64,000 nt of DNA from Arthrobacter liuii (GTDB lineage: Bacteria > Actinomycetota > Actinomycetes > Actinomycetales > Micrococcaceae). The notes under the pieces are model-generated. The model made no database searches. It was not told where the DNA came from and saw only the letters and a program-made list of their open reading frames with translations. Made by a program: the position numbers and the translations under genes. Positions 1 through 64,000 of the stretch are shown here, piece by piece (positions within the stretch are counted from its first letter, which is position 1; the number at the start of each line of letters is the position of its first letter). Location: positions 1 to 64,000 of the forward strand of contig NZ_BMFW01000019.1 of NCBI RefSeq assembly GCF_014639275.1, written 5' to 3'.

Positions 1-120
1 ATGAATGCCACACCGTGACACTAGAACAAATCCCATTAGTGCGTGAAAAACCATGAAGCAGCCCGCATCACCGCAGGTCAGCACGATACGCTCCCGAAAT
101 ATCCCGGCCCATGAGCCAAG

Positions 121-495
121 TCAGGTGGTGAGGCTGATCGCCCCGACGCCGGGGAGCTGCCGGGCGTACTCCACGATCTGGCGCACCACGGCCCGTCCCA
201 CGCCGCCGCCCTGGTGTGCCGGATCCACGGCCAGCATCCGGAACTCCAACTCTCCGTTCTGCGCGATCTCGCTGTACGGCTGGCCTGCGAAGGTCAGCGT
301 CACCGCCGACACCACCTTCCCGGAGGTCTCCGCCACCCACACCTGGGCGTGTCCGGCACGGTGTTCCACGTCCTCGAGCACGCTCATGTACGGGTGGTCG
401 GCGGCGAAGTGCCCGGCCCGGAGGTAGGCGTCGCGGGTGATACGCCGGATCTCCGGAAAGTCCGCCGGCACCGCCCTACGGAACACAACAGTCAC
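121..495 (-). CDS. GNAT-family N-acetyltransferase, probably 3'-truncated
   Basis: Predicted acetyl-CoA-dependent N-acetyltransferase of unknown substrate. The N-terminal RRAVPADFPEIRRITRDAY stretch and the acetyl-CoA loop region (LAVDPAHQGGGVGRAVV, about residues 88-104) are typical GNAT motifs A and D. The protein has only 124 residues against the usual 140-170 and stops just after AISLTT, so the last strands of the fold (motif B, normally containing YERLGF) are missing. No continuation is evident in the other frames before the window edge. Its ATG overlaps the ribokinase stop by 4 bp, so it is translationally coupled to rbsK. Either a shortened but expressed enzyme or a decayed gene; no function is assigned. 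Confidence 0.7.
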   Translation of the reverse strand: MTVVFRRAVPADFPEIRRITRDAYLRAGHFAADHPYMSVLEDVEHRAGHAQVWVAETSGKVVSAVTLTFAGQPYSEIAQNGELEFRMLAVDPAHQGGGVGRAVVRQIVEYARQLPGVGAISLTT

Positions 496-1361
496 GAGGA
501 AGCGCCCGAAGCGGCAGCCGTCCGCTCCACGTAGTGGCCCAGATGTGCCAAATCCGGTTGCGACGACGGGTCACCCACGGCATCGGCACCCACAGCGTTA
601 GCTACGGCCAAAGCCCGTGTGTAATCCAGCCCGGTCCTCAGTGCCAGCACCAGGGCGGCGCAGAACGCGTCACCCGCGCCCACGGTGTTCGCCACGGCCA
701 CAGAAACGGACGGCGCCTCGGCCACCTTCCGCCCGTGCTCGAACATCGCCGAGCCGTCCTTGCCGTACGTCACCGCCACCAGCTTTGCCTCCTCCAGCGC
801 CGGGATCAGGGCGTACTCGCTCTCGTTGACGATCGCCAGGTCGCACCGGTCGAGCAGCTCCGCCGGCAGGTCCATGGCCGGCGCGGCGTTCAGCACAAAG
901 AAACCCTGCGCCTTCCGCGCCGCCTCGAGCACCACGGGCAGCCCCACCTCCAGCTGGCACAGCACCGTCTCCTCCGGACCGAACTCCACCCCGTCCAGCG
1001 ACAGGTGGGAGTTGACGCCCGGACACACCACGATCTGGTTCTCGCCGTCGCGCTCCACGACGATCAGCGCGGTTCCGGTCGGCTGCGGCAGGACGTCAAC
1101 GTCGGAAGTGTCCACGCCGGCAGCAGCCAGGGCATCGAGCATCCGCTGCCCGGACCCGTCCTGGCCGACGGCGCCGACCATCCGCGCACTGCCTCCCAGC
1201 CGCGCGGCGGCTGCGGCCTGGTTGGCGCCCTTGCCGCCGGGCTGCTCGGACAGGACGGCGCCGCCGATGGTTTCGCCCGCCGTCGGAAGCCGCTCGGCGG
1301 TGGCGATCAGGTCCAGGTTGATGCTGCCGACCACGGTGACGGCAGGACGTGTTGTGTTCAT
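492..1361 (-). CDS. rbsK: Ribokinase (PfkB family)
   Basis: Cytosolic ATP-dependent phosphorylation of D-ribose to ribose 5-phosphate. The 289-residue length suits the family. The N-terminal VGSINLDLIATAERLPTAGE segment and GGKGANQAAAAARLGG (about residues 42-57) are PfkB signature 1; NTVGAGDAFCAALVLAL near the C terminus is signature 2 with the catalytic Asp. It is transcribed away from an MFS transporter and a nucleoside hydrolase. The same gene content occurs in the Corynebacterium glutamicum uridine cluster (rbsK, uriT, uriH), so its likely role is to phosphorylate ribose released from nucleosides. The sugar specificity is inferred from family and context. Confidence 0.9.
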   Translation of the reverse strand: MNTTRPAVTVVGSINLDLIATAERLPTAGETIGGAVLSEQPGGKGANQAAAAARLGGSARMVGAVGQDGSGQRMLDALAAAGVDTSDVDVLPQPTGTALIVVERDGENQIVVCPGVNSHLSLDGVEFGPEETVLCQLEVGLPVVLEAARKAQGFFVLNAAPAMDLPAELLDRCDLAIVNESEYALIPALEEAKLVAVTYGKDGSAMFEHGRKVAEAPSVSVAVANTVGAGDAFCAALVLALRTGLDYTRALAVANAVGADAVGDPSSQPDLAHLGHYVERTAAASGASS

Positions 1362-1422
1362 GGGAAAACTCTCTCAGGGGGGAGGGCCGGAAGCGGCCGG
1401 GCTTTCGAAAAAGTGTAGCGCA

Positions 1423-1460
1423 TGGTTGTACTTGTGAGTCATACGTGGTTGTATAACAAC
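1423..1460. promoter_or_regulatory. Divergent control region with TGGTTGTA repeats
   Basis: The 150 bp between rbsK (leftward) and the transporter (rightward) is AT-richer than its surroundings. TGGTTGTA occurs twice in the same orientation, at 1423-1430 and 1446-1453, 23 bp apart; the second copy is part of the inverted repeat GTTGT-ATA-ACAAC (1448-1460). A leftward -10-like TACACT lies nearer rbsK. This looks like a tandem operator that could control both divergent units. No regulator gene is adjacent, so the protein that binds is unknown. Confidence 0.5.
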
Positions 1461-1511
1461 TCGAATCGCCACGAAAAGACGATCCCTTCTTCTCGAACAA
1501 AGGAGTTTGAT

Positions 1512-2957
1512 ATGAACACCCCGACCCCCGCCGCAGCCGCGCCTCCCGCGGAAGGAGGCGCCGCCGTCGTACTTCGCGACGGCGACGCGGCCAGGCTTTC
1601 CGGCCGCCGCGCCGCCCTGCTGATCTCCACCCTGCTGCTGGGCGTGCTCTCCTTCCAGCTGAACGCCAGCATGGTCACCCCCGCGCTGCCGCAGATCGCC
1701 GCCAGCTTCGGCCAAACCGCGGACAACGCCGCCCCTGTCCAGTCCATGTTCTTCCTGGCCGGCGCCATCGCGGGGCCCGTGATCGGCCGGTGGAGCGACT
1801 TCATCGGCCGCCGCGCCGCGCTGCTGCTGGTCCTGGGCATCATGGGCGCCGGCACCATCCTCTGCATCGCCGCGCCCACCCTGCCGCTGCTGGTCACCGG
1901 CCGGTTCCTGCAGGGCGTCTCCAGCGCCGTGTTCGCGCTCGCCTACATCGTGCTCAGCGAGAACCTGCAGGCCAAGGTCTTCGGCACCTCCGTGGGCATC
2001 ATCGCCGCCATCAACGGGGGAGTGGGCGGCCTGGACGGCTACGCGGGCGGGCTCATGGCCGAGACCCTCGGCTTCCGGTCCATCTTCGTCGTCGTGCTCG
2101 TCCTCACCGCCATCGCCGCCCTCTGCATCTTCCGCCTGGTGCCCGCCGGACGCCCTGCCGGGGTTCGCGGCGCCATGGACTGGTGGGGCGCCGGCTCCCT
2201 CTCGCTGTTCCTGGTGTTCCTGACCTACTTCGTGTCCGACGGGTCGGCCGCCGGCTGGACCTCGCCCACCGCCCTGGCCCTGCTGGCCGGCACCGTTTTG
2301 TCATTTGCCGGATTCTGGTTCATCGAGAAGCGCCGCAGCCACCCGCTCATCGCCGTGCACCACCTGCGCTCCCGCCAGGTGTGGCCGGTCATCGCCACCA
2401 CCGTCCTCACCCTGGCCGGCATCTTCGCGGTCATCAACTTCACCGTGGTGCTGCTGAGCCAGGATTCCGACGGCGGCTTCGGGCTTTCCGCCTCCATCTC
2501 GGCGTTGCTGTTCCTCACCCCTGCCGCGCTGATTGGCGTCTTCGCCGCGCCTTTGGCGGGGTGGCTGGCTGACCGGCGCGGATGGGTGCGTACGTTGCGG
2601 TGGGGGACTTCGCTGAGCCTGGTGTGCGCCGTGGTGGCCGCTGTGTTTTCCACTTCGCCTGTTGCCGTGTTGATTGCTGTCGCCTGCCTGGGCATTTTCT
2701 ACAACGGCTTCTTCCTCACCGCCATCAACGGGCTCTCGGTGCTGCTCTCGCCCAAGGAGGCCCCGGCTTCCTTGCCCGGAATCAATGGTGCGTCGTTCGG
2801 GATCGGGGCGAGCCTCGGCGTCGTGCTCGTGGCGCCGTTCGCCGCGCAGGCCACGGCCGCCGGGTACGCCACCGCCCTCTGGATCTCAGTGGGCATCACC
2901 GCCGCCGCGTTTATCGTCAGCCTCTTCGTCGCCGCCCCCAAGGGCGAGACGGTCTAA
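1512..2957 (+). CDS. MFS transporter, probable uridine/nucleoside uptake
   Basis: Major facilitator protein of 481 residues with about 12-14 hydrophobic helices, in the drug:H+ antiporter-2 branch. The conserved loop GRWSDFIGRRAALLL (residues about 95-110) is the MFS motif between helices 2 and 3. The ATG at 1512 is chosen because AAAGGAG lies 7 bp upstream; the open frame runs back to 1422 without a ribosome site. The protein sits between divergent rbsK and a co-directional nucleoside hydrolase 29 bp downstream, the arrangement of rbsK-uriT-uriH in Corynebacterium. The UriT-like role is inferred from this context and family, not from substrate residues. Confidence 0.8.
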   Translation: MNTPTPAAAAPPAEGGAAVVLRDGDAARLSGRRAALLISTLLLGVLSFQLNASMVTPALPQIAASFGQTADNAAPVQSMFFLAGAIAGPVIGRWSDFIGRRAALLLVLGIMGAGTILCIAAPTLPLLVTGRFLQGVSSAVFALAYIVLSENLQAKVFGTSVGIIAAINGGVGGLDGYAGGLMAETLGFRSIFVVVLVLTAIAALCIFRLVPAGRPAGVRGAMDWWGAGSLSLFLVFLTYFVSDGSAAGWTSPTALALLAGTVLSFAGFWFIEKRRSHPLIAVHHLRSRQVWPVIATTVLTLAGIFAVINFTVVLLSQDSDGGFGLSASISALLFLTPAALIGVFAAPLAGWLADRRGWVRTLRWGTSLSLVCAVVAAVFSTSPVAVLIAVACLGIFYNGFFLTAINGLSVLLSPKEAPASLPGINGASFGIGASLGVVLVAPFAAQATAAGYATALWISVGITAAAFIVSLFVAAPKGETV

Positions 2958-2986
2958 CCCCTCTATCTGTTAAGAAGGAACCTATT

Positions 2987-4042
2987 GTGACTGCCCCCGT
3001 TTACCTGGACTGCGATACCGGCATCGACGACGCCCTCGCCCTGGCCTACCTGCTCGCCTCGCGCCTTGCTTCCGTGGTGGGGATCGGGACGGTGAGCGGG
3101 AACGTGAGTGCCGCCGTGGGTGCCCGGAATACTCTGGACCTGCTGTCGTTGGCTGGCACTGCTTCCGTGCCGGTGGCTGTTGGCGCCCACGACCCTCTTG
3201 CTGGTTCCTTTGGCGGCGGGTCGCCGTGGGTGCACGGGGGGAACGGTGTGGGGGAGGTTGTGCTGGAGACTTCTGCGGCTTCTGTTGTTGCGGAGTCCGC
3301 GGCCGAGATGCTGGTGCGGCTGGCCCGTACGTATCCCGGTACGTTGCGGGTGGTGGCGATCGGGCCGCTGACCAATATTGCGGAGGCGTTGCGGCTGGAT
3401 CCCCTGCTGCCCTCCTTGGTGGAGTCGGTGACTGTGATGGGCGGGGCCGCGCTGGCGCCGGGGAACATCACGCCCGTGGCCGAGGCGAACATCTGGCACG
3501 ACCCCGAGGCCGCCGCCCTGGTGCTGGCCGCCGACTGGGCCGTGACCCTGGTGCCCCTGGACGTGACCATGGCGTCGGTGCTGGAGGAACCACACCGGCA
3601 GGTTCTGCTGGCTTCGTCGGCGCCGGTGCCGCGGGCGCTGGGGGAAATGCTGGGCTACTACTTCCGGTTCTACGAGGGCATCTACGGCCGGCCCTGCTCC
3701 GCCATGCACGATCCGCTGGCTGCGGCGCTCGCTGTTGGCGCTGTGAAGCCTGCTCTGGCACCGGTGGTGCGTGCCGCCGTCGACACCTCCGAGGGGCCCG
3801 GCCGCGGGCAGACCGTGTGCGACATGCGCGGGCTGTACGCGGGGTATCCGGAGGTGAAGGGCGCCCGGTGCCGCGTAGTGCTATCGCTCGAGGAGGACTT
3901 CGCCGCGCACCTGGTGGAGACGCTGCTGACTTTCTTTAAAGGCACGACGGCGGCGCTCGCCTCAGTAGGTTCTGTCGCCGGAGCTGGAGGGGCCGGGAGA
4001 TATGAGCGGCTGCCGAGTGGGCCAGCTGGCGGAATCGATTAG
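2987..4042 (+). CDS. Inosine/uridine-preferring nucleoside hydrolase
   Basis: Hydrolyses the N-glycosidic bond of ribonucleosides to base plus ribose in the cytosol. The N-terminal DCDTGIDDALAL carries the Ca2+-binding DxDxGxDD motif; VMGG and NIWHDPEAA (His/Asp region) follow the IunH pattern. The GTG at 2987 follows AAGAAGGAA by 7 bp, is the first residue before YLDCDTG, and lies 29 bp after the transporter stop, so the two are one operon. The 351-residue protein is longer than the usual 310-330; the last 30 or so residues (rich in Gly, Ala and Ser) do not look like family sequence and may have been acquired by rearrangement at the 3' end, next to the scar at 4076. Confidence 0.9.
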   Translation: MTAPVYLDCDTGIDDALALAYLLASRLASVVGIGTVSGNVSAAVGARNTLDLLSLAGTASVPVAVGAHDPLAGSFGGGSPWVHGGNGVGEVVLETSAASVVAESAAEMLVRLARTYPGTLRVVAIGPLTNIAEALRLDPLLPSLVESVTVMGGAALAPGNITPVAEANIWHDPEAAALVLAADWAVTLVPLDVTMASVLEEPHRQVLLASSAPVPRALGEMLGYYFRFYEGIYGRPCSAMHDPLAAALAVGAVKPALAPVVRAAVDTSEGPGRGQTVCDMRGLYAGYPEVKGARCRVVLSLEEDFAAHLVETLLTFFKGTTAALASVGSVAGAGGAGRYERLPSGPAGGID

Positions 4043-4075
4043 GCGTGCATTAGCAGCCGGCGCAAGGGCGGACAG

Positions 4076-4608
4076 ATGGATGCCGATATCAACTTCGATT
4101 TCGACCCGATCTGCCCTTTTGCCTGGATGACCAGCAAGTGGGTGCGCATGGTGCAGGCGCAGCGCGGATACAACGTGGACTGGCGCTTCATCTCGTTGCG
4201 GCTGATCAACGCCAGCGTCGACTATGACGACGACGTGCCCACCGAGAACGCCGGTCAGCGACGCGGGACGCGGGAGTTCGTGGAGCCGATCCTCGCCGAG
4301 GCCGGCCTGCCCCTGTCGCTCGCCGAAGCCCTGGACGACGAGTCCTGGGACCGGGAGATCCGGCAGGAGACCGATGAGGCGCTGGGGCTGACGGGCAAGG
4401 ATGTGGGCACCCCCACGGCGTGGCGTTCTTCGGGCCCGTGATCAGTCGGCTGGACGGCATAGCAATGTTCGAGGAGAAGTTCGGGGGCAGGGCCCCCGGG
4501 CAGATCGCCGACCGCACCCAGCAGGCGCTTCACGGCATCCCGGTAACGCTCGCCGCGATCAAGCAGATCGCCGAGTCCATCGCCTCAAATGAGGAAGCCA
4601 GGTCCTAG
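4076..4608 (+). pseudogene. Deletion scar of a DsbA-like / SRPBCC gene pair
   Basis: Degenerate second copy of the two genes at 31126-32384. The first 57 or so codons (MDADINFDFDPICPFAW onward) match the DsbA-like gene, then about 60 codons are missing, and the match resumes at QRRGTREFVEPILAEAGLPL through LTGKDVGTP. A further short deletion shifts the frame, so translation ends at 4441. In another frame, VAFFGPVISRL follows and joins directly to the C terminus of the SRPBCC protein (IAMFEEKFGG...AAIKQIAES...EEARS), losing the end of gene 1 and most of gene 2. Similarity extends past the stop into CCTGGACCAGCA. At least three internal deletions are visible, so neither enzyme can be made. Confidence 0.85.
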
Positions 4609-4675
4609 GCCTGGACCAGCACCATCACTGAGCAAGGTCCGCATGCGTCCGCTCATGCATTGTTTCAGCGCACGG

Positions 4676-5095
4676 CTAGTACGCCCCGGCTCCGGCCAGC
4701 GCAACCTCCTGGTCCTGCTCAATGGTCCCGGTGGACACCCCGATTGCCCCCATGATCCGCCCGTCCCGCACCAGCGGAATGCCGCCGGGGAACACCACCA
4801 GCCGTCCACCGTGGGCGTCACTGAGCCCGTGGATGGGGCCGTCCGGGCGGGTCGCTTCCTGCAAATCGCCTGTCTCGCACTGGAACGCGATGGCCGTGTA
4901 GGCCTTATTGATCGAGATGGTGATGGAGCCGATGTTCGCGCCGTCCATCCGGGCGTGCGCCTTGAGGTTGCCGCCGGCGTCAACGACGGCGATGTCCATC
5001 GGCTGGCCTATCTCTGCGGCCTTCTTCGCAGCGGCGTCGATGACCTGCTGCGCTTCTTCGAGGGTGATGGTTTCGAGAACGGTTCCGTTAGCCAT
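4676..5095 (-). CDS. GlcG/HbpS-like (DUF336, heme-degrading family) protein
   Basis: Small 139-residue cytosolic protein of the GlcG/HbpS/PduO-C family. Typical features are the N-terminal helix LEEAQQVIDAAAKKAAEIG, the strand MDIAVVDAGGNLKAHARMDGA and the C-terminal GGIPLVRDGRIMGAIGVST. The ATG at 5095 is chosen because AAGGA lies 8 bp upstream and the family begins here. Members are often encoded near glycerol, dihydroxyacetone or diol catabolic genes, and this one is divergent from such an operon (5274 on). Its biochemical role is uncertain; family members bind heme or cobalamin, or are simply accessory proteins. Confidence 0.85.
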   Translation of the reverse strand: MANGTVLETITLEEAQQVIDAAAKKAAEIGQPMDIAVVDAGGNLKAHARMDGANIGSITISINKAYTAIAFQCETGDLQEATRPDGPIHGLSDAHGGRLVVFPGGIPLVRDGRIMGAIGVSTGTIEQDQEVALAGAGAY

Positions 5096-5273
5096 GGCGG
5101 CAGTCCTTTTCGCTGGTGGGTGGGTGGTTGTGATTCCGTGACACCACTTGAGCACGGGACCCACGCCACACAACAGGTGGGGATGACCCCCAAGCGCGGG
5201 TGCGGGTTTCCCCCCGTACCCAGGAAAGGAAAGCCCCCTTAGCGTTGAAGGAAGCCAAACAAGGAGGTTTCCC

Positions 5274-6137
5274 GTGGGCGTCGTGCCCCTGAAAGACATA
5301 GTCGATCCGGCCTTTCACGACCGCTATGGCGTTCCGGCCGTCAACATTTTCAACGACCTGACCATGGAGGCGGTCCTCGCCGCGGCCGAGGAAGCAAACT
5401 CCCCGGTCATCCTGCAGACGTCCGTGAAGACGGTCCGCAGCATCGGCTCCCGCCAGCTGTTCGACATGTGGAAGTCGCTGACCGCCGGCATCCAGGTCCC
5501 CGTCACCCTGCACCTGGACCACTGCCCGGACCGGGAGGTGCTCACCGAATGCCTCAAAGCCGGCTGGAACTCCGTGCTGTTTGACGCCTCCAGCCTGCCG
5601 GTGGAGGAAAACCAGCGCCAGACCATCGAGGTGGTTGCCGAGGCCCGGCAGTACGGCGCCCAAGTGGAAGGCGAGATCGAGGCGATCACGGGCGTCGAGG
5701 ATGACCACGGCTCGGACGACGTCGCCCCCCAGCAGAGCCTGGAGACGGCGCTGAACTTCATCGACGCCACGGGCATCGACGTCTTTGCACCCTCGATCGG
5801 CAACGCGCACGGCTCCTACAAGGCCGCACCGGTGCTCGACGTCGGCCGGGTCACCGAGATCGTCGAGGCCCGGCACATCCCCATCGCCCTGCACGGCGGG
5901 TCCGGCCTGAGCCCCGGGCAGTTCTCGGACCTGATCGCCCGTGGCTGCGCGAAGGTCAACATCTCCACCGCCTTGAAGGAAACGTTCATGCAGTCCTCCT
6001 TGGCTTTCCTCAAACAGGCCGAGCAGAACCACAAGTGGGACCCGCCGTCCCTGTTCAAGCACACGCGCGGGGAGGTCATGGCGATGGTCAAGGAGCTGAC
6101 CCAGCAGTTCGGCAGCGCCGGCAAGGGCGGCCGCTGA
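5274..6137 (+). CDS. Class II fructose/tagatose-bisphosphate-type aldolase
   Basis: Zn-dependent TIM-barrel aldolase of 287 residues that should cleave a ketose (bis)phosphate to DHAP plus an aldehyde. VPVTLHLDHCPD (about residues 76-87) holds the catalytic Asp and a Zn-binding His; EGEIEAITGVED, SIGNAHGSYK and HGGSGLSPGQ carry the further Zn- and phosphate-binding residues. GTG start with GGAGG 6 bp upstream. First gene of an operon with a HAD phosphatase (1-bp overlap), DhaL and DhaK. Cleavage to DHAP or free dihydroxyacetone would fit the kinase downstream. The exact sugar substrate cannot be read from sequence. Confidence 0.85.
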   Translation: MGVVPLKDIVDPAFHDRYGVPAVNIFNDLTMEAVLAAAEEANSPVILQTSVKTVRSIGSRQLFDMWKSLTAGIQVPVTLHLDHCPDREVLTECLKAGWNSVLFDASSLPVEENQRQTIEVVAEARQYGAQVEGEIEAITGVEDDHGSDDVAPQQSLETALNFIDATGIDVFAPSIGNAHGSYKAAPVLDVGRVTEIVEARHIPIALHGGSGLSPGQFSDLIARGCAKVNISTALKETFMQSSLAFLKQAEQNHKWDPPSLFKHTRGEVMAMVKELTQQFGSAGKGGR

Positions 6138-6964
6138 TGCCCGCCCTGATCTTCGACTGCGACGGCGTCCTCGCCGACACCGAACAGCATGGCCACCTGC
6201 CGGCCTTCAACCGTACCTTCACCGACTTCAACGTCCCGGTCCAATGGAGCGTCGAAGAGTACGCGGAGAAGGTCAAGATCGGCGGCGGCAAGGAACGGAT
6301 GCGCAGCATCCTGACCCCGGAACTCGCCAACAGCCTGGGCCTGAAAGACGATGCCGCCGTGGACGAGGCCATCCTGGCATGGCACCAACGCAAGACCGCC
6401 GTTTACAAGGACATGGTGGCGTCCGGAGTCATGCCCGCCCGGCCCGGGATCGCCCGGATCGTCCAGGAAGCGCATGACGCCGGCTGGACCCTCGCGGTGG
6501 CCTCCACCTCGGCGGAACCGGCCGTCCGCGCGGTCCTTACGCACGCCGTCGGCGAGGGCCTCGCGAAGCATTTTGCTGTGTTCGCCGGCGATGTCGTCCC
6601 GGCGAAGAAGCCCGCCCCGGACATCTACCTGCTCGCGCTCAGGGAGCTGAACCTTGACCCGGACGATGCGATCGTGGTTGAGGACAGCGCCAACGGCCTG
6701 CGCGCCGCCCTGGGCGCGGGACTGAGAACCCTCGTCACGGTCAGTGGCTACACCCGTCAGGAGGACTTCACCGGCGCCTCGCTTGTGGTGAGCTCACTGG
6801 GCGACCCCGGCGGCGAGGCCGCCGAAGTCCTGGCCGACGACGCCGGCGCCGACGTTCCCGGCGCCGTGACCCTCGCGACGCTGCAGGCCATCCTGTCCAC
6901 GCCCCGGCCCGGCCGCGGCGGCGCAACCCTCACCACCCCTTTGACCCCGACGGAGACCCCATGA
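6137..6964 (+). CDS. HAD-superfamily hydrolase, CbbY/beta-phosphoglucomutase-like
   Basis: 275-residue cytosolic HAD enzyme. DCDGVLADTEQ at residues 6-16 is motif I with the nucleophile Asp; STSAEPAV is motif II; KKPAPDIY and VVEDSANGLRAALGAG supply motifs III and IV. CbbY-like members dephosphorylate sugar phosphates such as xylulose bisphosphate. The start overlaps the aldolase stop (TGATG) and the stop overlaps dhaL (ATGA), so the operon is tightly coupled. The C-terminal 40 residues are Ala/Pro/Thr-rich and outside the fold. It may remove a phosphate from the aldolase substrate or product; that is inference. Confidence 0.85.
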   Translation: MPALIFDCDGVLADTEQHGHLPAFNRTFTDFNVPVQWSVEEYAEKVKIGGGKERMRSILTPELANSLGLKDDAAVDEAILAWHQRKTAVYKDMVASGVMPARPGIARIVQEAHDAGWTLAVASTSAEPAVRAVLTHAVGEGLAKHFAVFAGDVVPAKKPAPDIYLLALRELNLDPDDAIVVEDSANGLRAALGAGLRTLVTVSGYTRQEDFTGASLVVSSLGDPGGEAAEVLADDAGADVPGAVTLATLQAILSTPRPGRGGATLTTPLTPTETP

Positions 6965-7599
6965 CCGCCACCGACCTCGCCGACGTCGAATACGTCGTCC
7001 GCACCCTCGCGCAGACTGCTGTCGATAAGGAGAAGGAGTTCGGCGACCTGGACGCCGTCGTGGGCGACGGCGACCTGGGCTACTCCCTGGCCCGCGGCTT
7101 CGAGAAGGTCCTGCAGGACTGGGAAAGCTTCAAGCGCGACGACGTCCCCACCTTCCTGCAGCAGATCGCCCTGGCGATCTCGAGCCGTATCGGCGGCACC
7201 TCCGGCCCGCTGTGGGGGACCGCGTTCCTGCGCGCCTCCGCCGCAGCGAAGACCGTGGACACCATCGACGGCGCCGCCGCCGTCTCCATGCTGCGCGCCG
7301 CCGCCGAGGGCATGATGGCCCGGGGCGGCGCGAGCCTGGGGGACAAGACCCTGCTGGACGCGCTCGTCCCGGCCACCGACGAGCTGGAACGCCAGCTCGC
7401 CGCCGATGCCGGAGCCGCCGAATGCCGGGCCGCGTTCGCTAAAACCGTCAGGGAATGCGCGGACGCCACCAGCACGCTCGAGGCCAAACGGGGCCGGGCC
7501 AGCTACAGCGGCGAGCGCAGCATCGGCTCCCCGGACGCCGGCGCGGTAGCGATCGCCATCATGATTGAACGCATCACCGAGGGCTGGGACCAGCGCTAG
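6961..7599 (+). CDS. dhaL: Dihydroxyacetone kinase subunit L (ADP/ATP-binding)
   Basis: Nucleotide-binding subunit of a DhaKL kinase, 212 residues. DAVVGDGDLGYSLARGF (about residues 26-42) is the Mg-ADP-binding Asp cluster (D-x-x-x-G-D-G-D), and GGTSGPLWGTAFL and GGASLGDKTLLDAL are the other conserved loops. It overlaps the HAD gene by 4 bp and precedes dhaK by 50 bp. With a separate DhaK, it could use ATP directly or depend on a DhaM phosphotransferase; no dhaM is in the window. The substrate may be dihydroxyacetone or an erythrulose-like ketose, since DerK/LerK enzymes belong to the same family. Confidence 0.9.
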   Translation: MTATDLADVEYVVRTLAQTAVDKEKEFGDLDAVVGDGDLGYSLARGFEKVLQDWESFKRDDVPTFLQQIALAISSRIGGTSGPLWGTAFLRASAAAKTVDTIDGAAAVSMLRAAAEGMMARGGASLGDKTLLDALVPATDELERQLAADAGAAECRAAFAKTVRECADATSTLEAKRGRASYSGERSIGSPDAGAVAIAIMIERITEGWDQR

Positions 7600-7649
7600 C
7601 CCTGTTTGTCTTTCCATCAACCTGACCAGCACAACGATGTGGAGATCAC

Positions 7650-8645
7650 ATGAAAAAGTTCGTCAACGACCCCAAACAGTTCGTCCCCGAGATGCTCGAG
7701 GGGCTGGCCCTGGCCAACCCCGAGACCCTCAAGTACGTCCCCGAATACAACCTGATCATGCGCGCCGACGGCCCGGACCAGAACAAGGTCTCGATTGTGC
7801 AGGGCTCCGGCTCCGGCCATGAACCCGCGCACGTCATGATCGTGGGCAAGGGCATGCTTGACGCCGCCTGCCCGGGCGACGTGTTCGCCGCACCGCCGTT
7901 CGACTACGTCTACGAGACCACCAAAATGATGGCCTCGCCCAAAGGCGTGCTGCTGCTGGTGAACAACTACACCGGCGACAAGATGGTCTTCGACATGGCA
8001 CAGGAAATGTCCTCCGCCGAGGGCATCCAGGTCAGGACCCTCTTTATCAACGACGACGTCTCCGTGGAGGACTCCACCTACACGATCGGCCGCCGCGGCG
8101 TGGCCGGGAACTTCTTCGTCATCAAGGCCGTCGCCGCTGCCGCCGAACGCGGCGCGGACCTGGACGAGGTGATCCGGATCGGTGAGAAGGTCAACTCGGT
8201 CACCCGCAGCATGGGCGTCGCACTGACCGCCTGCACCCCGCCGGCCAAGGGCAGCCCGCTGTTCGAACTCGGTGAGGACGAGATCGAGATCGGCGTCGGC
8301 ATCCACGGTGAACCGGGCCGGCGCCGGGCGGCCATGATGAGCGCCAACGAGATCGTCGAGGAAATGCTCACTCCGATCGTCCAGGACCTGCCGTTCGGCG
8401 ACGGGGACCGCGTGGCACTCATGATCAACGGACTGGGCGGAACCCCCATCAGCGAGCTGTACCTGCTCTACGGCCAGGCCCACAAGCGCCTCGCCGAGCA
8501 GGGCATCAGCGTGGGCCGCAGCTACGTCGGCGAGTATTGCACCTCCCTGGACATGGCCGGAGCGTCCATCACTCTGGTCAAGCTCGACGACGAGATCGAG
8601 TCACTGCTCAGGGACCCGGCCGAGATCCCGATGCGGGTGTTCTAA
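7650..8645 (+). CDS. dhaK: Dihydroxyacetone kinase subunit K (substrate-binding)
   Basis: 331-residue DhaK subunit that binds the ketose covalently through a histidine. VQGSGSGHEPAHVMIVGKGM holds the substrate loop (GSGHEP) and EIGVGIHGEPG the conserved His that forms the hemiaminal bond (Escherichia coli His230 equivalent). GACA-type regions and LLVNNYTGDKMVFDMA also match the family. It is the last gene of the aldolase operon, closed by a strong hairpin at 8692. Together with DhaL it should produce DHAP or a related phosphate. Known family function is strong; the actual ketose is inferred. Confidence 0.92.
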   Translation: MKKFVNDPKQFVPEMLEGLALANPETLKYVPEYNLIMRADGPDQNKVSIVQGSGSGHEPAHVMIVGKGMLDAACPGDVFAAPPFDYVYETTKMMASPKGVLLLVNNYTGDKMVFDMAQEMSSAEGIQVRTLFINDDVSVEDSTYTIGRRGVAGNFFVIKAVAAAAERGADLDEVIRIGEKVNSVTRSMGVALTACTPPAKGSPLFELGEDEIEIGVGIHGEPGRRRAAMMSANEIVEEMLTPIVQDLPFGDGDRVALMINGLGGTPISELYLLYGQAHKRLAEQGISVGRSYVGEYCTSLDMAGASITLVKLDDEIESLLRDPAEIPMRVF

Positions 8646-8691
8646 AGGACCCGCCCAATCATTGAGGATAGCCAGGGAGTGAAGTACAGCC

Positions 8692-8733
8692 GCCGGAGCC
8701 GGCCGCCCTTTCGGGTGGCCGGCTCCGGCTTTT
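8692..8733 (+). terminator. Intrinsic terminator after dhaK
   Basis: A 17-bp stem (arms 8692-8708 and 8713-8729, one G-T pair) with a TTTC loop is followed by TTTT. It lies 46 bp after the dhaK stop and before the convergent phosphofructokinase gene. Confidence 0.9.
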
Positions 8734-8785
8734 GTCCTGGCTCGCTTTTGTCTTCGCTCGTCGCAACGCCGTCGCACTGGGTCGC

Positions 8786-9814
8786 TTAGCCGAACAGGTA
8801 CGTCGCCTCGTCGTAGCGGTCCTGCGGCACCGTCTTGAGCTTGCCGGTGGCTTCGGCCAGGCTCACCCGGACGATCTTGTCCGACCGCGTGGCGACCATT
8901 TTGCCCCACGCCCTCTCGTGAATCGCGTCGACTGCGGCGAGGCCCAGCCGGGTGGCAAGGACCCGGTCCGTGGCGCCTGGGGCGCCGCCGCGCTGGATGT
9001 GGCCCAGCGTCGTCGAACGCGTCTCAATGCCGGTGCGGTCCTCGATCACCGGGGCGAGCCGCTCGCCGATCCCACCGAGCCTGGGCCGATTAAAGCCGTC
9101 CAGGCCCCGGTCAGCGTGCGGTTCCGTCATGTCGGCGGACACGAATCCCTCGGCAACGACCACCAGGGGGGTGCGGCCGCGCCGGAACGGGCCTTCCACC
9201 CAGTCGCAGATTTCGTCCAGGGTGGCCGTCTGTTCGGGGATGAGGATCGCATGCGCGCTGGTGGCCATACCGGCGTAGAGTGCGATCCAGCCGGCATGCC
9301 GGCCCATGACTTCCGCGATCATGCAGCGGTGATGGGACTGCCCGGTGGTCTTGAGCCGGTCGATTGCCTCTGTGGCGATTTCCACCGCCGTGTGGAAGCC
9401 GAAGGAGAAGTCTGTGGCGGAGAGGTCGTTGTCCACCGTCTTGGGCACGCCGACGATGGGGATCCCCGCGTCGCTCAGGATCTTCGCCGCAGCCATGGTG
9501 CCCTCGCCGCCGATCACAATCAGGGCGTCCACGCCCACGGAGCGCAAATTCGCTTGGATCCGCTCGATGCCGCCACCCTCACCGAGCGGGCTGAAGCGCG
9601 AAGTGCCAAGGATGGTGCCGCCCAGGTTCGCGATGCCGCGCACGCTCATCCAGTCCAGGTTGATGGTGCTGCCCTCGATCAGGCCGCGCCAGCCGTCCGT
9701 GAAGCCAACAAACTCGTCGCCGTGGACGCGGATCCCGCGCAGCACGCACGAGCGGATAACCGTGTTAAGCCCCGGGCAGTCGCCGCCGCTGGTCAGGATT
9801 CCGATGCGGGCCAT
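8786..9814 (-). CDS. pfkA: 6-phosphofructokinase
   Basis: 342-residue PfkA-family enzyme phosphorylating fructose 6-phosphate at C1. The N-terminal ILTSGGDCPGLN is the nucleotide-binding loop; VIGGEGT has Gly at the position that favours ATP over pyrophosphate, while VPKTVDND keeps the Lys seen in PPi enzymes and in actinobacterial ATP-PFKs. The catalytic Asp lies in TVDND. ATG at 9814 with GGAGGTA 7 bp upstream; the frame extends 21 codons further without a ribosome site. Convergent with the aldolase-Dha operon, so a second, pathway-linked PFK is possible, and it could also be the housekeeping enzyme. Confidence 0.9.
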   Translation of the reverse strand: MARIGILTSGGDCPGLNTVIRSCVLRGIRVHGDEFVGFTDGWRGLIEGSTINLDWMSVRGIANLGGTILGTSRFSPLGEGGGIERIQANLRSVGVDALIVIGGEGTMAAAKILSDAGIPIVGVPKTVDNDLSATDFSFGFHTAVEIATEAIDRLKTTGQSHHRCMIAEVMGRHAGWIALYAGMATSAHAILIPEQTATLDEICDWVEGPFRRGRTPLVVVAEGFVSADMTEPHADRGLDGFNRPRLGGIGERLAPVIEDRTGIETRSTTLGHIQRGGAPGATDRVLATRLGLAAVDAIHERAWGKMVATRSDKIVRVSLAEATGKLKTVPQDRYDEATYLFG

Positions 9815-9912
9815 CAGTCTTACCTCCGCCGTGAGAGCCGTCCCAGTTGTCATGTTTCGTGTCGTCCACGAAACCACCTATCCGGGAGCGGCGGTATGAG
9901 GACTTCCCCGCC

Positions 9913-9937
9913 GTGCGGGATAAGGGTTATCCCGCAC
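9913..9937. promoter_or_regulatory. Perfect 11+11 bp palindrome upstream of the kinase-regulator fusion
   Basis: GTGCGGGATAA (9913-9923) and TTATCCCGCAC (9927-9937) are exact inverted repeats around GGG. The site lies 94 bp before the ATG of the fusion gene and about 100 bp upstream of pfkA on the other strand. The length and symmetry fit an operator for a LuxR/NarL-type DNA-binding domain such as the one at the C terminus of the fusion, suggesting autoregulation. It could also form an RNA hairpin, but there is no T run. Confidence 0.6.
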
Positions 9938-10030
9938 GCAGACGGGCGTGGGAGGTGCCATTATGGTGGGACAGATCACCAGTGCACCGCCGCAGGACCC
10001 GCGGCGCGCGGTTCGTCAAGGAGGACGAGA

Positions 10031-11905
10031 ATGACAGACACCGGGACGGGATCTGGCACCGTGATCCGCAGCCTGCGCGACGCCGACGACACGCAGGGCA
10101 AGCTGGACACGGTCGTCGCCCTCGCCCGGGACCTCGCGGGCCGGTTTGAGCTGCAACCGTTGCTGGCCCGGATCCTGGGCCATGCTACCTCCCTGCTGGG
10201 GTGCGCATCGGGGTCGATCGCCCTGGTCAACGAGGCCAGCGGGACCTACACCAAGAAAGTGGACATCGGGGTCGGATGCCAGGAGGGCCAGACCTTTTCC
10301 CTGAAGGAGGGCTTCACCGGCGAGGTAGTCAGCAGCCGGTCCACCGTAATCCTCGACGCATACAGCAGCATTGAACGCGGGCATATCCCACCGACGGATC
10401 CGCGGTGGGACTGCGCCGTGATCGGTGTCCCGATCCAATGGGGCGAGCAGATTGTGGGCGCCTTCATTGTTTTCAGCCCGGAGCCGGGCCGGGTGTTCAC
10501 TCCGGAGGAAGCCCGGCTGGCCGAACTCCTGGCCAACCATGCCGCAATTGCCTTGGCCAACTCGGAACTGCACTCCAAAGCCTCAGCCCGTGAACTCGAG
10601 GCTGCCGTGGCCGCCGAACGCGAACGTGCGGTCCGCGACGTGCACGAGACGGTTGGCCGGGCCCTTGCTGCCCTGCTGCTCAGCCTGGACGAGGCTGAGA
10701 GAGCCAGCCGGCTCGACGGGGCGGAACATGCCATCAGCCCGCACCTCAGCAAAGCCCGGACCATTGCCCACGATGCCCTCACCGAGACCCGTCGCACGGT
10801 CCTGGGCATGGGCCCGGCCGCGCTCGCCGGCCGGACCCTTGATGACGCCATTGCCGCGGAGCTCCTGTGGGTGGAGTCGATGACTGGCGCCGGAACCCAG
10901 CTGAAAGTGATCGGCGAGCCCCGTCCGCTGGCACCCGAGATCGCGCACCAGGCATTCAAGATTGTCCAGGAGGCGCTGAACAATGTGGTGGTCCACGCGC
11001 GCGCCACGACCGTACGCGCCGGACTGATCTACGAGCGCGGCGCGCTCGCCATCGTCGTGGAGGACAACGGTCAAGGCTTCGACCTCGCCGCAGCCCACGG
11101 TGACCACAACACGCTTCCGTCCGGATGCCTGGGGTTGCACGGCATGACGTCCCGGGCCGTGCACCTGGGCGGCGACCTGCACATCGAATCCACCCCGGGA
11201 TGGGGCACCAAGGTGCGGGCCACCCTTCCGGACCGAGCACCTGCGCCGGAGGCGTCCGGGCAGCCACAGTGGAAGATCCTGATAGCCAATGACCATCCGA
11301 TCATTAGCGCCGGCCTGGTCCGGTTGCTGGGCATCGCCGAGCCCGCCATCCAGGTCAGCGCTGAGGTGACCTCGGCCGAGCAGCTCTGCGACGCCTACGA
11401 ATTGCTGCGCCCGGACGTGATTTTGATGGATCTGGACATGGTCCACCAGAACACCACCGGGATTCTTGCCCGGATCCGCGAGTTCGACCCTGGTGTCGCG
11501 GTTGTTGTGCTCACGGACAACCCCACCGTTGAGCAGGTGCGCTCCGCCCGGCAAGCAGGTGTGCGCGGCTTCATCAACCGGCGAGCGAATGGAGAGACCA
11601 TGGCCCGCATTATCGTGGCTGCAGGTCAGGGCGAAGCCTCGATGGAAGGCGAAATCTTCGACCACCTTATCAGCGGCTCCGCTGCCGACGCCGGGTCCGT
11701 TCAGTTCACGACGCGCGAACGCGAGGTCCACGACATGGTCATCCGGGGCATGGCGGACAAGCAAATTGCCCGGGAACTGGAGATATCCGTGAAGACGGTT
11801 GAGAAGCACGTGGGCTCCATCCTCCGCAAAACCGGGGCACGCAACCGGACCATGCTGGTGAGCATCAACGCCCGGGAGGCGATTCCCCTGCAGCACTGGC
11901 GGTAG
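10031..11905 (+). CDS. GAF sensor histidine kinase fused to a NarL-type response regulator
   Basis: Single 624-residue cytosolic protein with a complete two-component pathway. Residues about 30-180 form a GAF domain; about 195-265 a HisKA_3 dimerisation helix with ERAVRDVHETVGRAL (His205 as phosphoacceptor); about 300-400 an HATPase (N box EALNNVVVHA, G1 EDNGQGFD, G2 GLHGM). Residues 414-525 form a receiver (acceptor Asp467 in LMDLDM) and 557-612 a LuxR-type helix-turn-helix (TTREREVHDMVIRGMADKQ). In the receiver the first acidic residue is Asn420 and the usual Lys after GY/F-x-x is Arg517, so phosphorylation chemistry may be altered. ATG at 10031 follows AAGGAGG by 9 bp. Such kinases and regulators are normally separate proteins. 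No transmembrane segment; the ligand is unknown. Confidence 0.88.
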   Translation: MTDTGTGSGTVIRSLRDADDTQGKLDTVVALARDLAGRFELQPLLARILGHATSLLGCASGSIALVNEASGTYTKKVDIGVGCQEGQTFSLKEGFTGEVVSSRSTVILDAYSSIERGHIPPTDPRWDCAVIGVPIQWGEQIVGAFIVFSPEPGRVFTPEEARLAELLANHAAIALANSELHSKASARELEAAVAAERERAVRDVHETVGRALAALLLSLDEAERASRLDGAEHAISPHLSKARTIAHDALTETRRTVLGMGPAALAGRTLDDAIAAELLWVESMTGAGTQLKVIGEPRPLAPEIAHQAFKIVQEALNNVVVHARATTVRAGLIYERGALAIVVEDNGQGFDLAAAHGDHNTLPSGCLGLHGMTSRAVHLGGDLHIESTPGWGTKVRATLPDRAPAPEASGQPQWKILIANDHPIISAGLVRLLGIAEPAIQVSAEVTSAEQLCDAYELLRPDVILMDLDMVHQNTTGILARIREFDPGVAVVVLTDNPTVEQVRSARQAGVRGFINRRANGETMARIIVAAGQGEASMEGEIFDHLISGSAADAGSVQFTTREREVHDMVIRGMADKQIARELEISVKTVEKHVGSILRKTGARNRTMLVSINAREAIPLQHWR

Positions 11906-12014
11906 CCCTCCGGCCGCCGTCGGGACGAAATGCGTCCTGAAAACGACGGTGGTCCGGGTGGCAGCGGGCGCTGCCGTCCGGAGCATCGTTGGGATACGCC
12001 GGTACGCGAGGAAG

Positions 12015-12096
12015 TCTGGCGTCACCGCGGAACGCCTCGATCAGGATGTCTGTGTTGGGGTCGGCCAGGGTGCGAGCCCATTCGAAGAACAGGCAG
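12015..12096 (-). pseudogene. Remnant of an antibiotic-biosynthesis-monooxygenase (ABM) gene
   Basis: On the minus strand about 27 codons read CLFFEWARTLADPNTD then ILIEAFRGDA, the core of a small ABM-fold protein (family pattern FFEW...DPN..VLVEAFRD). The N-terminal half and the C terminus are missing. About 65 bp are close to identical in DNA to another fragment at 32491-32552, in the same orientation. Too short to fold; a remnant. Confidence 0.6.
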
Positions 12097-12129
12097 CTGG
12101 CCGCCGTCCCGCAACCACTGGCCGCCAGG

Positions 12130-12180
12130 GTGGCCACGATTTACCGCCGGATGTCCCGCCTCGGATTACCGCTCCGAAGC
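12130..12180 (+). pseudogene. Remnant of a Fis-type activator C terminus
   Basis: Plus-strand codons read VATIYRRMSRLGLPLRS, closely matching ATIYRRMARLGITAPK at the C terminus of the GAF-Fis regulator ending at 37083; the DNA match is about 50 bp with few changes (GGCCACGAT and GCTCCGAAG are shared). Nothing of the rest of the regulator is present. Lies just beyond the ABM remnant, in the same relative order and orientation as the two ends of the 32.5-37.1 kb cassette. Confidence 0.6.
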
Positions 12181-12195
12181 AACCCTGCTTCGGGT

Positions 12196-12942
12196 TCACG
12201 CCCCGAGCCGGTCCGCCAATCCAGGAATGCTTGACGCTACGAGGTTCCAATCACCTTCCGGGGCCAGGTCCACTGCCTGGCCCGGTCCGTGCTCGGTGGG
12301 ACGGGCCACGAACGCCGTGGCCAGCCCGGCCTCCCGGGCCGCCTGCAGGTCGCTGTTGTGCGCCGCGGCGAGCATCACCTCACCCGGCTCAAGGTCCAGG
12401 AACTCCGCCGTCCGGAGGTAGGCCTGGGGCAAGGGCTTGTAGGTGCCCGTCATGTCCGAACCGATGATGACATCCCAGGGCAGGCCGGCGTCCCTGGCCA
12501 TGTCCAGCAACAATGAGGTGTTGCCATTGGACAGCGGGCCCACGATGTAGTGGCGGCGGATGGCGGCCAGGCCCTCCACGCTGTCGGGCCACGGCGGCAG
12601 CCGGTGCCAGGATTTGTTCAGCTCCTCCAGGGTCTCCCTGGAAAACTGGTCCGGATTGATGCCGTGATGGCGGAGGGCCGCGTCCAGGTTTTCGCGGTGG
12701 AGGGTGTCCAGCTTCGTGAAACCGCGCTGCCCGGAGCGGATGGCGTCCATGGCCGGCTGGTAGAGGGCCCGCCAGTGGTCGGCGAAGGCGTCGGCGTCGA
12801 GCGTATGCCCGTGTGCTGCCGCGAAAGCTGCCACCTCCCTTGCCACGCCGGTGCGCCAGTCCACCACGGTTCCGAAGGTGTCGAAGAGGACGGCGCGCAC
12901 CGGGCGCCCGGTTGAGGGTGAACGGTACGGCTGGAAATTCAT
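12196..12942 (-). CDS. HAD hydrolase, haloacid dehalogenase type II-like
   Basis: 248-residue HAD enzyme of the L-2-haloacid dehalogenase type II group. VLFDTFGTVVDWRTG (about residues 19-33) holds the nucleophile Asp and the Trp-Arg typical of the type II dehalogenase branch; GPLSNGNTSLL is motif II, GTYKPLPQAY contains the conserved Lys, and AAAHNSDLQAAREAGL is motif IV. The ATG at 12942 has AAGGA 8 bp upstream; an earlier in-frame start would add 22 residues without a site. Convergence of a flavin-reductase fragment and a maleate cluster nearby suggests a small-acid catabolic role. Many such genes are simple phosphatases; dehalogenation is not proven. Confidence 0.82.
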   Translation of the reverse strand: MNFQPYRSPSTGRPVRAVLFDTFGTVVDWRTGVAREVAAFAAAHGHTLDADAFADHWRALYQPAMDAIRSGQRGFTKLDTLHRENLDAALRHHGINPDQFSRETLEELNKSWHRLPPWPDSVEGLAAIRRHYIVGPLSNGNTSLLLDMARDAGLPWDVIIGSDMTGTYKPLPQAYLRTAEFLDLEPGEVMLAAAHNSDLQAAREAGLATAFVARPTEHGPGQAVDLAPEGDWNLVASSIPGLADRLGA

Positions 12943-12985
12943 GTGCGGTGTCCTTCCTGGCTGCCGCGCCGGTTGGTCTGGCGGC

Positions 12986-13226
12986 ATGCGAACTGATTTC
13001 GGTCCCACGGCGACGTCCGCCCGGGATTTCTACCGGCTGCTCACCGCCGTGGTGGTGCCCCGGCCCATCGCCTGGGTCTCGAGCGTTTCTCCGGAGGGCA
13101 TTGACAACGTGGCCCCGCACTCCTTCTTCACCGTAGCCTCAACGAACCCGCCCATCGTGCAGTTCACCTCGGTGGGCGAGAAGGATTCGCTCCGCAACAT
13201 CACCGCATCCGGGGAATTTGTGGTGG
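12986..13226 (+). pseudogene. 5' fragment of a flavin reductase-like gene
   Basis: From ATG 12986 the frame encodes TDFGPTATSARDFYRLLTAV, then VVPRPIAWVSSVSPEG and APHSFFTVASTNPPIVQFTS, a clear FMN-binding split-barrel start. After about residue 80 (ITASGEFVVAALAW) the family sequence ends, and 50 bp later the convergent carrier gene stops. The missing half was probably deleted. The reading frame stays open to 13507, but only as antisense to the carrier. Divergent from the HAD gene (44 bp between starts). Confidence 0.65.
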
Positions 13227-13279
13227 CTGCGTTGGCATGGGAGGGACACCTTCCGCCCCGCCACTTTCAGGCCGAAGGC

Positions 13280-14594
13280 CTAGGACAGGCTGGCCCGCGT
13301 TGCACGGAAGAACATCCGCTCGTCCTTGGGCTGGGCGCTCGCCATCAGCAGGGGGCCGCTGGTGGACATGGGGCTCACGTCAACCACCGAGGAGCTGATG
13401 GCGATGGCCGTGATGACGCCTACGGGCGTGAGCAGCGGATCCATGGCGATCGAATGGACAACAGGGCTGATGACACCCAGGGTTCCGGTGGTGGAGGCGA
13501 AGGCTGAGACGATGGCCACTACGTAGCTGGCGATCAGGGCCGCGAGGGAACTGTTGCCCAGGCCAGCGATGCCTTCCTGGAGTTCCTTCAGCGCACCCAT
13601 TTTCTCCAGCATGCCCACGTAGGTGACGATGCCGGTGACCAGGATGATGGCCGACCATGGCATGCTTTCCACGGCGGGCTTCTGCACGTTGGAGTCCAGG
13701 ACGATCAGGACCGCGGCGATGACCAGCGAGGCGACTCCCACATCGAGTCCCAGGACGGTGGTGAGTACCAGGAGCGAGCCGATGCCCGCCAGCGTGAGGA
13801 TGCGCATGGGGGTTGCGGCCACCTTCTCCGGGCGGGTTCGGGTTCCGGTAGTCACCGAGGCCGGCGCGGTGAGTACTGCCGTTCCGGCGCCGCCGGGACC
13901 TGCAACGCTGTCGCCTGAGGGGGCGTCAGCGCCGCCGTCGTTCCTCATGGCAGTGTCACCGCCGCCCGCGTGACGTGCGTCCGGCTTGGCTGACCGGCGC
14001 TTCATGATGGCCTGCACCAGCACGTAGGCGATCACGGCCAGGACGGCGTTGAAGACGAAGCAGTAGGCGTAAAGCTTGAATGAATCGTCAGAAGCGCCTG
14101 CGCCGTCCAGCATCTTGTTGGCGAGGACGCCGAAGGGGTTGACGGGGGAGAAGGCGCCCGCGTTGGCGCCCTGGACGATGACCAGGCCCATGGCCAGGGT
14201 GCTGATGCCGAACCGCATGCCCAGCGCCAGGCCCACGGGCGCCACGATGGCGATGGCCGCGGGCGTGAAGGCGCCGGCGGAGGCCAGGGCTGCCGTCAGC
14301 AGGAACATCAGGATGGGGACCAGGATCTTCCGGTCGCCGGCGAGCCGTTCAGCCCAGTAGGCCAGCAGGTCGATGGTGCCGTTGATCCGCACAATGGCGA
14401 AGAGCAGGGTGGCGCCCACCAGGATGAAGAACAGTCCGGCGGGGAATTGACCGATGACGTCCTTGATGGACATCCCGGATGGTGCCCACGCCGAATGCGG
14501 CGACGGTGGCCAGCAGGCCGGCGTTGATCTTGGTGAAGGAGCCGACGGCGAAGGCCGCCACCAGCACCAGGAATGCGATGAGTGAGAGCGACAT
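13280..14594 (-). pseudogene. MatC-like dicarboxylate carrier, frameshifted near 14476
   Basis: Integral membrane carrier of the MatC/SLC13-like group, about 438 residues if the frame is restored. The first 40 residues (MSLSLIAFLVLVAAFAVGS to AAFGVGT) start at ATG 14594. The frame then shifts by one base at ATCCGGGATG (about 14472-14480), and the rest (GMSIKDVIGQFPAGLFFIL, then helices to the stop at 13280) is in another frame. The Pro- and Gly-rich hinge with ATTGTLGVISP and SPMSTSGPLLMAS is typical of such carriers. It lies 12 bp after maleate isomerase, so maleate or a similar diacid is the likely substrate. A sequencing error would give an intact gene. Confidence 0.75.
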
Positions 14595-14606
14595 GGTGCC
14601 CGCCGC

Positions 14607-15425
14607 CTACGCGTTGGCCGCGGGCCGGACGCGGGCGCCGGACAGCAGGCTGCCTGCCCCGGTGATGGCCGGCTTGTGGCCCAGGGCCTTGAGGATCTCG
14701 TACGTGGTGGCCGTGGCCGCCGTGATGACCGGCAGTCCCAGCTCGTCCTCCACTGCCTGGACGGCGGCGAGTGACGGCATCTGGACACAGGCGGACAGCA
14801 CGACGGCGTCGGCGCCTTCGCGCTGCAGGCTGCGGGCCAGTGCGGGCAGGTTCTGGGGGTCAAGGCAGCCGACTTCCAGGTTGTCCGCTACTTCGAGGCT
14901 GATGGCGTCCAGCACCGTGATGCCGGAGCCTTCGATGTAGTCCACCACCATCTGGGTCAGCGGCTTCATGTAGGGGGTGATCATGGCGACCTTCTTGGCG
15001 CCGATTTCTTGCAGGGTGCGGACCAGGGCGCCGGCGCTGCTGGTGACGGGCGCCGGGTGCCCATTGCCTTCGGCGGCGTCCGCGATGACCTTTTCGGAGC
15101 CCACATGGGCTTCGGGGCCCTGGGCCATGACGGCCACCAGGCAGGCGTAGGCGATAACGTCCACATCGGCGTCGGAGACCGCTTCGGCGCACTGGGCTGC
15201 CTTGCCCACCATGGCCAGCAGTTCTTCCCTGGTGACCTTCTTCATGCCGGCGCGGGCGGAGTGGAAGGTGTATTTGTGGCCGGTTGCCTCGGCCTGGCGC
15301 CGGAACAGTTCCGGCAGTTCGGTCTCCATGGTGGTGTTGGAGCTGGGGACGATCAGTCCCACGCGGCTGCTCCCGGGGCGCTTGGGCTCGGGGGCGGTTT
15401 CGCAGGTGGTGGCGGGGATGCTCAT
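14607..15425 (-). CDS. maiA: Maleate cis-trans isomerase (Asp/Glu racemase family)
   Basis: Cofactor-independent isomerisation of maleate to fumarate in the cytosol. The 272-residue protein has GLIVPSSNTTMETELPEL and the two catalytic cysteines in YACLVAVMAQG (Cys95) and LSACVQMPSL (Cys213). Their spacing of 118 is the same as that between Cys76 and Cys194 of the Nocardia enzyme, as I recall it. ATG at 15425 with GGAGA 6 bp upstream. Followed 12 bp later by the MatC-like carrier and divergent from an IclR regulator, so it forms a maleate uptake and isomerisation unit feeding the TCA cycle, as in nicotinate or gentisate-type pathways. Arylmalonate decarboxylase is a relative, but two Cys favour isomerase. 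Confidence 0.88.
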   Translation of the reverse strand: MSIPATTCETAPEPKRPGSSRVGLIVPSSNTTMETELPELFRRQAEATGHKYTFHSARAGMKKVTREELLAMVGKAAQCAEAVSDADVDVIAYACLVAVMAQGPEAHVGSEKVIADAAEGNGHPAPVTSSAGALVRTLQEIGAKKVAMITPYMKPLTQMVVDYIEGSGITVLDAISLEVADNLEVGCLDPQNLPALARSLQREGADAVVLSACVQMPSLAAVQAVEDELGLPVITAATATTYEILKALGHKPAITGAGSLLSGARVRPAANA

Positions 15426-15466
15426 GGATTCTCCACGTCGTTGTGATGGGGATAGGATGCGAGTAA

Positions 15467-15501
15467 ACCCATAAAGTGGGTTCGGGTCCCATGATGTGGG
15501 T
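15467..15501. promoter_or_regulatory. Tandem CCCA-N5-TGGG operators (iclR/maiA)
   Basis: Two inverted repeats, ACCCA-TAAAG-TGGGT at 15467-15481 and CCCA-TGATG-TGGG at 15488-15500, lie 20 bp apart centre to centre, that is, on the same face of the helix. They are about 40-75 bp upstream of maiA and 100 bp upstream of the IclR gene. Best candidate for the IclR binding sites controlling both directions. Confidence 0.65.
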
Positions 15502-15599
15502 CACCGGAGTAGGATGTCAAATGGATCACGTTCCGGCATTGCCCAAGCCGTCACTAAGCTGGAGGCTGCCGGCGGAAAAGAGTTAAGGGGCATTGGACT

Positions 15600-16385
15600 G
15601 TGGTGAAGGAAGCAGGAGTTGGGGCATCGCCCCTGCTGGTCCTGCACAAGGTGGCCGAGATCCTGGACTGTTTCTCAGTGGAGGAGCCGGAGCCGACGCT
15701 GCAGCAGATCATCCGCAAGACCGGGCTGCCGTCCAGCACCTGCCAGCGGTTGGTCCAGAACATGCTCCGCGAGGGGTTCCTGGACCGCGACGGCGACCGG
15801 TACCGGATCGGCATCGGCCTGGTCCGCTGGGCTACCCCTGGGACGTTCGGGCTGGACGTGGTCCGGCTGGTGAGGCCGGTTCTGCAGCAACTGCGCGACG
15901 AAACCGGTGAAACTGCCTGCCTGTACGTCCGGGACGGGGCCTTCCGGACCATCGTTGCCGTAGCCGAGACGCGGCACGTGGTGATGCGGCCGTTCATGGT
16001 GGGGATGGTCATGCCGCTGCACGCCGGTGCCCCCGGCAAGGTGTTCCTGGCATTCGATCCCGGGGCCTGGGATGCCCTGGACGAACAGGGACTCGAGGGC
16101 TTTACGTCGGATACGCCCGTGTCCCTGGAGACGCTGCGGGAGCAGGCGGACGTTGCCCGCAAACAGGGGTATTTCGCAGCCTTCGGGGAACGCCACCAGG
16201 ACGTGGGCTCCATCAGCGCGCCGGTGTTCGACCATACTGGACGGCTTGCATGCGCCGTGGGCCTGGGCTTCCCTACCCAGCGGATTGGGCCCGTCGATGT
16301 TGAGCGGCTGGGGCCGGTGGTGGCCCGTGCGGGGCTGGAAGCCAGCCGTGCACTTGGATATGACACCAGCCAGGCCGTCGGGTGA
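15600..16385 (+). CDS. IclR-family transcriptional regulator
   Basis: 261-residue DNA-binding regulator. The winged helix-turn-helix spans about residues 12-65 (VLHKVAEILDCFSVEEPEPT, then GLPSSTCQRLVQNML), followed by the IclR effector domain (from about 85; GAPGKVFLAF, YFAAFGERHQDVGSISAPV). GTG start; a second GTG at 15603 is equally possible. Divergent from maiA and its carrier, so it probably senses maleate or an upstream intermediate. Convergent with the GntR gene, with 4 bp between stops. Confidence 0.9.
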   Translation: MVKEAGVGASPLLVLHKVAEILDCFSVEEPEPTLQQIIRKTGLPSSTCQRLVQNMLREGFLDRDGDRYRIGIGLVRWATPGTFGLDVVRLVRPVLQQLRDETGETACLYVRDGAFRTIVAVAETRHVVMRPFMVGMVMPLHAGAPGKVFLAFDPGAWDALDEQGLEGFTSDTPVSLETLREQADVARKQGYFAAFGERHQDVGSISAPVFDHTGRLACAVGLGFPTQRIGPVDVERLGPVVARAGLEASRALGYDTSQAVG

Positions 16386-16389
16386 ACGG

Positions 16390-17172
16390 TTAGGACTGGA
16401 ACTGCTGCATCACCGAGAGGTGACCGGCCCGCGCGGACACGAGGCACTTGGCCAGGTAGAACGGCCGGTGGCCGTGCCGGACGTACTGGGTCAGCACCAG
16501 GACCGGGTCCGACGGGCGCAGGTCCAGCAGCTTTGCCCGGCTCGGTCCCACCTGGCTGAGGCTGATTTGGCACTCACCCGGCCCGGCCAACCTGCCCAGC
16601 TGCCTGGTGAGCGTGGCAAGCAGGGTTTCGCCGCCGTCGTCCTCTAGCTCAAGGGGCGCAGCGGCGCCCTTGCCGAAGCTGACCGGCTGGGCGGTGACGT
16701 TCTCCTGCAGGTGGGCGATGGCCTCGCCGTCGCGGATCAGGATCGACTCCCAGAGCCAGCAGTCGCTGCCCGGTTCGACGCCGATGCCGGGGGCGACGAA
16801 TTCGGACGCGGCCTGCCGGACCACCTGGGTGCGCTTGACCTCCACCTTCTGTCCGGGGCTGCCGAGGACGTCCTCGAACGGCTGGATGCGTTCGATGCCG
16901 ATGCGGGGGAGCGTGTCCGAGACGAAGCGCCCGACGCCGCGCCTTGCCCTGATCAGGCCGTCCTCCTCCAGGAGCATGAGGGCTTCGCGGACCACGGTGC
17001 GGCTGACTTTCATGTCCGTGCCGAGCTCGGTTTCGGTGGGGATCATGGAGCCGGGCGTGAGGAGTCCGTTGCGGACGGCTTCGGCGATCCGCGAGTACAC
17101 CGCCACGCGCAGGGGAGCGCCGGGCTGGGCAGCCACCGGCTGGGACAGGAACCGGGCGGCGTCCTGGTGCAC
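16390..17172 (-). CDS. GntR-family regulator (HutC/UTRA type)
   Basis: 260-residue regulator. The N-terminal winged helix-turn-helix (about residues 22-85) contains YSRIAEAVRNGLLTPGSMIP and TELGTDMKVSRTVVREAL; residues about 100-250 form a UTRA ligand-binding domain (LWESILIRDGEAIAHLQENV, DPVLVLTQYVRHGHRPFYLA). The nearest inverted repeat is 17228-17248, 56 bp upstream of its start, consistent with autoregulation. Its target and effector are not evident; the maiA cluster has its own IclR. Confidence 0.88.
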   Translation of the reverse strand: MHQDAARFLSQPVAAQPGAPLRVAVYSRIAEAVRNGLLTPGSMIPTETELGTDMKVSRTVVREALMLLEEDGLIRARRGVGRFVSDTLPRIGIERIQPFEDVLGSPGQKVEVKRTQVVRQAASEFVAPGIGVEPGSDCWLWESILIRDGEAIAHLQENVTAQPVSFGKGAAAPLELEDDGGETLLATLTRQLGRLAGPGECQISLSQVGPSRAKLLDLRPSDPVLVLTQYVRHGHRPFYLAKCLVSARAGHLSVMQQFQS

Positions 17173-17227
17173 GTTTTGCCTCGCTCTTTGTTTGGTTTCT
17201 CCGGGGATTCCAGCCTAGGACATGTAG

Positions 17228-17248
17228 CACTTGTTTGTTGGACAAGTG
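17228..17248. promoter_or_regulatory. CACTTGT-N7-ACAAGTG inverted repeat upstream of the GntR gene
   Basis: Perfect 7-bp arms around TTGTTGG, 56 bp upstream of the GntR start. Candidate autoregulatory operator, although GntR sites are usually more compact. Confidence 0.5.
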
Positions 17249-17771
17249 GTGCTGGTTGCAGTGTGTAATGCCCATGAGTGATTCAGTCGCGTCGGATCCG
17301 CATGCCGCCGTTCCGAAGTTACTGTCCCTCGCGCAGCGCGGCCTGGCTGCCGATCCTTCGAGGACAGCAAATTCGCCGTCAGTCGCTTGAGCGTAAGCAG
17401 TGATCCCAAGGTTGGTCAGCGTCATCCCAAAGACCGGGGAAGTGCTTCCTGTGCCGACCGGGCTGCTGGCAGCGTCACTCGGGGTCGGCAAGCTGCGTAA
17501 CCGCGTCGACACCAAGACCCGTCGGCTTTCGTGAGGTGCGCGTCCTTGCTGGTGAGGACGATCGCGCGGTTCCAGCCACGAGCCGACGCGACTTTAGGGC
17601 ATCGGCGGCTCTTGCCCGCGGCAACACGTGGCTCGGGGTGGTCCTCGCTCAGGGTACAGGGCCGGATGCCCCTAGCCGAGCGCCGTTCAGAATGGCACGA
17701 TCTCCGGGTATGGCCTGCACCCACCGCCGCGCTGGCCCCTGATTCCGTCGTACAAAAGGAAGAAACCCATC
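17249..17771. other. Gene-poor stretch before the dehydrogenase gene
   Basis: About 520 bp without a supported gene. Open frames on both strands exist (one of 100 codons on the minus strand, one of 68 on the plus strand), but they are rich in Arg and His, lack ribosome sites and match no family I know. The last 20 bp contain AAAAGGAAG, the ribosome site of the next gene. Might hold an untranslated leader or old gene debris. Confidence 0.4.
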
Positions 17772-18827
17772 ATGAAGGCAGCACGTTTCCACGCCCGTAA
17801 GGACATCCGCATCGAGGACATCCCGGAGCCGGAACTCCGCGCCGGGGCGGTGAAGATCGACGTCGCCTGGTGCGGCATCTGCGGCACGGACCTCCACGAG
17901 TTCCTGGAAGGGCCCATCTTCTGCCCGGCACCCAGGCATCCGCACCCGCTCTCGCACGAGGAATCCCCGGTGACCCTGGGGCACGAATTCTCCGGGACCA
18001 TCTCCGACGTGGGCGAAGGGGTGACGGGCCTGGCGAAGGGGGACAACGTCGTCGTTGAACCCTATTTCGTGGACGGGACCTGCGATATGTGCCAGGCCGG
18101 CAGCTACCACCTGTGCCGGCAGATGGGTTTCATCGGGCTGGCCGGCGGCGGGGGAGGGCTGAGCGAGAAGATCGTGGTGGACGCGCGGTGGGTGCACCCC
18201 ATCGGGGACATTCCGCTGGACGAGGCGGCGCTGATCGAGCCGCTGTCCGTGGCCCACCACGCGGTGGCGCGCAGCGGCGTGAAGGCGGGCGATACCGCGC
18301 TGGTGGGCGGGTCCGGGCCCATCGGCCTGCTCACCGCCGCGGTCCTGAAGGGCATGGGGGTGACCACGATCATCAGCGAGCTCACCCAGGCGCGCAAGGA
18401 GAAGGCCACCTCCAGCGGCGTGGCGGACCACGTCCTGGACCCGAGCAAGGAGAACGTGCCGGAGCGGGTGCGGGAGCTCACCGGCGGGACCGGGGCCGAC
18501 GTCGCGTTCGAGTGCGCGGGCGTGAACGCGGTGCTGGACACCATGCTCGACGCCGTCCGGCCGGGCGCCGTGGTGGTCAACGTGTCCATCTGGGGCGCGC
18601 CCGCCACCATTGACATGCAGAAGATCGTGCTCAAGGAGATCGACCTGCGCGGCACCATCGCCTACGTCCGCGACCACCCCGCCGTTATCAGGTTGGTGCA
18701 GGAGGGCAAGGTGGACCTCAAGCCGTTCATCACCGGCCGGATCGCTCTGGAGGACCTGGTGGAGCAGGGCTTCGACACCCTCATCAACCACAAGGACACG
18801 GCGGTGAAGGTGCTGGTGCACCCGTAG
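17772..18827 (+). CDS. Zn-dependent (R,R)-2,3-butanediol-type dehydrogenase
   Basis: 351-residue medium-chain NAD(P)-dependent dehydrogenase. CGICGTDLHEF holds the catalytic Zn Cys, LGHEFSGTISDVGEGV the GHE signature, and CDMCQAGSYHLC a partial structural Zn site; GGSGPIGLLTAAVL is the Rossmann loop. The N-terminal GPIFCPAPRHPHPLSHEESP insertion is characteristic of butanediol dehydrogenase/acetoin reductase members. Starts 5 bp after AAAAGGAAG-AAACCC. Ends at a hairpin shared with the LacI gene. Its 3' end has a decayed duplicate at 27960. Substrate (butanediol, sorbitol or another diol) is inferred from similarity only. Confidence 0.85.
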   Translation: MKAARFHARKDIRIEDIPEPELRAGAVKIDVAWCGICGTDLHEFLEGPIFCPAPRHPHPLSHEESPVTLGHEFSGTISDVGEGVTGLAKGDNVVVEPYFVDGTCDMCQAGSYHLCRQMGFIGLAGGGGGLSEKIVVDARWVHPIGDIPLDEAALIEPLSVAHHAVARSGVKAGDTALVGGSGPIGLLTAAVLKGMGVTTIISELTQARKEKATSSGVADHVLDPSKENVPERVRELTGGTGADVAFECAGVNAVLDTMLDAVRPGAVVVNVSIWGAPATIDMQKIVLKEIDLRGTIAYVRDHPAVIRLVQEGKVDLKPFITGRIALEDLVEQGFDTLINHKDTAVKVLVHP

Positions 18828-18865
18828 GTTCTGCCAGGGGCGGATGCCCGGCATCGAAGGAAGGC

Positions 18866-18893
18866 CGACGGCGGGACGCAGGTGCCGCCGTCG
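18866..18893. terminator. Hairpin between bdh gene and lacI-type gene
   Basis: CGACGGCGG (18866-18874) and CCGCCGTCG (18885-18893) form a 9-bp stem with a 10-base loop, between convergent genes. A close relative with a longer stem occurs at 28068, and a similar core at 63428. Confidence 0.7.
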
Positions 18894-18901
18894 TCCCCCT
18901 C

Positions 18902-19969
18902 CTACGTGTGGGAGGTCGCCTGGCGGGCGCTGTCGCGGACAACAAGAGTGGGCGCGATCGGGGTCCGGTCCACCTCCCGCCCTTCCATGGCACCAATAAG
19001 CACCTCCATGCTCATGAGCGCCAACGCCGTGAAGTCCTGGCGAACGGTGGTCAGGGGAGGCAGGAAGTAGTCTGAACCTTCGATGTCGTCGAAACCGACC
19101 ACGCTCACATCCTCCGGTACCCGGATGCCATTTTCAGCAAAAGCGCGTATCAGCCCGAGGGCCGTGTGGTCGCTGGCGGCGAAGACAGCCTGCGGCACCT
19201 TGTGTTCCCGTACCAGTTGGAGCGCGGTCTCGTAGGCCCACCGAGGGCTCCAATCGCCTTCGAGGTACAGCCCGGGTGCAAGACCGGCGTCGCGAAGCGC
19301 CGCCTCCCACCCGCGTTTGCGGACCCGGCCGTCGAACCAGTCCAGGGAGCCGCCGAAGTGGGCGATGTCGGTGTGGCCCAGTTCTATCAGGTGTTGTGTG
19401 GCCAGCCGTGCACCCAGCTCCTGGTTCTCCGAGTATGAGAAGACGTTCGGCGTCGATGATGCTCCTGCTGCGATCATCTCCACTGGTACACGGCACGAGG
19501 CATTCCATACGGCCGCTGCCATCTCCACCACTGGGGCGATGACGATGATTCCCCCCACGCCGGTATCGTCCAAGGTGTCCAGGGCGGCCTGGACCGACTC
19601 ACCGTAGGGCCGTTCGACGCTAATGACAGTCGTGGCGTACCCCTTCCTGCGTGCAATGTTCTCGAGGGCCATGAGCGTCCCCACCGGGCCGAACCGCGGT
19701 GAGCCGTCGGAAAGAATACCGATGGAGGTGGACCGGCTGGTGACGAGCGCCGTGGCTGCCCGGTTCCTCCGGTACCCGATGTCCTTGATCACCTGCAGAA
19801 CCCGTTGCCGCGTTGCCGCACTCACGTCCGGTGCGTCATTGAGTACCCGCGAGACTGTGCCGAAGGAGACGCCGGCGACGCTCGCCACATCGTTGATGGT
19901 GGGCTTCCGGCGCGGTGGGGCATCCGGTAGCCTCTCGTTCGCCTCACGGGGAACAGTTGCGCCTGCCAT
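18902..19969 (-). CDS. LacI-family transcriptional regulator of the levoglucosan-type operon
   Basis: 355-residue repressor. The helix-turn-helix and hinge occupy residues about 23-75 (TINDVASVAGVSFGTVSRVL), and the periplasmic-binding-protein-like ligand domain follows (STSIGILSDGSPRFGPVGTL, VPEDVSVVGFDDIEGSDYF). ATG at 19969 follows AGGAG by 5 bp. Divergent from the operon at 20183; three LacI-type palindromes lie between them. It most likely represses that operon and is released by levoglucosan or a derived sugar. The effector is inferred from the operon. Confidence 0.9.
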   Translation of the reverse strand: MAGATVPREANERLPDAPPRRKPTINDVASVAGVSFGTVSRVLNDAPDVSAATRQRVLQVIKDIGYRRNRAATALVTSRSTSIGILSDGSPRFGPVGTLMALENIARRKGYATTVISVERPYGESVQAALDTLDDTGVGGIIVIAPVVEMAAAVWNASCRVPVEMIAAGASSTPNVFSYSENQELGARLATQHLIELGHTDIAHFGGSLDWFDGRVRKRGWEAALRDAGLAPGLYLEGDWSPRWAYETALQLVREHKVPQAVFAASDHTALGLIRAFAENGIRVPEDVSVVGFDDIEGSDYFLPPLTTVRQDFTALALMSMEVLIGAMEGREVDRTPIAPTLVVRDSARQATSHT

Positions 19970-20077
19970 GCTCACTCCTGTCTTGCACTTCACGGTTGGA
20001 ACCACTCGGTTCCGTGCCTTTCGATCTTACGTCCGGCTGGACTTCCGCATCCGCTGAAACAGCCGCTTATGTGACCC

Positions 20078-20107
20078 TTGACACTTATCTTCGTAAACGT
20101 TTACGAT
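20078..20107 (+). promoter_or_regulatory. Sigma-70-type promoter of the levoglucosan-type operon
   Basis: TTGACA at 20078-20083 and TACGAT at 20102-20107 are 18 bp apart. The -10 hexamer overlaps the first LacI operator, so a bound repressor would block RNA polymerase. Transcription would begin near 20114, leaving a leader of about 70 bases before ATG 20183. Confidence 0.7.
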
Positions 20108-20148
20108 GATTTCCGTAAACGTTTACGGTCACCTCGTGAACGTTTACG
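20092..20148. promoter_or_regulatory. Three tandem LacI-type operators
   Basis: CGTAAACGTTTACG is present twice as a perfect 14-bp palindrome (20092-20105 and 20114-20127, the second extended by one C and G), and a third copy with one change, CGTGAACGTTTACG, at 20135-20148. Spacings of 22 and 21 bp put all three on the same helix face. The central CG pair with flanking AAAC/GTTT is the classic LacI/PurR-family pattern. Confidence 0.9.
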
Positions 20149-20182
20149 CAGCCAAACATTTCAATGAGGAAAGGGGAGCGCG

Positions 20183-20665
20183 ATGCCCGACCCGATCGTC
20201 GACGCACCCGCGCTCGATCCGCAGGCCGGACTTCGGGATGTCGACCAAACCCAGTGGGCAAATCTCGAAGTGCTCCTGAAGGATACGGCGCCCGGCGATC
20301 TGGCAGCCGCTGTCCGCACCTTTGTCTCTGCCGGATCTTCGGCGGTCATTGGAGTCTTCAACGACGATCGTCTTTGGGCAAGCCTGGTGGTCTCCGTCGA
20401 CAACTCGGGCAAACCCGCGTCGGTGTCCACCGTCCCCGGCCCTGCACGGGAATCGGACGGAGACATGGCGAAGGCGGCCAACGAGGCCGTGGAGTGGGTT
20501 CAAGCCCACCACGGGCCGTGTTCCTTGGGCTTCTTCGTCGATAAAACACATGCAGAGGCGCTCCTGGGAGCTTCAGACAAGGCCACTGCCATCCGCACAG
20601 CCTCGGCCTCCGGCGGCCTCGTCCTGTCCCCGGTTCCGCCGGCCCTGGCTATCGCCCTCGCCTGA
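20183..20665 (+). CDS. Conserved-context protein of unknown function, first gene of the operon
   Basis: 160-residue soluble protein that I do not recognise. No signal peptide or membrane segment. It has an alternating strand/helix pattern (AAVRTFVSAGSSAVIGVFND, LWASLVVSVDNSG, CSLGFFVDKTHAEALL) and one Cys. ATG follows GGAAAGGGGAG by 5 bp, a strong ribosome site. It is the first gene after the promoter and ends 45 bp before the binding-protein gene, so it is co-transcribed with sugar uptake and oxidation genes. It could be an auxiliary enzyme or a regulator of the pathway. The coding-strand GC and codon use match the neighbours. Confidence 0.75.
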   Translation: MPDPIVDAPALDPQAGLRDVDQTQWANLEVLLKDTAPGDLAAAVRTFVSAGSSAVIGVFNDDRLWASLVVSVDNSGKPASVSTVPGPARESDGDMAKAANEAVEWVQAHHGPCSLGFFVDKTHAEALLGASDKATAIRTASASGGLVLSPVPPALAIALA

Positions 20666-20710
20666 ACTACCCCAGGCATCCACCCCATCCATCCCAAGCA
20701 CTGGAGAACA

Positions 20711-21871
20711 ATGATGATCCGCAGGCTTCCCCTCGTGGCCCTTGCCGCAGCCCTGTCCCTTTCCGTCGCTTCCTGCAGCAGTTCGAGCACGGGCACGTCC
20801 AATGCTCCCGACGCCGGCGTGTCCAACAAGGCCCAGCAGGCCCTTGACCAGATCAAGGGACAGGTCCTGAGCAAGGGGCCCAACGGCGAGACGCCCTCCC
20901 CGGCGTCCGCAGCAGACCTCACTCCTGACGAGATTCAAAAGGTCAAGGCGCTCAACGCCAAGGCGGCCATCGTGATGCACTACGGCGGCAACGACTGGGC
21001 CACCGCCCAGATCAACGGACTGAAGTCCGAGTTTGAAAAGCTCGGCGTCAAGGTCATCGCCACCACTGACGCGAACTTCAAGCCGGACAAGCAGGTCTCG
21101 GACATTGAGACGGTCATGTCGCAGAACCCGAACATCATCGTCTCGATCCCCACGGACCCCGTGGCTACGGCCTCTGCCTACAAGAAAGCCGCGGCTGCCG
21201 GCACCAAGCTCGTCTTCATGGACAACATCCCGCAGGGCCTGACTGCCGGCCAGGACTACGTCTCTGTTGTTTCTGCCGACAACTACGGCAACGGCGTGGT
21301 CTCCGCCCACCAAATGGCTAAAGCGCTCGGTGGCAAGGGAAAGATCGGGGTTGTCTTCCACCAGGCCGATTTCTTCGTGACCAAGCAGCGCTACCAGGGA
21401 TTCAAGGACACGATCACCAAGGAATACCCGGATATCAAGATTGTCGAGGAAAAGGGAATTGCCGGTCCGGACTTCGCTGGAGATGCCCAGGCTGCCGCGA
21501 ACGCAATGCTCAGCAAGTACGCCGATCTGTCCGGAATCTGGGCGGTCTGGGACGTTCCTGCAGAAGGAGTCATGGCCGCAGCCCGGGCCGCCGGCCGGCC
21601 GGATCTGAAGATCGCTACGGAGGACCTCGGCAAGAACGTCGCGATTGCCCTTGCCAAGGACGAACTTGTGGTCGGCCTTGGAGCGCAGGTTCCGTTCGAC
21701 CAGGGTGTCACGGAAGCGCGGCTGGCCGCAGGGGCGCTCATCGGCAAGAAAGCACCCGCATACGTGGCGCTGAGCGCCCTTCCGGTTGACCACTCCAACG
21801 TCCTGGATGCCTGGAAGCAGGTCTACCACGAGGATGCCCCGAAGGACATCCAAGACTCCTACAAGAAGTAG
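20711..21871 (+). CDS. Sugar ABC transporter substrate-binding lipoprotein (RbsB type)
   Basis: 386-residue extracytoplasmic sugar-binding protein. The signal peptide ends in the lipobox SVASC (Cys about residue 22), so it is lipid-anchored on the outer face of the membrane. The rest is a periplasmic-binding-protein type 1 fold (KAAIVMHYGGNDWATAQING, SIPTDPVATASAYKKAAAAG, GIWAVWDVPAEGVMAAARAAG). ATG ATG start after GGAGAAC. Followed by a stable hairpin, then the ATPase and permease. The ligand is probably levoglucosan or another anhydrosugar, inferred from the operon. Confidence 0.9.
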   Translation: MMIRRLPLVALAAALSLSVASCSSSSTGTSNAPDAGVSNKAQQALDQIKGQVLSKGPNGETPSPASAADLTPDEIQKVKALNAKAAIVMHYGGNDWATAQINGLKSEFEKLGVKVIATTDANFKPDKQVSDIETVMSQNPNIIVSIPTDPVATASAYKKAAAAGTKLVFMDNIPQGLTAGQDYVSVVSADNYGNGVVSAHQMAKALGGKGKIGVVFHQADFFVTKQRYQGFKDTITKEYPDIKIVEEKGIAGPDFAGDAQAAANAMLSKYADLSGIWAVWDVPAEGVMAAARAAGRPDLKIATEDLGKNVAIALAKDELVVGLGAQVPFDQGVTEARLAAGALIGKKAPAYVALSALPVDHSNVLDAWKQVYHEDAPKDIQDSYKK

Positions 21872-21881
21872 CCAAGAACCG

Positions 21882-21910
21882 GCGGTGCGGGGGTCCGGCC
21901 CCCGCACCGC
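21882..21910 (+). other. Strong hairpin between binding-protein and ATPase genes
   Basis: GCGGTGCGGGGG (21882-21893) and CCCCCGCACCGC (21899-21910) form a perfect 12-bp GC stem with a five-base loop, and no T run follows. Its position just after the binding-protein stop suits an mRNA-stabilising or partly terminating element that keeps binding protein in excess over the membrane parts. Confidence 0.75.
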
Positions 21911-21925
21911 GCCGAAAGGGCAACG

Positions 21926-23434
21926 ATGAACACCGCAGACAATGTCGTCGAGATGCGCTCGATTTCCAAGAGCTTCAACGGCGTTCCAGTATTGAAGGAC
22001 GTCAGTTTCGACGTCCGCAAGGGTGAGGTCCACGCGCTCGCAGGGGGCAACGGCGCAGGGAAGTCAACGCTCATGAAAATCCTCCAGGGCGTCTACCAGG
22101 CGGACGCCGGCGAGATCCTCATCGGCGGCAAGCCGATCGCCATCAACTCGATCCAGGACGCGAAGGCCGCCGGGATCGGAATGGTCTTCCAGGAGTTCAG
22201 CCTGGTACCGAGCCTGACCGTTGCGCAGAACATTTTCCTCGCCGCCGAACCGCTCGGCACGGGCGGCCTCATCGACGACCGTGCCGCGGTGCGCCGCGCC
22301 AGGGAAGTTTTCAGTGAGATGGAGGTCGACGTCGACCCGCGCGCCGGGGTCTCACGGCTCGGCACTGCATACTGGCAGCTGACCGAGATCGCCAAGGCCC
22401 TCGCCCAGAATGCCCAGGTGCTCATCATGGATGAGCCCACTGCCAGCCTTGCCCGGCATGAGTCCGAAGCGCTCTTCGAACTGATTGACCGCCTCAAACA
22501 GCGAGGCATCTCAATCATCTACATTTCCCACCGCATGGATGAGGTGTACAGGCTCGCGGATCGGATCACCATCCTCCGCGACGGCCACCGCCTCCTCACC
22601 GCGCCCCTGACGGACGTCACTCCCGAGCAGATCGTGGAAGGCATCGTCGGCAAGAAGATCGAGGGCCAGCTTTCCTATCGCGCGCGTGATCATGTGGCCC
22701 ACGACGGGGCGCCGCTGCTGGAAGTCCGCGGGCTTAATGCGGGGCAGCGCGTGCGGGACGTTTCGTTCTCGCTCCGGCCTGGCGAAATCCTCGGCCTGGC
22801 GGGGCTTATGGGCAGCGGACGAACCGAGCTTGCCCGTGCCCTCTTTGGCATTGACAAGGTGGACGGCGGTGAAGTCCTGCTGCGGGGCAAAAGGGTCAAC
22901 CTTGCTTCGCCGCAGCAGGCCATCAACGCGGGAGTTGCCCTCATCCCGGAGGACCGCCGGGCCCAAGGCCTGGTCTTGGAGCACTCCGTCCAGGACAACC
23001 TGCTGCTGCCGCTGCTTGGCCGGATCCAGCGGGGACCCTTCCTGGACGGCGCCAAGGCCAAGGAGTTGTCCTCGTCACTGATCAAAAGGTTCGCAGTGAA
23101 GGTCGCCCACCCCCACCGCCCAGTGCGGCTCCTTTCGGGTGGCAACCAGCAGAAAGTGGTCATCGCCAAATGGCTGGGCACCGATCCGGACATCCTGATC
23201 CTGGACGAGCCAACGGCCGGCGTCGACATCGGCACCAAAAGCGAAATCCTCGACATGATCCGTGAGCTGGCCAGTGCCGGCAAGGCCGTCATCGTCATCT
23301 CCTCCGAGTACCCCGAACTACTCGCGGTCAGCGACCGCGTCCTCGTCCTCAAGGACGGCTCCATCATCCGTGACATCCCCCGCAGCGAGATCGCTGACGA
23401 GGAATATCTCCAACTCGCAGTACAGGGAGTCTGA
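21926..23434 (+). CDS. Sugar ABC transporter ATP-binding protein, two domains (RbsA/MglA type)
   Basis: 502-residue protein with two nucleotide-binding domains. Domain 1: Walker A GGNGAGKST (residues about 41-49; Asn in place of the usual Glu-Asn order), Walker B VLIMDEPTASL. Its signature is degenerate (SRLGTAYWQLTEIAKAL). Domain 2: degenerate Walker A LMGSGRTELARAL, signature LLSGGNQQKVV and Walker B ILILDEPTAGVD. This asymmetry is usual for the ribose/galactose class. Two bp separate it from the permease. Powers sugar uptake on the cytosolic side. Confidence 0.92.
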   Translation: MNTADNVVEMRSISKSFNGVPVLKDVSFDVRKGEVHALAGGNGAGKSTLMKILQGVYQADAGEILIGGKPIAINSIQDAKAAGIGMVFQEFSLVPSLTVAQNIFLAAEPLGTGGLIDDRAAVRRAREVFSEMEVDVDPRAGVSRLGTAYWQLTEIAKALAQNAQVLIMDEPTASLARHESEALFELIDRLKQRGISIIYISHRMDEVYRLADRITILRDGHRLLTAPLTDVTPEQIVEGIVGKKIEGQLSYRARDHVAHDGAPLLEVRGLNAGQRVRDVSFSLRPGEILGLAGLMGSGRTELARALFGIDKVDGGEVLLRGKRVNLASPQQAINAGVALIPEDRRAQGLVLEHSVQDNLLLPLLGRIQRGPFLDGAKAKELSSSLIKRFAVKVAHPHRPVRLLSGGNQQKVVIAKWLGTDPDILILDEPTAGVDIGTKSEILDMIRELASAGKAVIVISSEYPELLAVSDRVLVLKDGSIIRDIPRSEIADEEYLQLAVQGV

Positions 23435-23436
23435 AA

Positions 23437-24423
23437 GTGAGCAAGGCAAACACCATCGCGCCCCGGGACACCGCGGCCCCCCGCAATTTCGGCACCATCC
23501 TCAAAGACCTCGACTGGCGGCGCTACGTCATCTACATCGGCTTCGTCGTTGTCTTCCTGTTCTTCGCCGTCCTCCTCCGCGACCAGGGCTTCCTGTCGCC
23601 GAACAACCTGCTGAACATCTTCCGGCAGACAGCCACCATCACCGTCATCGCCGTCGGTATGACATACGTGATCGCGTGCGCAGAGATCGACCTGAGCGTC
23701 GGATCCGTGGCCGGCCTCTCCAGTGTGTGCACTGCGATGGCGCTCTCCCAATGGGGCCTGGTACCCGGCATTCTGGCCGGCCTCGCCGTCGGGCTCGTCG
23801 TCGGATCGATCAACGGTGCCCTGGTCAGCCTCCTCGGCATCCCATCCTTCCTGGTGACACTCGGCATGCTGGGCATAGCCGTCGGCGTTGCCCAGTGGAT
23901 CACGGCGTCCGCCCCCCAGCCCATCCTGAACGACACGTTCAACACGCTGTTTGGATCCGGCAACTTCGGTCCTGTTCCGGGCCTGGTGGTCTGGAGTGCC
24001 ATCTTCGTGGCCATCGGCGCCGTCGTGCTGAACCGCACCAGGTTTGGCCGCCAGGTCCTGGCCACAGGAGGCAACCGCAACGCCGCCGAGTTCACCGGCA
24101 TCAATACCAAGCGCATAAAGTTCCAGGTGCTCCTCATCTCGGGCATGGTGGCAAGCGTCGCCGGAATGCTCTACGCCGGCCGGCTGCAGTCCGGACGCTT
24201 CCAGTGGGGATCGGGAGACGAACTCTCCGCCATCGCCGCCGTCATCCTGGGCGGAACCAGCCTCTTCGGCGGGTTCGGCTCCATCATCGGCACCTTATTC
24301 GGCGCCCTCCTGATCGGCCTGATCAACAACGGGCTGATCCTCGCCGGACTCGACAGCAGCCAGCAGCAGGTGGTCCGCGGCGCGATCATCATTCTGGCCG
24401 TCGCCCTCGCCCGTAAGAAGTAG
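23437..24423 (+). CDS. Sugar ABC transporter permease (RbsC type)
   Basis: 328-residue membrane protein with about ten hydrophobic helices, of the BPD_transp_2 family. Characteristic stretches are TVIAVGMTYVIACAEIDLSV and AVILGGTSLFGGFGSIIGT. GTG start 2 bp after the ATPase stop and RBS inside that gene. Probably a homodimer forming the channel for the sugar bound by the lipoprotein. Five bp separate it from the following oxidoreductase. Confidence 0.92.
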   Translation: MSKANTIAPRDTAAPRNFGTILKDLDWRRYVIYIGFVVVFLFFAVLLRDQGFLSPNNLLNIFRQTATITVIAVGMTYVIACAEIDLSVGSVAGLSSVCTAMALSQWGLVPGILAGLAVGLVVGSINGALVSLLGIPSFLVTLGMLGIAVGVAQWITASAPQPILNDTFNTLFGSGNFGPVPGLVVWSAIFVAIGAVVLNRTRFGRQVLATGGNRNAAEFTGINTKRIKFQVLLISGMVASVAGMLYAGRLQSGRFQWGSGDELSAIAAVILGGTSLFGGFGSIIGTLFGALLIGLINNGLILAGLDSSQQQVVRGAIIILAVALARKK

Positions 24424-24428
24424 CACCC

Positions 24429-25583
24429 GTGGCTTTCCAACTACGGGCCGGAATTATCGGAACAGGATTCATGGGTTCTGTCCACGCCCATGCGGTCCGC
24501 GCAGCAGGCGGTGAAGTCACCGCAGTCGCCGGGAGCAGCCAGGCTTCAGCCGAAGCCGCAGCGTCAGCGCTCGGCGCCCGGACCGCAGCCGAATCGGCTG
24601 AAGCACTGATCGCACGTGCGGACGTGGATGTCATCCACATCTGCACCCCGAATGCCACCCACGCCGACCTTGCCCGCAAAGCCATTGCGGCAGGAAAAGC
24701 AGTCATCTGCGAAAAGCCACTGGCCACGAGCGTTGGGGACGCGTTGGAGCTGACTGCCCTCGCGGCCCAGGCCGGCGTCGTCACCGGCGTTCCCTTCGTC
24801 TACCGGTTCTATCCGGCCGTCCGCGAGGCCCGCGACCGGATCCTCCGCGGCGACGCCGGCCGCCTCTGGCTCCTGCACGGTTCCTACCTGCAGGACTGGC
24901 TCGCCGGCGCGGAAGCTACGAACTGGCGGGTCGATTCAACCATCGGGGGAGCCTCCAGGGCGTTCGGTGACATCGGCGTGCACTGGTGCGACCTGATGGA
25001 GTTCACCACCGGACACAGAATCACCAGGCTTGTGGCCAAGACCAGCAGGGCCTACGACGAACGCGAAACCGGCGGCCGGTTGTCCTCCGTCGGCACCGAA
25101 GACGGCGCCACGCTCCTGTTCGAGACGGACAAGGGTGCCACCGGATCCCTGGTAGTCAGCCAAGTCAGTCCCGGCCGGAAGAACCGACTCTGGTTCTCCT
25201 TCGATGGAACCGAAGCGTCATTCAGCTTCAACCAGGAACGGCCGGACACCCTGCACGTCGGCCGCAGTGACTCAAGTTCCGAGATTCCGGTCGGCCCGCA
25301 AACACTCACGATGCCTGGCGGCCGGCGGTACGCCAAACTTCCCCCGGGCCACCCCCAGGGATACCAGGACAGCTTCAACGCGTTCGTCGCGGACGTATAT
25401 GCGGCCGTCCACGGCCAGGAACCGGAAGGCCTGCCCACCTTCCGGGACGGACTACGGTCAGCCCTCATCACGGATGCAGTCGTAACCTCGGCTGCGCAGC
25501 AGACGTGGGTCGAAATTCCCCCAGCAGAAAACCTCACCGGATCACTCAGGTCTTCCGCAGCAACTGAAAGGCAAAAGCAATGA
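24429..25583 (+). CDS. Gfo/Idh/MocA oxidoreductase, LgdC-like candidate
   Basis: 384-residue NAD(P)-dependent sugar oxidoreductase. The Rossmann loop is GIIGTGFMGSVHAHAV (residues 8-23), the catalytic Lys sits in CEKPLATS, and FGDIGVHWCDLMEF carries the conserved Asp/His region. GTG start, 5 bp after the permease. It overlaps the TIM-barrel gene by 4 bp. In the four-enzyme levoglucosan pathway described from Bacillus, LgdC reduces 3-ketoglucose to glucose; this is the natural candidate here, since the other Gfo/Idh protein resembles LgdA. Direct evidence for that reaction is lacking. Confidence 0.85.
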   Translation: MAFQLRAGIIGTGFMGSVHAHAVRAAGGEVTAVAGSSQASAEAAASALGARTAAESAEALIARADVDVIHICTPNATHADLARKAIAAGKAVICEKPLATSVGDALELTALAAQAGVVTGVPFVYRFYPAVREARDRILRGDAGRLWLLHGSYLQDWLAGAEATNWRVDSTIGGASRAFGDIGVHWCDLMEFTTGHRITRLVAKTSRAYDERETGGRLSSVGTEDGATLLFETDKGATGSLVVSQVSPGRKNRLWFSFDGTEASFSFNQERPDTLHVGRSDSSSEIPVGPQTLTMPGGRRYAKLPPGHPQGYQDSFNAFVADVYAAVHGQEPEGLPTFRDGLRSALITDAVVTSAAQQTWVEIPPAENLTGSLRSSAATERQKQ

Positions 25584-26401
25584 AACTCGGTTACTGTTCC
25601 ATCACCTGGGGCGGCGTCGTTGGCCACCCGCAAGGTGTGACGAGCGTGAAAGACCTTTTCTACATGACCCACGGGTCCATGCAGCAAGCAGTCCAGGACA
25701 TCGCATCCGTCGGCTATCAGGGCGTTGAAATGTTTGACGGCAACCTCGAGGAATACGCAGGGAAGCCTGAAGAACTCAAGGAAATCCTGGATACCGCCGG
25801 AGTCGAACTGACAAGTGTCTATACCGGCGCGAACTTCATCTACGCCGACATACTTCCCGACGAGCTGCACCGGATCCACCGTGCCGCCGAATTGGCTGCC
25901 GGCTTTGGAGCAGAACGGCTGGTAGTAGGAGGCGGAGCACGCCGCGCCGCCGGAACCACTGACGAGGACTACCAACGCCTCGGTGAGGCCCTGGACAGCG
26001 TAACGGACATCGCGGAAAGCTTCGGGCTGTCGGCAAGCTACCATCCGCACCTGAGCACCATCGTCGAAAGCCCGGAGGAACTGGACAGACTGATGCCGCT
26101 CACCCGGATCGGTTTTTGCCCGGATACAGCCCACCTCGCTGCCGGTGGAGCAGACCCGGCCGCAGTGATCCGGAAGTACCCCGACAGGATCCGGCACGTC
26201 CACCTCAAGGACTTCCAGAAGGACCCTTTCAATTTCCTGCCCCTTGGACAGGGCGAGCTCGACTTCCCCGACATCATCGCCGCAATCCGTGAAAGCGGAT
26301 ATGACACCTGGCTCATGGTCGAGCTCGACAACTACGACGGGGACCCCCGGGAAGCCGCAGCCCTCAGCAAGAAGTACCTGGAAAAGCTCCTCTCTCACTA
26401 A
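25580..26401 (+). CDS. Sugar phosphate isomerase/epimerase-like TIM barrel, LgdB candidate
   Basis: 273-residue xylose-isomerase-like TIM barrel. Metal-site residues lie in GYQGVEMFDGN (Glu), SYHPHLSTI (His), GFCPDTAHLA (Asp and His) and WLMVELDNYDGD (Glu). It overlaps the previous gene by 4 bp and is 65 bp before the LgdA-like gene. In the levoglucosan pathway two relatives (LgdB1, LgdB2) carry out elimination and hydration of 3-ketolevoglucosan; only one member is in this operon. Probably the beta-eliminating enzyme; an inference from fold and context. Confidence 0.85.
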   Translation: MKLGYCSITWGGVVGHPQGVTSVKDLFYMTHGSMQQAVQDIASVGYQGVEMFDGNLEEYAGKPEELKEILDTAGVELTSVYTGANFIYADILPDELHRIHRAAELAAGFGAERLVVGGGARRAAGTTDEDYQRLGEALDSVTDIAESFGLSASYHPHLSTIVESPEELDRLMPLTRIGFCPDTAHLAAGGADPAAVIRKYPDRIRHVHLKDFQKDPFNFLPLGQGELDFPDIIAAIRESGYDTWLMVELDNYDGDPREAAALSKKYLEKLLSH

Positions 26402-26466
26402 TTTTTCAACCGCGGGGACTGCCACAGACGGCAACTGCCCCGCCGTCCGGAAGGAACCAGATTCAC

Positions 26467-27639
26467 ATGCAAAACCTCAACGTCGGCCTCATCGGAGGCG
26501 GCTTCATGGGCAAGGCCCACTCACTCGCTTACGCCGCCATGCCCATGTTCTTCTGGCCTGCACCGGCACTCCCGGTCCGCAAGGTCATCGCTGAAGCCAA
26601 CCCGGATCTCGCCGCGGAGGCGGCCCGCCGCTTCGGGTTCGAGAACTCCACCGCAGACTGGCGCAGCATCATTGATGATCCGGACATCCACGTCGTAGAC
26701 ATCGCTACGCCCAACCATCTCCACGCCGAGATTGCCATCGCCGCCGCCGAAGCAGGCAAGCACATCATCTGTGAAAAGCCCTTGGCGCGTACAGGCGAAG
26801 AATCCAAGGCCATGTACGACGCCGTCAAGGATAAGAACCTCGTCCACATGGTCGCCTTCAACTACCGGCGCACACCCGCCGTTGCGCTGGCAAAGAAATA
26901 CATCGAAGAAGGGGCAATCGGACAAATCCTCAACTTCCGTGGCACCTACCTGCAAGACTGGAGCGCCGACCCCAACTCCCCGCTGTCCTGGCGCTTCCAG
27001 AAATCCATCGCAGGTTCCGGTGCCCTCGGCGACATCGCAACGCACGTCATTGACATGGCAAGGTACCTGGTCGGCGAGTTCAGATCCGTCAATGCCCTCA
27101 TGTCCACCTGGATCCCCGAGCGGCCGCTCCAAAGCGGAGGTGCTGACGCGCTCGGCACGGTACGGGGCGGGGAAGGCCCGCGCGGCCATGTTGATGTCGA
27201 TGATGAGGTCATGACCATGATCCGCTTCGCCAACGGTGCCGTGGGTTCGGTGGAAGCAACACGCAACGCCCATGGAAGGAACAACTACATCACCTTCGAA
27301 ATCCACGGAACCGAAGGAAGCATCGTGTTTAACTACGAGCGGCGCGACGAACTGCAGGTCTGCTTCGCGTCCGACGCTGGCGACCGGCGGGGTTTCCGTA
27401 CCGTTTACACCGGGCCCGCACACCCCTACGGAGATGCACTGTGGCCCATCCCTGCCCTCGGCATCGGATACGGCGAAACGAAGATCATCGAGGCCTACGA
27501 CTTCTTCAAGGCCATCGCAGAAGGCGGCAGCGTAAGCCCGAATTTTGCCGACGGATATCAGGTAGCCCTCATTGACGACGCAATCGTCGAGTCGGCTGCA
27601 AAAGAATCCTGGGTCGACGTTCCGCAAATCAACGCATGA
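26467..27639 (+). CDS. lgdA: Levoglucosan dehydrogenase-like Gfo/Idh/MocA oxidoreductase
   Basis: 390-residue NAD-dependent dehydrogenase that should oxidise C3 of levoglucosan to 3-ketolevoglucosan. The Rossmann loop is LIGGGFMGKAHSLAYAAM; ICEKPLARTGEE has the catalytic Lys and LGDIATHVIDMARYL the catalytic Asp/His. The sequence, including MFFWPAPALPVRKVI and FRGTYLQDWSADPNSPLSWR, is very close to what I recall of the structurally studied enzyme from Pseudarthrobacter phenanthrenivorans. ATG after GGAAGGAACC. Its stop overlaps the monooxygenase-fold gene by 4 bp. Identification is from memory of the family and should be checked by search. Confidence 0.85.
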   Translation: MQNLNVGLIGGGFMGKAHSLAYAAMPMFFWPAPALPVRKVIAEANPDLAAEAARRFGFENSTADWRSIIDDPDIHVVDIATPNHLHAEIAIAAAEAGKHIICEKPLARTGEESKAMYDAVKDKNLVHMVAFNYRRTPAVALAKKYIEEGAIGQILNFRGTYLQDWSADPNSPLSWRFQKSIAGSGALGDIATHVIDMARYLVGEFRSVNALMSTWIPERPLQSGGADALGTVRGGEGPRGHVDVDDEVMTMIRFANGAVGSVEATRNAHGRNNYITFEIHGTEGSIVFNYERRDELQVCFASDAGDRRGFRTVYTGPAHPYGDALWPIPALGIGYGETKIIEAYDFFKAIAEGGSVSPNFADGYQVALIDDAIVESAAKESWVDVPQINA

Positions 27640-28001
27640 CCAAAGACGAAACGCAAGTCTGGTTAATGCCAGTGTTCACCGCAAAAGCAGGGCATGAAGC
27701 AACGCTTCATGAAGCACTCATTGGACTGCAGTCCCTGAGCCGAAAAGACCCCGGCTGCCTGGAATATACCGTCTTCTCGGACGATCAAAGGCCAGGCAGG
27801 TTCGTCCTCATCGAGGGATGGGCCCGCCCCGAGGACCTCGCGGCCCACAACGAAGAAGACCATGTCAAGGAATTTGTTCAAGGGGTGCAGGCACTGCTGG
27901 CCGAACCGTTCTCCGTGACCCCGATCACGCCTCTTACCGGACTTTCCAGCGAAGTCCAAGGCGCGGCACCATCGCCTACGTCCGGGACCACCGAGCCGTG
28001 A
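27636..28001 (+). CDS. Antibiotic biosynthesis monooxygenase-fold protein
   Basis: 121-residue dimeric ferredoxin-like (ABM/YgiN) protein. MPVFTAKAGHEATLHEALIG, KDPGCLEYTVFSDDQRPGRF and IEGWARPEDLAAHNEEDHVK are the usual strand-helix units, with the domain ending at about residue 98. Translationally coupled (ATGA) to the levoglucosan dehydrogenase gene and last in the operon. The final 20 residues (GLSSEVQGAAPSPTSGTTEP) run in a different frame through the decayed bdh 3' end at 27960, so the natural stop was probably lost in that rearrangement. Function in the pathway is unknown; relatives are quinol monooxygenases or sugar mutarotase-like accessory proteins. Confidence 0.8.
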   Translation: MTKDETQVWLMPVFTAKAGHEATLHEALIGLQSLSRKDPGCLEYTVFSDDQRPGRFVLIEGWARPEDLAAHNEEDHVKEFVQGVQALLAEPFSVTPITPLTGLSSEVQGAAPSPTSGTTEP

Positions 28002-28036
28002 TCAGGATAGTGCAGAAGGGCAAGGTGCACCCGTAG
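27960..28036 (+). pseudogene. Decayed 3' end of a second butanediol-type dehydrogenase gene
   Basis: Plus-strand codons in one frame read GTIAYVRDHRAVIRIVQKGKV then HP and a stop. This matches GTIAYVRDHPAVIRLVQEGKV of the gene at 17772-18827, but the next 38 codons of the parent (VDLKPF to KVLV) are missing, so GKV joins HP directly. Similarity carries on past the stop into the hairpin (CCCGGCATCGA, GACGGCGGGACGCA). It is a duplicate reduced by internal deletion and lies over the 3' end of the monooxygenase-fold gene. Confidence 0.85.
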
Positions 28037-28067
28037 GTGCTGGCGGGAGGACACCCGGCATCGAGGG

Positions 28068-28105
28068 AAGGACGACGGCGGGACGCAAGTGCCGCCGTCG
28101 TCCTT
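28068..28105. terminator. Terminator hairpin after the levoglucosan-type operon
   Basis: AAGGACGACGGCGG (28068-28081) and CCGCCGTCGTCCTT (28092-28105) are perfect 14-bp arms with a ten-base loop. Probably brought in with the bdh remnant; the parent hairpin at 18866 has a shorter stem. Confidence 0.8.
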
Positions 28106-28201
28106 CCTACCCTGCCTGCTAGCCAATGCCCGGGTTAGCCGGAAACATATCAAGGGCCTTTCCCCCTATCCACCCGCGCCGTGTGCGCGGAAGATAACCC
28201 C

Positions 28202-29455
28202 ATGAAAAAGCTTGTGCTGGCGAGCTTCGCCGCCCTTCTCATGGTCATTGGCACCCTGCTGGGCGCGGTCGCTCCGGGCAATGCCGCGGCCGACCCGGCC
28301 ATCACGGCAGGTCAGATCCTGGTCAAGTTCCGGGACAACGCTGCGGCCGCAGCCGTCCTGCGCCCGTTCGGACTGAACGATGGTCCGGATGTTGGCAGCA
28401 CCGGCGCGCACCTGATTACGGTGCCGGCCGGTAGGGAGTTGCAGCTCGTCGCCGCCCTGGGCCGGAACCCGGTGGTGGAGTATGCCGAACCGGACTATGT
28501 GGTCACTCCGGCCTCAGACGACACCTACTTTCCCCGGCAGTACGCCCTGCAAAACACGGGCCAGTCGTTCACGAACACTGACGGCACGGTGACGATTCCC
28601 GCGGGCACCCCAGACGCCGATGTGGACGCCGTGGAAGCCTGGACGGTCACCACCGGCACGGGAATCAAGGTTGCTGTCCTTGATTCCGGCGTCGCCATGG
28701 ACAACCCCGACATCACCCCGAAGGTCGTGGCACGGACCAACTTCACCACGTCCAGAAGCAACGACGATAACTACGGCCACGGAACCCACGTCGCCGGGAT
28801 CGTCGCGGGAACCGCCAACAACGGCATCGGCGTGGCCGGCGTGTGCCCGGGATGCTCCATCCTGGCCGGAAAAATCCTCAGCGACACAGGAGCAGGTTCC
28901 AGCTCAGGCCTTGCGAACGGCATCAACTGGGCCGTCAAGAATGGTGCCCAGGTCATCAACATGAGCCTGGTGGTTGGCGCGTCAACCACTTTGGAAACCG
29001 CCGTGAACAACGCATGGAACGCGGGCGTGGTGCTGGTTGCTGCGGCAGGCAACGGAGGAAACACCAGCATCAACTACCCGGCCGCGTACCCCAACGTCAT
29101 TGCCGTGGGGGCAACCGACAACAACGACAAGAAGGCGTCGTTCTCCACCTATGGCGCGTGGGTGGATGTGGCAGCGCCCGGGGTCAGCGTCTACTCCACC
29201 TTCCCCAACCACAAGTTCGTCCTCGCCAGAGAGTACAACCGTTCCCAGGGGTACGACATCGGCAGCGGAACCTCGATGGCCTCACCGATTGTTGCCGCCG
29301 TTGCGGCGCTCGCCCGGAGTGCCAACCCCGGCGGCACCAACTCGGACATCCGCGCCAAGATCGAATCCACCACCGACCCCGTGGGTTCCATCGGCGCTGA
29401 CTGGGCCCACGGAAGGGTGAACGCCTGCAGGGCGGTCGGGGCAACAGGTTGTTGA
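28202..29455 (+). CDS. Secreted subtilisin-like serine protease (S8)
   Basis: 417-residue exported protease. The signal peptide covers about residues 1-29 (MKKLVLASFAALLMVIG, then an AxA-type site NAAA-D). A propeptide-like segment follows (QILVKFRDNAAAAAVL to VEYAEPDYVV), then the catalytic domain with Asp161 (VLDSGV), His193 (GHGTHVAG), oxyanion Asn284 (AAAGNGG) and Ser358 (SGTSMASP). It resembles thermitase/fervidolysin. ATG 28202 is preferred over 28181 because the signal peptide begins there. Cys215 and Cys218 (CPGC) could form a disulfide. Stands alone between the sugar operon and a methyltransferase. Confidence 0.93.
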   Translation: MKKLVLASFAALLMVIGTLLGAVAPGNAAADPAITAGQILVKFRDNAAAAAVLRPFGLNDGPDVGSTGAHLITVPAGRELQLVAALGRNPVVEYAEPDYVVTPASDDTYFPRQYALQNTGQSFTNTDGTVTIPAGTPDADVDAVEAWTVTTGTGIKVAVLDSGVAMDNPDITPKVVARTNFTTSRSNDDNYGHGTHVAGIVAGTANNGIGVAGVCPGCSILAGKILSDTGAGSSSGLANGINWAVKNGAQVINMSLVVGASTTLETAVNNAWNAGVVLVAAAGNGGNTSINYPAAYPNVIAVGATDNNDKKASFSTYGAWVDVAAPGVSVYSTFPNHKFVLAREYNRSQGYDIGSGTSMASPIVAAVAALARSANPGGTNSDIRAKIESTTDPVGSIGADWAHGRVNACRAVGATGC

Positions 29456-29494
29456 CCCTTCCTTCGCTAAGGAGCGCGGTTGTAGGGTCAGGGC

Positions 29495-30337
29495 GTGATC
29501 GTCCCCGATATTTCCCAGAACGCCGTGGCGGTGGCGGATCACTACGACGAGCTCGATCCAATCTACCGCCGGGTGTGGGGCGAGCATGTCCATCACGGGC
29601 TGTGGGTGACCGGCCGCGAGACACCCGGCGAGGCCGTCGAGGCGCTGGTGGACACCGTCGGCGACCGCCTGGGCCTGACGCCGGGCCAGGCATGCGTCGA
29701 CATCGGCTGCGGCTATGGCTCCACAGCCAGGCGCCTGGCTATGACCCGCGGGGTCCGCGCCACCGGATTCACGCTGTCGGCCGAGCAGGCCCGCTACGCC
29801 GCCGCGCACCCCGTGCCGTGGGTGGACATCCAGGTCCGCGACTGGCTCGCCAACGGACTGGCCGACGCCTCAGCCGATGCCGCCTGGGCCATCGAGTCGA
29901 GCGAGCACATGGTGGATAAGCCCAGGTTCTTCGCCGAGGCGCACCGCGTGCTGGCGCCCGGCGGCCGCTTCGTCATCTGCGCGTGGCTCGCCGAGACCGG
30001 CGCCCGTGGCTGGAAGGTCCGCCACCTGCTGGAGCCGATCTGCCGCGAGGGGCGCCTGCCCTCGATGGGCACGCGCGAGGAGTATGAGGCGATGGCAATG
30101 GCTGCGGGATTTGAGGTCATCGGCTATGAGGATGTCAGCCGCCGCGTCGCCCGCACCTGGATGATCTGCGCCGCCCGGCTCGTGAAGGCCCTGCTCGTCG
30201 ACCGCGAAACCCGCCGCCTCGCCCCGGGCCCACGCAACCGCAGCTCGTTTCTGGGCATACCCCGCCTGATCCTGGCCTACCGCACCGGTGCGATGCGCTA
30301 CGGGATATTCACGCTCACGAAGGCGGGGTCGGCTTGA
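29495..30337 (+). CDS. SAM-dependent methyltransferase
   Basis: 280-residue class I methyltransferase. ACVDIGCGYGSTARRLA (about residues 66-82) is motif I; GFTLSAEQARYAA and AHRVLAPGGRFVICAWL are motifs II and III. The arrangement, with HHGLWVTGRETPGEAVE before motif I, recalls the tocopherol/mycolate-type (UbiE/cyclopropane synthase-like) methyltransferases acting on lipids. GTG start at 29495; the ribosome site is weak. Convergent with the HNH gene 25 bp downstream. Substrate unknown. Confidence 0.85.
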   Translation: MIVPDISQNAVAVADHYDELDPIYRRVWGEHVHHGLWVTGRETPGEAVEALVDTVGDRLGLTPGQACVDIGCGYGSTARRLAMTRGVRATGFTLSAEQARYAAAHPVPWVDIQVRDWLANGLADASADAAWAIESSEHMVDKPRFFAEAHRVLAPGGRFVICAWLAETGARGWKVRHLLEPICREGRLPSMGTREEYEAMAMAAGFEVIGYEDVSRRVARTWMICAARLVKALLVDRETRRLAPGPRNRSSFLGIPRLILAYRTGAMRYGIFTLTKAGSA

Positions 30338-30362
30338 TCGCAAGCCCCCTCGACGGACTGCC

Positions 30363-30938
30363 TCAGGGCAGTGGCTGCCGTTCGCCCACGCTGACGGACG
30401 CCGACGGCGGCAGGTACTCTCGCCGTCGTCGTTCCATCCGTTGCTGCTGCCCCGGGGACGGGATCCTGGCACGCTTGGCGCGGTTGCACCTGGCACAGGC
30501 GGCGACGAAGTTCTGCAGGCTGGTGGAACCGCCTTTGGACCACGGGTAAAAGTGGTCGCCGTGCTCGGCCGGGCGCCCACAGCGGCGCCCGAACCCGGCT
30601 TCCAACTCGCACGTGCCGCCAGCGCGGGCCATCCCTTCGCGGCGCTGCTGGCGGGTGAAACGGCGTACTGGATCCCGACGCCGGACGTCCCGGCTGGTCC
30701 CGACGGCGGCGGCAATGCCCAGCACAAGGAGGGTTACGCCGGGGAGAGCGACCGCGGCGACGACGTGTTGAAACAGGTTGCCCATAACCGCTGCGGCTGC
30801 GGACGGCCCCGCCCCGGCAGCCGGTGTTGCCTTCGCCATGAGTCCTGACATCACCGCTACAGCGAGCCAAAGAATCGCCGCCGAATACGCCAGGCGAAGC
30901 CCCTGCCGGGTCCAATAGATGCGGCCCAGTTCCTGCAT
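30363..30938 (-). CDS. Membrane-anchored HNH endonuclease-like protein
   Basis: 191-residue protein with two predicted membrane helices at residues about 13-35 (GLRLAYSAAILWLAVAV) and 58-81 (HVVAAVALPGVTLLVLGI), then a basic linker and an HNH nuclease motif (HGDHFYPWSKGGSTSLQNF, then CARCNRAKR). The HNH His and the zinc Cys residues (CELEAG, CGRP, CARC) are present. ATG at 30938 follows GGGGGA by 5 bp; a TTG at 30950 is less likely. An HNH domain tied to the membrane is unusual for phage or restriction enzymes and may act on incoming DNA or be a scaffold. No partner gene is next to it. Confidence 0.75.
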   Translation of the reverse strand: MQELGRIYWTRQGLRLAYSAAILWLAVAVMSGLMAKATPAAGAGPSAAAAVMGNLFQHVVAAVALPGVTLLVLGIAAAVGTSRDVRRRDPVRRFTRQQRREGMARAGGTCELEAGFGRRCGRPAEHGDHFYPWSKGGSTSLQNFVAACARCNRAKRARIPSPGQQQRMERRRREYLPPSASVSVGERQPLP

Positions 30939-31125
30939 TGATTCCCCCAATGTTCAGTTGTCCGGAAAGCCCATGGCCCCGAATGTCCAAGAAATCGTAC
31001 AGTTCTGACGCATGCCGGTGTCCCAGGTTTGGCCCAGTTTTTGCTGAGCTTTCGTCTGCCCGCGTAAAAGAGGTCTGAGTGCGTCGAATAGGCGCACGTC
31101 ACCAAGCGGGTGTAAGTGTGGTGGC

Positions 31126-31863
31126 ATGGATGCTGACATCAACTTCTATTTCGACCCGGTCTGCCCTTTCGCCTGGATGACGAGCAAGTGGGTGCGCCAG
31201 GTGCAGGCGCAGCGCGACTACACCGTGGACTGGCGGTTCATATCGTTGCGCCTGATCAACGCCAATGTTGACTACGACGCGCAGTTCCCGCCCGAGTACG
31301 AGGCCGGACACACGGCAGGGCTCCGGCTTCTGCGGGTGGCGGCCCGGGCGCGTGCGGAGCACGGCCGCGAGTCGATCGCAAGGCTGTACGAGGCGTTCGG
31401 GACCCACATTTTCGAAGCTGCCCCGGACCCGGTTAACCAGCGCACCGAGGGCGAGGAGCGTGAGCGGCGGGGGACACGTGAGTTTGTGGGGCCGATCCTC
31501 GCACAGGCAGGCTTACCCCTGGCGCTTGCGGACGCTCTCGACGACGACTCCTGGGACACTGAGATCCGGCAGGAAACGGATGAGGCGCTGGCGCTGACGG
31601 GCAAGGACGTGGGCACGCCCATCATCCACTTTGAGCCGCCCGCCGGTGTGGCCTTCTTCGGGCCCGTCATCAGCCGGCTGCCGGACGAAGAGTCCGCCGC
31701 CGAGCTGTGGGACCACGTGGTGGGGCTGGCACGGTTCCCCGGTTTCGCGGAGCTCAAGCGAAGCCTGCGCGAGCGGCCGCAGCTTCCCGCCCTCGGGGTC
31801 ACCGCCGGTGCGACCGGTCAGCAGGAGGACTGGCACGGCGGCAGCCGGAGGCAGAAGAAGTGA
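31126..31863 (+). CDS. DsbA-family protein, mycothiol-dependent nitroreductase (Rv2466c) type
   Basis: 245-residue thioredoxin-fold protein. The N-terminal active-site motif is FDPVCPFAWMTSKW (CPFAW in place of CxxC), as in the actinobacterial mycothiol-dependent Rv2466c group; an alpha-helical insert (residues about 55-170) and cis-Pro region GKDVGTPIIHF (residues about 160-175) follow. Start ATG 31126. It is followed by an SRPBCC gene 20 bp downstream, and the pair has a decayed copy at 4076-4608. Reduces nitro compounds or disulfides using mycothiol in relatives; the physiological substrate here is unknown. Confidence 0.88.
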   Translation: MDADINFYFDPVCPFAWMTSKWVRQVQAQRDYTVDWRFISLRLINANVDYDAQFPPEYEAGHTAGLRLLRVAARARAEHGRESIARLYEAFGTHIFEAAPDPVNQRTEGEERERRGTREFVGPILAQAGLPLALADALDDDSWDTEIRQETDEALALTGKDVGTPIIHFEPPAGVAFFGPVISRLPDEESAAELWDHVVGLARFPGFAELKRSLRERPQLPALGVTAGATGQQEDWHGGSRRQKK

Positions 31864-31883
31864 CCGTCAGTAAGGATGGACCC

Positions 31884-32384
31884 ATGAATCAGGCCAGCAT
31901 CCGCCAATACCAGGAATCGGTCACCGTCAAAGCCTCAGCCGAGGCGCTCTACGATTTGGTCTCCGACATCACCCGCACCGGTGAGTGGAGCCCCGTTTGC
32001 ACGTCGTGTTGGTGGGACGACGAGGACAGCTCAGGCCGGGTGGGTGCTTGGTTCACCGGGCGCAACGAGCTACCGAACCGGACCTGGGAGACCCGGTCGC
32101 AGGTGGTGGCCGCCGAGCGCGGCCGCGAGTTTGCCTGGGTGGTGGGCGGCAGGTTTGTCCGCTGGGGCTTCGCCCTCACCCCGGCAGACGCCGGAACCAT
32201 CCTGACCGAGTCCTGGGAATTCCTGCCGGAGGGAATAGCCATGTTCGAGGAGAAGTTCGGCGATGGGGCCGACGCACAGATCGCCGACCGCACCCAGCAG
32301 GCACTCGACGGCATTCCGAAAACGCTCGCCGCGATCAAGCGGATCGCCGAGTCCACCACTGCACACGAGGACGTCAGGTCCTAG
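31884..32384 (+). CDS. SRPBCC (polyketide cyclase/START-like) protein
   Basis: 166-residue protein with the Bet v 1-like hydrophobic pocket. SVTVKASAEALYDLVSDIT, TGEWSPVC, and TILTESWEFLPEGIAMFEEK are family features. ATG 31884 with AAGGA 6 bp upstream. It is probably co-transcribed with the DsbA-like gene, and the C-terminal 55 residues are duplicated in the scar at 4449-4608. SRPBCC members bind lipids or aromatics, or act in polyketide cyclisation; no specific function can be given. Confidence 0.85.
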   Translation: MNQASIRQYQESVTVKASAEALYDLVSDITRTGEWSPVCTSCWWDDEDSSGRVGAWFTGRNELPNRTWETRSQVVAAERGREFAWVVGGRFVRWGFALTPADAGTILTESWEFLPEGIAMFEEKFGDGADAQIADRTQQALDGIPKTLAAIKRIAESTTAHEDVRS

Positions 32385-32407
32385 GACTGGACCAGCATGG
32401 GGCAGCG

Positions 32408-32437
32408 CCCCGGCGGCAGCCTGCGCTGCCGCCGGGG
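32408..32437 (+). terminator. GC hairpin after the SRPBCC gene
   Basis: CCCCGGCGGCAG (32408-32419) and CTGCCGCCGGGG (32426-32437) are perfect 12-bp arms; the T run is weak. Confidence 0.65.
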
Positions 32438-32490
32438 CCGTAGCCTTACTTGACGGCGAGCTCCCCGAGCTCAGACCACCACCTACGGCT

Positions 32491-32552
32491 TGGTCATCGC
32501 GGAACGCCTCGATCAGGACGTAGGTGGTGGGGCCCGCCAGGGAGCGCGCCCA
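32491..32552 (-). pseudogene. Second ABM-gene remnant abutting the adh stop
   Basis: The minus strand reads WARSLAGPTTYVLIEAFRDD, the same core as the fragment at 12015-12096 (WARTLADPNTDILIEAFRGD), with about 85 percent DNA identity over 60 bp. It starts at the base after the alcohol dehydrogenase stop and lacks the N-terminal half of the gene. A neighbouring gene fusion or deletion removed the rest. Confidence 0.6.
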
Positions 32553-33587
32553 TCAGGGCACCAGGATGGCCCGGCCGCGGACCTTGCCCGCATCCAGGTC
32601 GCTGATGGCCTGCTGGAAATCATCCAGCTTGTACTTCTGGGTATGCAGCGTCACCGCGCCCCGTGCGGCCAGCGCCATCAGGTCCTGCAGGTCGTTATAG
32701 GACCCCACGAGGTTGCCGATGATGTTGATTTCCGAGGAGATGATGTCGATAGTCGGCACACTGATGTTCTCGCCGTAGCCCACCACGAAGTAGTCACCGG
32801 CCCGGCGCAGCATGGCGATCCCTTCGGACGTGGCCCCGCCCTCGCCCACAAAGTCGATCAGCACCTCCGCACCGTGGCCGCCGGTCAGGGCCAGCACCTG
32901 GTCCACCTGGCTGCCGTCCGCCACCACGCCTTCGTCCGCGCCGATGGACTTGGCCAGCTCCAGTGCGGCAGGGTTGCGGTCCACCACCACGATCCGGCTG
33001 GGCGTGAGGGCCTTCAGCACCTGAATGCCGATGTGCCCGAGGCCGCCGGCTCCGATCACCACACAGGTGTCCCGCGGCGTCAGCCGCTTCGCCGCCTTCG
33101 CCGCAGCGTGGTAGGCGGTCAGGCCGGCATCGGCAAGGGCAGCCACGTCTGCAGGCTCGAGTGCGTCGTCGATCTTCACCACGGACCGGGCCGAGGTCAG
33201 CAGGTACTCAGCGTACCCGCCGTGGGTGTCGATGCCCGGGAACCTGCTGTTTTCGCAGTGCACGTCGTCGCCGGAGCGGCACGCGCGGCACAGGCCGCAG
33301 GTAATCAGCGGGTGCAGGATGACCTTGTCGCCCTCCTTGACGTTGGTGACGGCGCTGCCCACGGCGTGCACCCATCCCGCGTTCTCATGGCCGATCGTGT
33401 AGGGCAGCTGCACCTGGGACTTCTCCGCCCACTGGCCCTCCAGGATGTGCAGGTCCGTCCGGCACACGCCGGCACCCCCGATCTTGACCACCACGTCCCA
33501 GGGGCCAGCGGCTTCCGGGACGGGCGCCTCGGTCATTTTCAGGCCTTCGTGGTAGCCGACCACCTGGACGGCGCGCATGGTGTTCAT
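32553..33587 (-). CDS. NAD-dependent Zn alcohol dehydrogenase
   Basis: 344-residue medium-chain dehydrogenase. CRTDLHILEGQW holds the catalytic Zn Cys, GHENAGWVHAVG the GHE signature, CGLCRACRSGDDVHC the structural Zn Cys cluster, and GAGGLGHIGIQVLKAL the NAD loop. Such enzymes oxidise secondary alcohols (propan-2-ol) in propane-oxidising actinobacteria. It overlaps the DUF59 gene by 4 bp and is last in a three-gene operon. The ATG at 33587 follows GGAG. Its 3' end abuts an ABM remnant. Confidence 0.9.
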   Translation of the reverse strand: MNTMRAVQVVGYHEGLKMTEAPVPEAAGPWDVVVKIGGAGVCRTDLHILEGQWAEKSQVQLPYTIGHENAGWVHAVGSAVTNVKEGDKVILHPLITCGLCRACRSGDDVHCENSRFPGIDTHGGYAEYLLTSARSVVKIDDALEPADVAALADAGLTAYHAAAKAAKRLTPRDTCVVIGAGGLGHIGIQVLKALTPSRIVVVDRNPAALELAKSIGADEGVVADGSQVDQVLALTGGHGAEVLIDFVGEGGATSEGIAMLRRAGDYFVVGYGENISVPTIDIISSEINIIGNLVGSYNDLQDLMALAARGAVTLHTQKYKLDDFQQAISDLDAGKVRGRAILVP

Positions 33588-34393
33588 GGGTGGTTCTCCT
33601 TGACTGTGAACGGAAGTTGGTGGTGATGGTCAGCCGGCTCAGCCCCTTCAGGCCGGTCCGCCTGGTCAGCGCCCGAGCCCTCGTAGCGGGTGCGCAGCAG
33701 CCCCCGGCAGAAGTGGGCGTTGCCGTCGATCGATATGCGCGTCGAACGCGCCCGCCGCAGCGCCACGGGCACGTGCTCCGCGGGGTAGGGAATGCCGTCA
33801 TGGTCAACGAGTACGACGGCGGCAGGCGCCGTGGGCAGCCCAAGCGCCATCCGCCGTCGTACTAAAGCATCCTTGGTCCGCCCCGCCGGCAGGTCACCCA
33901 GCAGCACCGTCCCCACGTTCGCTTCGGTGAGCGCGGGATCGGCGCGCAGCAGTTCGGTCAGGCAGCGTTCCATGGCAGCGGTGTGCGCCTTCCGGCGGAA
34001 CATCAGGCGCAGCTCGTCCAGGCTGTCCTCGGCCTCGTGGCCAAAGGTGCCCCGGTAGCCGGCATCCGCCGCAAGGCCGGCATTGATCAGGGCGGAGTCG
34101 TGGTGGTCATCGAGCTCCACCACCACCGTTCCCACCCCGGGCAGCGCCGAGATGGCGTCCTTGCTGTCCGACGCCATCAGGTAGGCGAAGTTCGGAGAGC
34201 AGAAGGAGGTGGGCAGGCGCAGGTGCACGGTCACCTCGGCACCCGGGGCAGCACCTGCGACTTCAATGGAACGGACGAAACCCAGATCCGTGATGGGCTC
34301 ATCGAGCTCCGGATCCAGCACGGCGTCCAGTGCCCGCCGGACGGCCTGCACCGCCACACTCCGGACGGTGTGTTCAACCAGTGCCGCTGTCAC
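33584..34393 (-). CDS. DUF59 / iron-sulfur assembly-like (MIP18 type) protein
   Basis: 269-residue protein. The first 100 residues have the MIP18/PaaD fold: DAVLDPELDEPITDLGFVRS, VTVHLRLPTSFCSPNFAYLM with a conserved Cys. The remaining 170 residues (DSLDELRLMFRRKAHTAAME onward) occur in members encoded next to soluble diiron monooxygenases. GTG at 34393 overlaps the amidohydrolase stop (GTGA) and the stop overlaps adh (ATGA). May help mature a metal centre. Its usual monooxygenase partner is not in this window. Confidence 0.8.
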   Translation of the reverse strand: MTAALVEHTVRSVAVQAVRRALDAVLDPELDEPITDLGFVRSIEVAGAAPGAEVTVHLRLPTSFCSPNFAYLMASDSKDAISALPGVGTVVVELDDHHDSALINAGLAADAGYRGTFGHEAEDSLDELRLMFRRKAHTAAMERCLTELLRADPALTEANVGTVLLGDLPAGRTKDALVRRRMALGLPTAPAAVVLVDHDGIPYPAEHVPVALRRARSTRISIDGNAHFCRGLLRTRYEGSGADQADRPEGAEPADHHHQLPFTVKENHP

Positions 34394-35436
34394 GCCGCGC
34401 CTGCAATGTCCGCCCGCTCCGGCTGGCGCGGGCCCGTGGCCGTTTCGTCGGCGTCCGGCAGCTGGAGCCCGGCCGGCACCGGGATGCCGTACATCTTCGC
34501 GGCGTTCAGCCCCAGGATCTTCTTCTTCTGGTCGGTGGTGATCGGAGCGTACTCGGTCATGTCCTCCGGGATCTGGAAGTCCACGAACCGCTCCACCAGC
34601 CAGCGCGGGGTCCACAGGGCGTAGTCGCTGGAGAAAAAGATGCGGTCCTCGCCGATCCAGTAGATGAGCTCGCCGATGATTTGCGCGAAGTAGCGCGGCC
34701 GGGTATGCATGAACGGCATGGCCACGGCCAGGCCGCCGTAAACGTTGGGTTCCTGGGTGGCGATCCAGCAGAAATCCTCCAGCCGCGGCAGGCCGACGTG
34801 CTCCACGATGAAGTTCAGGTCGGTGAAATCGGACGCCACGTGGTCCACGTCGGACACGTCAAAACTGTCGCGGTCCAGGGGCCGGATGGTGGGGCCCTTG
34901 TGGACGTGGATGTTCTTGATGCCGAGTTTGCGGCACTCCTCGAAGTACCTGAAGGCCCAAGGATCGGAGAGCTTGTAGCCGCGGGATTCACCGTGCCATT
35001 CGGCGGTGTAGAGCTTGACCCCGGTGAACTTCATCTTCTCGTGGTCCGCGCGCAGCCTGTCCAGGCCGCGTTCGCCGTCGCGCGGATCAAAGCAGTGGTT
35101 GTAGGTGAGCTTGTCCGGGTTCGCCGCAGCCAGCTCGTAGGCTTCCTTCGTCTGTCCGAAACCGTTCCGGTAGAACTCGCCGAGGTACGCCGGCTGGAAG
35201 ATGGCGTGGTCCACGTAGCCGTCCTCGAAGAGGTCCTTCATCAGGCGCTCGCCGCCCTGGTACAGGTATTCCTCGTAGGTCCACAGCTCCTCCTCGGGGG
35301 AGAGGTTGCGGTGGTAGTCGTAGAAGCAATCGATGAACTGCTTGCCGTGAACGTTGCGCTGGTTCTCGGGACGGGCATCCCACAAGGCAATGTGGGCGTC
35401 AACGATGAAGTAGTTCTCGCCGTCTTTGCTGTACAT
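34390..35436 (-). CDS. Amidohydrolase of the propane-monooxygenase-associated group
   Basis: 348-residue amidohydrolase-2 TIM barrel. VDAHIALWDARPENQ holds the first metal-ligand region; HVHKG, EHVGLPRLED and SSDYALWTPRW supply others, though the first motif is HxA rather than HxH. In Mycobacterium, Rhodococcus and Gordonia a protein of this type (PrmE/MimE region) follows soluble propane/phenol monooxygenase genes and is needed for their activity. First of three genes with 4-bp overlaps; ATG 35436 follows GGAGGAG. Its job in the absence of a monooxygenase is unclear. Confidence 0.82.
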   Translation of the reverse strand: MYSKDGENYFIVDAHIALWDARPENQRNVHGKQFIDCFYDYHRNLSPEEELWTYEEYLYQGGERLMKDLFEDGYVDHAIFQPAYLGEFYRNGFGQTKEAYELAAANPDKLTYNHCFDPRDGERGLDRLRADHEKMKFTGVKLYTAEWHGESRGYKLSDPWAFRYFEECRKLGIKNIHVHKGPTIRPLDRDSFDVSDVDHVASDFTDLNFIVEHVGLPRLEDFCWIATQEPNVYGGLAVAMPFMHTRPRYFAQIIGELIYWIGEDRIFFSSDYALWTPRWLVERFVDFQIPEDMTEYAPITTDQKKKILGLNAAKMYGIPVPAGLQLPDADETATGPRQPERADIAGAA

Positions 35437-35450
35437 GTTGTTCTCCTCCC

Positions 35451-35533
35451 CGCGACTGCCATAGTCGCGACACCATCGAGGCTAGGGCGGACCGGCGCGT
35501 GTGAACATGTGACCGGTGTCTCATTTTGAGACA
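35451..35533. promoter_or_regulatory. Divergent control region with two inverted repeats
   Basis: CGCGACT-GCCAT-AGTCGCG (35451-35469) lies 14 bp before the amidohydrolase start, within its leader. TGTCTCA-TTT-TGAGACA (35517-35533) is a perfect 7+3+7 palindrome, 65 bp upstream of the activator gene. The second has the form expected of a binding site for a Fis-type dimer. Confidence 0.7.
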
Positions 35534-35598
35534 GTTGGGGGTCGCCCTCCCGGACGTGGCGACGTACCCTCGAAACAGGCAGGACAAGGAGGGCGGCA

Positions 35599-37083
35599 AT
35601 GGTGCCGAATGGGAACGTGCCTGTTCCGCGGCCGGACAGCGGCGAGCCTGCGGTTGCCACGCGGCGCCTTCTCGCTTCGTGGCAGCGGAGCGAGGACTAC
35701 GGCGTGTCAGCGGAGGAAGTTGACCCGGTCTGGGCCGGGACCGTGGACGGAGACTCGCTGTTCTACCAGTGCGGGCAGGAGGTGCTCACCGGCCTGCACC
35801 AGACCCTCGCCAACGAGCCCCTGAGCCTCATGCTCACCGACGCCGACGGGCTGGTGCTCAACCGCTTCAGCGGCGACACGTCCCTGCTGCGGGCGCTGGA
35901 CAAGGTGCACCTGGCTCCCGGCTTCGCATTCTCCGAGCGGGAGGCGGGAACCACAGGACTCGGCCTGGCCCTGGCCGACCGCACACCCAGCCTGGTCCGC
36001 GCGGAGGAACACTACAGCGCCAGCCTGCGCACCTACACCTGCGCCGCCGTGCCGGTGCTTGATCCCCTGAGCGGACGGCTTGAGGGCAGCGTCAACATCA
36101 CCACCTGGTCCAAGTCCTCCCCGGAGCTGCTGCTGGCGTTGGCCCAGTCCGCGGCGAACACCACCTCCGCCCTGATGCTCGCCAAATCCCGGGGCCGCCG
36201 GCCCAAACCCGGGCCGAGGGGCGGGGTGTTTCGTGTGCAGCGGGGCCGGCTGGAGCCCGGGTCCGGCACACTGCGCGCCATGTCCCGGCCATGGACCGAG
36301 GCCCTGGACAGCGCTGCTGCGGCGCTGGTTTCCGGCAGGGTGGCGGCCGCCGTCGGAGAACCGGGGACCGGGCGTGCCACCCTGCTGGGCCAGGCCATCC
36401 GACAGGCGCACCCCGGCAGCCGCATCCTCTGCGCAGCCGTTCCCGCACCCCAGGATGTGGAGGCTTGGCTGTCGCTGTGGACGCCGGAGCTGGCCAAGCC
36501 CCATACCGCGGTCATCGTGGAAAACGTCGACCTCCTCCCCGCCTGGGCCGCCCAGGAGCTCAGTGCCCGGGTGGTCAGCTCGCGGGGCCCGGGACCGAAC
36601 GGCCATCCCGCTCCCGTGACCTGCGCCGTGACAGCCGAGGAGCTCACTGCCATTCCGGCCCCGCTGGCGGCATTGGTGGAGACGGTGGTGCCGGTGCCCG
36701 CGCTGCGCGACCGGAGCGCCGATGTGATGCCCCTTGCCCGGTACGCCGCCCGCCAGGCGCGCATGCGGGAGGTCGATTTCACGCCTGCTGCCGAACACGC
36801 GCTGACTGCGTATGGATGGCCCGGCAACATCGACGAGCTATTCGGTATGGTCCAGGACGCGGCCCTGCGCACGGAGTCCATCGATGTGCGGCACCTGCCG
36901 GCAGCGCTGATCGGCCGCACCGGGCCCAGGCTGACACGGATCGAGGCCGTTGAGAGGGATGAGATTGCCAGATGCCTGTCCCGACCGGGAACAACTGTGG
37001 CCGCCGCCGCGGCGGAACTGGGGATCAGCCGGGCCACGATCTACCGGCGCATGGCCCGGCTGGGAATTACGGCTCCGAAGTAG
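35599..37083 (+). CDS. GAF-Fis transcriptional activator with a degenerate AAA+ domain (AcoR/MimR type)
   Basis: 494-residue regulator divergent from the adh operon. A GAF-like sensor (residues about 60-190: LSLMLTDADGLVLNRF, AGTTGLGLALADRTP), then a degenerate AAA+ domain (GEPGTGRATLLGQA with Arg for the Walker Lys; VIVENVDLLPA with no DE pair), and a C-terminal Fis helix-turn-helix (AAELGISRATIYRRMARLGI). The GAFTGA loop that contacts sigma-54 is absent, as expected in actinobacteria, so it should act with a sigma-70-type factor. ATG follows AAGGAGG by 6 bp. Its C-terminal 16 codons recur in the debris at 12130. Confidence 0.9.
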   Translation: MVPNGNVPVPRPDSGEPAVATRRLLASWQRSEDYGVSAEEVDPVWAGTVDGDSLFYQCGQEVLTGLHQTLANEPLSLMLTDADGLVLNRFSGDTSLLRALDKVHLAPGFAFSEREAGTTGLGLALADRTPSLVRAEEHYSASLRTYTCAAVPVLDPLSGRLEGSVNITTWSKSSPELLLALAQSAANTTSALMLAKSRGRRPKPGPRGGVFRVQRGRLEPGSGTLRAMSRPWTEALDSAAAALVSGRVAAAVGEPGTGRATLLGQAIRQAHPGSRILCAAVPAPQDVEAWLSLWTPELAKPHTAVIVENVDLLPAWAAQELSARVVSSRGPGPNGHPAPVTCAVTAEELTAIPAPLAALVETVVPVPALRDRSADVMPLARYAARQARMREVDFTPAAEHALTAYGWPGNIDELFGMVQDAALRTESIDVRHLPAALIGRTGPRLTRIEAVERDEIARCLSRPGTTVAAAAAELGISRATIYRRMARLGITAPK

Positions 37084-37224
37084 GCCTGGCCGCCGGCCGG
37101 GCGCGGGCTGCCCCGCTGGACAAAGGCCTGACTTTTGACCCTTGTTTTTGCTAATCCGCAAGGCCCTGACTAATGGGAGGAGCGGAATCCGGCCGCCCCA
37201 TTTTCGTCCCGAGGGAGAAAGACC

Positions 37225-37515
37225 ATGTTCGCCAGAATCAGCACCTACCAGACCGGCCCCGAAACCCGCAGGGACAATCCCACCGACGACGTGGTCAACA
37301 GCGTGCTCCAGCTTCCGGGATGTAAAGGCGTCTACTACTTGAACGGGAAGGGGACGGACAACGCCCTGTCCATCACGCTTTGGGATACCGAGGAAGCGAT
37401 GGTGGCCAGCCGGCAGGCAGCCAGCAGGATCCGGGAGGAGAGCAGCCAGGCGGACAGGACCCAGATCGTGTCCGTCGAGGAATTCGAAGTCACCGCCAGC
37501 AGTCTGAAGGATTGA
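37225..37515 (+). CDS. Small ABM-fold-like hypothetical protein
   Basis: 96-residue soluble protein. FARISTYQTGPETRRDNPTD, then PGCKGVYYLNGKGTDNALSI and LWDTEEAMVASRQAASRIREE resemble a dimeric ferredoxin-like (ABM/ferredoxin) fold. ATG follows GGGAGAAAGACC, an adequate site. Alone between the activator and a YciI gene. Function unknown. Confidence 0.7.
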   Translation: MFARISTYQTGPETRRDNPTDDVVNSVLQLPGCKGVYYLNGKGTDNALSITLWDTEEAMVASRQAASRIREESSQADRTQIVSVEEFEVTASSLKD

Positions 37516-37543
37516 GCCGCCGGCGCCCGGCGTTTGATGGGGC

Positions 37544-37846
37544 TTAGGGGTGAACGGGGGTGGCCGCTTCCTTTCCCAGGACCGTGGTCCACGGGCGGGC
37601 GGTCCATTGCGTCACCACGCCAGCGGTGACGTAGGGATCGGCGGCTGCAAAAGCCCTTGCGGCCTCGAGTGCGTTCTCGCCTGTGAAGATCAGCAACCCA
37701 GTGAAGGATCCGTCACCAATGGCTCCCCCGAGAAGCAGCTCGCCCCGCTCAACTGCTTCCCATCCCGCCTTGAGGTGGTCTGCGCGGTACTTTTCGCGGG
37801 TCTCGAGGTAGTTGTCCTCGTAGGTGTATTCGAGCACTGCGTGCAT
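37544..37846 (-). CDS. YciI-family protein
   Basis: 100-residue YciI/YCII-like protein. YEDNYLETREKYRADHLKAG and GELLLGGAIGDGSFTGLLIF, FAAADPYVTAGVVTQWTARP are the family's characteristic segments with the conserved His. Probably cytosolic; relatives have dehydrochlorinase-like or unknown activities. Ends 28 bp from the convergent small gene. Start with AAAAGGACGG upstream. Confidence 0.88.
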   Translation of the reverse strand: MHAVLEYTYEDNYLETREKYRADHLKAGWEAVERGELLLGGAIGDGSFTGLLIFTGENALEAARAFAAADPYVTAGVVTQWTARPWTTVLGKEAATPVHP

Positions 37847-37896
37847 GGCTGTCCGTCCTTTTCGTTTTAGGGCTTTCGCTCGTTGGTAGATGTAGC

Positions 37897-38559
37897 CTAC
37901 CCATCCGGCAGGAGGTTGGCCGCCAGCGTCCGGGCCATGAAACGCCCGAACCGGTCCGCACTCCAGGCGCGCTTGAGGACCAGGGTTTCGTAGAGCTCGG
38001 CCGAGGTGCTCATAAAGAAGACATCGGCCACCTCCTCCGCGGTGAGCCCGGTGCGCAGGAATTTCCGTCCGAGAACTTGGTGCGCGTTGTGCAGCATGCG
38101 CTGGTACCGCTCGCGGTCCACCTCGCGCAGGAGCGCGGCCATGTCCTGGTCCCCGCTGGCCGCGGCGTCCCTGATGAGGAGGTAGACGGGGGAGCCCAGC
38201 GGACTGACCTCGGCAATGAACCGGCCGAACTGCTCCATGAGTTCGCGCGGATCGGCGACCGTGGCCTGCGCTCGGTCCGACCGCTCTTCCGCCGGGGTGC
38301 CGCCGCCTCCCAGCAGGCTCTGCCCGTAGATGGCCCGTACCAGCCCCGGTTTCCCGCCGAACCCCTTGTATACGGACTCTTTGGAGACGCCGGCGGCGCG
38401 GGCGATGGCGGCAACGGTGGTCCGGCCGTAACCCTGGGCCAAAAACAAAGCACGCGACTGGTCCAGCACCCGCTTCCTGGACTCCTCAGCAGCCTCCTGC
38501 CGGCGGCGGGCGTCGTAACTGCGGGAGCGGGGCAGCGCATCATTGACCGCGGGTCCCAT
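37897..38559 (-). CDS. TetR-family transcriptional regulator
   Basis: 220-residue regulator. The helix-turn-helix is at residues about 25-70 (RKRVLDQSRALFLAQGYGRT, TVAAIARAAGVSKESVYKGF). The C-terminal ligand domain is variable. Divergent from the SnoaL-like/SDR pair; the palindrome at 38587-38602 lies between. Its effector is unknown. Confidence 0.9.
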   Translation of the reverse strand: MGPAVNDALPRSRSYDARRRQEAAEESRKRVLDQSRALFLAQGYGRTTVAAIARAAGVSKESVYKGFGGKPGLVRAIYGQSLLGGGGTPAEERSDRAQATVADPRELMEQFGRFIAEVSPLGSPVYLLIRDAAASGDQDMAALLREVDRERYQRMLHNAHQVLGRKFLRTGLTAEEVADVFFMSTSAELYETLVLKRAWSADRFGRFMARTLAANLLPDG

Positions 38560-38586
38560 CGGGCTTAAACTCCTTGTGTCAGTTGA

Positions 38587-38602
38587 ATACAGCTGACTGT
38601 AT
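38587..38602. promoter_or_regulatory. ATACAG-CTGA-CTGTAT operator (TetR)
   Basis: Perfect 6+4+6 inverted repeat 27 bp upstream of the TetR start and 56 bp upstream of the SnoaL-like gene. Typical size and place for a TetR operator controlling both directions. Confidence 0.75.
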
Positions 38603-38657
38603 CAAATTCAGCGCACCAGCCTATCCGCCTCCCGCGACGGAACCTAAGGAGCAGATC

Positions 38658-39107
38658 ATGGACGCATCAGGAATCGACCGCGTCCCCGATGGCCCGGTCC
38701 GGCGCATGCTCGCTGCGGCCGGCCGCCACGACCTTGAGGCCATGGTGGCCCAGTTCGCGGACGACTACCGGAACACCACCCCCGTCCATCCGGCCCGCAG
38801 CTTCACGGGCTCCGCCCAAGTCCGGAAGAACTGGACCGCACTCTTTGCCGGCCTGCCGGACCTCACCCTCACCGTCCATGACGCGGCCACCGGACCGGAC
38901 GGCAAACTCTGGATGGAATGGAGCAACCACGGCACCCGTCCGGACGGATCCATGCAGCGTGCCGCAGGGGTGGCCATCTTCACCCTCCGCGACGATAAAA
39001 TCGCCGCGGCCCAGTTCTACCTTGAACCCGTGGACCAGGACTCCGGCGACGTCAACCAGGCTGTCAGCGAGGCAGTCCACGGGGCAGCCGGAGGTGACGG
39101 GCCATGA
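38658..39107 (+). CDS. SnoaL-like (NTF2-fold) protein
   Basis: 149-residue NTF2-fold protein. RRMLAAAGRHDLEAMVAQFA, TTPVHPARSFTGSAQVRKNW and FTLRDDKIAAAQFYLEP are typical of SnoaL-like enzymes or carriers. ATG 38658 follows AAGGAG by 7 bp. Its stop overlaps the SDR start by 4 bp. Could bind or isomerise a hydrophobic substrate for the neighbouring reductase. Confidence 0.82.
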   Translation: MDASGIDRVPDGPVRRMLAAAGRHDLEAMVAQFADDYRNTTPVHPARSFTGSAQVRKNWTALFAGLPDLTLTVHDAATGPDGKLWMEWSNHGTRPDGSMQRAAGVAIFTLRDDKIAAAQFYLEPVDQDSGDVNQAVSEAVHGAAGGDGP

Positions 39108-39994
39108 TCCTGGTGGTCGGCGGCACGGGCCGCCTTGGCCGCGCCGTGGTTCCGCTGCTCCGTGCCGCCGGACAGCAGGTCCGCATCATGGCCCGCGGCA
39201 AGTCCCAGGCTTTCGCCCAGAAGATGGGCGACGGCGTCGAACTCCTCCGCGGGGACCTCGGTTCTGACGCGGACTGCCGGCAGGCGGTGGCCGGCTGCAC
39301 GGAGGTGGTGTTGGCGGCCTCAGGGTTTGGGATCAAGGACTCCACCCCGGCCGCGGTTGACCGCGACGGCGCCATCCGGCTGGTGCGCGCGGCGGCCGCT
39401 GCCGGAGTGCGGCATGTGGTGATGATGTCCATGCACGGAGCCGCCGCCGACGGGCCCATCGATTTCCTGCGCTGCAAGGCCGCGGCCGAGGACGCCGTCC
39501 GCTCGTCCGGCATGGACTGGACCGTGGTCCGGATCGGAGCGCTGCTCGAACAGCGGCTCGAGAACATGACGGCACCGCTCACGTCGAAGGGCAAGGTGCC
39601 CGTGTTCGGCTCGGGATCGGCTCCGGTGACCTATACCTCGGTCGAGGACGCAGCCGCCGTCGTGGTCCGTGCCCTCCGTGACCCGGCGCTGCAGAACCGC
39701 CTCATCGAATGGGGCTCGCAGACGCTCACCGGCAACCAGTTGGCGGAGGCCGTGCTTGCCCGGGCCGGCCATGGGTCGGTGCAGCGGATCCCGGCGGCCG
39801 CGCTGCGTGTCCTGTCCGTGGCCGCCAGGCCGTTTTCACCGTTCCTTGCCAGGGTGGCAGGGGCAGGGGTCTGGGAAGGATCGGGGACAGCTGCTTTCGA
39901 CTTTGGCCCGGCGCGCGCCGAGTTTCCGGACATCCCCGTCACCGGGCTGCAGCAGGTCCTCGAGGCATCCGGCGCGCCGGGATCTTTGTCCTAG
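39104..39994 (+). CDS. NAD(P)-binding NmrA-like atypical SDR
   Basis: 296-residue cytosolic protein. ILVVGGTGRLGRAVVPLLRA is the Rossmann dinucleotide loop; VVLAASGFGIKDSTPAAVDR and GVRHVVMMSMHGAA are typical of atypical SDRs. No YxxxK triad of the classical kind is evident, so it may bind NAD(P)H as a sensor or act as a reductase. Translationally coupled to the SnoaL-like gene and controlled with it by the TetR operator. Confidence 0.85.
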   Translation: MILVVGGTGRLGRAVVPLLRAAGQQVRIMARGKSQAFAQKMGDGVELLRGDLGSDADCRQAVAGCTEVVLAASGFGIKDSTPAAVDRDGAIRLVRAAAAAGVRHVVMMSMHGAAADGPIDFLRCKAAAEDAVRSSGMDWTVVRIGALLEQRLENMTAPLTSKGKVPVFGSGSAPVTYTSVEDAAAVVVRALRDPALQNRLIEWGSQTLTGNQLAEAVLARAGHGSVQRIPAAALRVLSVAARPFSPFLARVAGAGVWEGSGTAAFDFGPARAEFPDIPVTGLQQVLEASGAPGSLS

Positions 39995-40014
39995 CCGCGT
40001 GCAACAATGACGCC

Positions 40015-40494
40015 ATGACCCACGAACAGCACGAATCCGTCGCACCGGAACTGGACCGCACCGCCCACCCCGCATTCGAAGTCGCGTACCAGGCAGCCCG
40101 GAAGAGCCTGGCCGAGGGCGGCATCCCCATCGGGGCGGCGCTCGCCCGGGACGGCGTGGTGGTTGCGAGCGGGCACAACGAACGGGTCCAGAACGCCGAT
40201 CCGATCGCGCACGGGGAGATGTCCGCGCTCCGCGCCGCCGGCCGCCAGAAGAGCTACCGGGACACCACGCTCTACACCACCCTGGCCCCCTGTGCGATGT
40301 GCGCCGGAACCATCATCCAGTTCAAGATTCCCCGCGTGGTGGTGGGGGAGGCGCGCACGTTCGACGGCGAATTGGAGCTTCTGCGGTCACGCGGGGTTGA
40401 GGTGGTGGTGCTGGACGATCAGCGGTGCGTGGACATGATGCGCACCTTCCAGGCGGACAAGCCCGAGCTGTGGGCGGAGGACATCGCGGAGTAG
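40015..40494 (+). CDS. Cytosine/nucleoside deaminase-like Zn enzyme
   Basis: 159-residue member of the cytidine deaminase superfamily (CDD/tRNA-adenosine deaminase-like, yeast cytosine deaminase type). The Zn site is HGEMSAL (His and catalytic Glu) plus PCAMCAG (two Cys). The C-terminal VVVGEARTFDGELELL and DKPELWAEDIAE match yeast-type cytosine deaminase. ATG 40015, 20 bp after the SDR stop, so it could be in the same transcript. Converts cytosine to uracil or a related base; specificity unproven. Confidence 0.85.
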   Translation: MTHEQHESVAPELDRTAHPAFEVAYQAARKSLAEGGIPIGAALARDGVVVASGHNERVQNADPIAHGEMSALRAAGRQKSYRDTTLYTTLAPCAMCAGTIIQFKIPRVVVGEARTFDGELELLRSRGVEVVVLDDQRCVDMMRTFQADKPELWAEDIAE

Positions 40495-40751
40495 GGGATT
40501 TCCGGGCGGTTGATCAGCTGCCTGGCGAGAGCGTACGGAGCAGGGCGGCCGCGTACAGGAGGTCTGCACGCGTCAGGTCCACCAGGTTGATCGCGCCCAG
40601 AACGGCGTCGGCCCCACCAAAACTCGGCGGAACGCTGGGCGGCCGACGGGTGCGGAATCAAGCCGATGCAAGGCGTTGACCGGGTGCGTCTGTGAGCGCA
40701 TGCTTTACGTTACGGACAGTGAGGTCCTACTCATCAGGGGGGTGGGTGCTT

Positions 40752-41480
40752 GTGGATGAGACCGGACGTGCCCTTGTCACCGCGGTGCTTCCACCGCTCG
40801 TTACAGCAGTCCTCGCCGCACTCAGCCTGTGGTCTTCGGAGCTGCGCAGGGAACGCAATGCGGCCCAGCGCCGACGGCAAGCGATCGCGGAGGAAACCAA
40901 TCACGTCAGATATTTGAAGGCGTGGCTGGAGACCGAACTCCTGGCCGGCGGTTCCAAGGGTGGAGAGGCCAGCAAAGTTCGGGCGGAAGTGCGCAAACAG
41001 CTTGTTGCTTCCCATGCCCGGCTTTCGAGCGTTGGGATGAAGAAGACGGAAGCCCGTCCTCCCGTGATGTTGAGGGCACTGAAGACGGCGGCACTTGTCC
41101 CGCTCTCGCGTCCCGCAGCCCGAGTTGTGCGTGGCGTCTACTGGTTTGTCCTCGTCCTCGGGATTTGCGTTTGGTCCTTTGTCATCACGAGGGACTTCAC
41201 CGAGGTCCGCACCATCAACGTTGGCGTTAGTGACCACTTCTTTTTCTCATTGATGGTGCTGCTGCAGTTCCTGAGCGTCGCGGTACTCTTGGCGCACTGG
41301 GCGCGGGCTCTGGAAAGCGGGCGGGACCTGCGTGCTTCGGATCCGTCAATCGGTGCTTTGTCCCCGAACGCGTCGGGTTCGGGTGCGGGAGCGCACGAAG
41401 CCCGACTTGCATTTGGCATCGGCCTAACCGCTCCGCACAGGCGCCGGCTATCCAGTGATCCAGGCCGAAGCGAGCGATAG
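40752..41480 (+). CDS. Hypothetical membrane protein
   Basis: About 242 residues from the GTG at 40752 (an earlier frame start at 40692 would add 20). Three hydrophobic stretches: ALVTAVLPPLVTAVLAALSL (N-terminal), VVRGVYWFVLVLGICVWSF and FFFSLMVLLQFLSVAVLLAHW. Between the first and second is a charged coiled-coil-like helix (RRERNAAQRRRQAIAEE). No recognised family. The region is less GC-rich than its neighbours and the adjoining 190 bp hold no supported gene, which hints at foreign or decayed sequence. The C-terminal tail (about 45 residues) is Arg/Ser/Gly-rich. Confidence 0.6.
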   Translation: MDETGRALVTAVLPPLVTAVLAALSLWSSELRRERNAAQRRRQAIAEETNHVRYLKAWLETELLAGGSKGGEASKVRAEVRKQLVASHARLSSVGMKKTEARPPVMLRALKTAALVPLSRPAARVVRGVYWFVLVLGICVWSFVITRDFTEVRTINVGVSDHFFFSLMVLLQFLSVAVLLAHWARALESGRDLRASDPSIGALSPNASGSGAGAHEARLAFGIGLTAPHRRRLSSDPGRSER

Positions 41481-41544
41481 AGGTCACAACGACCGCGTCC
41501 GATGTCTGGACTCAGGAACCGACTTTACTGGGAGCCTGGCAAGG

Positions 41545-42324
41545 TCACCCGCTGACTGAAACGGCCGCCACCTCAACCTGTACCCCCGCCTCCCGGAACT
41601 TCCGCACCTGGGCGGGGTCGGCGCCGTCGTCCGTCACCAAGGTCCAAGGCAAAGCCAAACGAACCCACGCGTGGAAAGGCCGCAGGCCGAGCTTGGACGA
41701 GTCGGCCAGAACATAAACGGAACGGCCCCGTCTAGCCATGAGCTCCTTGAGCCGGGTTTGGGCGTGGTCGGCTTCGCAGATGCCGTCCTCGGCGGTGACC
41801 GCGTCGGCGCCCAGGAACACCCGGTCAAAGCTCATCCGCTCCAGCGCCGCCTCGGCCAGCGGGCCCACGAAACTCTGCGAAACGCCGCGCAGCCGGCCGC
41901 CCAGGCAGTCCACCTCGATGCCCTCTGAATCGGCCAGCTCCTGCAGGGTGTTGATGCCCGGCGTCGTCACCGACAGCTTCGCGAACCCCCGCAGCTCGTG
42001 GGCCAGGGCACCCGCGGTGGACCCGGCGTCGAGCAGGATGTTCTCCCCGGCCTGGACCACCGACGCCGCCCACCGGGCGATCGCGTGCTTCTGCTCGAAC
42101 GCCTCACCCGTCCGCTGCCGCAGCGACGCCTCCGGGTGCGCGCCCAACGCCATCGCCCCGCCGTAGGTGCGGGCCAGCTTCCCTTGCGAGTTAAGCAAAG
42201 CCAGGTCACGGCGGATGGTGGACGCCGTCACCTCGAAGCGGGCGGAGAGTTCCTCCACGGAGGCCAGGCCGGTGGTCACGGCAAGGTGATAGATCTCCTC
42301 GCGCCGCGCTTTTGCGCTCAGCAT
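41545..42324 (-). CDS. DeoR-family regulator of the threonate/erythronate operon
   Basis: 259-residue repressor. The N-terminal helix-turn-helix (residues about 4-57: RREEIYHLAVTTGLASVEEL, VTASTIRRDLALL) precedes the DeoR sugar-phosphate-sensing domain (LLDAGSTAGALAHEL, DRVFLGADAVTAEDGICEAD). ATG 42324 has AAGGAG 7 bp upstream; longer frames lack one. Same direction as pdxA2 and 149 bp downstream of it. A hairpin at 42422 lies between. Probably responds to a phosphorylated four-carbon acid. Confidence 0.88.
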   Translation of the reverse strand: MLSAKARREEIYHLAVTTGLASVEELSARFEVTASTIRRDLALLNSQGKLARTYGGAMALGAHPEASLRQRTGEAFEQKHAIARWAASVVQAGENILLDAGSTAGALAHELRGFAKLSVTTPGINTLQELADSEGIEVDCLGGRLRGVSQSFVGPLAEAALERMSFDRVFLGADAVTAEDGICEADHAQTRLKELMARRGRSVYVLADSSKLGLRPFHAWVRLALPWTLVTDDGADPAQVRKFREAGVQVEVAAVSVSG

Positions 42325-42421
42325 TCCCGGTCTCCTTCCCGTGGCCATGGCGGTGGCAGTGCTACCCATGCTAGTTCCGGCCCAGGGTTTCGACGGACTC
42401 AACCAGCAGGGGGAGACAGCG

Positions 42422-42455
42422 ACGGCCGGTCAGCAGCTCTCCGCTGACCGGCCGT
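42422..42455 (-). terminator. Hairpin between pdxA2 and the DeoR gene
   Basis: ACGGCCGGTCAGC (42422-42434) and GCTGACCGGCCGT (42443-42455) are perfect 13-bp arms with an eight-base loop, 18 bp after the pdxA2 stop in the direction of transcription. No T run follows on the minus strand, so it may only partly terminate. Confidence 0.7.
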
Positions 42456-42472
42456 TTCACGCGGGGAGGCGC

Positions 42473-43477
42473 CTACAGAGCTTCCTCGCGTGCCGGCGCC
42501 AGGTCCACTGCCTGGCGCAGTGCCTCAAGAAGCGACTCGTGGTCGGCAATATTCTTTCCCGCGATGTCGAACGCCGTGCCATGGTCAACGGACGTGCGAA
42601 CCACGGGCAGGCCCACGGTGATGTTCACCCCGTTCTCCAGGCCCAGGACCTTCACCGGGCCGTGGCCCTGGTCGTGGTACTGGGCAACCACAAGGTCGAA
42701 GTCGCCGCGGCCGGCAAGGAAGAACAGGGTATCGGCCGGCAGCGGACCGAAGGCGTTGATACCCTCCGCCTGGGCCTTCTCGATGCCCGGCTGGATCTTC
42801 TCCGCCTCTTCGCCGTAACCGAACAGGCCGTTCTCGCCGGCATGGGGGTTGATGGCGCAGACGGCGATCCGCGGGTTGTCGATGCCAGAGGCGCGCAGCA
42901 GTTCGTAGCCACGCTTGATGGTCCGGTAGACCAGGTCGCCGTTGATCTTGGCAATCGCATCGATCAGGCCGATGTGGGTGGTTACGTGGATGACGCGCAT
43001 CTTCGGGGCGGTCAGCATCATGGAAACTTCCTCGGTGCCGGTCAGCTCAGCAAGGAGTTCGGTGTGCCCGGGGTACTTGTGGCCAGCGGCGTGCAGGGCT
43101 GCCTTGTTCAGTGGCCCGGTGCAGATGGCATCCACCTGGTGGTCCATGGCCAGCTGGACGGCTTTCTCGATGAAGAGGTAGGAGCCGTGGCCGGCCGCCG
43201 CGGAGAGTTCGCCCCAGGCAAGGTCTTCCGGGATGCACTCGATGTCCAGCACGTCAATGGTGCCCTCCTCGAACAGCGCCTCCGACGGCGCCGTGACCTT
43301 CCGCAGGGTCAGCGGGCTGGAGACGATGCCCGCGGCGAGCTGCAGCCGGCGAAGGTCGCCGATCACGAGCATGCGTGCCTTTGACCGCAGTTCGCTGTCA
43401 GCAAGGGTCTTGACGATGATTTCCGGTCCAATGCCGGCTGCATCGCCCATGGTGATGGCAACAATCGGACGTCCCAT
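42473..43477 (-). CDS. pdxA2: PdxA2-type 4-phospho-threonate/erythronate dehydrogenase
   Basis: 334-residue NAD-dependent oxidative decarboxylase of the PdxA family. VAITMGDAAGIGPEIIVKTL has the conserved start (Ala in place of the usual Pro in MGDPAGIGPE); the three metal His are in THIGLIDAI, QYHDQGHGPVK and HGTAFDIAGK. PdxA2 proteins encoded with DUF1537 kinases convert 4-phospho-D-threonate or 4-phospho-D-erythronate to DHAP and CO2 rather than make pyridoxine. Its ATG shares one base with the dtnK stop. The pairing with dtnK and kdgT decides the assignment; the exact stereoisomer is unknown. Confidence 0.88.
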   Translation of the reverse strand: MGRPIVAITMGDAAGIGPEIIVKTLADSELRSKARMLVIGDLRRLQLAAGIVSSPLTLRKVTAPSEALFEEGTIDVLDIECIPEDLAWGELSAAAGHGSYLFIEKAVQLAMDHQVDAICTGPLNKAALHAAGHKYPGHTELLAELTGTEEVSMMLTAPKMRVIHVTTHIGLIDAIAKINGDLVYRTIKRGYELLRASGIDNPRIAVCAINPHAGENGLFGYGEEAEKIQPGIEKAQAEGINAFGPLPADTLFFLAGRGDFDLVVAQYHDQGHGPVKVLGLENGVNITVGLPVVRTSVDHGTAFDIAGKNIADHESLLEALRQAVDLAPAREEAL

Positions 43478-44682
43478 TATTTGATACTCATTTCAGTCGT
43501 TGAGGCAGTAAGAAATTGTGTGGTCCGGGCCAGCGTACCGGCGTCCCCGAAGGCGCCAGCCTTGGTGACCAGCAGGGGAAGCGGCGCCGGCAGCACGCTC
43601 ATAACGACGCCGGGTTCAATCTCACCCAGGACGGTGAAGCTGCCCACTCCGAGGGCCTTCAGGACTGCCGTGGCCGTTTCGCCGCCCGTCATGACCAGGG
43701 CATCACAGTGCCCAATGCCCGCAGCAGTGGCGCGGGCCAAAGCCTCTGCCACCACCAGCGCCTGCGACTTGTCGATGGTTCCCATCGGATCCGGGGTCAG
43801 CACCACATCGTTCCCGGTCATCGCTTCTGCAACCTTGCGGGCAACATCAGGCTCGTCCAGCGCGTTGTGGTCCAGCGTGATGTGCTTCGCGCCGGCGGCG
43901 ACAAGGGCCTGGGTCTGCTGCCGCGCAAGGCCCGAGTAGCTGCCGATGACGGTCATGGTGCGGCTTGCATGCCCAACCTGCGCGTTTCGCGCACCCGTTC
44001 CCTCTCGGCGCGCGGCGATGTGTCCGGCGAGTCCGCCGGAGCCCACCAGGAGTGCTGGGAAGTCCAGCAGGTTCGCAGCGGCCGCGATGGTCTTCAGATC
44101 CCGGTTCGAGGAGGCGTCCAGTACGACGGCGTCAATGCCGCGTTCGTGCACGTCCCGCAGGTGCCGGGCCAGTTCGTCCGGGCTGCCTTCGGATCCGCCC
44201 GCGGCCACCTCAGTAGTGAGGCCACCGGTGGCGAGTGCCGCAGCCACATCGCCGCCAAAGCTTCCTTCCGTGTTAGGGAAGCCGTTGACGTGGACCGTGC
44301 CGCCGTTTGTGGTCCTTCCAGTGCCGGGGAACGCCGGAGCCACAATGGCCAGGCCTTTGCCGCGGCCCTGGGCGATGGCCTCCAGTGCTGCCGCCACCTC
44401 TGCGCCCACGTTGCCGCGGAGCAGCGAGTCGATCTTCTTGAAGACCCGCCGGTGCTGGCGGAGGGCCCGTCCGGCCGCTGCCGTAACGGCTGATGCGGCT
44501 TCCGCGGGAGCCAGGTACCGGCTTTCGGTGTTGATCGAAAGGATCCCGGCCTCGGGCCAGATGCAGTCGACGTCCAGGAGTACGGAACTGGTGTGTGTGG
44601 GTCCGTAGGCTGCGGCGGCATCTGCCGCTCCCGTGAGGTCGTCGGCGATGATCGCCCAGCGCGCGGCTGCGGGGGTGTTCAT
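43477..44682 (-). CDS. dtnK: Four-carbon acid sugar kinase (DUF1537; D-threonate/erythronate kinase)
   Basis: 401-residue cytosolic ATP-dependent kinase (OtnK/DtnK family). The N-terminal [17 protein letters not shown] motif and [15 protein letters not shown] hold substrate-binding residues; the C-terminal [17 protein letters not shown] binds nucleotide. ATG 44682 overlaps the kdgT stop (ATGA) and the stop meets pdxA2. It phosphorylates the C4 hydroxyl of D-threonate or D-erythronate. A longer upstream frame (to 45162) is antisense to kdgT and not used. Confidence 0.9.
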
Positions 44683-45668
44683 ACTGCGGCAGTCACCTCG
44701 GGCGATGCCACAGCCTCCTTGGTCCTGAGGCGCTTGGCGTACCAGGCGACCATGAGGGGGCAGCCGATGGCAGTGACCACCACGGAAGCGGCAACCAGGA
44801 CGGTGGCGGGTCCTGCAGCCGGAGCGTATGCAGGATTGGCTGCGGCCACCAGCATGGGAACTGTGGCAGCGTTGCCGGCGGTGGTGGCTGCCGCCAGACC
44901 GGCAATGCCGGATCCTCCGGTCAGCTTGTCGGCGAAGAAGAGCACGGCGCCGCCGGCGATGAGCACGAACAGGCCCAGTGCCACTCCGAGCAGCCCGGCG
45001 TTGAGCACCTGGCCCAGGTTCAGTCCGAAGCCGAGGGCGAGTGCGAAGAATGGAATGAGCACGGGGGCCGCGGAGGACAGGAACTTGCGCATGGCCGGGT
45101 CCAGCGCGCCCAGGATGGCGCCGAGGAGTAGGGGGATGATGGCGCCCACGAGGGCCTGCCACGGGAACGCCGACAGCCCGGCGACGCCGAGGGTCACCAT
45201 GGTCAGGAAGGGGCCGGATTCCAGCGTCATGACGGAGTAGGCCGCCACGTCCTTGGGCTTGCCGTACTGGCCCATGAGCGCCATGTACATGCCGCCGTTG
45301 GTGTCGTTGAGGGCAGCAAGGATGGCCAGGACGGAAAGGCCCGACAGCAGGCCGCCGTCGATGGGAAGTTCACCCAAGAACCTGCCGGCGATGACGCCGA
45401 TGATGATGGCGAACAGGACCTTGCTGCCGAACAGGACGCCGCCCTTCTTCAGGATGTAGGGCGTGGCCTTGATATCGATGCTCGCACCCATGCAGACGTA
45501 GAAGACCGCGAGGATGGTGGTGCCGCCGGTGAAGAGCGCGCCGGTGAACGAGCCGAAGAATTTGGCGGAATCCGGGGCGAAGGTGCCAAGCACGGCGCCG
45601 ATGAGCAGGGGGATCAACATCATGCCGCCAGGAACCTTTTCCATGGTGGCCTTGATTGGGACGGACAT
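44679..45668 (-). CDS. kdgT: KdgT-family 2-keto-3-deoxygluconate permease-like transporter
   Basis: 329-residue membrane transporter with about ten helices. [20 protein letters not shown] is the family start, then [26 protein letters not shown]-like loops and [18 protein letters not shown] 45668; the longer frame to 45782 lacks a ribosome site and spans the operator region. First gene of kdgT-dtnK-pdxA2, so its substrate is probably D-threonate or D-erythronate. Two operator-like repeats lie upstream. Confidence 0.88.
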
Positions 45669-45743
45669 AAAGCAACCTCGTTGTTGTTTGGGGAATGGGG
45701 TCGAGCAGGCAGCTCGAAGCATGATGTAGATCATAGCCATGGC

Positions 45744-45781
45744 TGCGCGTTCAGCGCAAGACTGTCTGCGCGTAACGCGCA
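45744..45781. promoter_or_regulatory. Tandem TGCGC-N5-GCGCA operators upstream of kdgT
   Basis: TGCGC-GTTCA-GCGCA (45744-45758) and TGCGC-GTAAC-GCGCA (45767-45781) are identical half-sites 23 bp apart, 76-113 bp upstream of the kdgT ATG. The second is also palindromic as TGCGCGT-A-ACGCGCA. Likely bound by the DeoR protein at 41545. Confidence 0.75.
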
Positions 45782-45834
45782 TTACTGGCCAATGGACGCT
45801 GTGGCCATGGCCGCCTTCCCCTCCAGCCCCGGGG

Positions 45835-46560
45835 TCAGTCCCTGGCCATCGAGGGACTCCACGCGGCCTTCGCCTCCGCCGCCGCGCGGCGGTGTGCGGC
45901 GTGGCCCGTCACCGTGACGGCCGTCGCAATTAGCGCAGCCAGCGACAGCGCCAGCGCCAAATGCACATGCAGCGCGGCCGCTCCCGCCAAGGCCCCCAGC
46001 ATGATCAGGGCGATGGCCAATGCACGCCGCTGCCAGAACGTTCCCTTGCCGCCGGCCAGCCTGGAGTCCGAGGCCAGGCCTGTGATGGTTGACGTGACCA
46101 CCACCGTGGTGATTTCCGCGACCTTCAGGCGCTTGGCTGTCGCAGCCTGGGTGCCCATGAGCAGGGCGAGCACGCTGGTGACGGTGCTTCCAAGGGCGGG
46201 ATCGGCCTGCACCGGAGCCAGGAGCACGAAGACCGCCAGGAGCCACAGGCCCAGCGACACGGCGGACAGGGCGGCTGAGGTCTGCGGTGACCAGCCTTCG
46301 CCGCTGCGCCGAAGGAGCCGGCCGGCCAGGGCTGCACCCAGCATGAAGAAGGCCAGCGCCAGCGCCGGCCGCAGTACGGGGAGGCTTGTTCCGCCGGCCA
46401 TGGCCATGCCGAGCAGCACCACGTTGCCGGTCATGTTCCCGGTGAAGACGCGGTCCAGGCCGAGGTAGCCCATTGCGTCCACCACGCCGGTGGAAAACGT
46501 CAGGGCCAACATAAGCACCAAGTGCAGGCGGCCGGCCGAGCCGAAAAAGTGTGTTCTCAC
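45835..46560 (-). CDS. DUF1275 (YoaK-like) membrane protein
   Basis: 241-residue membrane protein with about six helices. [20 protein letters not shown] and [16 protein letters not shown] are the family signature, and the C-terminal half has [23 protein letters not shown] 46560 is chosen because GGAG lies 9 bp upstream; a TTG at 46590 is less likely. Divergent from the peptide ABC operon. Function unknown; may be a permease or a stress protein. Confidence 0.85.
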
Positions 46561-46662
46561 CGTATTTTCTCCGATACATCCTTGAAACAAACGTATACCA
46601 AGGTTATGTTCATACAGCGATTGTATTCAATCTCACATTTCGTGCTCGATCATAGGACTTGT

Positions 46663-48333
46663 ATGAGACTCCCGATCCGCCTCCCGGGCCTTCCGGACGG
46701 CACCCTGTCCAGGGCGAAAGGCGCTGCTGTAGGTGGCACCCTGGCCGCCCTGGCACTGGCGATGACCGCCTGCGCGCCCATCCAGCCCCTGCCTGAGGCC
46801 GTAGCGCATAACGACGTGACATCCGCCCCTATCGGCAACCAGAAAGCCGCTGACGGCGGGGACCTGGTGATGGCCCTCTCTGCTGAACCGGACCGCCTGG
46901 ACCCCACCACGTCGTCGTCCCTCTACACCCGGTATGTCATGCAGACGATGTGCCAGAAGCTCTACGACATCGACGCCCAGGGCAAGATCGTGCCGCAGCT
47001 TGCCACCAAGCTTCCCGAGGTGAGCAACAACGGGCTGACGGTGACCATCCAGGTCCGGGACGATGCGGTGTTTGCCGACGGCACCAAGTTCGACGCCGAG
47101 GCGGTCCGCGCCACCCTGGACCGTGACCTGACCATGAAAGGCTCCGCCCGCAAGAGTGAACTCGGGCCGATCAGCGGCATCGCTGCCCTGAACCCCACGA
47201 CCGTCCAGATCAGCTACAAGAAGCCTTTTGCCCCGCTTACCGCAGCGCTCGCGGACCGGGCCGGCATGATCCTCTCACCGACGGCCGTTGCCGCGGCAGG
47301 GGATTCCTTCGGGGATCACCCCGTGTGCGTGGGGCCGTTCAAGTTCAAGCAGCGCATCCCTCAGACCTCCATCCAGGTGGAACGTGACCCGCTCTACTAC
47401 GACGCCAAGAACGTCCACCTGGACACGGTCACCTACCGGATCATGACGGATTCCAACATCCGGACCGCCAACCTGCGGTCCGGCGACGTCCAGGTGGCGG
47501 ACAGCATCGCGCCCCAGGACGTGGACGCGCTGTCCAAGGAACGCGGCATCGGCGTGCTCCAGGTGGGATCCCTTGGCTACCAGGGCCTGACCATCAACCT
47601 TGGCAACACCAACGGGGTTGGCAAGCCGCCCGGGGACCTCAATACACCCCTGGCCAAAAACGCCGCCATCCGCCAGGCGCTGTCCATGTCCATCGACCGC
47701 AAGGCCCTGGTGAGCACGCTGTTCAACAACTGGTACGAGCCTGCCTGTTCTCCCGTGGCACCTTCCAGCCCCTTCTCCTCGGACGCCAGCCAAACCTGCC
47801 CCGCCTACGATCCGGCGAAGGCCAAACAGATGCTGACGGACGCCGGCGTCCAGGTGCCCTTCCCCATCCGCGTCCAGGTCACCAACTCGCCGGACTCGCT
47901 GCGGTATGCCCAGGCGCTGCAGGCATCAGCGGCGGACGGCGGATTCGCCCTGACCATCGCGCCTGTTGAATACTCCACTCTCCTGGACGTCCAGAGCCAC
48001 GGCAGCTTCGAAGCCCTGCTGCTGGGCTGGTCGGGGCGCGTCGACCCGCACGGCAACATGTACAACTTCCTTGCCACCGGCGGCGGCAACAACTACTCCG
48101 GCTACAGCAACCCGGCGGTGGACAAGCTCCTCACCGACGCCTCCGCCACCACCGACCAGGCTGCCCGGGCCGCCCTGTACGGGAAGGCCGTCCAGCAGGT
48201 CCAGGCGGACGACCCCGTGATCTACCTCTACCGGATCCACAGCCTCACGGCCTATTCCACCAGGGTGGCCGGAATCGAAACGTTCGCGGACGGTGTGGTC
48301 CACCTCAGCAACGCCGCCTTCGTGAAGAAATAA
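46663..48333 (+). CDS. Peptide/glutathione-type ABC transporter substrate-binding lipoprotein
   Basis: 556-residue SBP_bac_5 protein. Signal peptide with lipobox AMTAC (Cys about residue 37) anchors it to the outer side of the membrane. ALSAEPDRLDPTTSSSLYTR, VPQLATKLPEVSNNGLTVTI and NAAIRQALSMSIDRKALV are typical peptide-binding motifs. ATG 46663; the preceding 100 bp is AT-rich and holds the promoter region, with GTATAC-containing repeats. Followed 11 bp later by two permeases, then gamma-glutamyltransferase and a fused ATPase. Confidence 0.9.
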   Translation: MRLPIRLPGLPDGTLSRAKGAAVGGTLAALALAMTACAPIQPLPEAVAHNDVTSAPIGNQKAADGGDLVMALSAEPDRLDPTTSSSLYTRYVMQTMCQKLYDIDAQGKIVPQLATKLPEVSNNGLTVTIQVRDDAVFADGTKFDAEAVRATLDRDLTMKGSARKSELGPISGIAALNPTTVQISYKKPFAPLTAALADRAGMILSPTAVAAAGDSFGDHPVCVGPFKFKQRIPQTSIQVERDPLYYDAKNVHLDTVTYRIMTDSNIRTANLRSGDVQVADSIAPQDVDALSKERGIGVLQVGSLGYQGLTINLGNTNGVGKPPGDLNTPLAKNAAIRQALSMSIDRKALVSTLFNNWYEPACSPVAPSSPFSSDASQTCPAYDPAKAKQMLTDAGVQVPFPIRVQVTNSPDSLRYAQALQASAADGGFALTIAPVEYSTLLDVQSHGSFEALLLGWSGRVDPHGNMYNFLATGGGNNYSGYSNPAVDKLLTDASATTDQAARAALYGKAVQQVQADDPVIYLYRIHSLTAYSTRVAGIETFADGVVHLSNAAFVKK

Positions 48334-48344
48334 GGACATCCACC

Positions 48345-49295
48345 ATGATCCGATACCTGTCCACCCGTCTCTGGCACTCGGCCATCACCCTGGCGCTCGC
48401 CTCAGTGGTCATCTTCATTGGCATCCGCCAGCTCCCCGGTGATCCGGCCATTGCCATGGCGGGGGAGGAAGCCAGCCCTGAACAGCTGGATGCCATCCGG
48501 TCCAAGCTTGGCCTGGACCAGCCCCTTCCCGTGCAGTACTTCTCCTTCATCGGCCGGCTGCTGCAGGGGGACCTTGGCAAGTCCACCCGTACCGGAACAC
48601 CCGTCACGGACCTGCTCGCGGGCACCCTGCCCGTGACGCTGTGGCTTGCCGCCTACGCCATCGTGGTGGCCGTCGTCGCCGGCGTCCTGCTCGGTGTGGT
48701 GGCCGAGCGGTACCGCGGCCGCTGGCCGGAATGGATCTCCAACGGCTTTGCCCTCATCGGGCTGTCCGTCCCAAGCTTTTGGCTCGGCCTGCTGGCCATC
48801 CTGTACCTGGCCGTCAACCTCGGCTGGTTCCCGGCTTCAGGCTATGTCGACGTCGGAACGAACCCCGTGCGCGGCCTGTACTACCTGACGCTGCCCGCGC
48901 TGATCCTGGGCACCGGCCTCGCCGCCGTCATCCTGCGGCAGACGCGGGCTTCCATGATCGAAACCATGAGCACGGACTACGTCCGCACCGCCCGCGCCAA
49001 GGGCCTGGGCGGCGGCCGCATCCTGTTCCGCTACGGGCTCCGGAATTCCCTGATCGTGGTGGTCACCATCGTGGGCCTGCAACTGGGCGGACTGATCTCC
49101 GGCGCCGTGGTCACGGAGCGCATCTTCGCCCTGCCCGGCTTCGGCAAGCTCACCCTTGATTCCGTCTTCACCCGCGATTACCCCGTGATCCAGGCCGTGG
49201 TGCTCGTCATCACTGTTGGGTACATCCTCATTAACCTTGCGGTGGACATCCTGTACTCCGTGATCAACCCGCGAATCCGAGTAGGAAGCAACTGA
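48345..49295 (+). CDS. Peptide ABC transporter permease (DppB type)
   Basis: 316-residue membrane protein with six helices. LGLDQPLPVQYFSFIGRLLQ, the EAA-like loop TARAKGLGGGRILFRYGLRN and the C-terminal VLVITVGYILINLAVDILY match DppB/GsiC. ATG 48345; its last base is shared with the next ATG. Confidence 0.92.
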   Translation: MIRYLSTRLWHSAITLALASVVIFIGIRQLPGDPAIAMAGEEASPEQLDAIRSKLGLDQPLPVQYFSFIGRLLQGDLGKSTRTGTPVTDLLAGTLPVTLWLAAYAIVVAVVAGVLLGVVAERYRGRWPEWISNGFALIGLSVPSFWLGLLAILYLAVNLGWFPASGYVDVGTNPVRGLYYLTLPALILGTGLAAVILRQTRASMIETMSTDYVRTARAKGLGGGRILFRYGLRNSLIVVVTIVGLQLGGLISGAVVTERIFALPGFGKLTLDSVFTRDYPVIQAVVLVITVGYILINLAVDILYSVINPRIRVGSN

Positions 49296-50191
49296 TGGCC
49301 GTCACCGACATCCGCCCTGCAGCCCCGGGCGCAACCAGCCTGGGCTCCGACCGCGGACGCATCTGGAAGTCGCTCCGGCGGAACCCCCTGGGCCTGGCCG
49401 GCGGCATCCTGCTGGCCCTCGTGGTCCTGGTGGCCCTGCTGGCACCGCTGCTTGCCCCCTACGATCCGGCGCAGGTCCACTTCGCCACCCCGTTCCAGAA
49501 ACCCGGCACGGTAGGCTTCCTGCTGGGCACCGACGACCTGGGCCGCGACATCTTCTCCCGGCTGGTCTTCGGAATCCGTTCCTCGCTTGAAGTGGGGGTG
49601 CTCGCGGTCCTGCTCTCGGTGCTCATCGGAACCCCGCTGGGACTGCTCGCGGGCTACTGGAAGTGGCTGGACGCCATCATTTCCCGGCTCAACGACGTGA
49701 CCCTCGCCTTCCCCTTCCTGATCATCGCGGTGGGCCTTGTGGCCATCAGCGGCCCGAGCCTGGGCAACGCCGCGGTGGCGATCGGCATCGCGCACATCCC
49801 TGCCATGATCCGCATCATCCGCGGCGAGACCCTGCGGATCAAGGAAAGCGACTTCGTCATCGGCGCCAGGACCATGGATGCCTCCGGTGGCCGGATCATC
49901 TTCCAGCACATCCTTCCCAACACGGCCTCCTCGCTCATCGTTCAGGCAACGGTGATCATGCCCGCCGCCGTCATCGGCGAAGCCGTGCTGTCCTTCCTGG
50001 GCCTGGGCATCCAGCCGCCCGCACCCAGCCTGGGCATCATGCTCTCCGACGCCCAGCAATACCTCTTCCGCTCACCCACGGCGGCCATCGTCCCCGGCCT
50101 CGGCATCGCCGCGATCTGCCTGGCCTTCAACCTGTTCGGCGACGCCCTGCGCGACGCCATGGACCCCGCCGCCACCAGCCGAAAGAAATAG
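49295..50191 (+). CDS. Peptide ABC transporter permease (DppC type)
   Basis: 298-residue membrane protein with six helices; TDDLGRDIFSRLVFGIRSSL and the EAA loop GARTMDASGGRIIFQHILPN are DppC features. TGATG overlap with DppB. Two bp before gamma-glutamyltransferase. Confidence 0.92.
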   Translation: MAVTDIRPAAPGATSLGSDRGRIWKSLRRNPLGLAGGILLALVVLVALLAPLLAPYDPAQVHFATPFQKPGTVGFLLGTDDLGRDIFSRLVFGIRSSLEVGVLAVLLSVLIGTPLGLLAGYWKWLDAIISRLNDVTLAFPFLIIAVGLVAISGPSLGNAAVAIGIAHIPAMIRIIRGETLRIKESDFVIGARTMDASGGRIIFQHILPNTASSLIVQATVIMPAAVIGEAVLSFLGLGIQPPAPSLGIMLSDAQQYLFRSPTAAIVPGLGIAAICLAFNLFGDALRDAMDPAATSRKK

Positions 50192-50193
50192 CC

Positions 50194-52014
50194 ATGACCT
50201 ACACCCCTGCAGACAGCTTTACCACCCGCCCCACCCTCCAAGGCACCTTCGGCATGACCGCCTCCACCCACTGGCTCGCCACCGCCTCTGCGCAGGCGGT
50301 ACTGGAACGCGGCGGCAACGCCTTCGACGCCGCCGTCGCCGGCGCCTTTGTCCTGCACGTGGTGGAACCCCACCTCAACGGCCCCGGCGGGGACATGACC
50401 GGCGTGTTCGTCACGGCGGAGAACCCGTCCGAACCTGTCGTGCTCATGGGCCAGGGCCCCGCCCCGGCCGCCGCGACCCGGGAGCATTACCTGGCCGAAG
50501 GACTCGAACTCGTGCCCGGAGCCGGAGCGCTCGCCGCCGCGGTCCCGGCCGCCGTCGACGCCTGGCTGCTGCTCCTTGCGGACCACGGCACCTGGGAGCT
50601 GGCGGACGTGCTGTCCTTCGCCATCGGCTACGCCCGCAACGGGCACCCGATCGTGGGCCGCGTGGGGACCACCATCGAAACCGTCGCCGAGCTCTTCACC
50701 GAGCACTGGCCGACGTCGGCCGCCCTCTGGATGCCGGACGGGAAGATTCCCGCAGCCGGAGACATCATCAAAAACCCGGCGTACGCCAATGTCCTGGACC
50801 GGCTCATCGGCGCCGGAGAGACGGACGCGTCAGCGTCGCGGGAAGCACGCATCGAGGCCGCCCGCCGGGAATGGCACGAGGGTTTTGTGGCAAAGTCAGC
50901 GGTCAAGTTCCTCGCTACGCCCCACCGCCACTCGTCCGGCGCCGACCATGCAGGCGTCATGACCGAAGCGGATTTCGCCGGATTCTCCGCCGGCTACGAA
51001 CCCGCCACCACCATCGAGTTCCGCGGCCACACCATCGCCAAGACCGGCCCGTGGGGGCAGGGCCCTGCTTTGCTGCAGACCCTCGCCATCCTGGAAGGGT
51101 TCGACGACGACCGCCTGGACCCGTCCACCGCCATCGGCGCCCACACCATCCTCGAGGCGCAGAAGCTCGCCATCGCGGACCGCGAGGCCTACTACGGCGA
51201 TTCTGCCGTGCCGATGGACTATCTGCTCAGCCCCGAGTACGCGGCGGAGCGCCGGGAGCTGATCGGCGAGCAGGCCTCGCACGACTTCCGGCCCGGAAAC
51301 GTCCCCGGCCACGAACCCTTCGTTCCGCCGCTGCGCACGGAGTACTTCCCGCCGTCGCTCTCGGAGAACGGTGGGCTGGCCTTCGCCGGCGTGGGGGAAC
51401 CCACCGTCATGCCCACCGGGGAAACCCGCGGGGATACCTGCCACATCGACGTCGTGGACCAATGGGGAAACATGGTCTCGGCAACGCCCTCCGGCGGCTG
51501 GCTCCAGTCGTCCCCGGCCATCCCCGAACTCGGCTTCTGCCTGGGGTCCAGGCTGCAGATGACCTGGCTGGAGGACGGCGCACCGTCCACGCTGACGCCC
51601 GGCAAGCGCCCCCGGACCACGTTGACGCCCACGCTGGTACTGAAGGACGGCAAAGCGGTGACCGCCCTCGGTTCCCCTGGCGGGGACCAGCAGGACCAAT
51701 GGCAGCTGCTGTACCTGCTCCGGACCATCGTGGGCGGTTACGAGCCCCAGCAGGCCGTTGACGCACCCTCCCTCCACACCACCTCCGTCCCCGGATCCTT
51801 CTGGCCCCGGACCTGGACGCCGGGCGGTGCGGTGGTTGAAGACCGCGTGGGCAACGACGTGATCAGTGAACTGGAAGAGCGGGGCCACGTGGTGACCCGG
51901 GCCGGGGACTGGGCGCTCGGCCGCCTGTCATCGGTGGTCAGCGAGCCTGAAACGGGCATCCTCAAGGCTGCCGCCAACCCGAGGGGAGCGCAGGGCTATG
52001 CAGCAGGACGCTAG
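50194..52014 (+). CDS. Gamma-glutamyltransferase (Ntn hydrolase), cytosolic
   Basis: 606-residue gamma-glutamyltranspeptidase. ERGGNAFDAAVAGAFVLHVV, NGPGGDMTGVF are N-terminal family motifs; the self-cleaving Thr is in GDTCHIDVVDQWGN, where Cys follows in place of the common Thr; SPGGDQQDQWQLLYLL closes the C-terminal subunit. No signal peptide, unlike many bacterial enzymes, so it should act in the cytosol on peptides brought in by the neighbouring transporter. A longer open frame to 49663 is only antisense overlap. Its 3' end overlaps the ATPase by 17 bp. Confidence 0.9.
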   Translation: MTYTPADSFTTRPTLQGTFGMTASTHWLATASAQAVLERGGNAFDAAVAGAFVLHVVEPHLNGPGGDMTGVFVTAENPSEPVVLMGQGPAPAAATREHYLAEGLELVPGAGALAAAVPAAVDAWLLLLADHGTWELADVLSFAIGYARNGHPIVGRVGTTIETVAELFTEHWPTSAALWMPDGKIPAAGDIIKNPAYANVLDRLIGAGETDASASREARIEAARREWHEGFVAKSAVKFLATPHRHSSGADHAGVMTEADFAGFSAGYEPATTIEFRGHTIAKTGPWGQGPALLQTLAILEGFDDDRLDPSTAIGAHTILEAQKLAIADREAYYGDSAVPMDYLLSPEYAAERRELIGEQASHDFRPGNVPGHEPFVPPLRTEYFPPSLSENGGLAFAGVGEPTVMPTGETRGDTCHIDVVDQWGNMVSATPSGGWLQSSPAIPELGFCLGSRLQMTWLEDGAPSTLTPGKRPRTTLTPTLVLKDGKAVTALGSPGGDQQDQWQLLYLLRTIVGGYEPQQAVDAPSLHTTSVPGSFWPRTWTPGGAVVEDRVGNDVISELEERGHVVTRAGDWALGRLSSVVSEPETGILKAAANPRGAQGYAAGR

Positions 52015-53629
52015 GAACGAAGGAAAAACGCTGCTTTCCGTCCGCGACCTGGAGGTCAGCTACGGCGGCACCCCGGTCCTGGACAAAGTCTCCTTCGACC
52101 TGAAACAGGGCGAGCGGGTGGCGATCGTGGGCCAGTCAGGATCGGGCAAGTCCACCGTGGTGGGCGCCATCCTGGGCCTTTTGTCCGGCGCCGGCCGGAT
52201 CACCCACGGGTCCATCCTGCTCAACGGGGAAGACCTGGCGGAAGCCTCCCAGGAGGAGCTGCGCGGCATCCGGGGCAAGAAGATCGGCCTGGTCCCGCAG
52301 GATCCCATGTCCAACCTCAATCCCTCCATGAAAGTCGGTGCCCAGATCGCCGACGCACTGGCAAGCAACGGCATGCGCGGCCGGGCAGCCATTAAGCAGC
52401 GGGCCGTGGAACTTATGACGGAAGCCGGCATTCCGGACGCCGAACGCCGTTACAACCAGTACCCGCACGAGTTCTCCGGCGGCATGCGCCAACGGGTACT
52501 GATCGCCATCTCCCTGGCAGGGGAGCCGGACCTGCTGATTGCTGATGAACCGACGTCGGCCCTTGACGTCACCGTCCAGCGGCAGATCCTCAACCACCTC
52601 CAGACACTGGTGGACGCCCGCGGCACCTCGCTGCTGTTCGTGACGCATGACCTGGGGCTGGCAGGGGACCGTACGGACCGGATCATCGTCATGGCCGAGG
52701 GACGGATCGTTGAGAGCGGCACGCCGTGGGAGGTGCTGTTGAATCCGCAGGAGGACTATACGCGGCGCCTGGTTGCGGCCGCACCGTCGGCGAGCCTTTC
52801 CGCCGACCCGGCCTCGGACCCACCTGCCCCCGAACGTGATCGTCCCGCTCCCGTGCTGTCGGTCAGGAACCTCGCCAAGGAGTTCAAGCTGCGCGGCCAG
52901 CGCGGGCGCAGGATCCAGGCTGTGGATGACGTCTCCTTCGACGTGCACGGGGGTACCACCACGGCCGTCGTCGGTGAATCCGGATCCGGTAAGTCAACCG
53001 TTGCCCGGATCATCCTGGGCCTGGAGACACCCACCTCCGGCTCGGCGTTGATCAAGGGTGAGAGCATCGCCACCAGCAACCCACAGACGCGCCGCGCCCT
53101 GCGCCGCATCGCACAGCCCGTTTTCCAGGACCCTTACGGATCCCTGGACCCCACCTTCAGCATCGAGCGGCTGATCGACGAGCCGCTGCGGATCTTCAAC
53201 GTAGGGACGCGGGACAGCAGGCGCGAACGGGTAGCGGAACTTCTGGACCAGGTGGCGCTGCCGCGGACGGTGGCCCAGCGCCGGCCCCATGAACTGTCCG
53301 GCGGCCAACGCCAGCGCGTGGCGATTGCCCGGGCCCTGGCGCTGGAACCGGAACTGCTGATCCTGGACGAGGCCGTCTCAGCCCTGGATGTCCTGGTCCA
53401 GGAGCAGATCCTCACCCTGCTGGAGGACCTGCAGGATAGGCTGGGCCTGACCTACCTCTTCATCACGCACGATCTGGCCGTTGTCCGCCAGATAGCGCAC
53501 AACGTGGTGGTCATGAAAACTGGAAAAGTGGTTGAAACCGGCAGTGTGGACCAGGTCTTCCTGGCACCCTCGGCCGACTACACCAAAGAACTACTTGGAG
53601 CGATACCCGGTGCAGCCTTCGCTAGCTAG
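51998..53629 (+). CDS. Peptide ABC transporter ATPase, DppD-DppF fusion
   Basis: 543-residue protein with two nucleotide-binding domains, which is a fusion of DppD- and DppF-like ATPases. Domain 1: Walker A GQSGSGKST, signature FSGGMRQRV, Walker B LLIADEPTSALD. Domain 2: GESGSGKST, LSGGQRQRV, LLILDEAVSALD. The linker at about residues 265-295 is Pro/Ala-rich. GAR of each domain and His switch residues are present. Overlaps GGT by 17 bp and the GntR gene by 20 bp. Confidence 0.92.
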   Translation: MQQDARNEGKTLLSVRDLEVSYGGTPVLDKVSFDLKQGERVAIVGQSGSGKSTVVGAILGLLSGAGRITHGSILLNGEDLAEASQEELRGIRGKKIGLVPQDPMSNLNPSMKVGAQIADALASNGMRGRAAIKQRAVELMTEAGIPDAERRYNQYPHEFSGGMRQRVLIAISLAGEPDLLIADEPTSALDVTVQRQILNHLQTLVDARGTSLLFVTHDLGLAGDRTDRIIVMAEGRIVESGTPWEVLLNPQEDYTRRLVAAAPSASLSADPASDPPAPERDRPAPVLSVRNLAKEFKLRGQRGRRIQAVDDVSFDVHGGTTTAVVGESGSGKSTVARIILGLETPTSGSALIKGESIATSNPQTRRALRRIAQPVFQDPYGSLDPTFSIERLIDEPLRIFNVGTRDSRRERVAELLDQVALPRTVAQRRPHELSGGQRQRVAIARALALEPELLILDEAVSALDVLVQEQILTLLEDLQDRLGLTYLFITHDLAVVRQIAHNVVVMKTGKVVETGSVDQVFLAPSADYTKELLGAIPGAAFAS

Positions 53630-54317
53630 CGGCGATCCCACCCCACGGGCCCGCGTCCAGGATGAAATCCGGCGGGACATCATCTTCGGGAAGCTCCCCG
53701 CCGGGACCAGGATCACCGAGTCCTCCCTGGCAACCAAATACGGGATTTCCCGGGTTCCGGTCCGGGAAGCGTTGCGGGCCCTTGAGGTGGAGGGCTTCGT
53801 TGAGTCGAAGCCCTTCGCCGGGTCCACGGTGTCGGAGATTCCCGTGGACGACGCCGATGACCTCTTCGCCGTGCGCGAGGCCTTGGAAGCCGCGACAGCC
53901 CGCCGGGCTGCCCGGCGGGCCGCCGCCCAGTTTTCGGCGGGCGGTCCAGATACGCAGTGGTGGGAGACACGGCGGGAACTGGCCGCGATCCTGGACGAGG
54001 GCGACGAAGCGGTGGCAAGCGGGCAGGTTGAACTGCTGCCCGAGCTGAACATCCGCTTCCATCTGGGGGTGGCTGAATTGAGCCGCAGCTCGTCCCTGAC
54101 AGCACTGCTCCGCCAGATCGCCGGCAAGATCGAGTGGCTCTACGCCTCGGACGTGGACTCCCGCGGTATCCGGTCCTGGGCCGAACACCGGGGCATCATG
54201 GCAGCCATCGATGCCGGCAACGCGGAGGCCGCCGAGCAGGGGATGGCGGCACACGTCCACGGGTCCAGGTCGGGATACCTGAGCCGGTTCAAGGAGAAGG
54301 ACGCCAACGCGATGTAG
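53610..54317 (+). CDS. GntR-family (FadR/FCD type) regulator
   Basis: 235-residue regulator. Winged helix at residues about 12-75 (VQDEIRRDIIFGKLPAGTRI, SLATKYGISRVPVREALRAL); FCD ligand domain follows (LFAVREALEAATARRAARRA; metal-binding Asp/His in HLGVAELSRSSS and HRGIMAAIDAGNAEAAE). GTG 53610, 20 bp inside the ATPase, with GGAG upstream. Last in the peptide operon; likely autoregulates it or responds to a peptide-derived acid. Confidence 0.88.
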   Translation: MQPSLASGDPTPRARVQDEIRRDIIFGKLPAGTRITESSLATKYGISRVPVREALRALEVEGFVESKPFAGSTVSEIPVDDADDLFAVREALEAATARRAARRAAAQFSAGGPDTQWWETRRELAAILDEGDEAVASGQVELLPELNIRFHLGVAELSRSSSLTALLRQIAGKIEWLYASDVDSRGIRSWAEHRGIMAAIDAGNAEAAEQGMAAHVHGSRSGYLSRFKEKDANAM

Positions 54318-54373
54318 CGGCTGGGATGACCGCTGCCGGACACGATCCGACTGATCGGCGCCGGCCCGTGGGT

Positions 54374-55177
54374 TCAGCGGCTTTGGGATCCGGACGAAAT
54401 GGGCTGCCCATCGTGCTTTCCTTCGGCCGATTCCCAGTGCCGGCGCAGTGCCTCCGCCAGCCGCTGGGGCTCCGCACGGTGGGGCGGATCGAAATGGTGG
54501 CGGCCGGGAAAGACTTCCAGGTGGAAATCTGGAAAGAAGACGCGTGCCAGCCGTGCCGCAACCTCCCCGAAGTCATCTGGATGGCTGAGGCCGCCAAGGG
54601 CAAAGAACACCGGCTTGGTGAAGGCGGCCAGCCGTGACCTGTCCAGGTCGTAGTCTTTGAAGGTTTGCATGAAGGCTTTGATGCCGGCCGGCCGCTTGGC
54701 CATCCACGGCGGCGGTGGACCCGCCTCCCTGGGCGGAAGGACGACGTCGGCCCTTACCTGCAGCTTTATGAAGGCGGGCATGAACTGCTCCGGAGGGAGT
54801 CCATCCAGCTCCTCGAACCTTTTCCAGTGCTTGGCGTAGGCCGGGCTCCAGTCCCAACTCCCTGCCCATGCCGGCTCCAGCAGGGCCAGGCTCTTCAGGC
54901 GTTCGCGGTGCTTGGCGGCGAACGCCAGCGCTGCCGCGCCGCCACCGGAGTAGCCCAGGAGGTGGAACGTCTCCCAACCCAGCGCATCCGCTTCCCGCAG
55001 GACTCCTTCAACCTCGGTGTCGAGAGTCCAGCCCTCAGGCACTTCATCGTCCTGATAAAGCTCCAGTTCCTTGGCGACGGCTTGCACGCCGGGGCCCAAG
55101 GCCTCAATCAAGCCTCCGTAGGCAAGGTCGGCAGGGAGTACTGAACCAGGAAGCAGAATGGCCCGAATCGGTTCCAT
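54374..55177 (-). CDS. Alpha/beta hydrolase
   Basis: 267-residue hydrolase. LLGYSGGGAAALAFA contains the nucleophile Ser (GxSxG type); the catalytic acid probably lies near LGGLSHPDD and the His in GRHHFDPPHRAEP. ATG 55177; 54 codons of open frame above it lack a start context. Substrate unknown. Convergent with the GntR gene at 54317. Confidence 0.8.
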   Translation of the reverse strand: MEPIRAILLPGSVLPADLAYGGLIEALGPGVQAVAKELELYQDDEVPEGWTLDTEVEGVLREADALGWETFHLLGYSGGGAAALAFAAKHRERLKSLALLEPAWAGSWDWSPAYAKHWKRFEELDGLPPEQFMPAFIKLQVRADVVLPPREAGPPPPWMAKRPAGIKAFMQTFKDYDLDRSRLAAFTKPVFFALGGLSHPDDFGEVAARLARVFFPDFHLEVFPGRHHFDPPHRAEPQRLAEALRRHWESAEGKHDGQPISSGSQSR

Positions 55178-55439
55178 GCAAGAACGATACGCCTGTTCGA
55201 CGCGGCCACAATGGCGTCGGGAAACCGATGCGCACAGCCCGCCGAACTCTGGTTGGGGCATTCCTGCTGCCCCTATCCAGACGAGGCCCGGTAGCGCGTG
55301 ATGACCCCATGAAAAGATCCGCTCTTTCCGGTCCCGCATCGATGGTGGTGGTGCCCAGCTGTGAGCTGATGTCGCGAGGGGCTGAAACTGGCGGGCCGCA
55401 ACGCTGCCAGCGCCTTTCCGATGTCCGCCTGAAGTGCAG

Positions 55440-56681
55440 TCATCCTGCGGACAATTGCCGTGCAGCCCAATCCCAGCCGATCAGCTCCTGCTCCAGGCGC
55501 ATGTTGCTGCCGTACTTATTGTTCCCGAGGGCCTCATACAGGGCTGCCTCTGCCGGCGTCAGACGCCCAAGCGGCGCCTTAGAAGGCGACGGCTCCCGTC
55601 CCCAGAGGTCCCGGTGCGCCAGGAGCGTCTCCTCATCCATCAGCACGCTCTCCACATGCGGATGGACAGACCGCAACTGGTCCAGGATCCGGAAGCCGTG
55701 GGTGTCAAGGTCGCCCCAGTACAGGACCCGGCAGCCACGCAGCCAGACCGCGTCGCGCAGCGACGAGAACCCATAGCCCGCGCCATAGAGAGCCAGCGCT
55801 CCGGGCCGCTCCGGCAGGGCCAGGAAGTTCACCTGGTTCTCGGTGGCGATCACCGTGTCCACGGGCAGCTGCAGCGAACTGAACGCGTCAGCGGTGACGG
55901 TGACGTCGCGCGCGCCGCCAAGCACTTCGTGAGCCGGGTCCAGCAGCCGGAACCGGACCAGCTCCGGCGGGTGGAGAAAGCCGTGCCGCATGGCGAAGCG
56001 GGAGGCAGGAGTGCGGCCCGCGCCGTCCTCCAGGGCGGCGTCAGTCCCGGGAGCTTCAGCTGCGGGATCAGGCACAGCCAGGTCGTTAGGCTCGGACGTG
56101 GCAGTAAGGGCCGCCAGCAGCTGGTCAACAACCTGCCGGTGCCGCTCGATGAACTTGGTGTGCACGCCCGGAAGGACCAGCTGCCGGACGTAGATCCCCG
56201 GCGCCGCATGGTCCCGCAGCCAAAGTGCCACCCTGGCGGCCGCCACAGCGTCAGGGCCCAGCTCGAGCAGCTTCAGCGGGCGGCGCCCAGCCCAGTTCAG
56301 CAGCAAGGGATCGAGTACCCCAAGATCCTCGGCCAGTCGGCGAAAGCTGGCGGCATCCCGGGTTTTGCCAAGGAACGAAACTTCGTCCTCAACAGAAACA
56401 AACACAGCCGCGGCCGGAATCCGGTTGGAACCAACTGTGCGGCGCCCAACCTCCATCATCTCCAGTTGATAATGGCCCACCCCGGAGGTCAGCTCTGCCG
56501 CCCAGGCACGGACCGCCGCATAATCGCCCAACAGCTCCGCCGCCGTCGGGCGTTTCAGGACCCGCCGCCGTGGATAGCTGCCCGAAGGAGAAAGCACCTC
56601 CCGCAGCAGTGCGCCGCTGTTCCACGCCTTCCGCGACTGGGCGCGCAACCCGGACAGGGTGGTCCAGGCCCTATCGGCCAT
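55440..56681 (-). CDS. jetD: Wadjet JetD (DUF3322/DUF2220, Toprim-like nuclease)
   Basis: 413-residue nuclease subunit of the Wadjet anti-plasmid complex. The C-terminal domain has the topoisomerase VI/Toprim-like TENQVNFLALPERPGALALY and LYWGDLDTHGFRILDQLRS, whose Glu and Asp pair (GDLDTHG) binds metal and cuts DNA; the N-terminal DUF3322 arm begins WTTLSGLRAQSRKAW. ATG 56681 overlaps JetC by 11 bp. Last gene of jetABCD. Cleaves small circular DNA held by the SMC-like loop extruder JetABC. Confidence 0.93.
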   Translation of the reverse strand: MADRAWTTLSGLRAQSRKAWNSGALLREVLSPSGSYPRRRVLKRPTAAELLGDYAAVRAWAAELTSGVGHYQLEMMEVGRRTVGSNRIPAAAVFVSVEDEVSFLGKTRDAASFRRLAEDLGVLDPLLLNWAGRRPLKLLELGPDAVAAARVALWLRDHAAPGIYVRQLVLPGVHTKFIERHRQVVDQLLAALTATSEPNDLAVPDPAAEAPGTDAALEDGAGRTPASRFAMRHGFLHPPELVRFRLLDPAHEVLGGARDVTVTADAFSSLQLPVDTVIATENQVNFLALPERPGALALYGAGYGFSSLRDAVWLRGCRVLYWGDLDTHGFRILDQLRSVHPHVESVLMDEETLLAHRDLWGREPSPSKAPLGRLTPAEAALYEALGNNKYGSNMRLEQELIGWDWAARQLSAG

Positions 56682-59600
56682 GCCGGTCCTTCTCTTCGCG
56701 ATACTCCTGGATGGTCATGTTGCGCAGCTGTGAATCGTCGCCGTTGGTGTTGGCCACGAAACCCACGTGGGAGACGAACGGCTCGATGACGTGGATTTTC
56801 TGCAGGGGAGTGACGATCAGCAGCTGCAGTTTCATGCGCTGGAAGAGCTCCAGCCCGTACCGTGCCGACTCGTCCGAGCCGCGGCCGAACGCCTCGTCAA
56901 TCACCACGAACCGGAAGCTCCGCCCACTTCCTGCGTTGCGGCCAGCACCCTTGCCGGAGCCCAGCCCGAACTGGAACGCCAATGCCGCCGCGAGGATGGT
57001 GTAGGCCAGCTTCTCCTTCTGGCCCCCGGATTTACCGCCGGAATCGGTGAAGTGCTCGTACTCCTCGCCGTTTTCCGTCCACTTCTCGGAGGCTGAAAAC
57101 GTGAACCAGTTCCGCACATCCGTGACCTTCGAAGTCCATCTCCGGTCCAGCTCGGTCAGGCCGTCCCGGCCCCGGAACCGTTCGATCAGCCGCTCCACCT
57201 GCAGGTACTTCTGCTCCGAGTATTGGTCTTCGTCACCGATGGTCCCCTCCGAGCATGCGCGCAGGTCGCTGCCGAACTCGCGCACATCCTGGTCCGAGGC
57301 TGACTGGTGCTCCAGCTGGATGTGGCGCCCCGTGTTGTAGGGGATCCCCGCCAGCGACTGGTTGATCTCGCCGATCCGGTTGATGATGTCCTGCCGCCGG
57401 CTGTCCAGGAACGCGTTGAAGGCCACTACCTCGTGGATGGTGTTCTGGTTCAGCGACTCCTTGAACCGGGCCTCGAACCGCGGAAGGTCATTGCTGACAA
57501 GTTGCTCGAGCAGGCGGTTGTAGTCCGGCGCTGCGTCCAACGCCGCATCGAAGTCGGTGGTCTCGTTCGGGTATTTGTTGCGGAAGTCCGCCATCTGGCG
57601 GACGGTGCCCTCCGCTGCGCGCGCGATGCGCTTGGCCAGGGCATCGATGGCGTCCGTCAGGCCTGACCGCACCGTACTTTCCACGGTCCCGGTGTTCTTG
57701 TGGGTCAGGGGCTTTTCGCCCAGGGCCTGGCTGGTGAGGCGTTCGACGGCGGCGAGCACTTCGCCGTCGTCGGTCACCGGTGTTTCGGCCAGGACAGTCC
57801 GGCACTCCGCGATTGCGTCGGCTATGTCCCGGGCGTCCTTGTCGTTGGCACCCAGCCGCTGCTGCAGCTTGCCCGCCTTGTCTTCCGCGCGGTCCAGCTC
57901 TGCTGTCACCTGGGACTGCTTGGCCATGAGCTGCCGCAGGATGTCGCTGGTGGACTCGAGCTCCCCCTTCTCCGCCTTCAGGTCCTCGATTCTGCGCGCG
58001 GTGAGCTGCCAGCTGACCTCGCTGAAGTCCCGCACCGAGGCGATGGTGCCGAGTTGCCGGTTCTGCCGGCCGATCAGGCCCAGCCGGTCGGTCACCTTGC
58101 CGAGCTCCGTGGCCGCCACCTTCAATCGGCCCTGGACCTCATCCTGCGCGGCCCGGAAGCGGGCAATCTTGTCGTGGTTGTCCCACCCCAGGACGTAGCT
58201 GCGCCGGTCGGCCAGGTCCTTCCGGTCGTCCTTTTCGTGCCGGCCGCGGGCACCTTTGAGCTGCCCGTTCACCGTGAGTGCCTTGGGATGGCGGCGGAAA
58301 TCAGCCAGGTCCTCGCAGCAGAAGTAGTCGAACCGGCTGCTGAGTTCGTCCTGCAGGAAATCCCGGAACGGCGTGCCCTGCTTGATGGCGATCTTGGCTG
58401 CGAGTGTCCCGGGCTCCAGCGTCTTGGGTGAGTACGAGTCCGCTACCCGCAGGTACACCAGCCTGCCGCGCAGGTTGTTGGCGTCCACCCAACTGCTTAC
58501 CGCGGGGTAATGCCCAGCGGGCACCATGAGGGACAACGCGAATCCACGCAATGTCCGTTCCGCGGCGCCCTCCCAGGCGCCCTCGCCCTCGCGGACCCGC
58601 AGCAGCTCGCCAACGTACGGCAGTTCGGTGTCCTTGATCCCCGTTCCTTCACAAAGCCGGCGGCGGATTTCCAGCTGGGGGAGGGGGATCAAATTGCGCC
58701 GGGCCTGCAGGCTGGTCAGTTCGGCGGCGATGTCGGCTGCCTTCCCCTGGAGCTCGGCTTGCTGCATGGACAGCCCGGTAATGCCGGTTTGTAGTTCGCC
58801 CGCCTGGCGGCCCAGGTCCTGTTCCACGCCGGCCAGCCGTGCACGGTTCGCATCGAACAGCACGCGGTCATCCGGAGTGTGCAACCCGAGATCCCTGGCG
58901 GCGGAGGCGTACGTCTCGAACCGCTGCCGCTGGGCTGCGGATTCGTCGGCGAGCCGTGAGAGGTCCGCGTCGATCGCTGCGAGCCGCCCTCCGCCATTGG
59001 TACGGATGTCCTCCTCCACCCCGTAAAGATCCCGGCGCAGCTGTGCCACCTCGGCCTTGAGCCGGGTGCTGTCCTCCACCAGACGGTTGCCGGTCCGCTC
59101 CAGCTCGGCTTGGTGCTCCAGGCTCAGCTGCAGCTTCCGGTGGGTGAACCAGGGGTGCAGCTGGTCCCGCTGCCGGCGTGCGAAGTGGTCCTCACCCGAA
59201 AGCTTTGCGTGCTGGGCGGCACCGTCCCTGATTGGCGTCAACAGTCCGATCTGGTCCTTGGCGCGGAGGACGGCGTCGTGGGCTTTCTTCAGGTCGTCGA
59301 AGTGGTGGATCAGGTTGGTGATCCGGGTGGCAACGTCGTCCTCTTCCAGCATGTTGCTGCGCACGAACGAGGTGATGTTTTCCACCTGCTTCATGGACAC
59401 GGTCCGGTGGAAGAGCTCCATGGCCTGGTTCCCGCTGATGCCGAAGTGGCGCTTGAACGCGGCCGCGTACGGCTCAAAGGAATCATGAACAGAAACACCG
59501 GCGCCGCGGAGTTTCTTCTTGAGCTTCAGGGGATCCTGCCCAAAGTTGGAGAAGTCCGCCGCGATGGACTGGTCCGTTTCCGCCAGAGTGTAGAAGCGGA

Positions 59601-60078
59601 CAGGCTGACCTGCCTCCTGGGTTGCCCACAACGTGATGCCGAGCGTGATCCATTTGCCCAGCACCGCGTTGTGGAAGACGCCCAGCACCACTGTCAGCTG
59701 GCCCGTCCCGCGCAGCGCCACGGGTTTGGAGTATTCTCCGCCGGTGCTCCGGGCGCTCTTGTGGTAGCCGCGGACGTATGACATCAGGGAGCGCTCTTTC
59801 TTCTGCGCTCCCGCCGCCTTGTTGTAGTCGATCTTGTGCGCGGGCAGCAACAGGGTGGTGATGGCATCCACCACGGTGGATTTGCCGGAGCCGATGTCTC
59901 CGGTCAGCAGGCTGTTGGCCCCGTCCAGCCGGAACGTGCGCACGCCCTGGTGGAATGTGCCCCAGTTGAGCAGCTCCAGGCGGTGCAGCCGGAAGCCCGG
60001 GGGAGTGCCGGCGTCGTCCGCCGTTTCATCCAGGCTGAACAGGCTCTCCTGCAGGTCCGTGGTGATTTCCGCCGTCAC
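56671..60078 (-). CDS. jetC: Wadjet JetC (SMC-like ATPase)
   Basis: 1135-residue SMC/MukB-like ATPase. Walker A is GDIGSGKST at residues 60-68 after NWGTFHQGVRTFRLDGANSL; long coiled coils run from about residues 290-450 and 640-860; the C-terminal SGGQKEKLAYTILAAALAFQ signature and VVIDEAFGRGSDESA Walker B lie near residues 1030-1090. GTG start overlapping jetB (GTGA). Extrudes DNA loops and senses plasmid size. JetC is the main motor of the complex; all active-site motifs are intact here. Confidence 0.95.
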   Translation of the reverse strand: MTAEITTDLQESLFSLDETADDAGTPPGFRLHRLELLNWGTFHQGVRTFRLDGANSLLTGDIGSGKSTVVDAITTLLLPAHKIDYNKAAGAQKKERSLMSYVRGYHKSARSTGGEYSKPVALRGTGQLTVVLGVFHNAVLGKWITLGITLWATQEAGQPVRFYTLAETDQSIAADFSNFGQDPLKLKKKLRGAGVSVHDSFEPYAAAFKRHFGISGNQAMELFHRTVSMKQVENITSFVRSNMLEEDDVATRITNLIHHFDDLKKAHDAVLRAKDQIGLLTPIRDGAAQHAKLSGEDHFARRQRDQLHPWFTHRKLQLSLEHQAELERTGNRLVEDSTRLKAEVAQLRRDLYGVEEDIRTNGGGRLAAIDADLSRLADESAAQRQRFETYASAARDLGLHTPDDRVLFDANRARLAGVEQDLGRQAGELQTGITGLSMQQAELQGKAADIAAELTSLQARRNLIPLPQLEIRRRLCEGTGIKDTELPYVGELLRVREGEGAWEGAAERTLRGFALSLMVPAGHYPAVSSWVDANNLRGRLVYLRVADSYSPKTLEPGTLAAKIAIKQGTPFRDFLQDELSSRFDYFCCEDLADFRRHPKALTVNGQLKGARGRHEKDDRKDLADRRSYVLGWDNHDKIARFRAAQDEVQGRLKVAATELGKVTDRLGLIGRQNRQLGTIASVRDFSEVSWQLTARRIEDLKAEKGELESTSDILRQLMAKQSQVTAELDRAEDKAGKLQQRLGANDKDARDIADAIAECRTVLAETPVTDDGEVLAAVERLTSQALGEKPLTHKNTGTVESTVRSGLTDAIDALAKRIARAAEGTVRQMADFRNKYPNETTDFDAALDAAPDYNRLLEQLVSNDLPRFEARFKESLNQNTIHEVVAFNAFLDSRRQDIINRIGEINQSLAGIPYNTGRHIQLEHQSASDQDVREFGSDLRACSEGTIGDEDQYSEQKYLQVERLIERFRGRDGLTELDRRWTSKVTDVRNWFTFSASEKWTENGEEYEHFTDSGGKSGGQKEKLAYTILAAALAFQFGLGSGKGAGRNAGSGRSFRFVVIDEAFGRGSDESARYGLELFQRMKLQLLIVTPLQKIHVIEPFVSHVGFVANTNGDDSQLRNMTIQEYREEKDRHGR

Positions 60079-60716
60079 TTGCCCTCCTCCGCTCCGGTAC
60101 GGTCCGCGCCTCCGGCCAGCGGCTCCCCGGCGAGCGTCGCACGGTAGTCAGCCAGCCGCGCGTCGAACTCCTCCAGCCATTGCGCATCCACGTAGGCCTT
60201 CAGGATGCGCGCCACCTCGTACGTGTCAGCCTGCCCCTTCAGTTTCCGCAGGAAGCCAAGCTCCACCACTTTCCTGATGTCAGCCCGGAGGCGGTCCAGG
60301 GTCCTGGCCTCGTTGCTGGAATCCGGCCGGAACAGCGAGACCATGTCCTCGATATCCTGCTCCGTCATGATGAGCCGGACTTCGCTGCTGTTGATGTCGA
60401 ACTCCATCATGCGGCGGCGGAGCAGGGCCAGCAGCAGGCTGACGTTAAAGGTGAGCGAGCGGCGGGCGATGAGCCGGGGGAGCGCCAGGTCCGGATCCTC
60501 CCGTGAGCGCAGGAAAGCGTAGCCTTCGGACTCGTCGAGGATCAGCTCCAGGCCCAGGACGGCAACGTAGTCGCGGACGTGCGATGTCAGGCCCAGCAGG
60601 GACTGCCATACTTTCTCGTCGTTCTCCGCGTAGAGCACGCCCTTGAAAAGCCGGGTGACGACGGCGGGAAGTTCCTCGGGCGTGTGGGTTTCCGTTTGGT
60701 TGGTGGCGGGATTCAT
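60075..60716 (-). CDS. jetB: Wadjet JetB (DUF4194, kleisin-partner KITE-like)
   Basis: 213-residue DUF4194 protein, the MukE-like subunit that links JetA to JetC. LPAVVTRLFKGVLYAENDEK, VLGLELILDESEGYAFLRSR and DIEDMVSLFRPDSSNEARTL are typical. ATG 60716 and both ends overlap neighbours by 4 bp. Confidence 0.92.
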   Translation of the reverse strand: MNPATNQTETHTPEELPAVVTRLFKGVLYAENDEKVWQSLLGLTSHVRDYVAVLGLELILDESEGYAFLRSREDPDLALPRLIARRSLTFNVSLLLALLRRRMMEFDINSSEVRLIMTEQDIEDMVSLFRPDSSNEARTLDRLRADIRKVVELGFLRKLKGQADTYEVARILKAYVDAQWLEEFDARLADYRATLAGEPLAGGADRTGAEEGK

Positions 60717-62155
60717 GCCGGCCTTCCGAAGATGATCTGCTCGATGGCGGCTTCACGGATGGTGCCGTCCGGCAGTCGCCACGACAGGTGCTGGGACTGT
60801 CCGGGGTTGATGGTGGCCCAGTCCGACTCGGTGGCCAGCTGGTAGTAGGCCACCACCTCGGCGAGTCCCTGGGAAAGCGGGTAGGCCAGGGTGATCTCTG
60901 CGAGGGTGGCCTGGTCCGCCTCGGCCAGGACGGCGTCGATATTTGCCTTGAGCCGTTCCTTGTCCACGAAGAACTGGTTGAACAGGGCGGCGGCGTCCAC
61001 GTCAGCGTCATCGGCTGTTTTGATGGTGTCGTCCACCAGCACCTTGCGGCTGGGCTCATACAGCGGCCGCTCAAACGGCAGCACCACGTCCACCGACGGC
61101 GCGTCGATTTCCAAAAAGGCGCCCGACGGCGGCGCCTCCCGGGTGCCCAGCGCACCGGATTCGATGCTGCGGATCAGCTGCATGATCCGTTTGTTCTCCA
61201 GGAACACCTTGTCATCCAGGAGCCGGCGCATCTGCTGGGACAGCTGCCGGACGGTGGCCTGCGTCTGCTCGACGGCGGGCAGCCAGTCCTGGTGCAGGTT
61301 GGCCACAGCGTGCAGGCCGTCGGCCCGGGCGAGGGCCTCGATCCGGGTGGCTCGTTGCAGCAGGTCCTGCAGTTCGGTGCGCAGCTGTGGGGACATGAGG
61401 TAGTCCCAGAAGCCCTGGAAGGTGCGGCCCTGGAGGGAGCTGCTGATGTCCTGCTGGTTGTCGAAGATCGACTGCAGCAGTTCGCCCTGGGTCCCGTCCC
61501 AGGTGGCGATCTGTTCGCGCACCTGCCGGTCGAGCCTGCGGAAGTTCTGCTCCACCTCACGGAAATCGGCCAGCAAATCCTTGGCCAGGGCAGTGAGTTG
61601 CTGGAGGTGGTCCAGGGCTTCGGGGCCGGTCATGACGCGGATGTTGCCGTCGCGGATCCGCTGCATCTCGGCGTCGATCCCGTCCCGCTGGCGCTGCAGC
61701 TCGGCGAGCCGGACCTCGGGGTCCGTCTCCGACTGCTGGACGAGCTGCTTGAGGACAGCGAAGATGCTGGTGAGCCGGGACTGGGTGGCGACGAAGTCCC
61801 TGCCGCGGAGGCTCTCCACCCAGCGGACCACGTCCTCTGCTGCCGCCGTGAGGTCGTAGTGCGGCTCGTCCTCTCCTTGCGGGTAGTACTTGCGCAGCCA
61901 CTTCCTTTCGTCGGCGGCCCAGTCGTCCAGGTACTCGCCGGCGGGGCGCGGGAACCGGTTTTCCCCTTCGCTGTCCCGCAGGCCAAAGAGCACGTCGTCG
62001 AGGACGTCGATCAGCTCCTGCCGGCCGAGGTTGCGCTGGTTTGGTCCCGTGAACGCAGCCATGAAGAAAGCCAGTGCCAGCGGAGCGTTCTGGGCGCGGA
62101 GGAGCGACCAACCTGCGTGGTTTTCGCGCAGGGAATTAATGGCGTAGAAGTCCAT
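60713..62155 (-). CDS. jetA: Wadjet JetA (DUF3375, kleisin-like)
   Basis: 480-residue DUF3375 protein, the MukF/kleisin-like bridge of the Wadjet motor. Starts MDFYAINSLRENHAGWSLLR, with an early winged-helix, a coiled-coil middle (about residues 160-260) and a C-terminal part ending AIEQIIFGRPA. ATG 62155; a longer frame to 62305 lacks support. First gene of the four, so the promoter lies in 62156-62566. Confidence 0.93.
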   Translation of the reverse strand: MDFYAINSLRENHAGWSLLRAQNAPLALAFFMAAFTGPNQRNLGRQELIDVLDDVLFGLRDSEGENRFPRPAGEYLDDWAADERKWLRKYYPQGEDEPHYDLTAAAEDVVRWVESLRGRDFVATQSRLTSIFAVLKQLVQQSETDPEVRLAELQRQRDGIDAEMQRIRDGNIRVMTGPEALDHLQQLTALAKDLLADFREVEQNFRRLDRQVREQIATWDGTQGELLQSIFDNQQDISSSLQGRTFQGFWDYLMSPQLRTELQDLLQRATRIEALARADGLHAVANLHQDWLPAVEQTQATVRQLSQQMRRLLDDKVFLENKRIMQLIRSIESGALGTREAPPSGAFLEIDAPSVDVVLPFERPLYEPSRKVLVDDTIKTADDADVDAAALFNQFFVDKERLKANIDAVLAEADQATLAEITLAYPLSQGLAEVVAYYQLATESDWATINPGQSQHLSWRLPDGTIREAAIEQIIFGRPA

Positions 62156-62566
62156 GCGGGTCCCGTGATTTGTGGGCTCTTTCTGTGGATTCACTCTAGG
62201 GGACGGGCCCGACATTTCCCCAGCAGCGCCGGAACGCCGCTGTTCGGATAGGCAGGCGCCGCCAAGCTTGGCCCGCGGGCGCGTGCCGCACCTTGCGCGT
62301 TGCACGTTTGTGCAGATCGCAGTGCCTGGTCCGTTCGCGCCCGACGCCGGTCAATTGCCTACTCACCAGTAACAAGACGCGCGCCGCCACTGGAACCCCC
62401 AGGAATCTTCCACCAGGTAAAAGACCCGATTCGGCGCACGTTCGTTCAGTTCCGGTCCCCTCGGGCTGCTTCGCTGCCAGCATGGAGAACCCGGCCGCAG
62501 CCCTGACAGACGCAAAAGTCCATCAGCACCCGGCCGTCCCTGAGACAGACGAACAAAGAGGTTTCC
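62156..62566. other. Intergenic region between jetA and the lipase gene
   Basis: About 410 bp without a gene. A short inverted repeat, TGCAC-GTTT-GTGCA, is at 62301-62314. Both divergent promoters must lie here; no clear -10/-35 pair stands out. A ribosome-like AAAGAGG lies before 62567. Confidence 0.5.
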
Positions 62567-63409
62567 ATGTCATTCCTTACCCGGGCCCTGTCCGTTGCAG
62601 CCACCGCCATCCTGGCCTCATCCCTGGTGGCGGTTCCCGCCCAGGCCGTCGATATTTCGCCACCGGGAGCCAACGACTGGTCTTGCAAACCGTCCGCGAA
62701 CCATCCGTACCCGGTGATCCTGGTGCCTGGGACGTTCGAGAGCATGGAGAAGAACTGGTCCACCCTCTCGCCGTACCTCAAGAGCGAGGGGTACTGCGTC
62801 TTCGCCCTTAACTACGGCGAAACCAACGGCGTGTATGCCACCGCACCCGTCGTTGAATCCGCCAAGCAGCTCGCCCCTTTCGTTGACGCGGTCCGCTCCG
62901 CCACCGGTGCAAAGCAGGTGAACCTGGTGGGCCACAGCCAGGGCGGCATGATGCCCCGGTACTACATGGGGTTCCTGGGTGGAGCGAAGTACGTCCATCA
63001 ACTCGTCGGCATCGCCCCGTCCAACCACGGCACTAAAGGCGTGATCCTGCCGCCGCCGGACCTGGTGCCCACGCCTGACTACACCGCGGCCGGCTGTGCC
63101 GCCTGCGCCGACCAGCAGGCGGGTTCGGCATTCATGCAGCAGCTCAACGCCAACGGCGATACGGTCGCCGGGCCGGCCTACACCGTCATCTCCACGGTCC
63201 ATGACGAAGTGGTCATCCCCTACAACAGCCAGTTCCTCAACGGCGCAGCGCGGCAGGTCACCAACATCACCATCCAGGACAAGTGCCCGGCCGATGTCTT
63301 CGAGCACGACCAGACGCCCAACGACCCCGTCGTCCACCAGCTTGTCGCCAACGCACTGGGCCAGGCATCCGGCCCCGCGGACCCGGCCTACCAGCCCGCC
63401 TGCATCTAG
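62567..63409 (+). CDS. Secreted triacylglycerol lipase/esterase
   Basis: 280-residue secreted lipase (LipA/class 2-like). Signal peptide at residues 1-27 (MSFLTRALSVAATAILASS, then VPAQA cleavage). PVILVPGTFESMEKNW is the oxyanion region (VPG), GHSQGGMMPRYYM carries the nucleophile Ser, and the catalytic Asp and His lie in HDEVVIPYNSQF and DPVVHQLVANAL. Four or more Cys suggest disulfides. ATG with AAAGAGG 8 bp upstream. Ends in a shared hairpin. Confidence 0.92.
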   Translation: MSFLTRALSVAATAILASSLVAVPAQAVDISPPGANDWSCKPSANHPYPVILVPGTFESMEKNWSTLSPYLKSEGYCVFALNYGETNGVYATAPVVESAKQLAPFVDAVRSATGAKQVNLVGHSQGGMMPRYYMGFLGGAKYVHQLVGIAPSNHGTKGVILPPPDLVPTPDYTAAGCAACADQQAGSAFMQQLNANGDTVAGPAYTVISTVHDEVVIPYNSQFLNGAARQVTNITIQDKCPADVFEHDQTPNDPVVHQLVANALGQASGPADPAYQPACI

Positions 63410-63427
63410 CGGCGCGCTCTGAATAAA

Positions 63428-63474
63428 TTACGACGGCGGGCGGCTTGCACATAGCCGGCGTCCCGCCGTCGTAA
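63428..63474. terminator. Bidirectional hairpin between lipase and a membrane-protein gene
   Basis: TTACGACGGCGGG (63428-63440) and CCCGCCGTCGTAA (63462-63474) are perfect 13-bp arms with a 21-base loop that holds a smaller CGGC/GCCG stem. T-rich flank on the minus strand side. Confidence 0.8.
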
Positions 63475-63489
63475 TGCCGCCACTTGGCT

Positions 63490-63885
63490 TCAGCCGCTGA
63501 ACCTGTGGGACGCAAGGGCGTCGAACTGATCCTGCCAAAGGCTCAGTTCTTCGTCCTTGTACCGGCGGTGGGACGGAGTCCACTTGGGCCAGAGACCGGG
63601 TGATCCCTGGCTGTGGGAGGTGGCGCGCGCCGGAGCTGGGCCGTGCGAAGGCGCTGGGCCGTGCGCCTGAGCCCGGGCCGGAACAGCCCGCCCGGGGCCG
63701 GCAGAAACCGGCGCAGGGCTTGGCGTGGCCTTCAGGGGTGCCCTGCGCCCGCTGATCCCGGGTGCCAGGTCCATCAGCCACGTGATGATCCTGGACAGCA
63801 CCCACAGGGAGCCGCCCAGTACAAAAACAACGAACAGGACGGCGATCCAAAGCAGGAGGCCGATTGCAGGCAATATCATGATCAT
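63490..63885 (-). CDS. Hypothetical membrane protein
   Basis: 131-residue protein. One or two hydrophobic helices at residues 3-30 (LPAIGLLLWIAVLFVVFVLG), then a Pro/Ala/His-rich linker (residues about 52-95) and a short charged C-terminal stretch (RRYKDEELSLWQDQFDALAS). No family known to me. ATG ATC ATG start; the second ATG at 63879 is equally possible. Confidence 0.65.
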   Translation of the reverse strand: MIMILPAIGLLLWIAVLFVVFVLGGSLWVLSRIITWLMDLAPGISGRRAPLKATPSPAPVSAGPGRAVPARAQAHGPAPSHGPAPARATSHSQGSPGLWPKWTPSHRRYKDEELSLWQDQFDALASHRFSG

Positions 63886-63900
63886 CCTTCCAAAGAGCGC

Positions 63901-64000
63901 CTACAACGTCGCGGGAATCGGGCGGCCAGGGAAGAGCGTGGCGTACTGCTTCCGGTACAGCCGACGCCCCACCAGCCGGTAGGCCAGCCGGACCGGGGGA
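63901..64000 (-). CDS. C-terminal end of a gene running off the window
   Basis: The minus strand has a TAG at 63901-63903 and an open frame to the edge ending RLYRKQYATLFPGRPIPATL; only 33 residues are visible. Reads like the end of a real protein (no low-complexity repeat), but the family cannot be named. Confidence 0.5.
   Translation of the reverse strand, partial: PPVRLAYRLVGRRLYRKQYATLFPGRPIPATL

What the first reader, a model, noticed from the sequence alone, without database searches (positions are those of the whole stretch)
55440..62155. Complete Wadjet (JetABCD) anti-plasmid system
Seen: four genes with 4-11 bp overlaps; JetC Walker A and signature and the JetD GDLDTHG metal motif are intact. 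Known: the complex extrudes and cuts small circular DNA. In this catabolic region it may be the factor that limits plasmid entry in this strain. There is no neighbouring second defence gene, and the spacing to the lipase shows it is a self-contained unit.
Basis: established knowledge. Interest (0 to 1): 0.6.

Follow-up and report, generated by a model that had tools for sequence, protein, structure and literature searches.

The report
Complete type I Wadjet anti-plasmid operon
Four genes in this soil bacterium form an ordinary, intact Wadjet machine that very probably reels in and cuts small circular plasmids; the less expected part is that the same genome also carries a related machine without the cutting subunit.

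Summary
Four minus-strand genes (62155-55440), overlapping by 4, 4 and 11 bp, encode JetA, JetB, JetC and JetD, all type I by PADLOC profiles. Motifs are intact and conserved, and all four genes show dN/dS of 0.06-0.24 against six relatives. It is an ordinary type I Wadjet (MksBEFG/EptABCD).

The interpretation needs correcting. The cassette is accessory: JetC of this kind is in 49 of 150 genomes of the genus, split into two frames in three of them. Its neighbours change. The strain also has an HsdR-type restriction gene and a second JetABC set (JetC 27% identical) without a JetD. That JetC is in 149 of 150 genomes, any JetD in 66 of 150. So this operon holds the only JetD detected in the draft genome, but it is not shown to be "the" limit to plasmid entry.

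In relatives jetD has been exchanged between jetABC backbones: JetA, JetB and JetC share a clade that JetD rejects. In seven genomes pieces of a second jetD lie downstream on the same strand. Anti-plasmid activity is inferred, not tested.

The parts
60713..62155 (-). jetA (kleisin, DUF3375), 480 aa, ATG start
   Evidence: Pfam PF11855 E 1e-134; PADLOC JetA1 4e-196 over residues 1-478; solved JetA 8dk1 E 2e-22
60075..60716 (-). jetB (KITE subunit, DUF4194/MksE-like), 213 aa; overlaps jetA by 4 bp
   Evidence: Pfam PF13835 E 2e-41, PF21980 MksE 3e-18; PADLOC JetB1 2e-90; no solved chain matched at E 0.001
56671..60078 (-). jetC (SMC/MukB-like ATPase), 1135 aa, GTG start; overlaps jetB by 4 bp
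   Evidence: PADLOC JetC1 E 0; solved JetC 8dk2 E 1e-60 and 8as8 2e-52; Walker A, signature and Walker B invariant in 38 aligned rows
55440..56681 (-). jetD (CAP + Toprim nuclease), 413 aa; overlaps jetC by 11 bp
   Evidence: Pfam PF09983 JetD_C 4e-54 and PF11795 1e-44; PADLOC JetD1 3e-134; nearest solved chain C. glutamicum MksG 8b7f 2e-24; catalytic residues conserved

Best explanation
The operon encodes a complete type I Wadjet (JetABCD = MksFEBG = EptABCD). By the published mechanism, a JetA-JetB-JetC dimer of SMC motors loads on DNA and extrudes loops; on a small circle the two motors meet after extruding the whole molecule, which releases the JetD nuclease to make a double-strand cut, so that circular plasmids below roughly 50-100 kb are destroyed while the chromosome, linear DNA and large plasmids escape. 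Shown here: the genes, their order and overlaps, family membership, intact ATPase and Toprim residues, purifying selection, accessory and variable distribution. Inferred from relatives: extrusion, cutting, substrate size limit and activity in this strain.
For: Family profiles and solved relatives for JetA, JetC and JetD, profiles for JetB. Conserved catalytic residues, including those tested by mutation in C. glutamicum MksG: Glu and Asp of the Toprim and Tyr258, which match E281, D324 and Y303 here by motif (PMC10123090 section 27 read). dN/dS 0.06-0.24 for all four genes against six relatives. Gene order A-B-C-D kept in related loci while flanks change. Only JetD_C and only DUF3322 match in the genome. 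Mechanism from PMC10586767 (section 4 part 1 read).
Against: No functional data for this operon or for any close relative. Expression was not assessed. JetB has no match among solved chains. The contig-number test showed no significant difference (8 of 23 against 17 of 37, p 0.43). Some relatives carry broken copies (jetC split in 3 of 49 genomes; L081 in many pieces, L064 jetD interrupted), so the system can be lost or is hit by sequencing errors.
Confidence: 0.9

Rival explanations
1. The operon acts mainly as a chromosome condensin (MksBEF-like), with plasmid restriction a side effect or absent.
For: MksBEF of P. [quoted passage not shown] The genus keeps a JetD-less JetABC in 149 of 150 genomes, so such machines can become resident.
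Against: JetD is present with intact active-site residues and low dN/dS. JetC of this kind is missing from 101 of 150 genomes, unlike a housekeeping condensin. ScpA is present in the genome and the JetD-less set is the better candidate for chromosome work.
Confidence: 0.06
2. The cassette is a decaying or silent relic in this strain.
For: Several relatives carry broken copies. The window JetC is much further from its relatives (84%) than the host's other JetC is (96.5%), so it may be a recent arrival.
Against: All four frames are open with translational overlaps. Catalytic residues and dN/dS are those of working genes.
Confidence: 0.04

Closest known systems
Type I Wadjet JetABCD (solved chains 8dk2, 8as8, 7til, 8q72)
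   Same: All four subunits, same gene order A-B-C-D, type I profiles for each, ATPase and Toprim motifs
   Different: Only moderate sequence similarity to the solved complexes (e.g. JetC 8dk2 209 bits over 1095 residues); a long, variable region of JetD at about residues 181-220 (conservation 0.3-0.4)
Corynebacterium glutamicum MksBEFG
   Same: JetD's best solved match is MksG; the Tyr reported as conserved in actinobacterial MksG (Y258) is present (Y303) and invariant in 49 of 49 rows
   Different: C. glutamicum has Smc-ScpAB plus MksBEFG (PMC10123090 section 26). This genome has ScpA plus two Mks/Jet sets, one with and one without nuclease. DivIVA-dependent polar localisation was not testable
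Paenarthrobacter lasiusi S21 (PMC11719660, Table 6, passages seen)
   Same: Its table lists two Wadjet loci: one with JetA, JetB, JetC only and one type I with JetA1-JetD1, the same pattern as here
   Different: Reported as a line in a defence table; the passages seen give no genus-wide survey and no comment on the missing JetD
P. aeruginosa MksBEF (JetD-less condensin)
   Same: Precedent for a JetABC-like complex without nuclease in the same cell as other SMC complexes (PMC10586767, passages)
   Different: Compares with the second locus of this genome (G000:C7), not with the window operon

Membership tests
Type I Wadjet (JetABCD) | JetA kleisin with DUF3375 | tested here: met
   PF11855 450 bits; PADLOC JetA1 650 bits
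Type I Wadjet (JetABCD) | JetB KITE subunit with DUF4194 | tested here: met
   PF13835 142 bits; PADLOC JetB1 300 bits
Type I Wadjet (JetABCD) | JetC SMC-like ATPase with Walker A, signature and Walker B | tested here: met
   PADLOC JetC1 1403 bits; motifs at 60-68, 1017-1023, from 1057, invariant in 38 rows
Type I Wadjet (JetABCD) | JetD with N-terminal DUF3322/CAP part and C-terminal Toprim with acidic metal site | tested here: met
   PF11795 and PF09983; E281, D324, D326 invariant in 49 of 49 rows
Type I Wadjet (JetABCD) | Operon order A-B-C-D, all four genes adjacent | tested here: met
   Overlaps of 4, 4 and 11 bp on one strand
Type I Wadjet (JetABCD) | Type I rather than II or III | tested here: met
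   Best PADLOC models are JetA1, JetB1, JetC1, JetD1; JetD3 models only at E 0.002-0.007
Type I Wadjet (JetABCD) | Restriction of small circular DNA needing all four genes | not testable with these tools
   Needs transformation assays or purified complex
MksBEF (JetD-less condensin) | JetABC homologues with no JetD/MksG | tested here: not met
   The window operon has JetD. The feature is met by the other locus, G000:C7

The most novel reading that the evidence does not exclude
The Arthrobacter-Pseudarthrobacter group carries two descendants of the Wadjet machine: a nearly universal JetABC motor with intact ATPase but no nuclease, turned to a resident (probably chromosomal) role, and an accessory JetABCD that turns over in the genome and whose nuclease jetD is swapped between jetABC backbones by recombination, leaving broken jetD pieces downstream. 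The window holds one such accessory cassette; a swap is shown in relatives, not in the window copy itself.
Probability: 0.5. Interest if true: 0.55.

Novelty: new member of a known kind. Interest (0 to 1): 0.32.

Why it matters
As a Wadjet the operon is one more member of a system reported in 42% of actinobacterial genomes (PMC10482375, passages). It is a practical explanation for poor plasmid uptake in a soil genus of biotechnological use, and a target for making strains transformable. The comparison adds two testable points: a nuclease-free relative is close to universal in the genus, offering a system in which to ask what separates a plasmid-cutting SMC complex from a resident one; and jetD appears exchangeable between backbones, which would mean that the motor-nuclease interface tolerates swaps of JetDs only about 60-75% identical.

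Tried and rejected
Rejected: a chance or fragmentary system. Rejected: that the second JetC match in the genome is another complete Wadjet; no JetD lies in the 7 kb beyond it that were read, where the next gene found is a convergent FBP_C gene, and no other JetD_C or DUF3322 match exists in the genome.

Tried without result: a solved-structure match for JetB (none at E 0.001); a second jetD or jetC piece in the window by sensitive profile search (apart from the operon nothing below E 2); a link between JetD and contig number in complete-looking genomes (8 of 23 against 17 of 37, p 0.43; contig number is a poor stand-in for plasmids and large plasmids are expected to escape); Mrr-type restriction in the genome (none). 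The comparison of the accessory JetC with the JetD-less JetC as a host marker over 28 genomes gave mixed numbers: Pearson 0.37 (0 of 2000 permutations as high) but Spearman 0.10; I read it as partly shared history with much exchange.

The trees are quick searches without bootstraps, the JetC tree warns of long branches, and the clades tested were chosen after seeing the trees, so their p-values are too small. From, 11 of 49 rows were dropped for lacking four full-length genes. Duplicate records of one genome (L038/L060, L039/L049) are in the sets. One downstream jetD piece (L084) rests on 23 matched positions (E 7e-8). PADLOC was run on 20 selected neighbours, not on every ORF. Structure prediction was not used; sequence matches were decisive.

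Full report
Check of the observation. The four genes lie on the minus strand at 62155-60713, 60716-60075, 60078-56671 and 56681-55440 and overlap by 4, 4 and 11 bp. Pfam finds DUF3375, DUF4194/MksE, an SbcC-type P-loop plus Walker B, and DUF3322 plus JetD_C. PADLOC gives JetA1, JetB1, JetC1 and JetD1 as best models. Solved relatives are JetC 8dk2/8as8, JetD as C. glutamicum MksG 8b7f and JetD 7til/8q72 and JetA 8dk1. JetB has no solved match at E 0.001.

State of the genes. JetC's Walker A, signature and Walker B are invariant in 38 aligned rows. In 49 JetD rows (47 distinct), the Toprim Glu, the two Asp of GDLDTHG, the Tyr that matches MksG Y258 by position in the motif, and an Arg and a Lys of the N-terminal part that I take to be those named in the MksG paper are invariant; two C-terminal Glu are present in 48 of 49, the exception being the truncated second jetD of L063. 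The assignment of these residues to MksG numbering is mine, from the motif and the alignment, against PMC10123090 section 27. dN/dS against six relatives is 0.06-0.24 for all four genes. The operon therefore looks functional.

Setting. 'Genus' here is the unnamed group of the genome search; the named relatives are Arthrobacter, Pseudarthrobacter and Paenarthrobacter, with one Streptomyces locus at 40%. JetC of the window kind is found in 49 of 150 genomes: 46 with one near-full-length frame, own genome included, and 3 split in two frames; two more genomes have fragments. Neighbours vary: of 50 related loci, none has the lipase within 1.5 kb upstream of jetA or the hydrolase within 1.5 kb downstream of jetD as in the window, though 11 carry the lipase and 16 the hydrolase somewhere on the locus, 9 with the hydrolase within 2 kb upstream of jetA. 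So the cassette recurs near similar genes, in changing arrangements. The host's JetD-less JetC is 96.5% identical to that of its nearest sampled relative (G016), but the window JetC reaches only 84% with any, which argues against simple vertical descent from their common ancestor. Over 28 genomes the two distance sets correlate weakly (Pearson 0.37, 0 of 2000 permutations as high; Spearman 0.10).

A second set without nuclease. The genome holds one other JetC match, 27% identical, at G000:C7. It follows JetA-like and JetB-like genes, all best matched by type I PADLOC models, but the next gene is a convergent FBP_C gene and the only JetD_C and DUF3322 matches in the genome are those of the window. 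This JetC is in 149 of 150 genomes of the genus at E 1e-100 or better, and in 141 of 141 of those at least 90% complete and at most 5% contaminated, while JetD_C occurs in 66 of 150, so at least 83 genomes have it with no JetD_C match at all. In 21 loci read with more than 2 kb beyond jetC no JetD was found. Its Walker A, signature and Walker B are present in 28 of 28 rows. ScpA occurs once in the genome. In the order, a JetD profile found a JetD beside JetC in 11 of 33 loci, in none of the 11 loci of this clade and none of 11 loci of family f11, with 1.5 kb flanks; genome-wide, 12 of 23 of the genomes searched have a JetD_C, and G246 plus ten of the eleven f11 genomes do not. On the JetC tree the two JetD-less groups are separate and the state changes twice, with long-branch warnings and no root. 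The most likely reading is a motor that lost its nuclease and took a resident role, as proposed for P. aeruginosa MksBEF (PMC10586767, passages); this is inference. The pattern is already visible in one printed table (PMC11719660, Table 6, passages seen). My searches for print on JetD-less sets and on jetD exchange were made; I saw only listings for most hits, so I claim no priority.

Exchange of jetD. Among 38 rows with four full-length genes, of 49, pairwise distances of A, B and C agree (r 0.70-0.87), and D agrees less (0.48-0.66). A clade of 12 that holds the window is recovered by JetC (100), JetA (99.8) and JetB (97.2), while JetD rejects it (difference in log-likelihood 192, AU p 1e-46); the JetD clade of 12 is rejected by JetC (p 3e-4), JetA (5e-9) and JetB (4e-7). 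The clades were picked after the trees were seen. For example L035, L052 and L076 share a JetC clade with L034, L036, L037 and L050 but have JetDs that group with L051, L065, L083 and L086. In seven genomes a piece of a second jetD lies 1-9 kb downstream of the cassette on the same strand: G002, G031, G105, G109, G110 (three of them also, G110 as L078) and the records L081 and L084 (L084 weak). In G031 the piece is preceded by the last part of a second jetC. None was seen upstream in these sets. Against a neat picture: L040 and L075 have weak downstream matches to other jet genes (46% and 45%), G081 has two whole cassettes about 20 kb apart, G095 a second JetD 53 kb away, and the genes between cassette and piece in G031 look like ordinary chromosomal nucleoside-use genes by eye (no profile search). 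I infer that cassettes are replaced step by step, with jetD the part most often changed. The window shows no such piece.

Mechanism. For the window operon I adopt the published total-extrusion model (PMC10586767 section 4 part 1): two JetABC motors extrude the whole of a small circle, collide and release JetD. Extrusion and cutting are not shown here.

Verdict. The finding is correct as an annotation and ordinary in kind. The claim that it is the factor that limits plasmid entry is open: an HsdR_N gene is also present and other defences were not surveyed. The interest lies in the company it keeps.

Noticed in passing
L032:7050-12833 (G000:C7, outside the window): A second JetA-JetB-JetC set without JetD in the same genome; its JetC is in 149 of 150 genomes of the genus, with ATPase motifs present in 28 of 28 rows checked.
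   Followed up: partly
38 related loci with four full-length jet genes (L034-L086 sets): JetD tree conflicts with JetA, JetB and JetC trees, which agree with each other: jetD seems to be exchanged between cassettes.
   Followed up: partly
L152:15230-16786, L153:15543-15944, L078:18392-19258, L081:15584-15964, L084:12410-12544; also G002:C12:91755-91907 and G105:C23:41360-41479: Pieces of a second jetD (in L152 with the end of a second jetC) 1-9 kb downstream of an intact or, in L081, broken cassette, same strand.
   Followed up: partly
Family f11 of the order, e.g. L102, L103, L105, L107-L112, L118, L121: A second, separate group of JetABC sets without a neighbouring JetD; ten of eleven of these genomes have no JetD_C match at all.
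   Followed up: partly
L038 and L039 (G081:C5, named record Arthrobacter sp. ISL-72): Two complete JetABCD cassettes of the same kind about 20 kb apart in one genome (JetC 84% and 79% to the window).
   Followed up: no
G000:C44:7767-8384: HsdR_N match in a 1083-aa frame, so a type I restriction gene is another possible barrier to plasmids in this strain; its partners were not checked.
   Followed up: no
window JetD residues about 181-220: A poorly conserved stretch (0.3-0.4 against 0.6-0.9 elsewhere) between the N-terminal part and the Toprim part of JetD.
   Followed up: no
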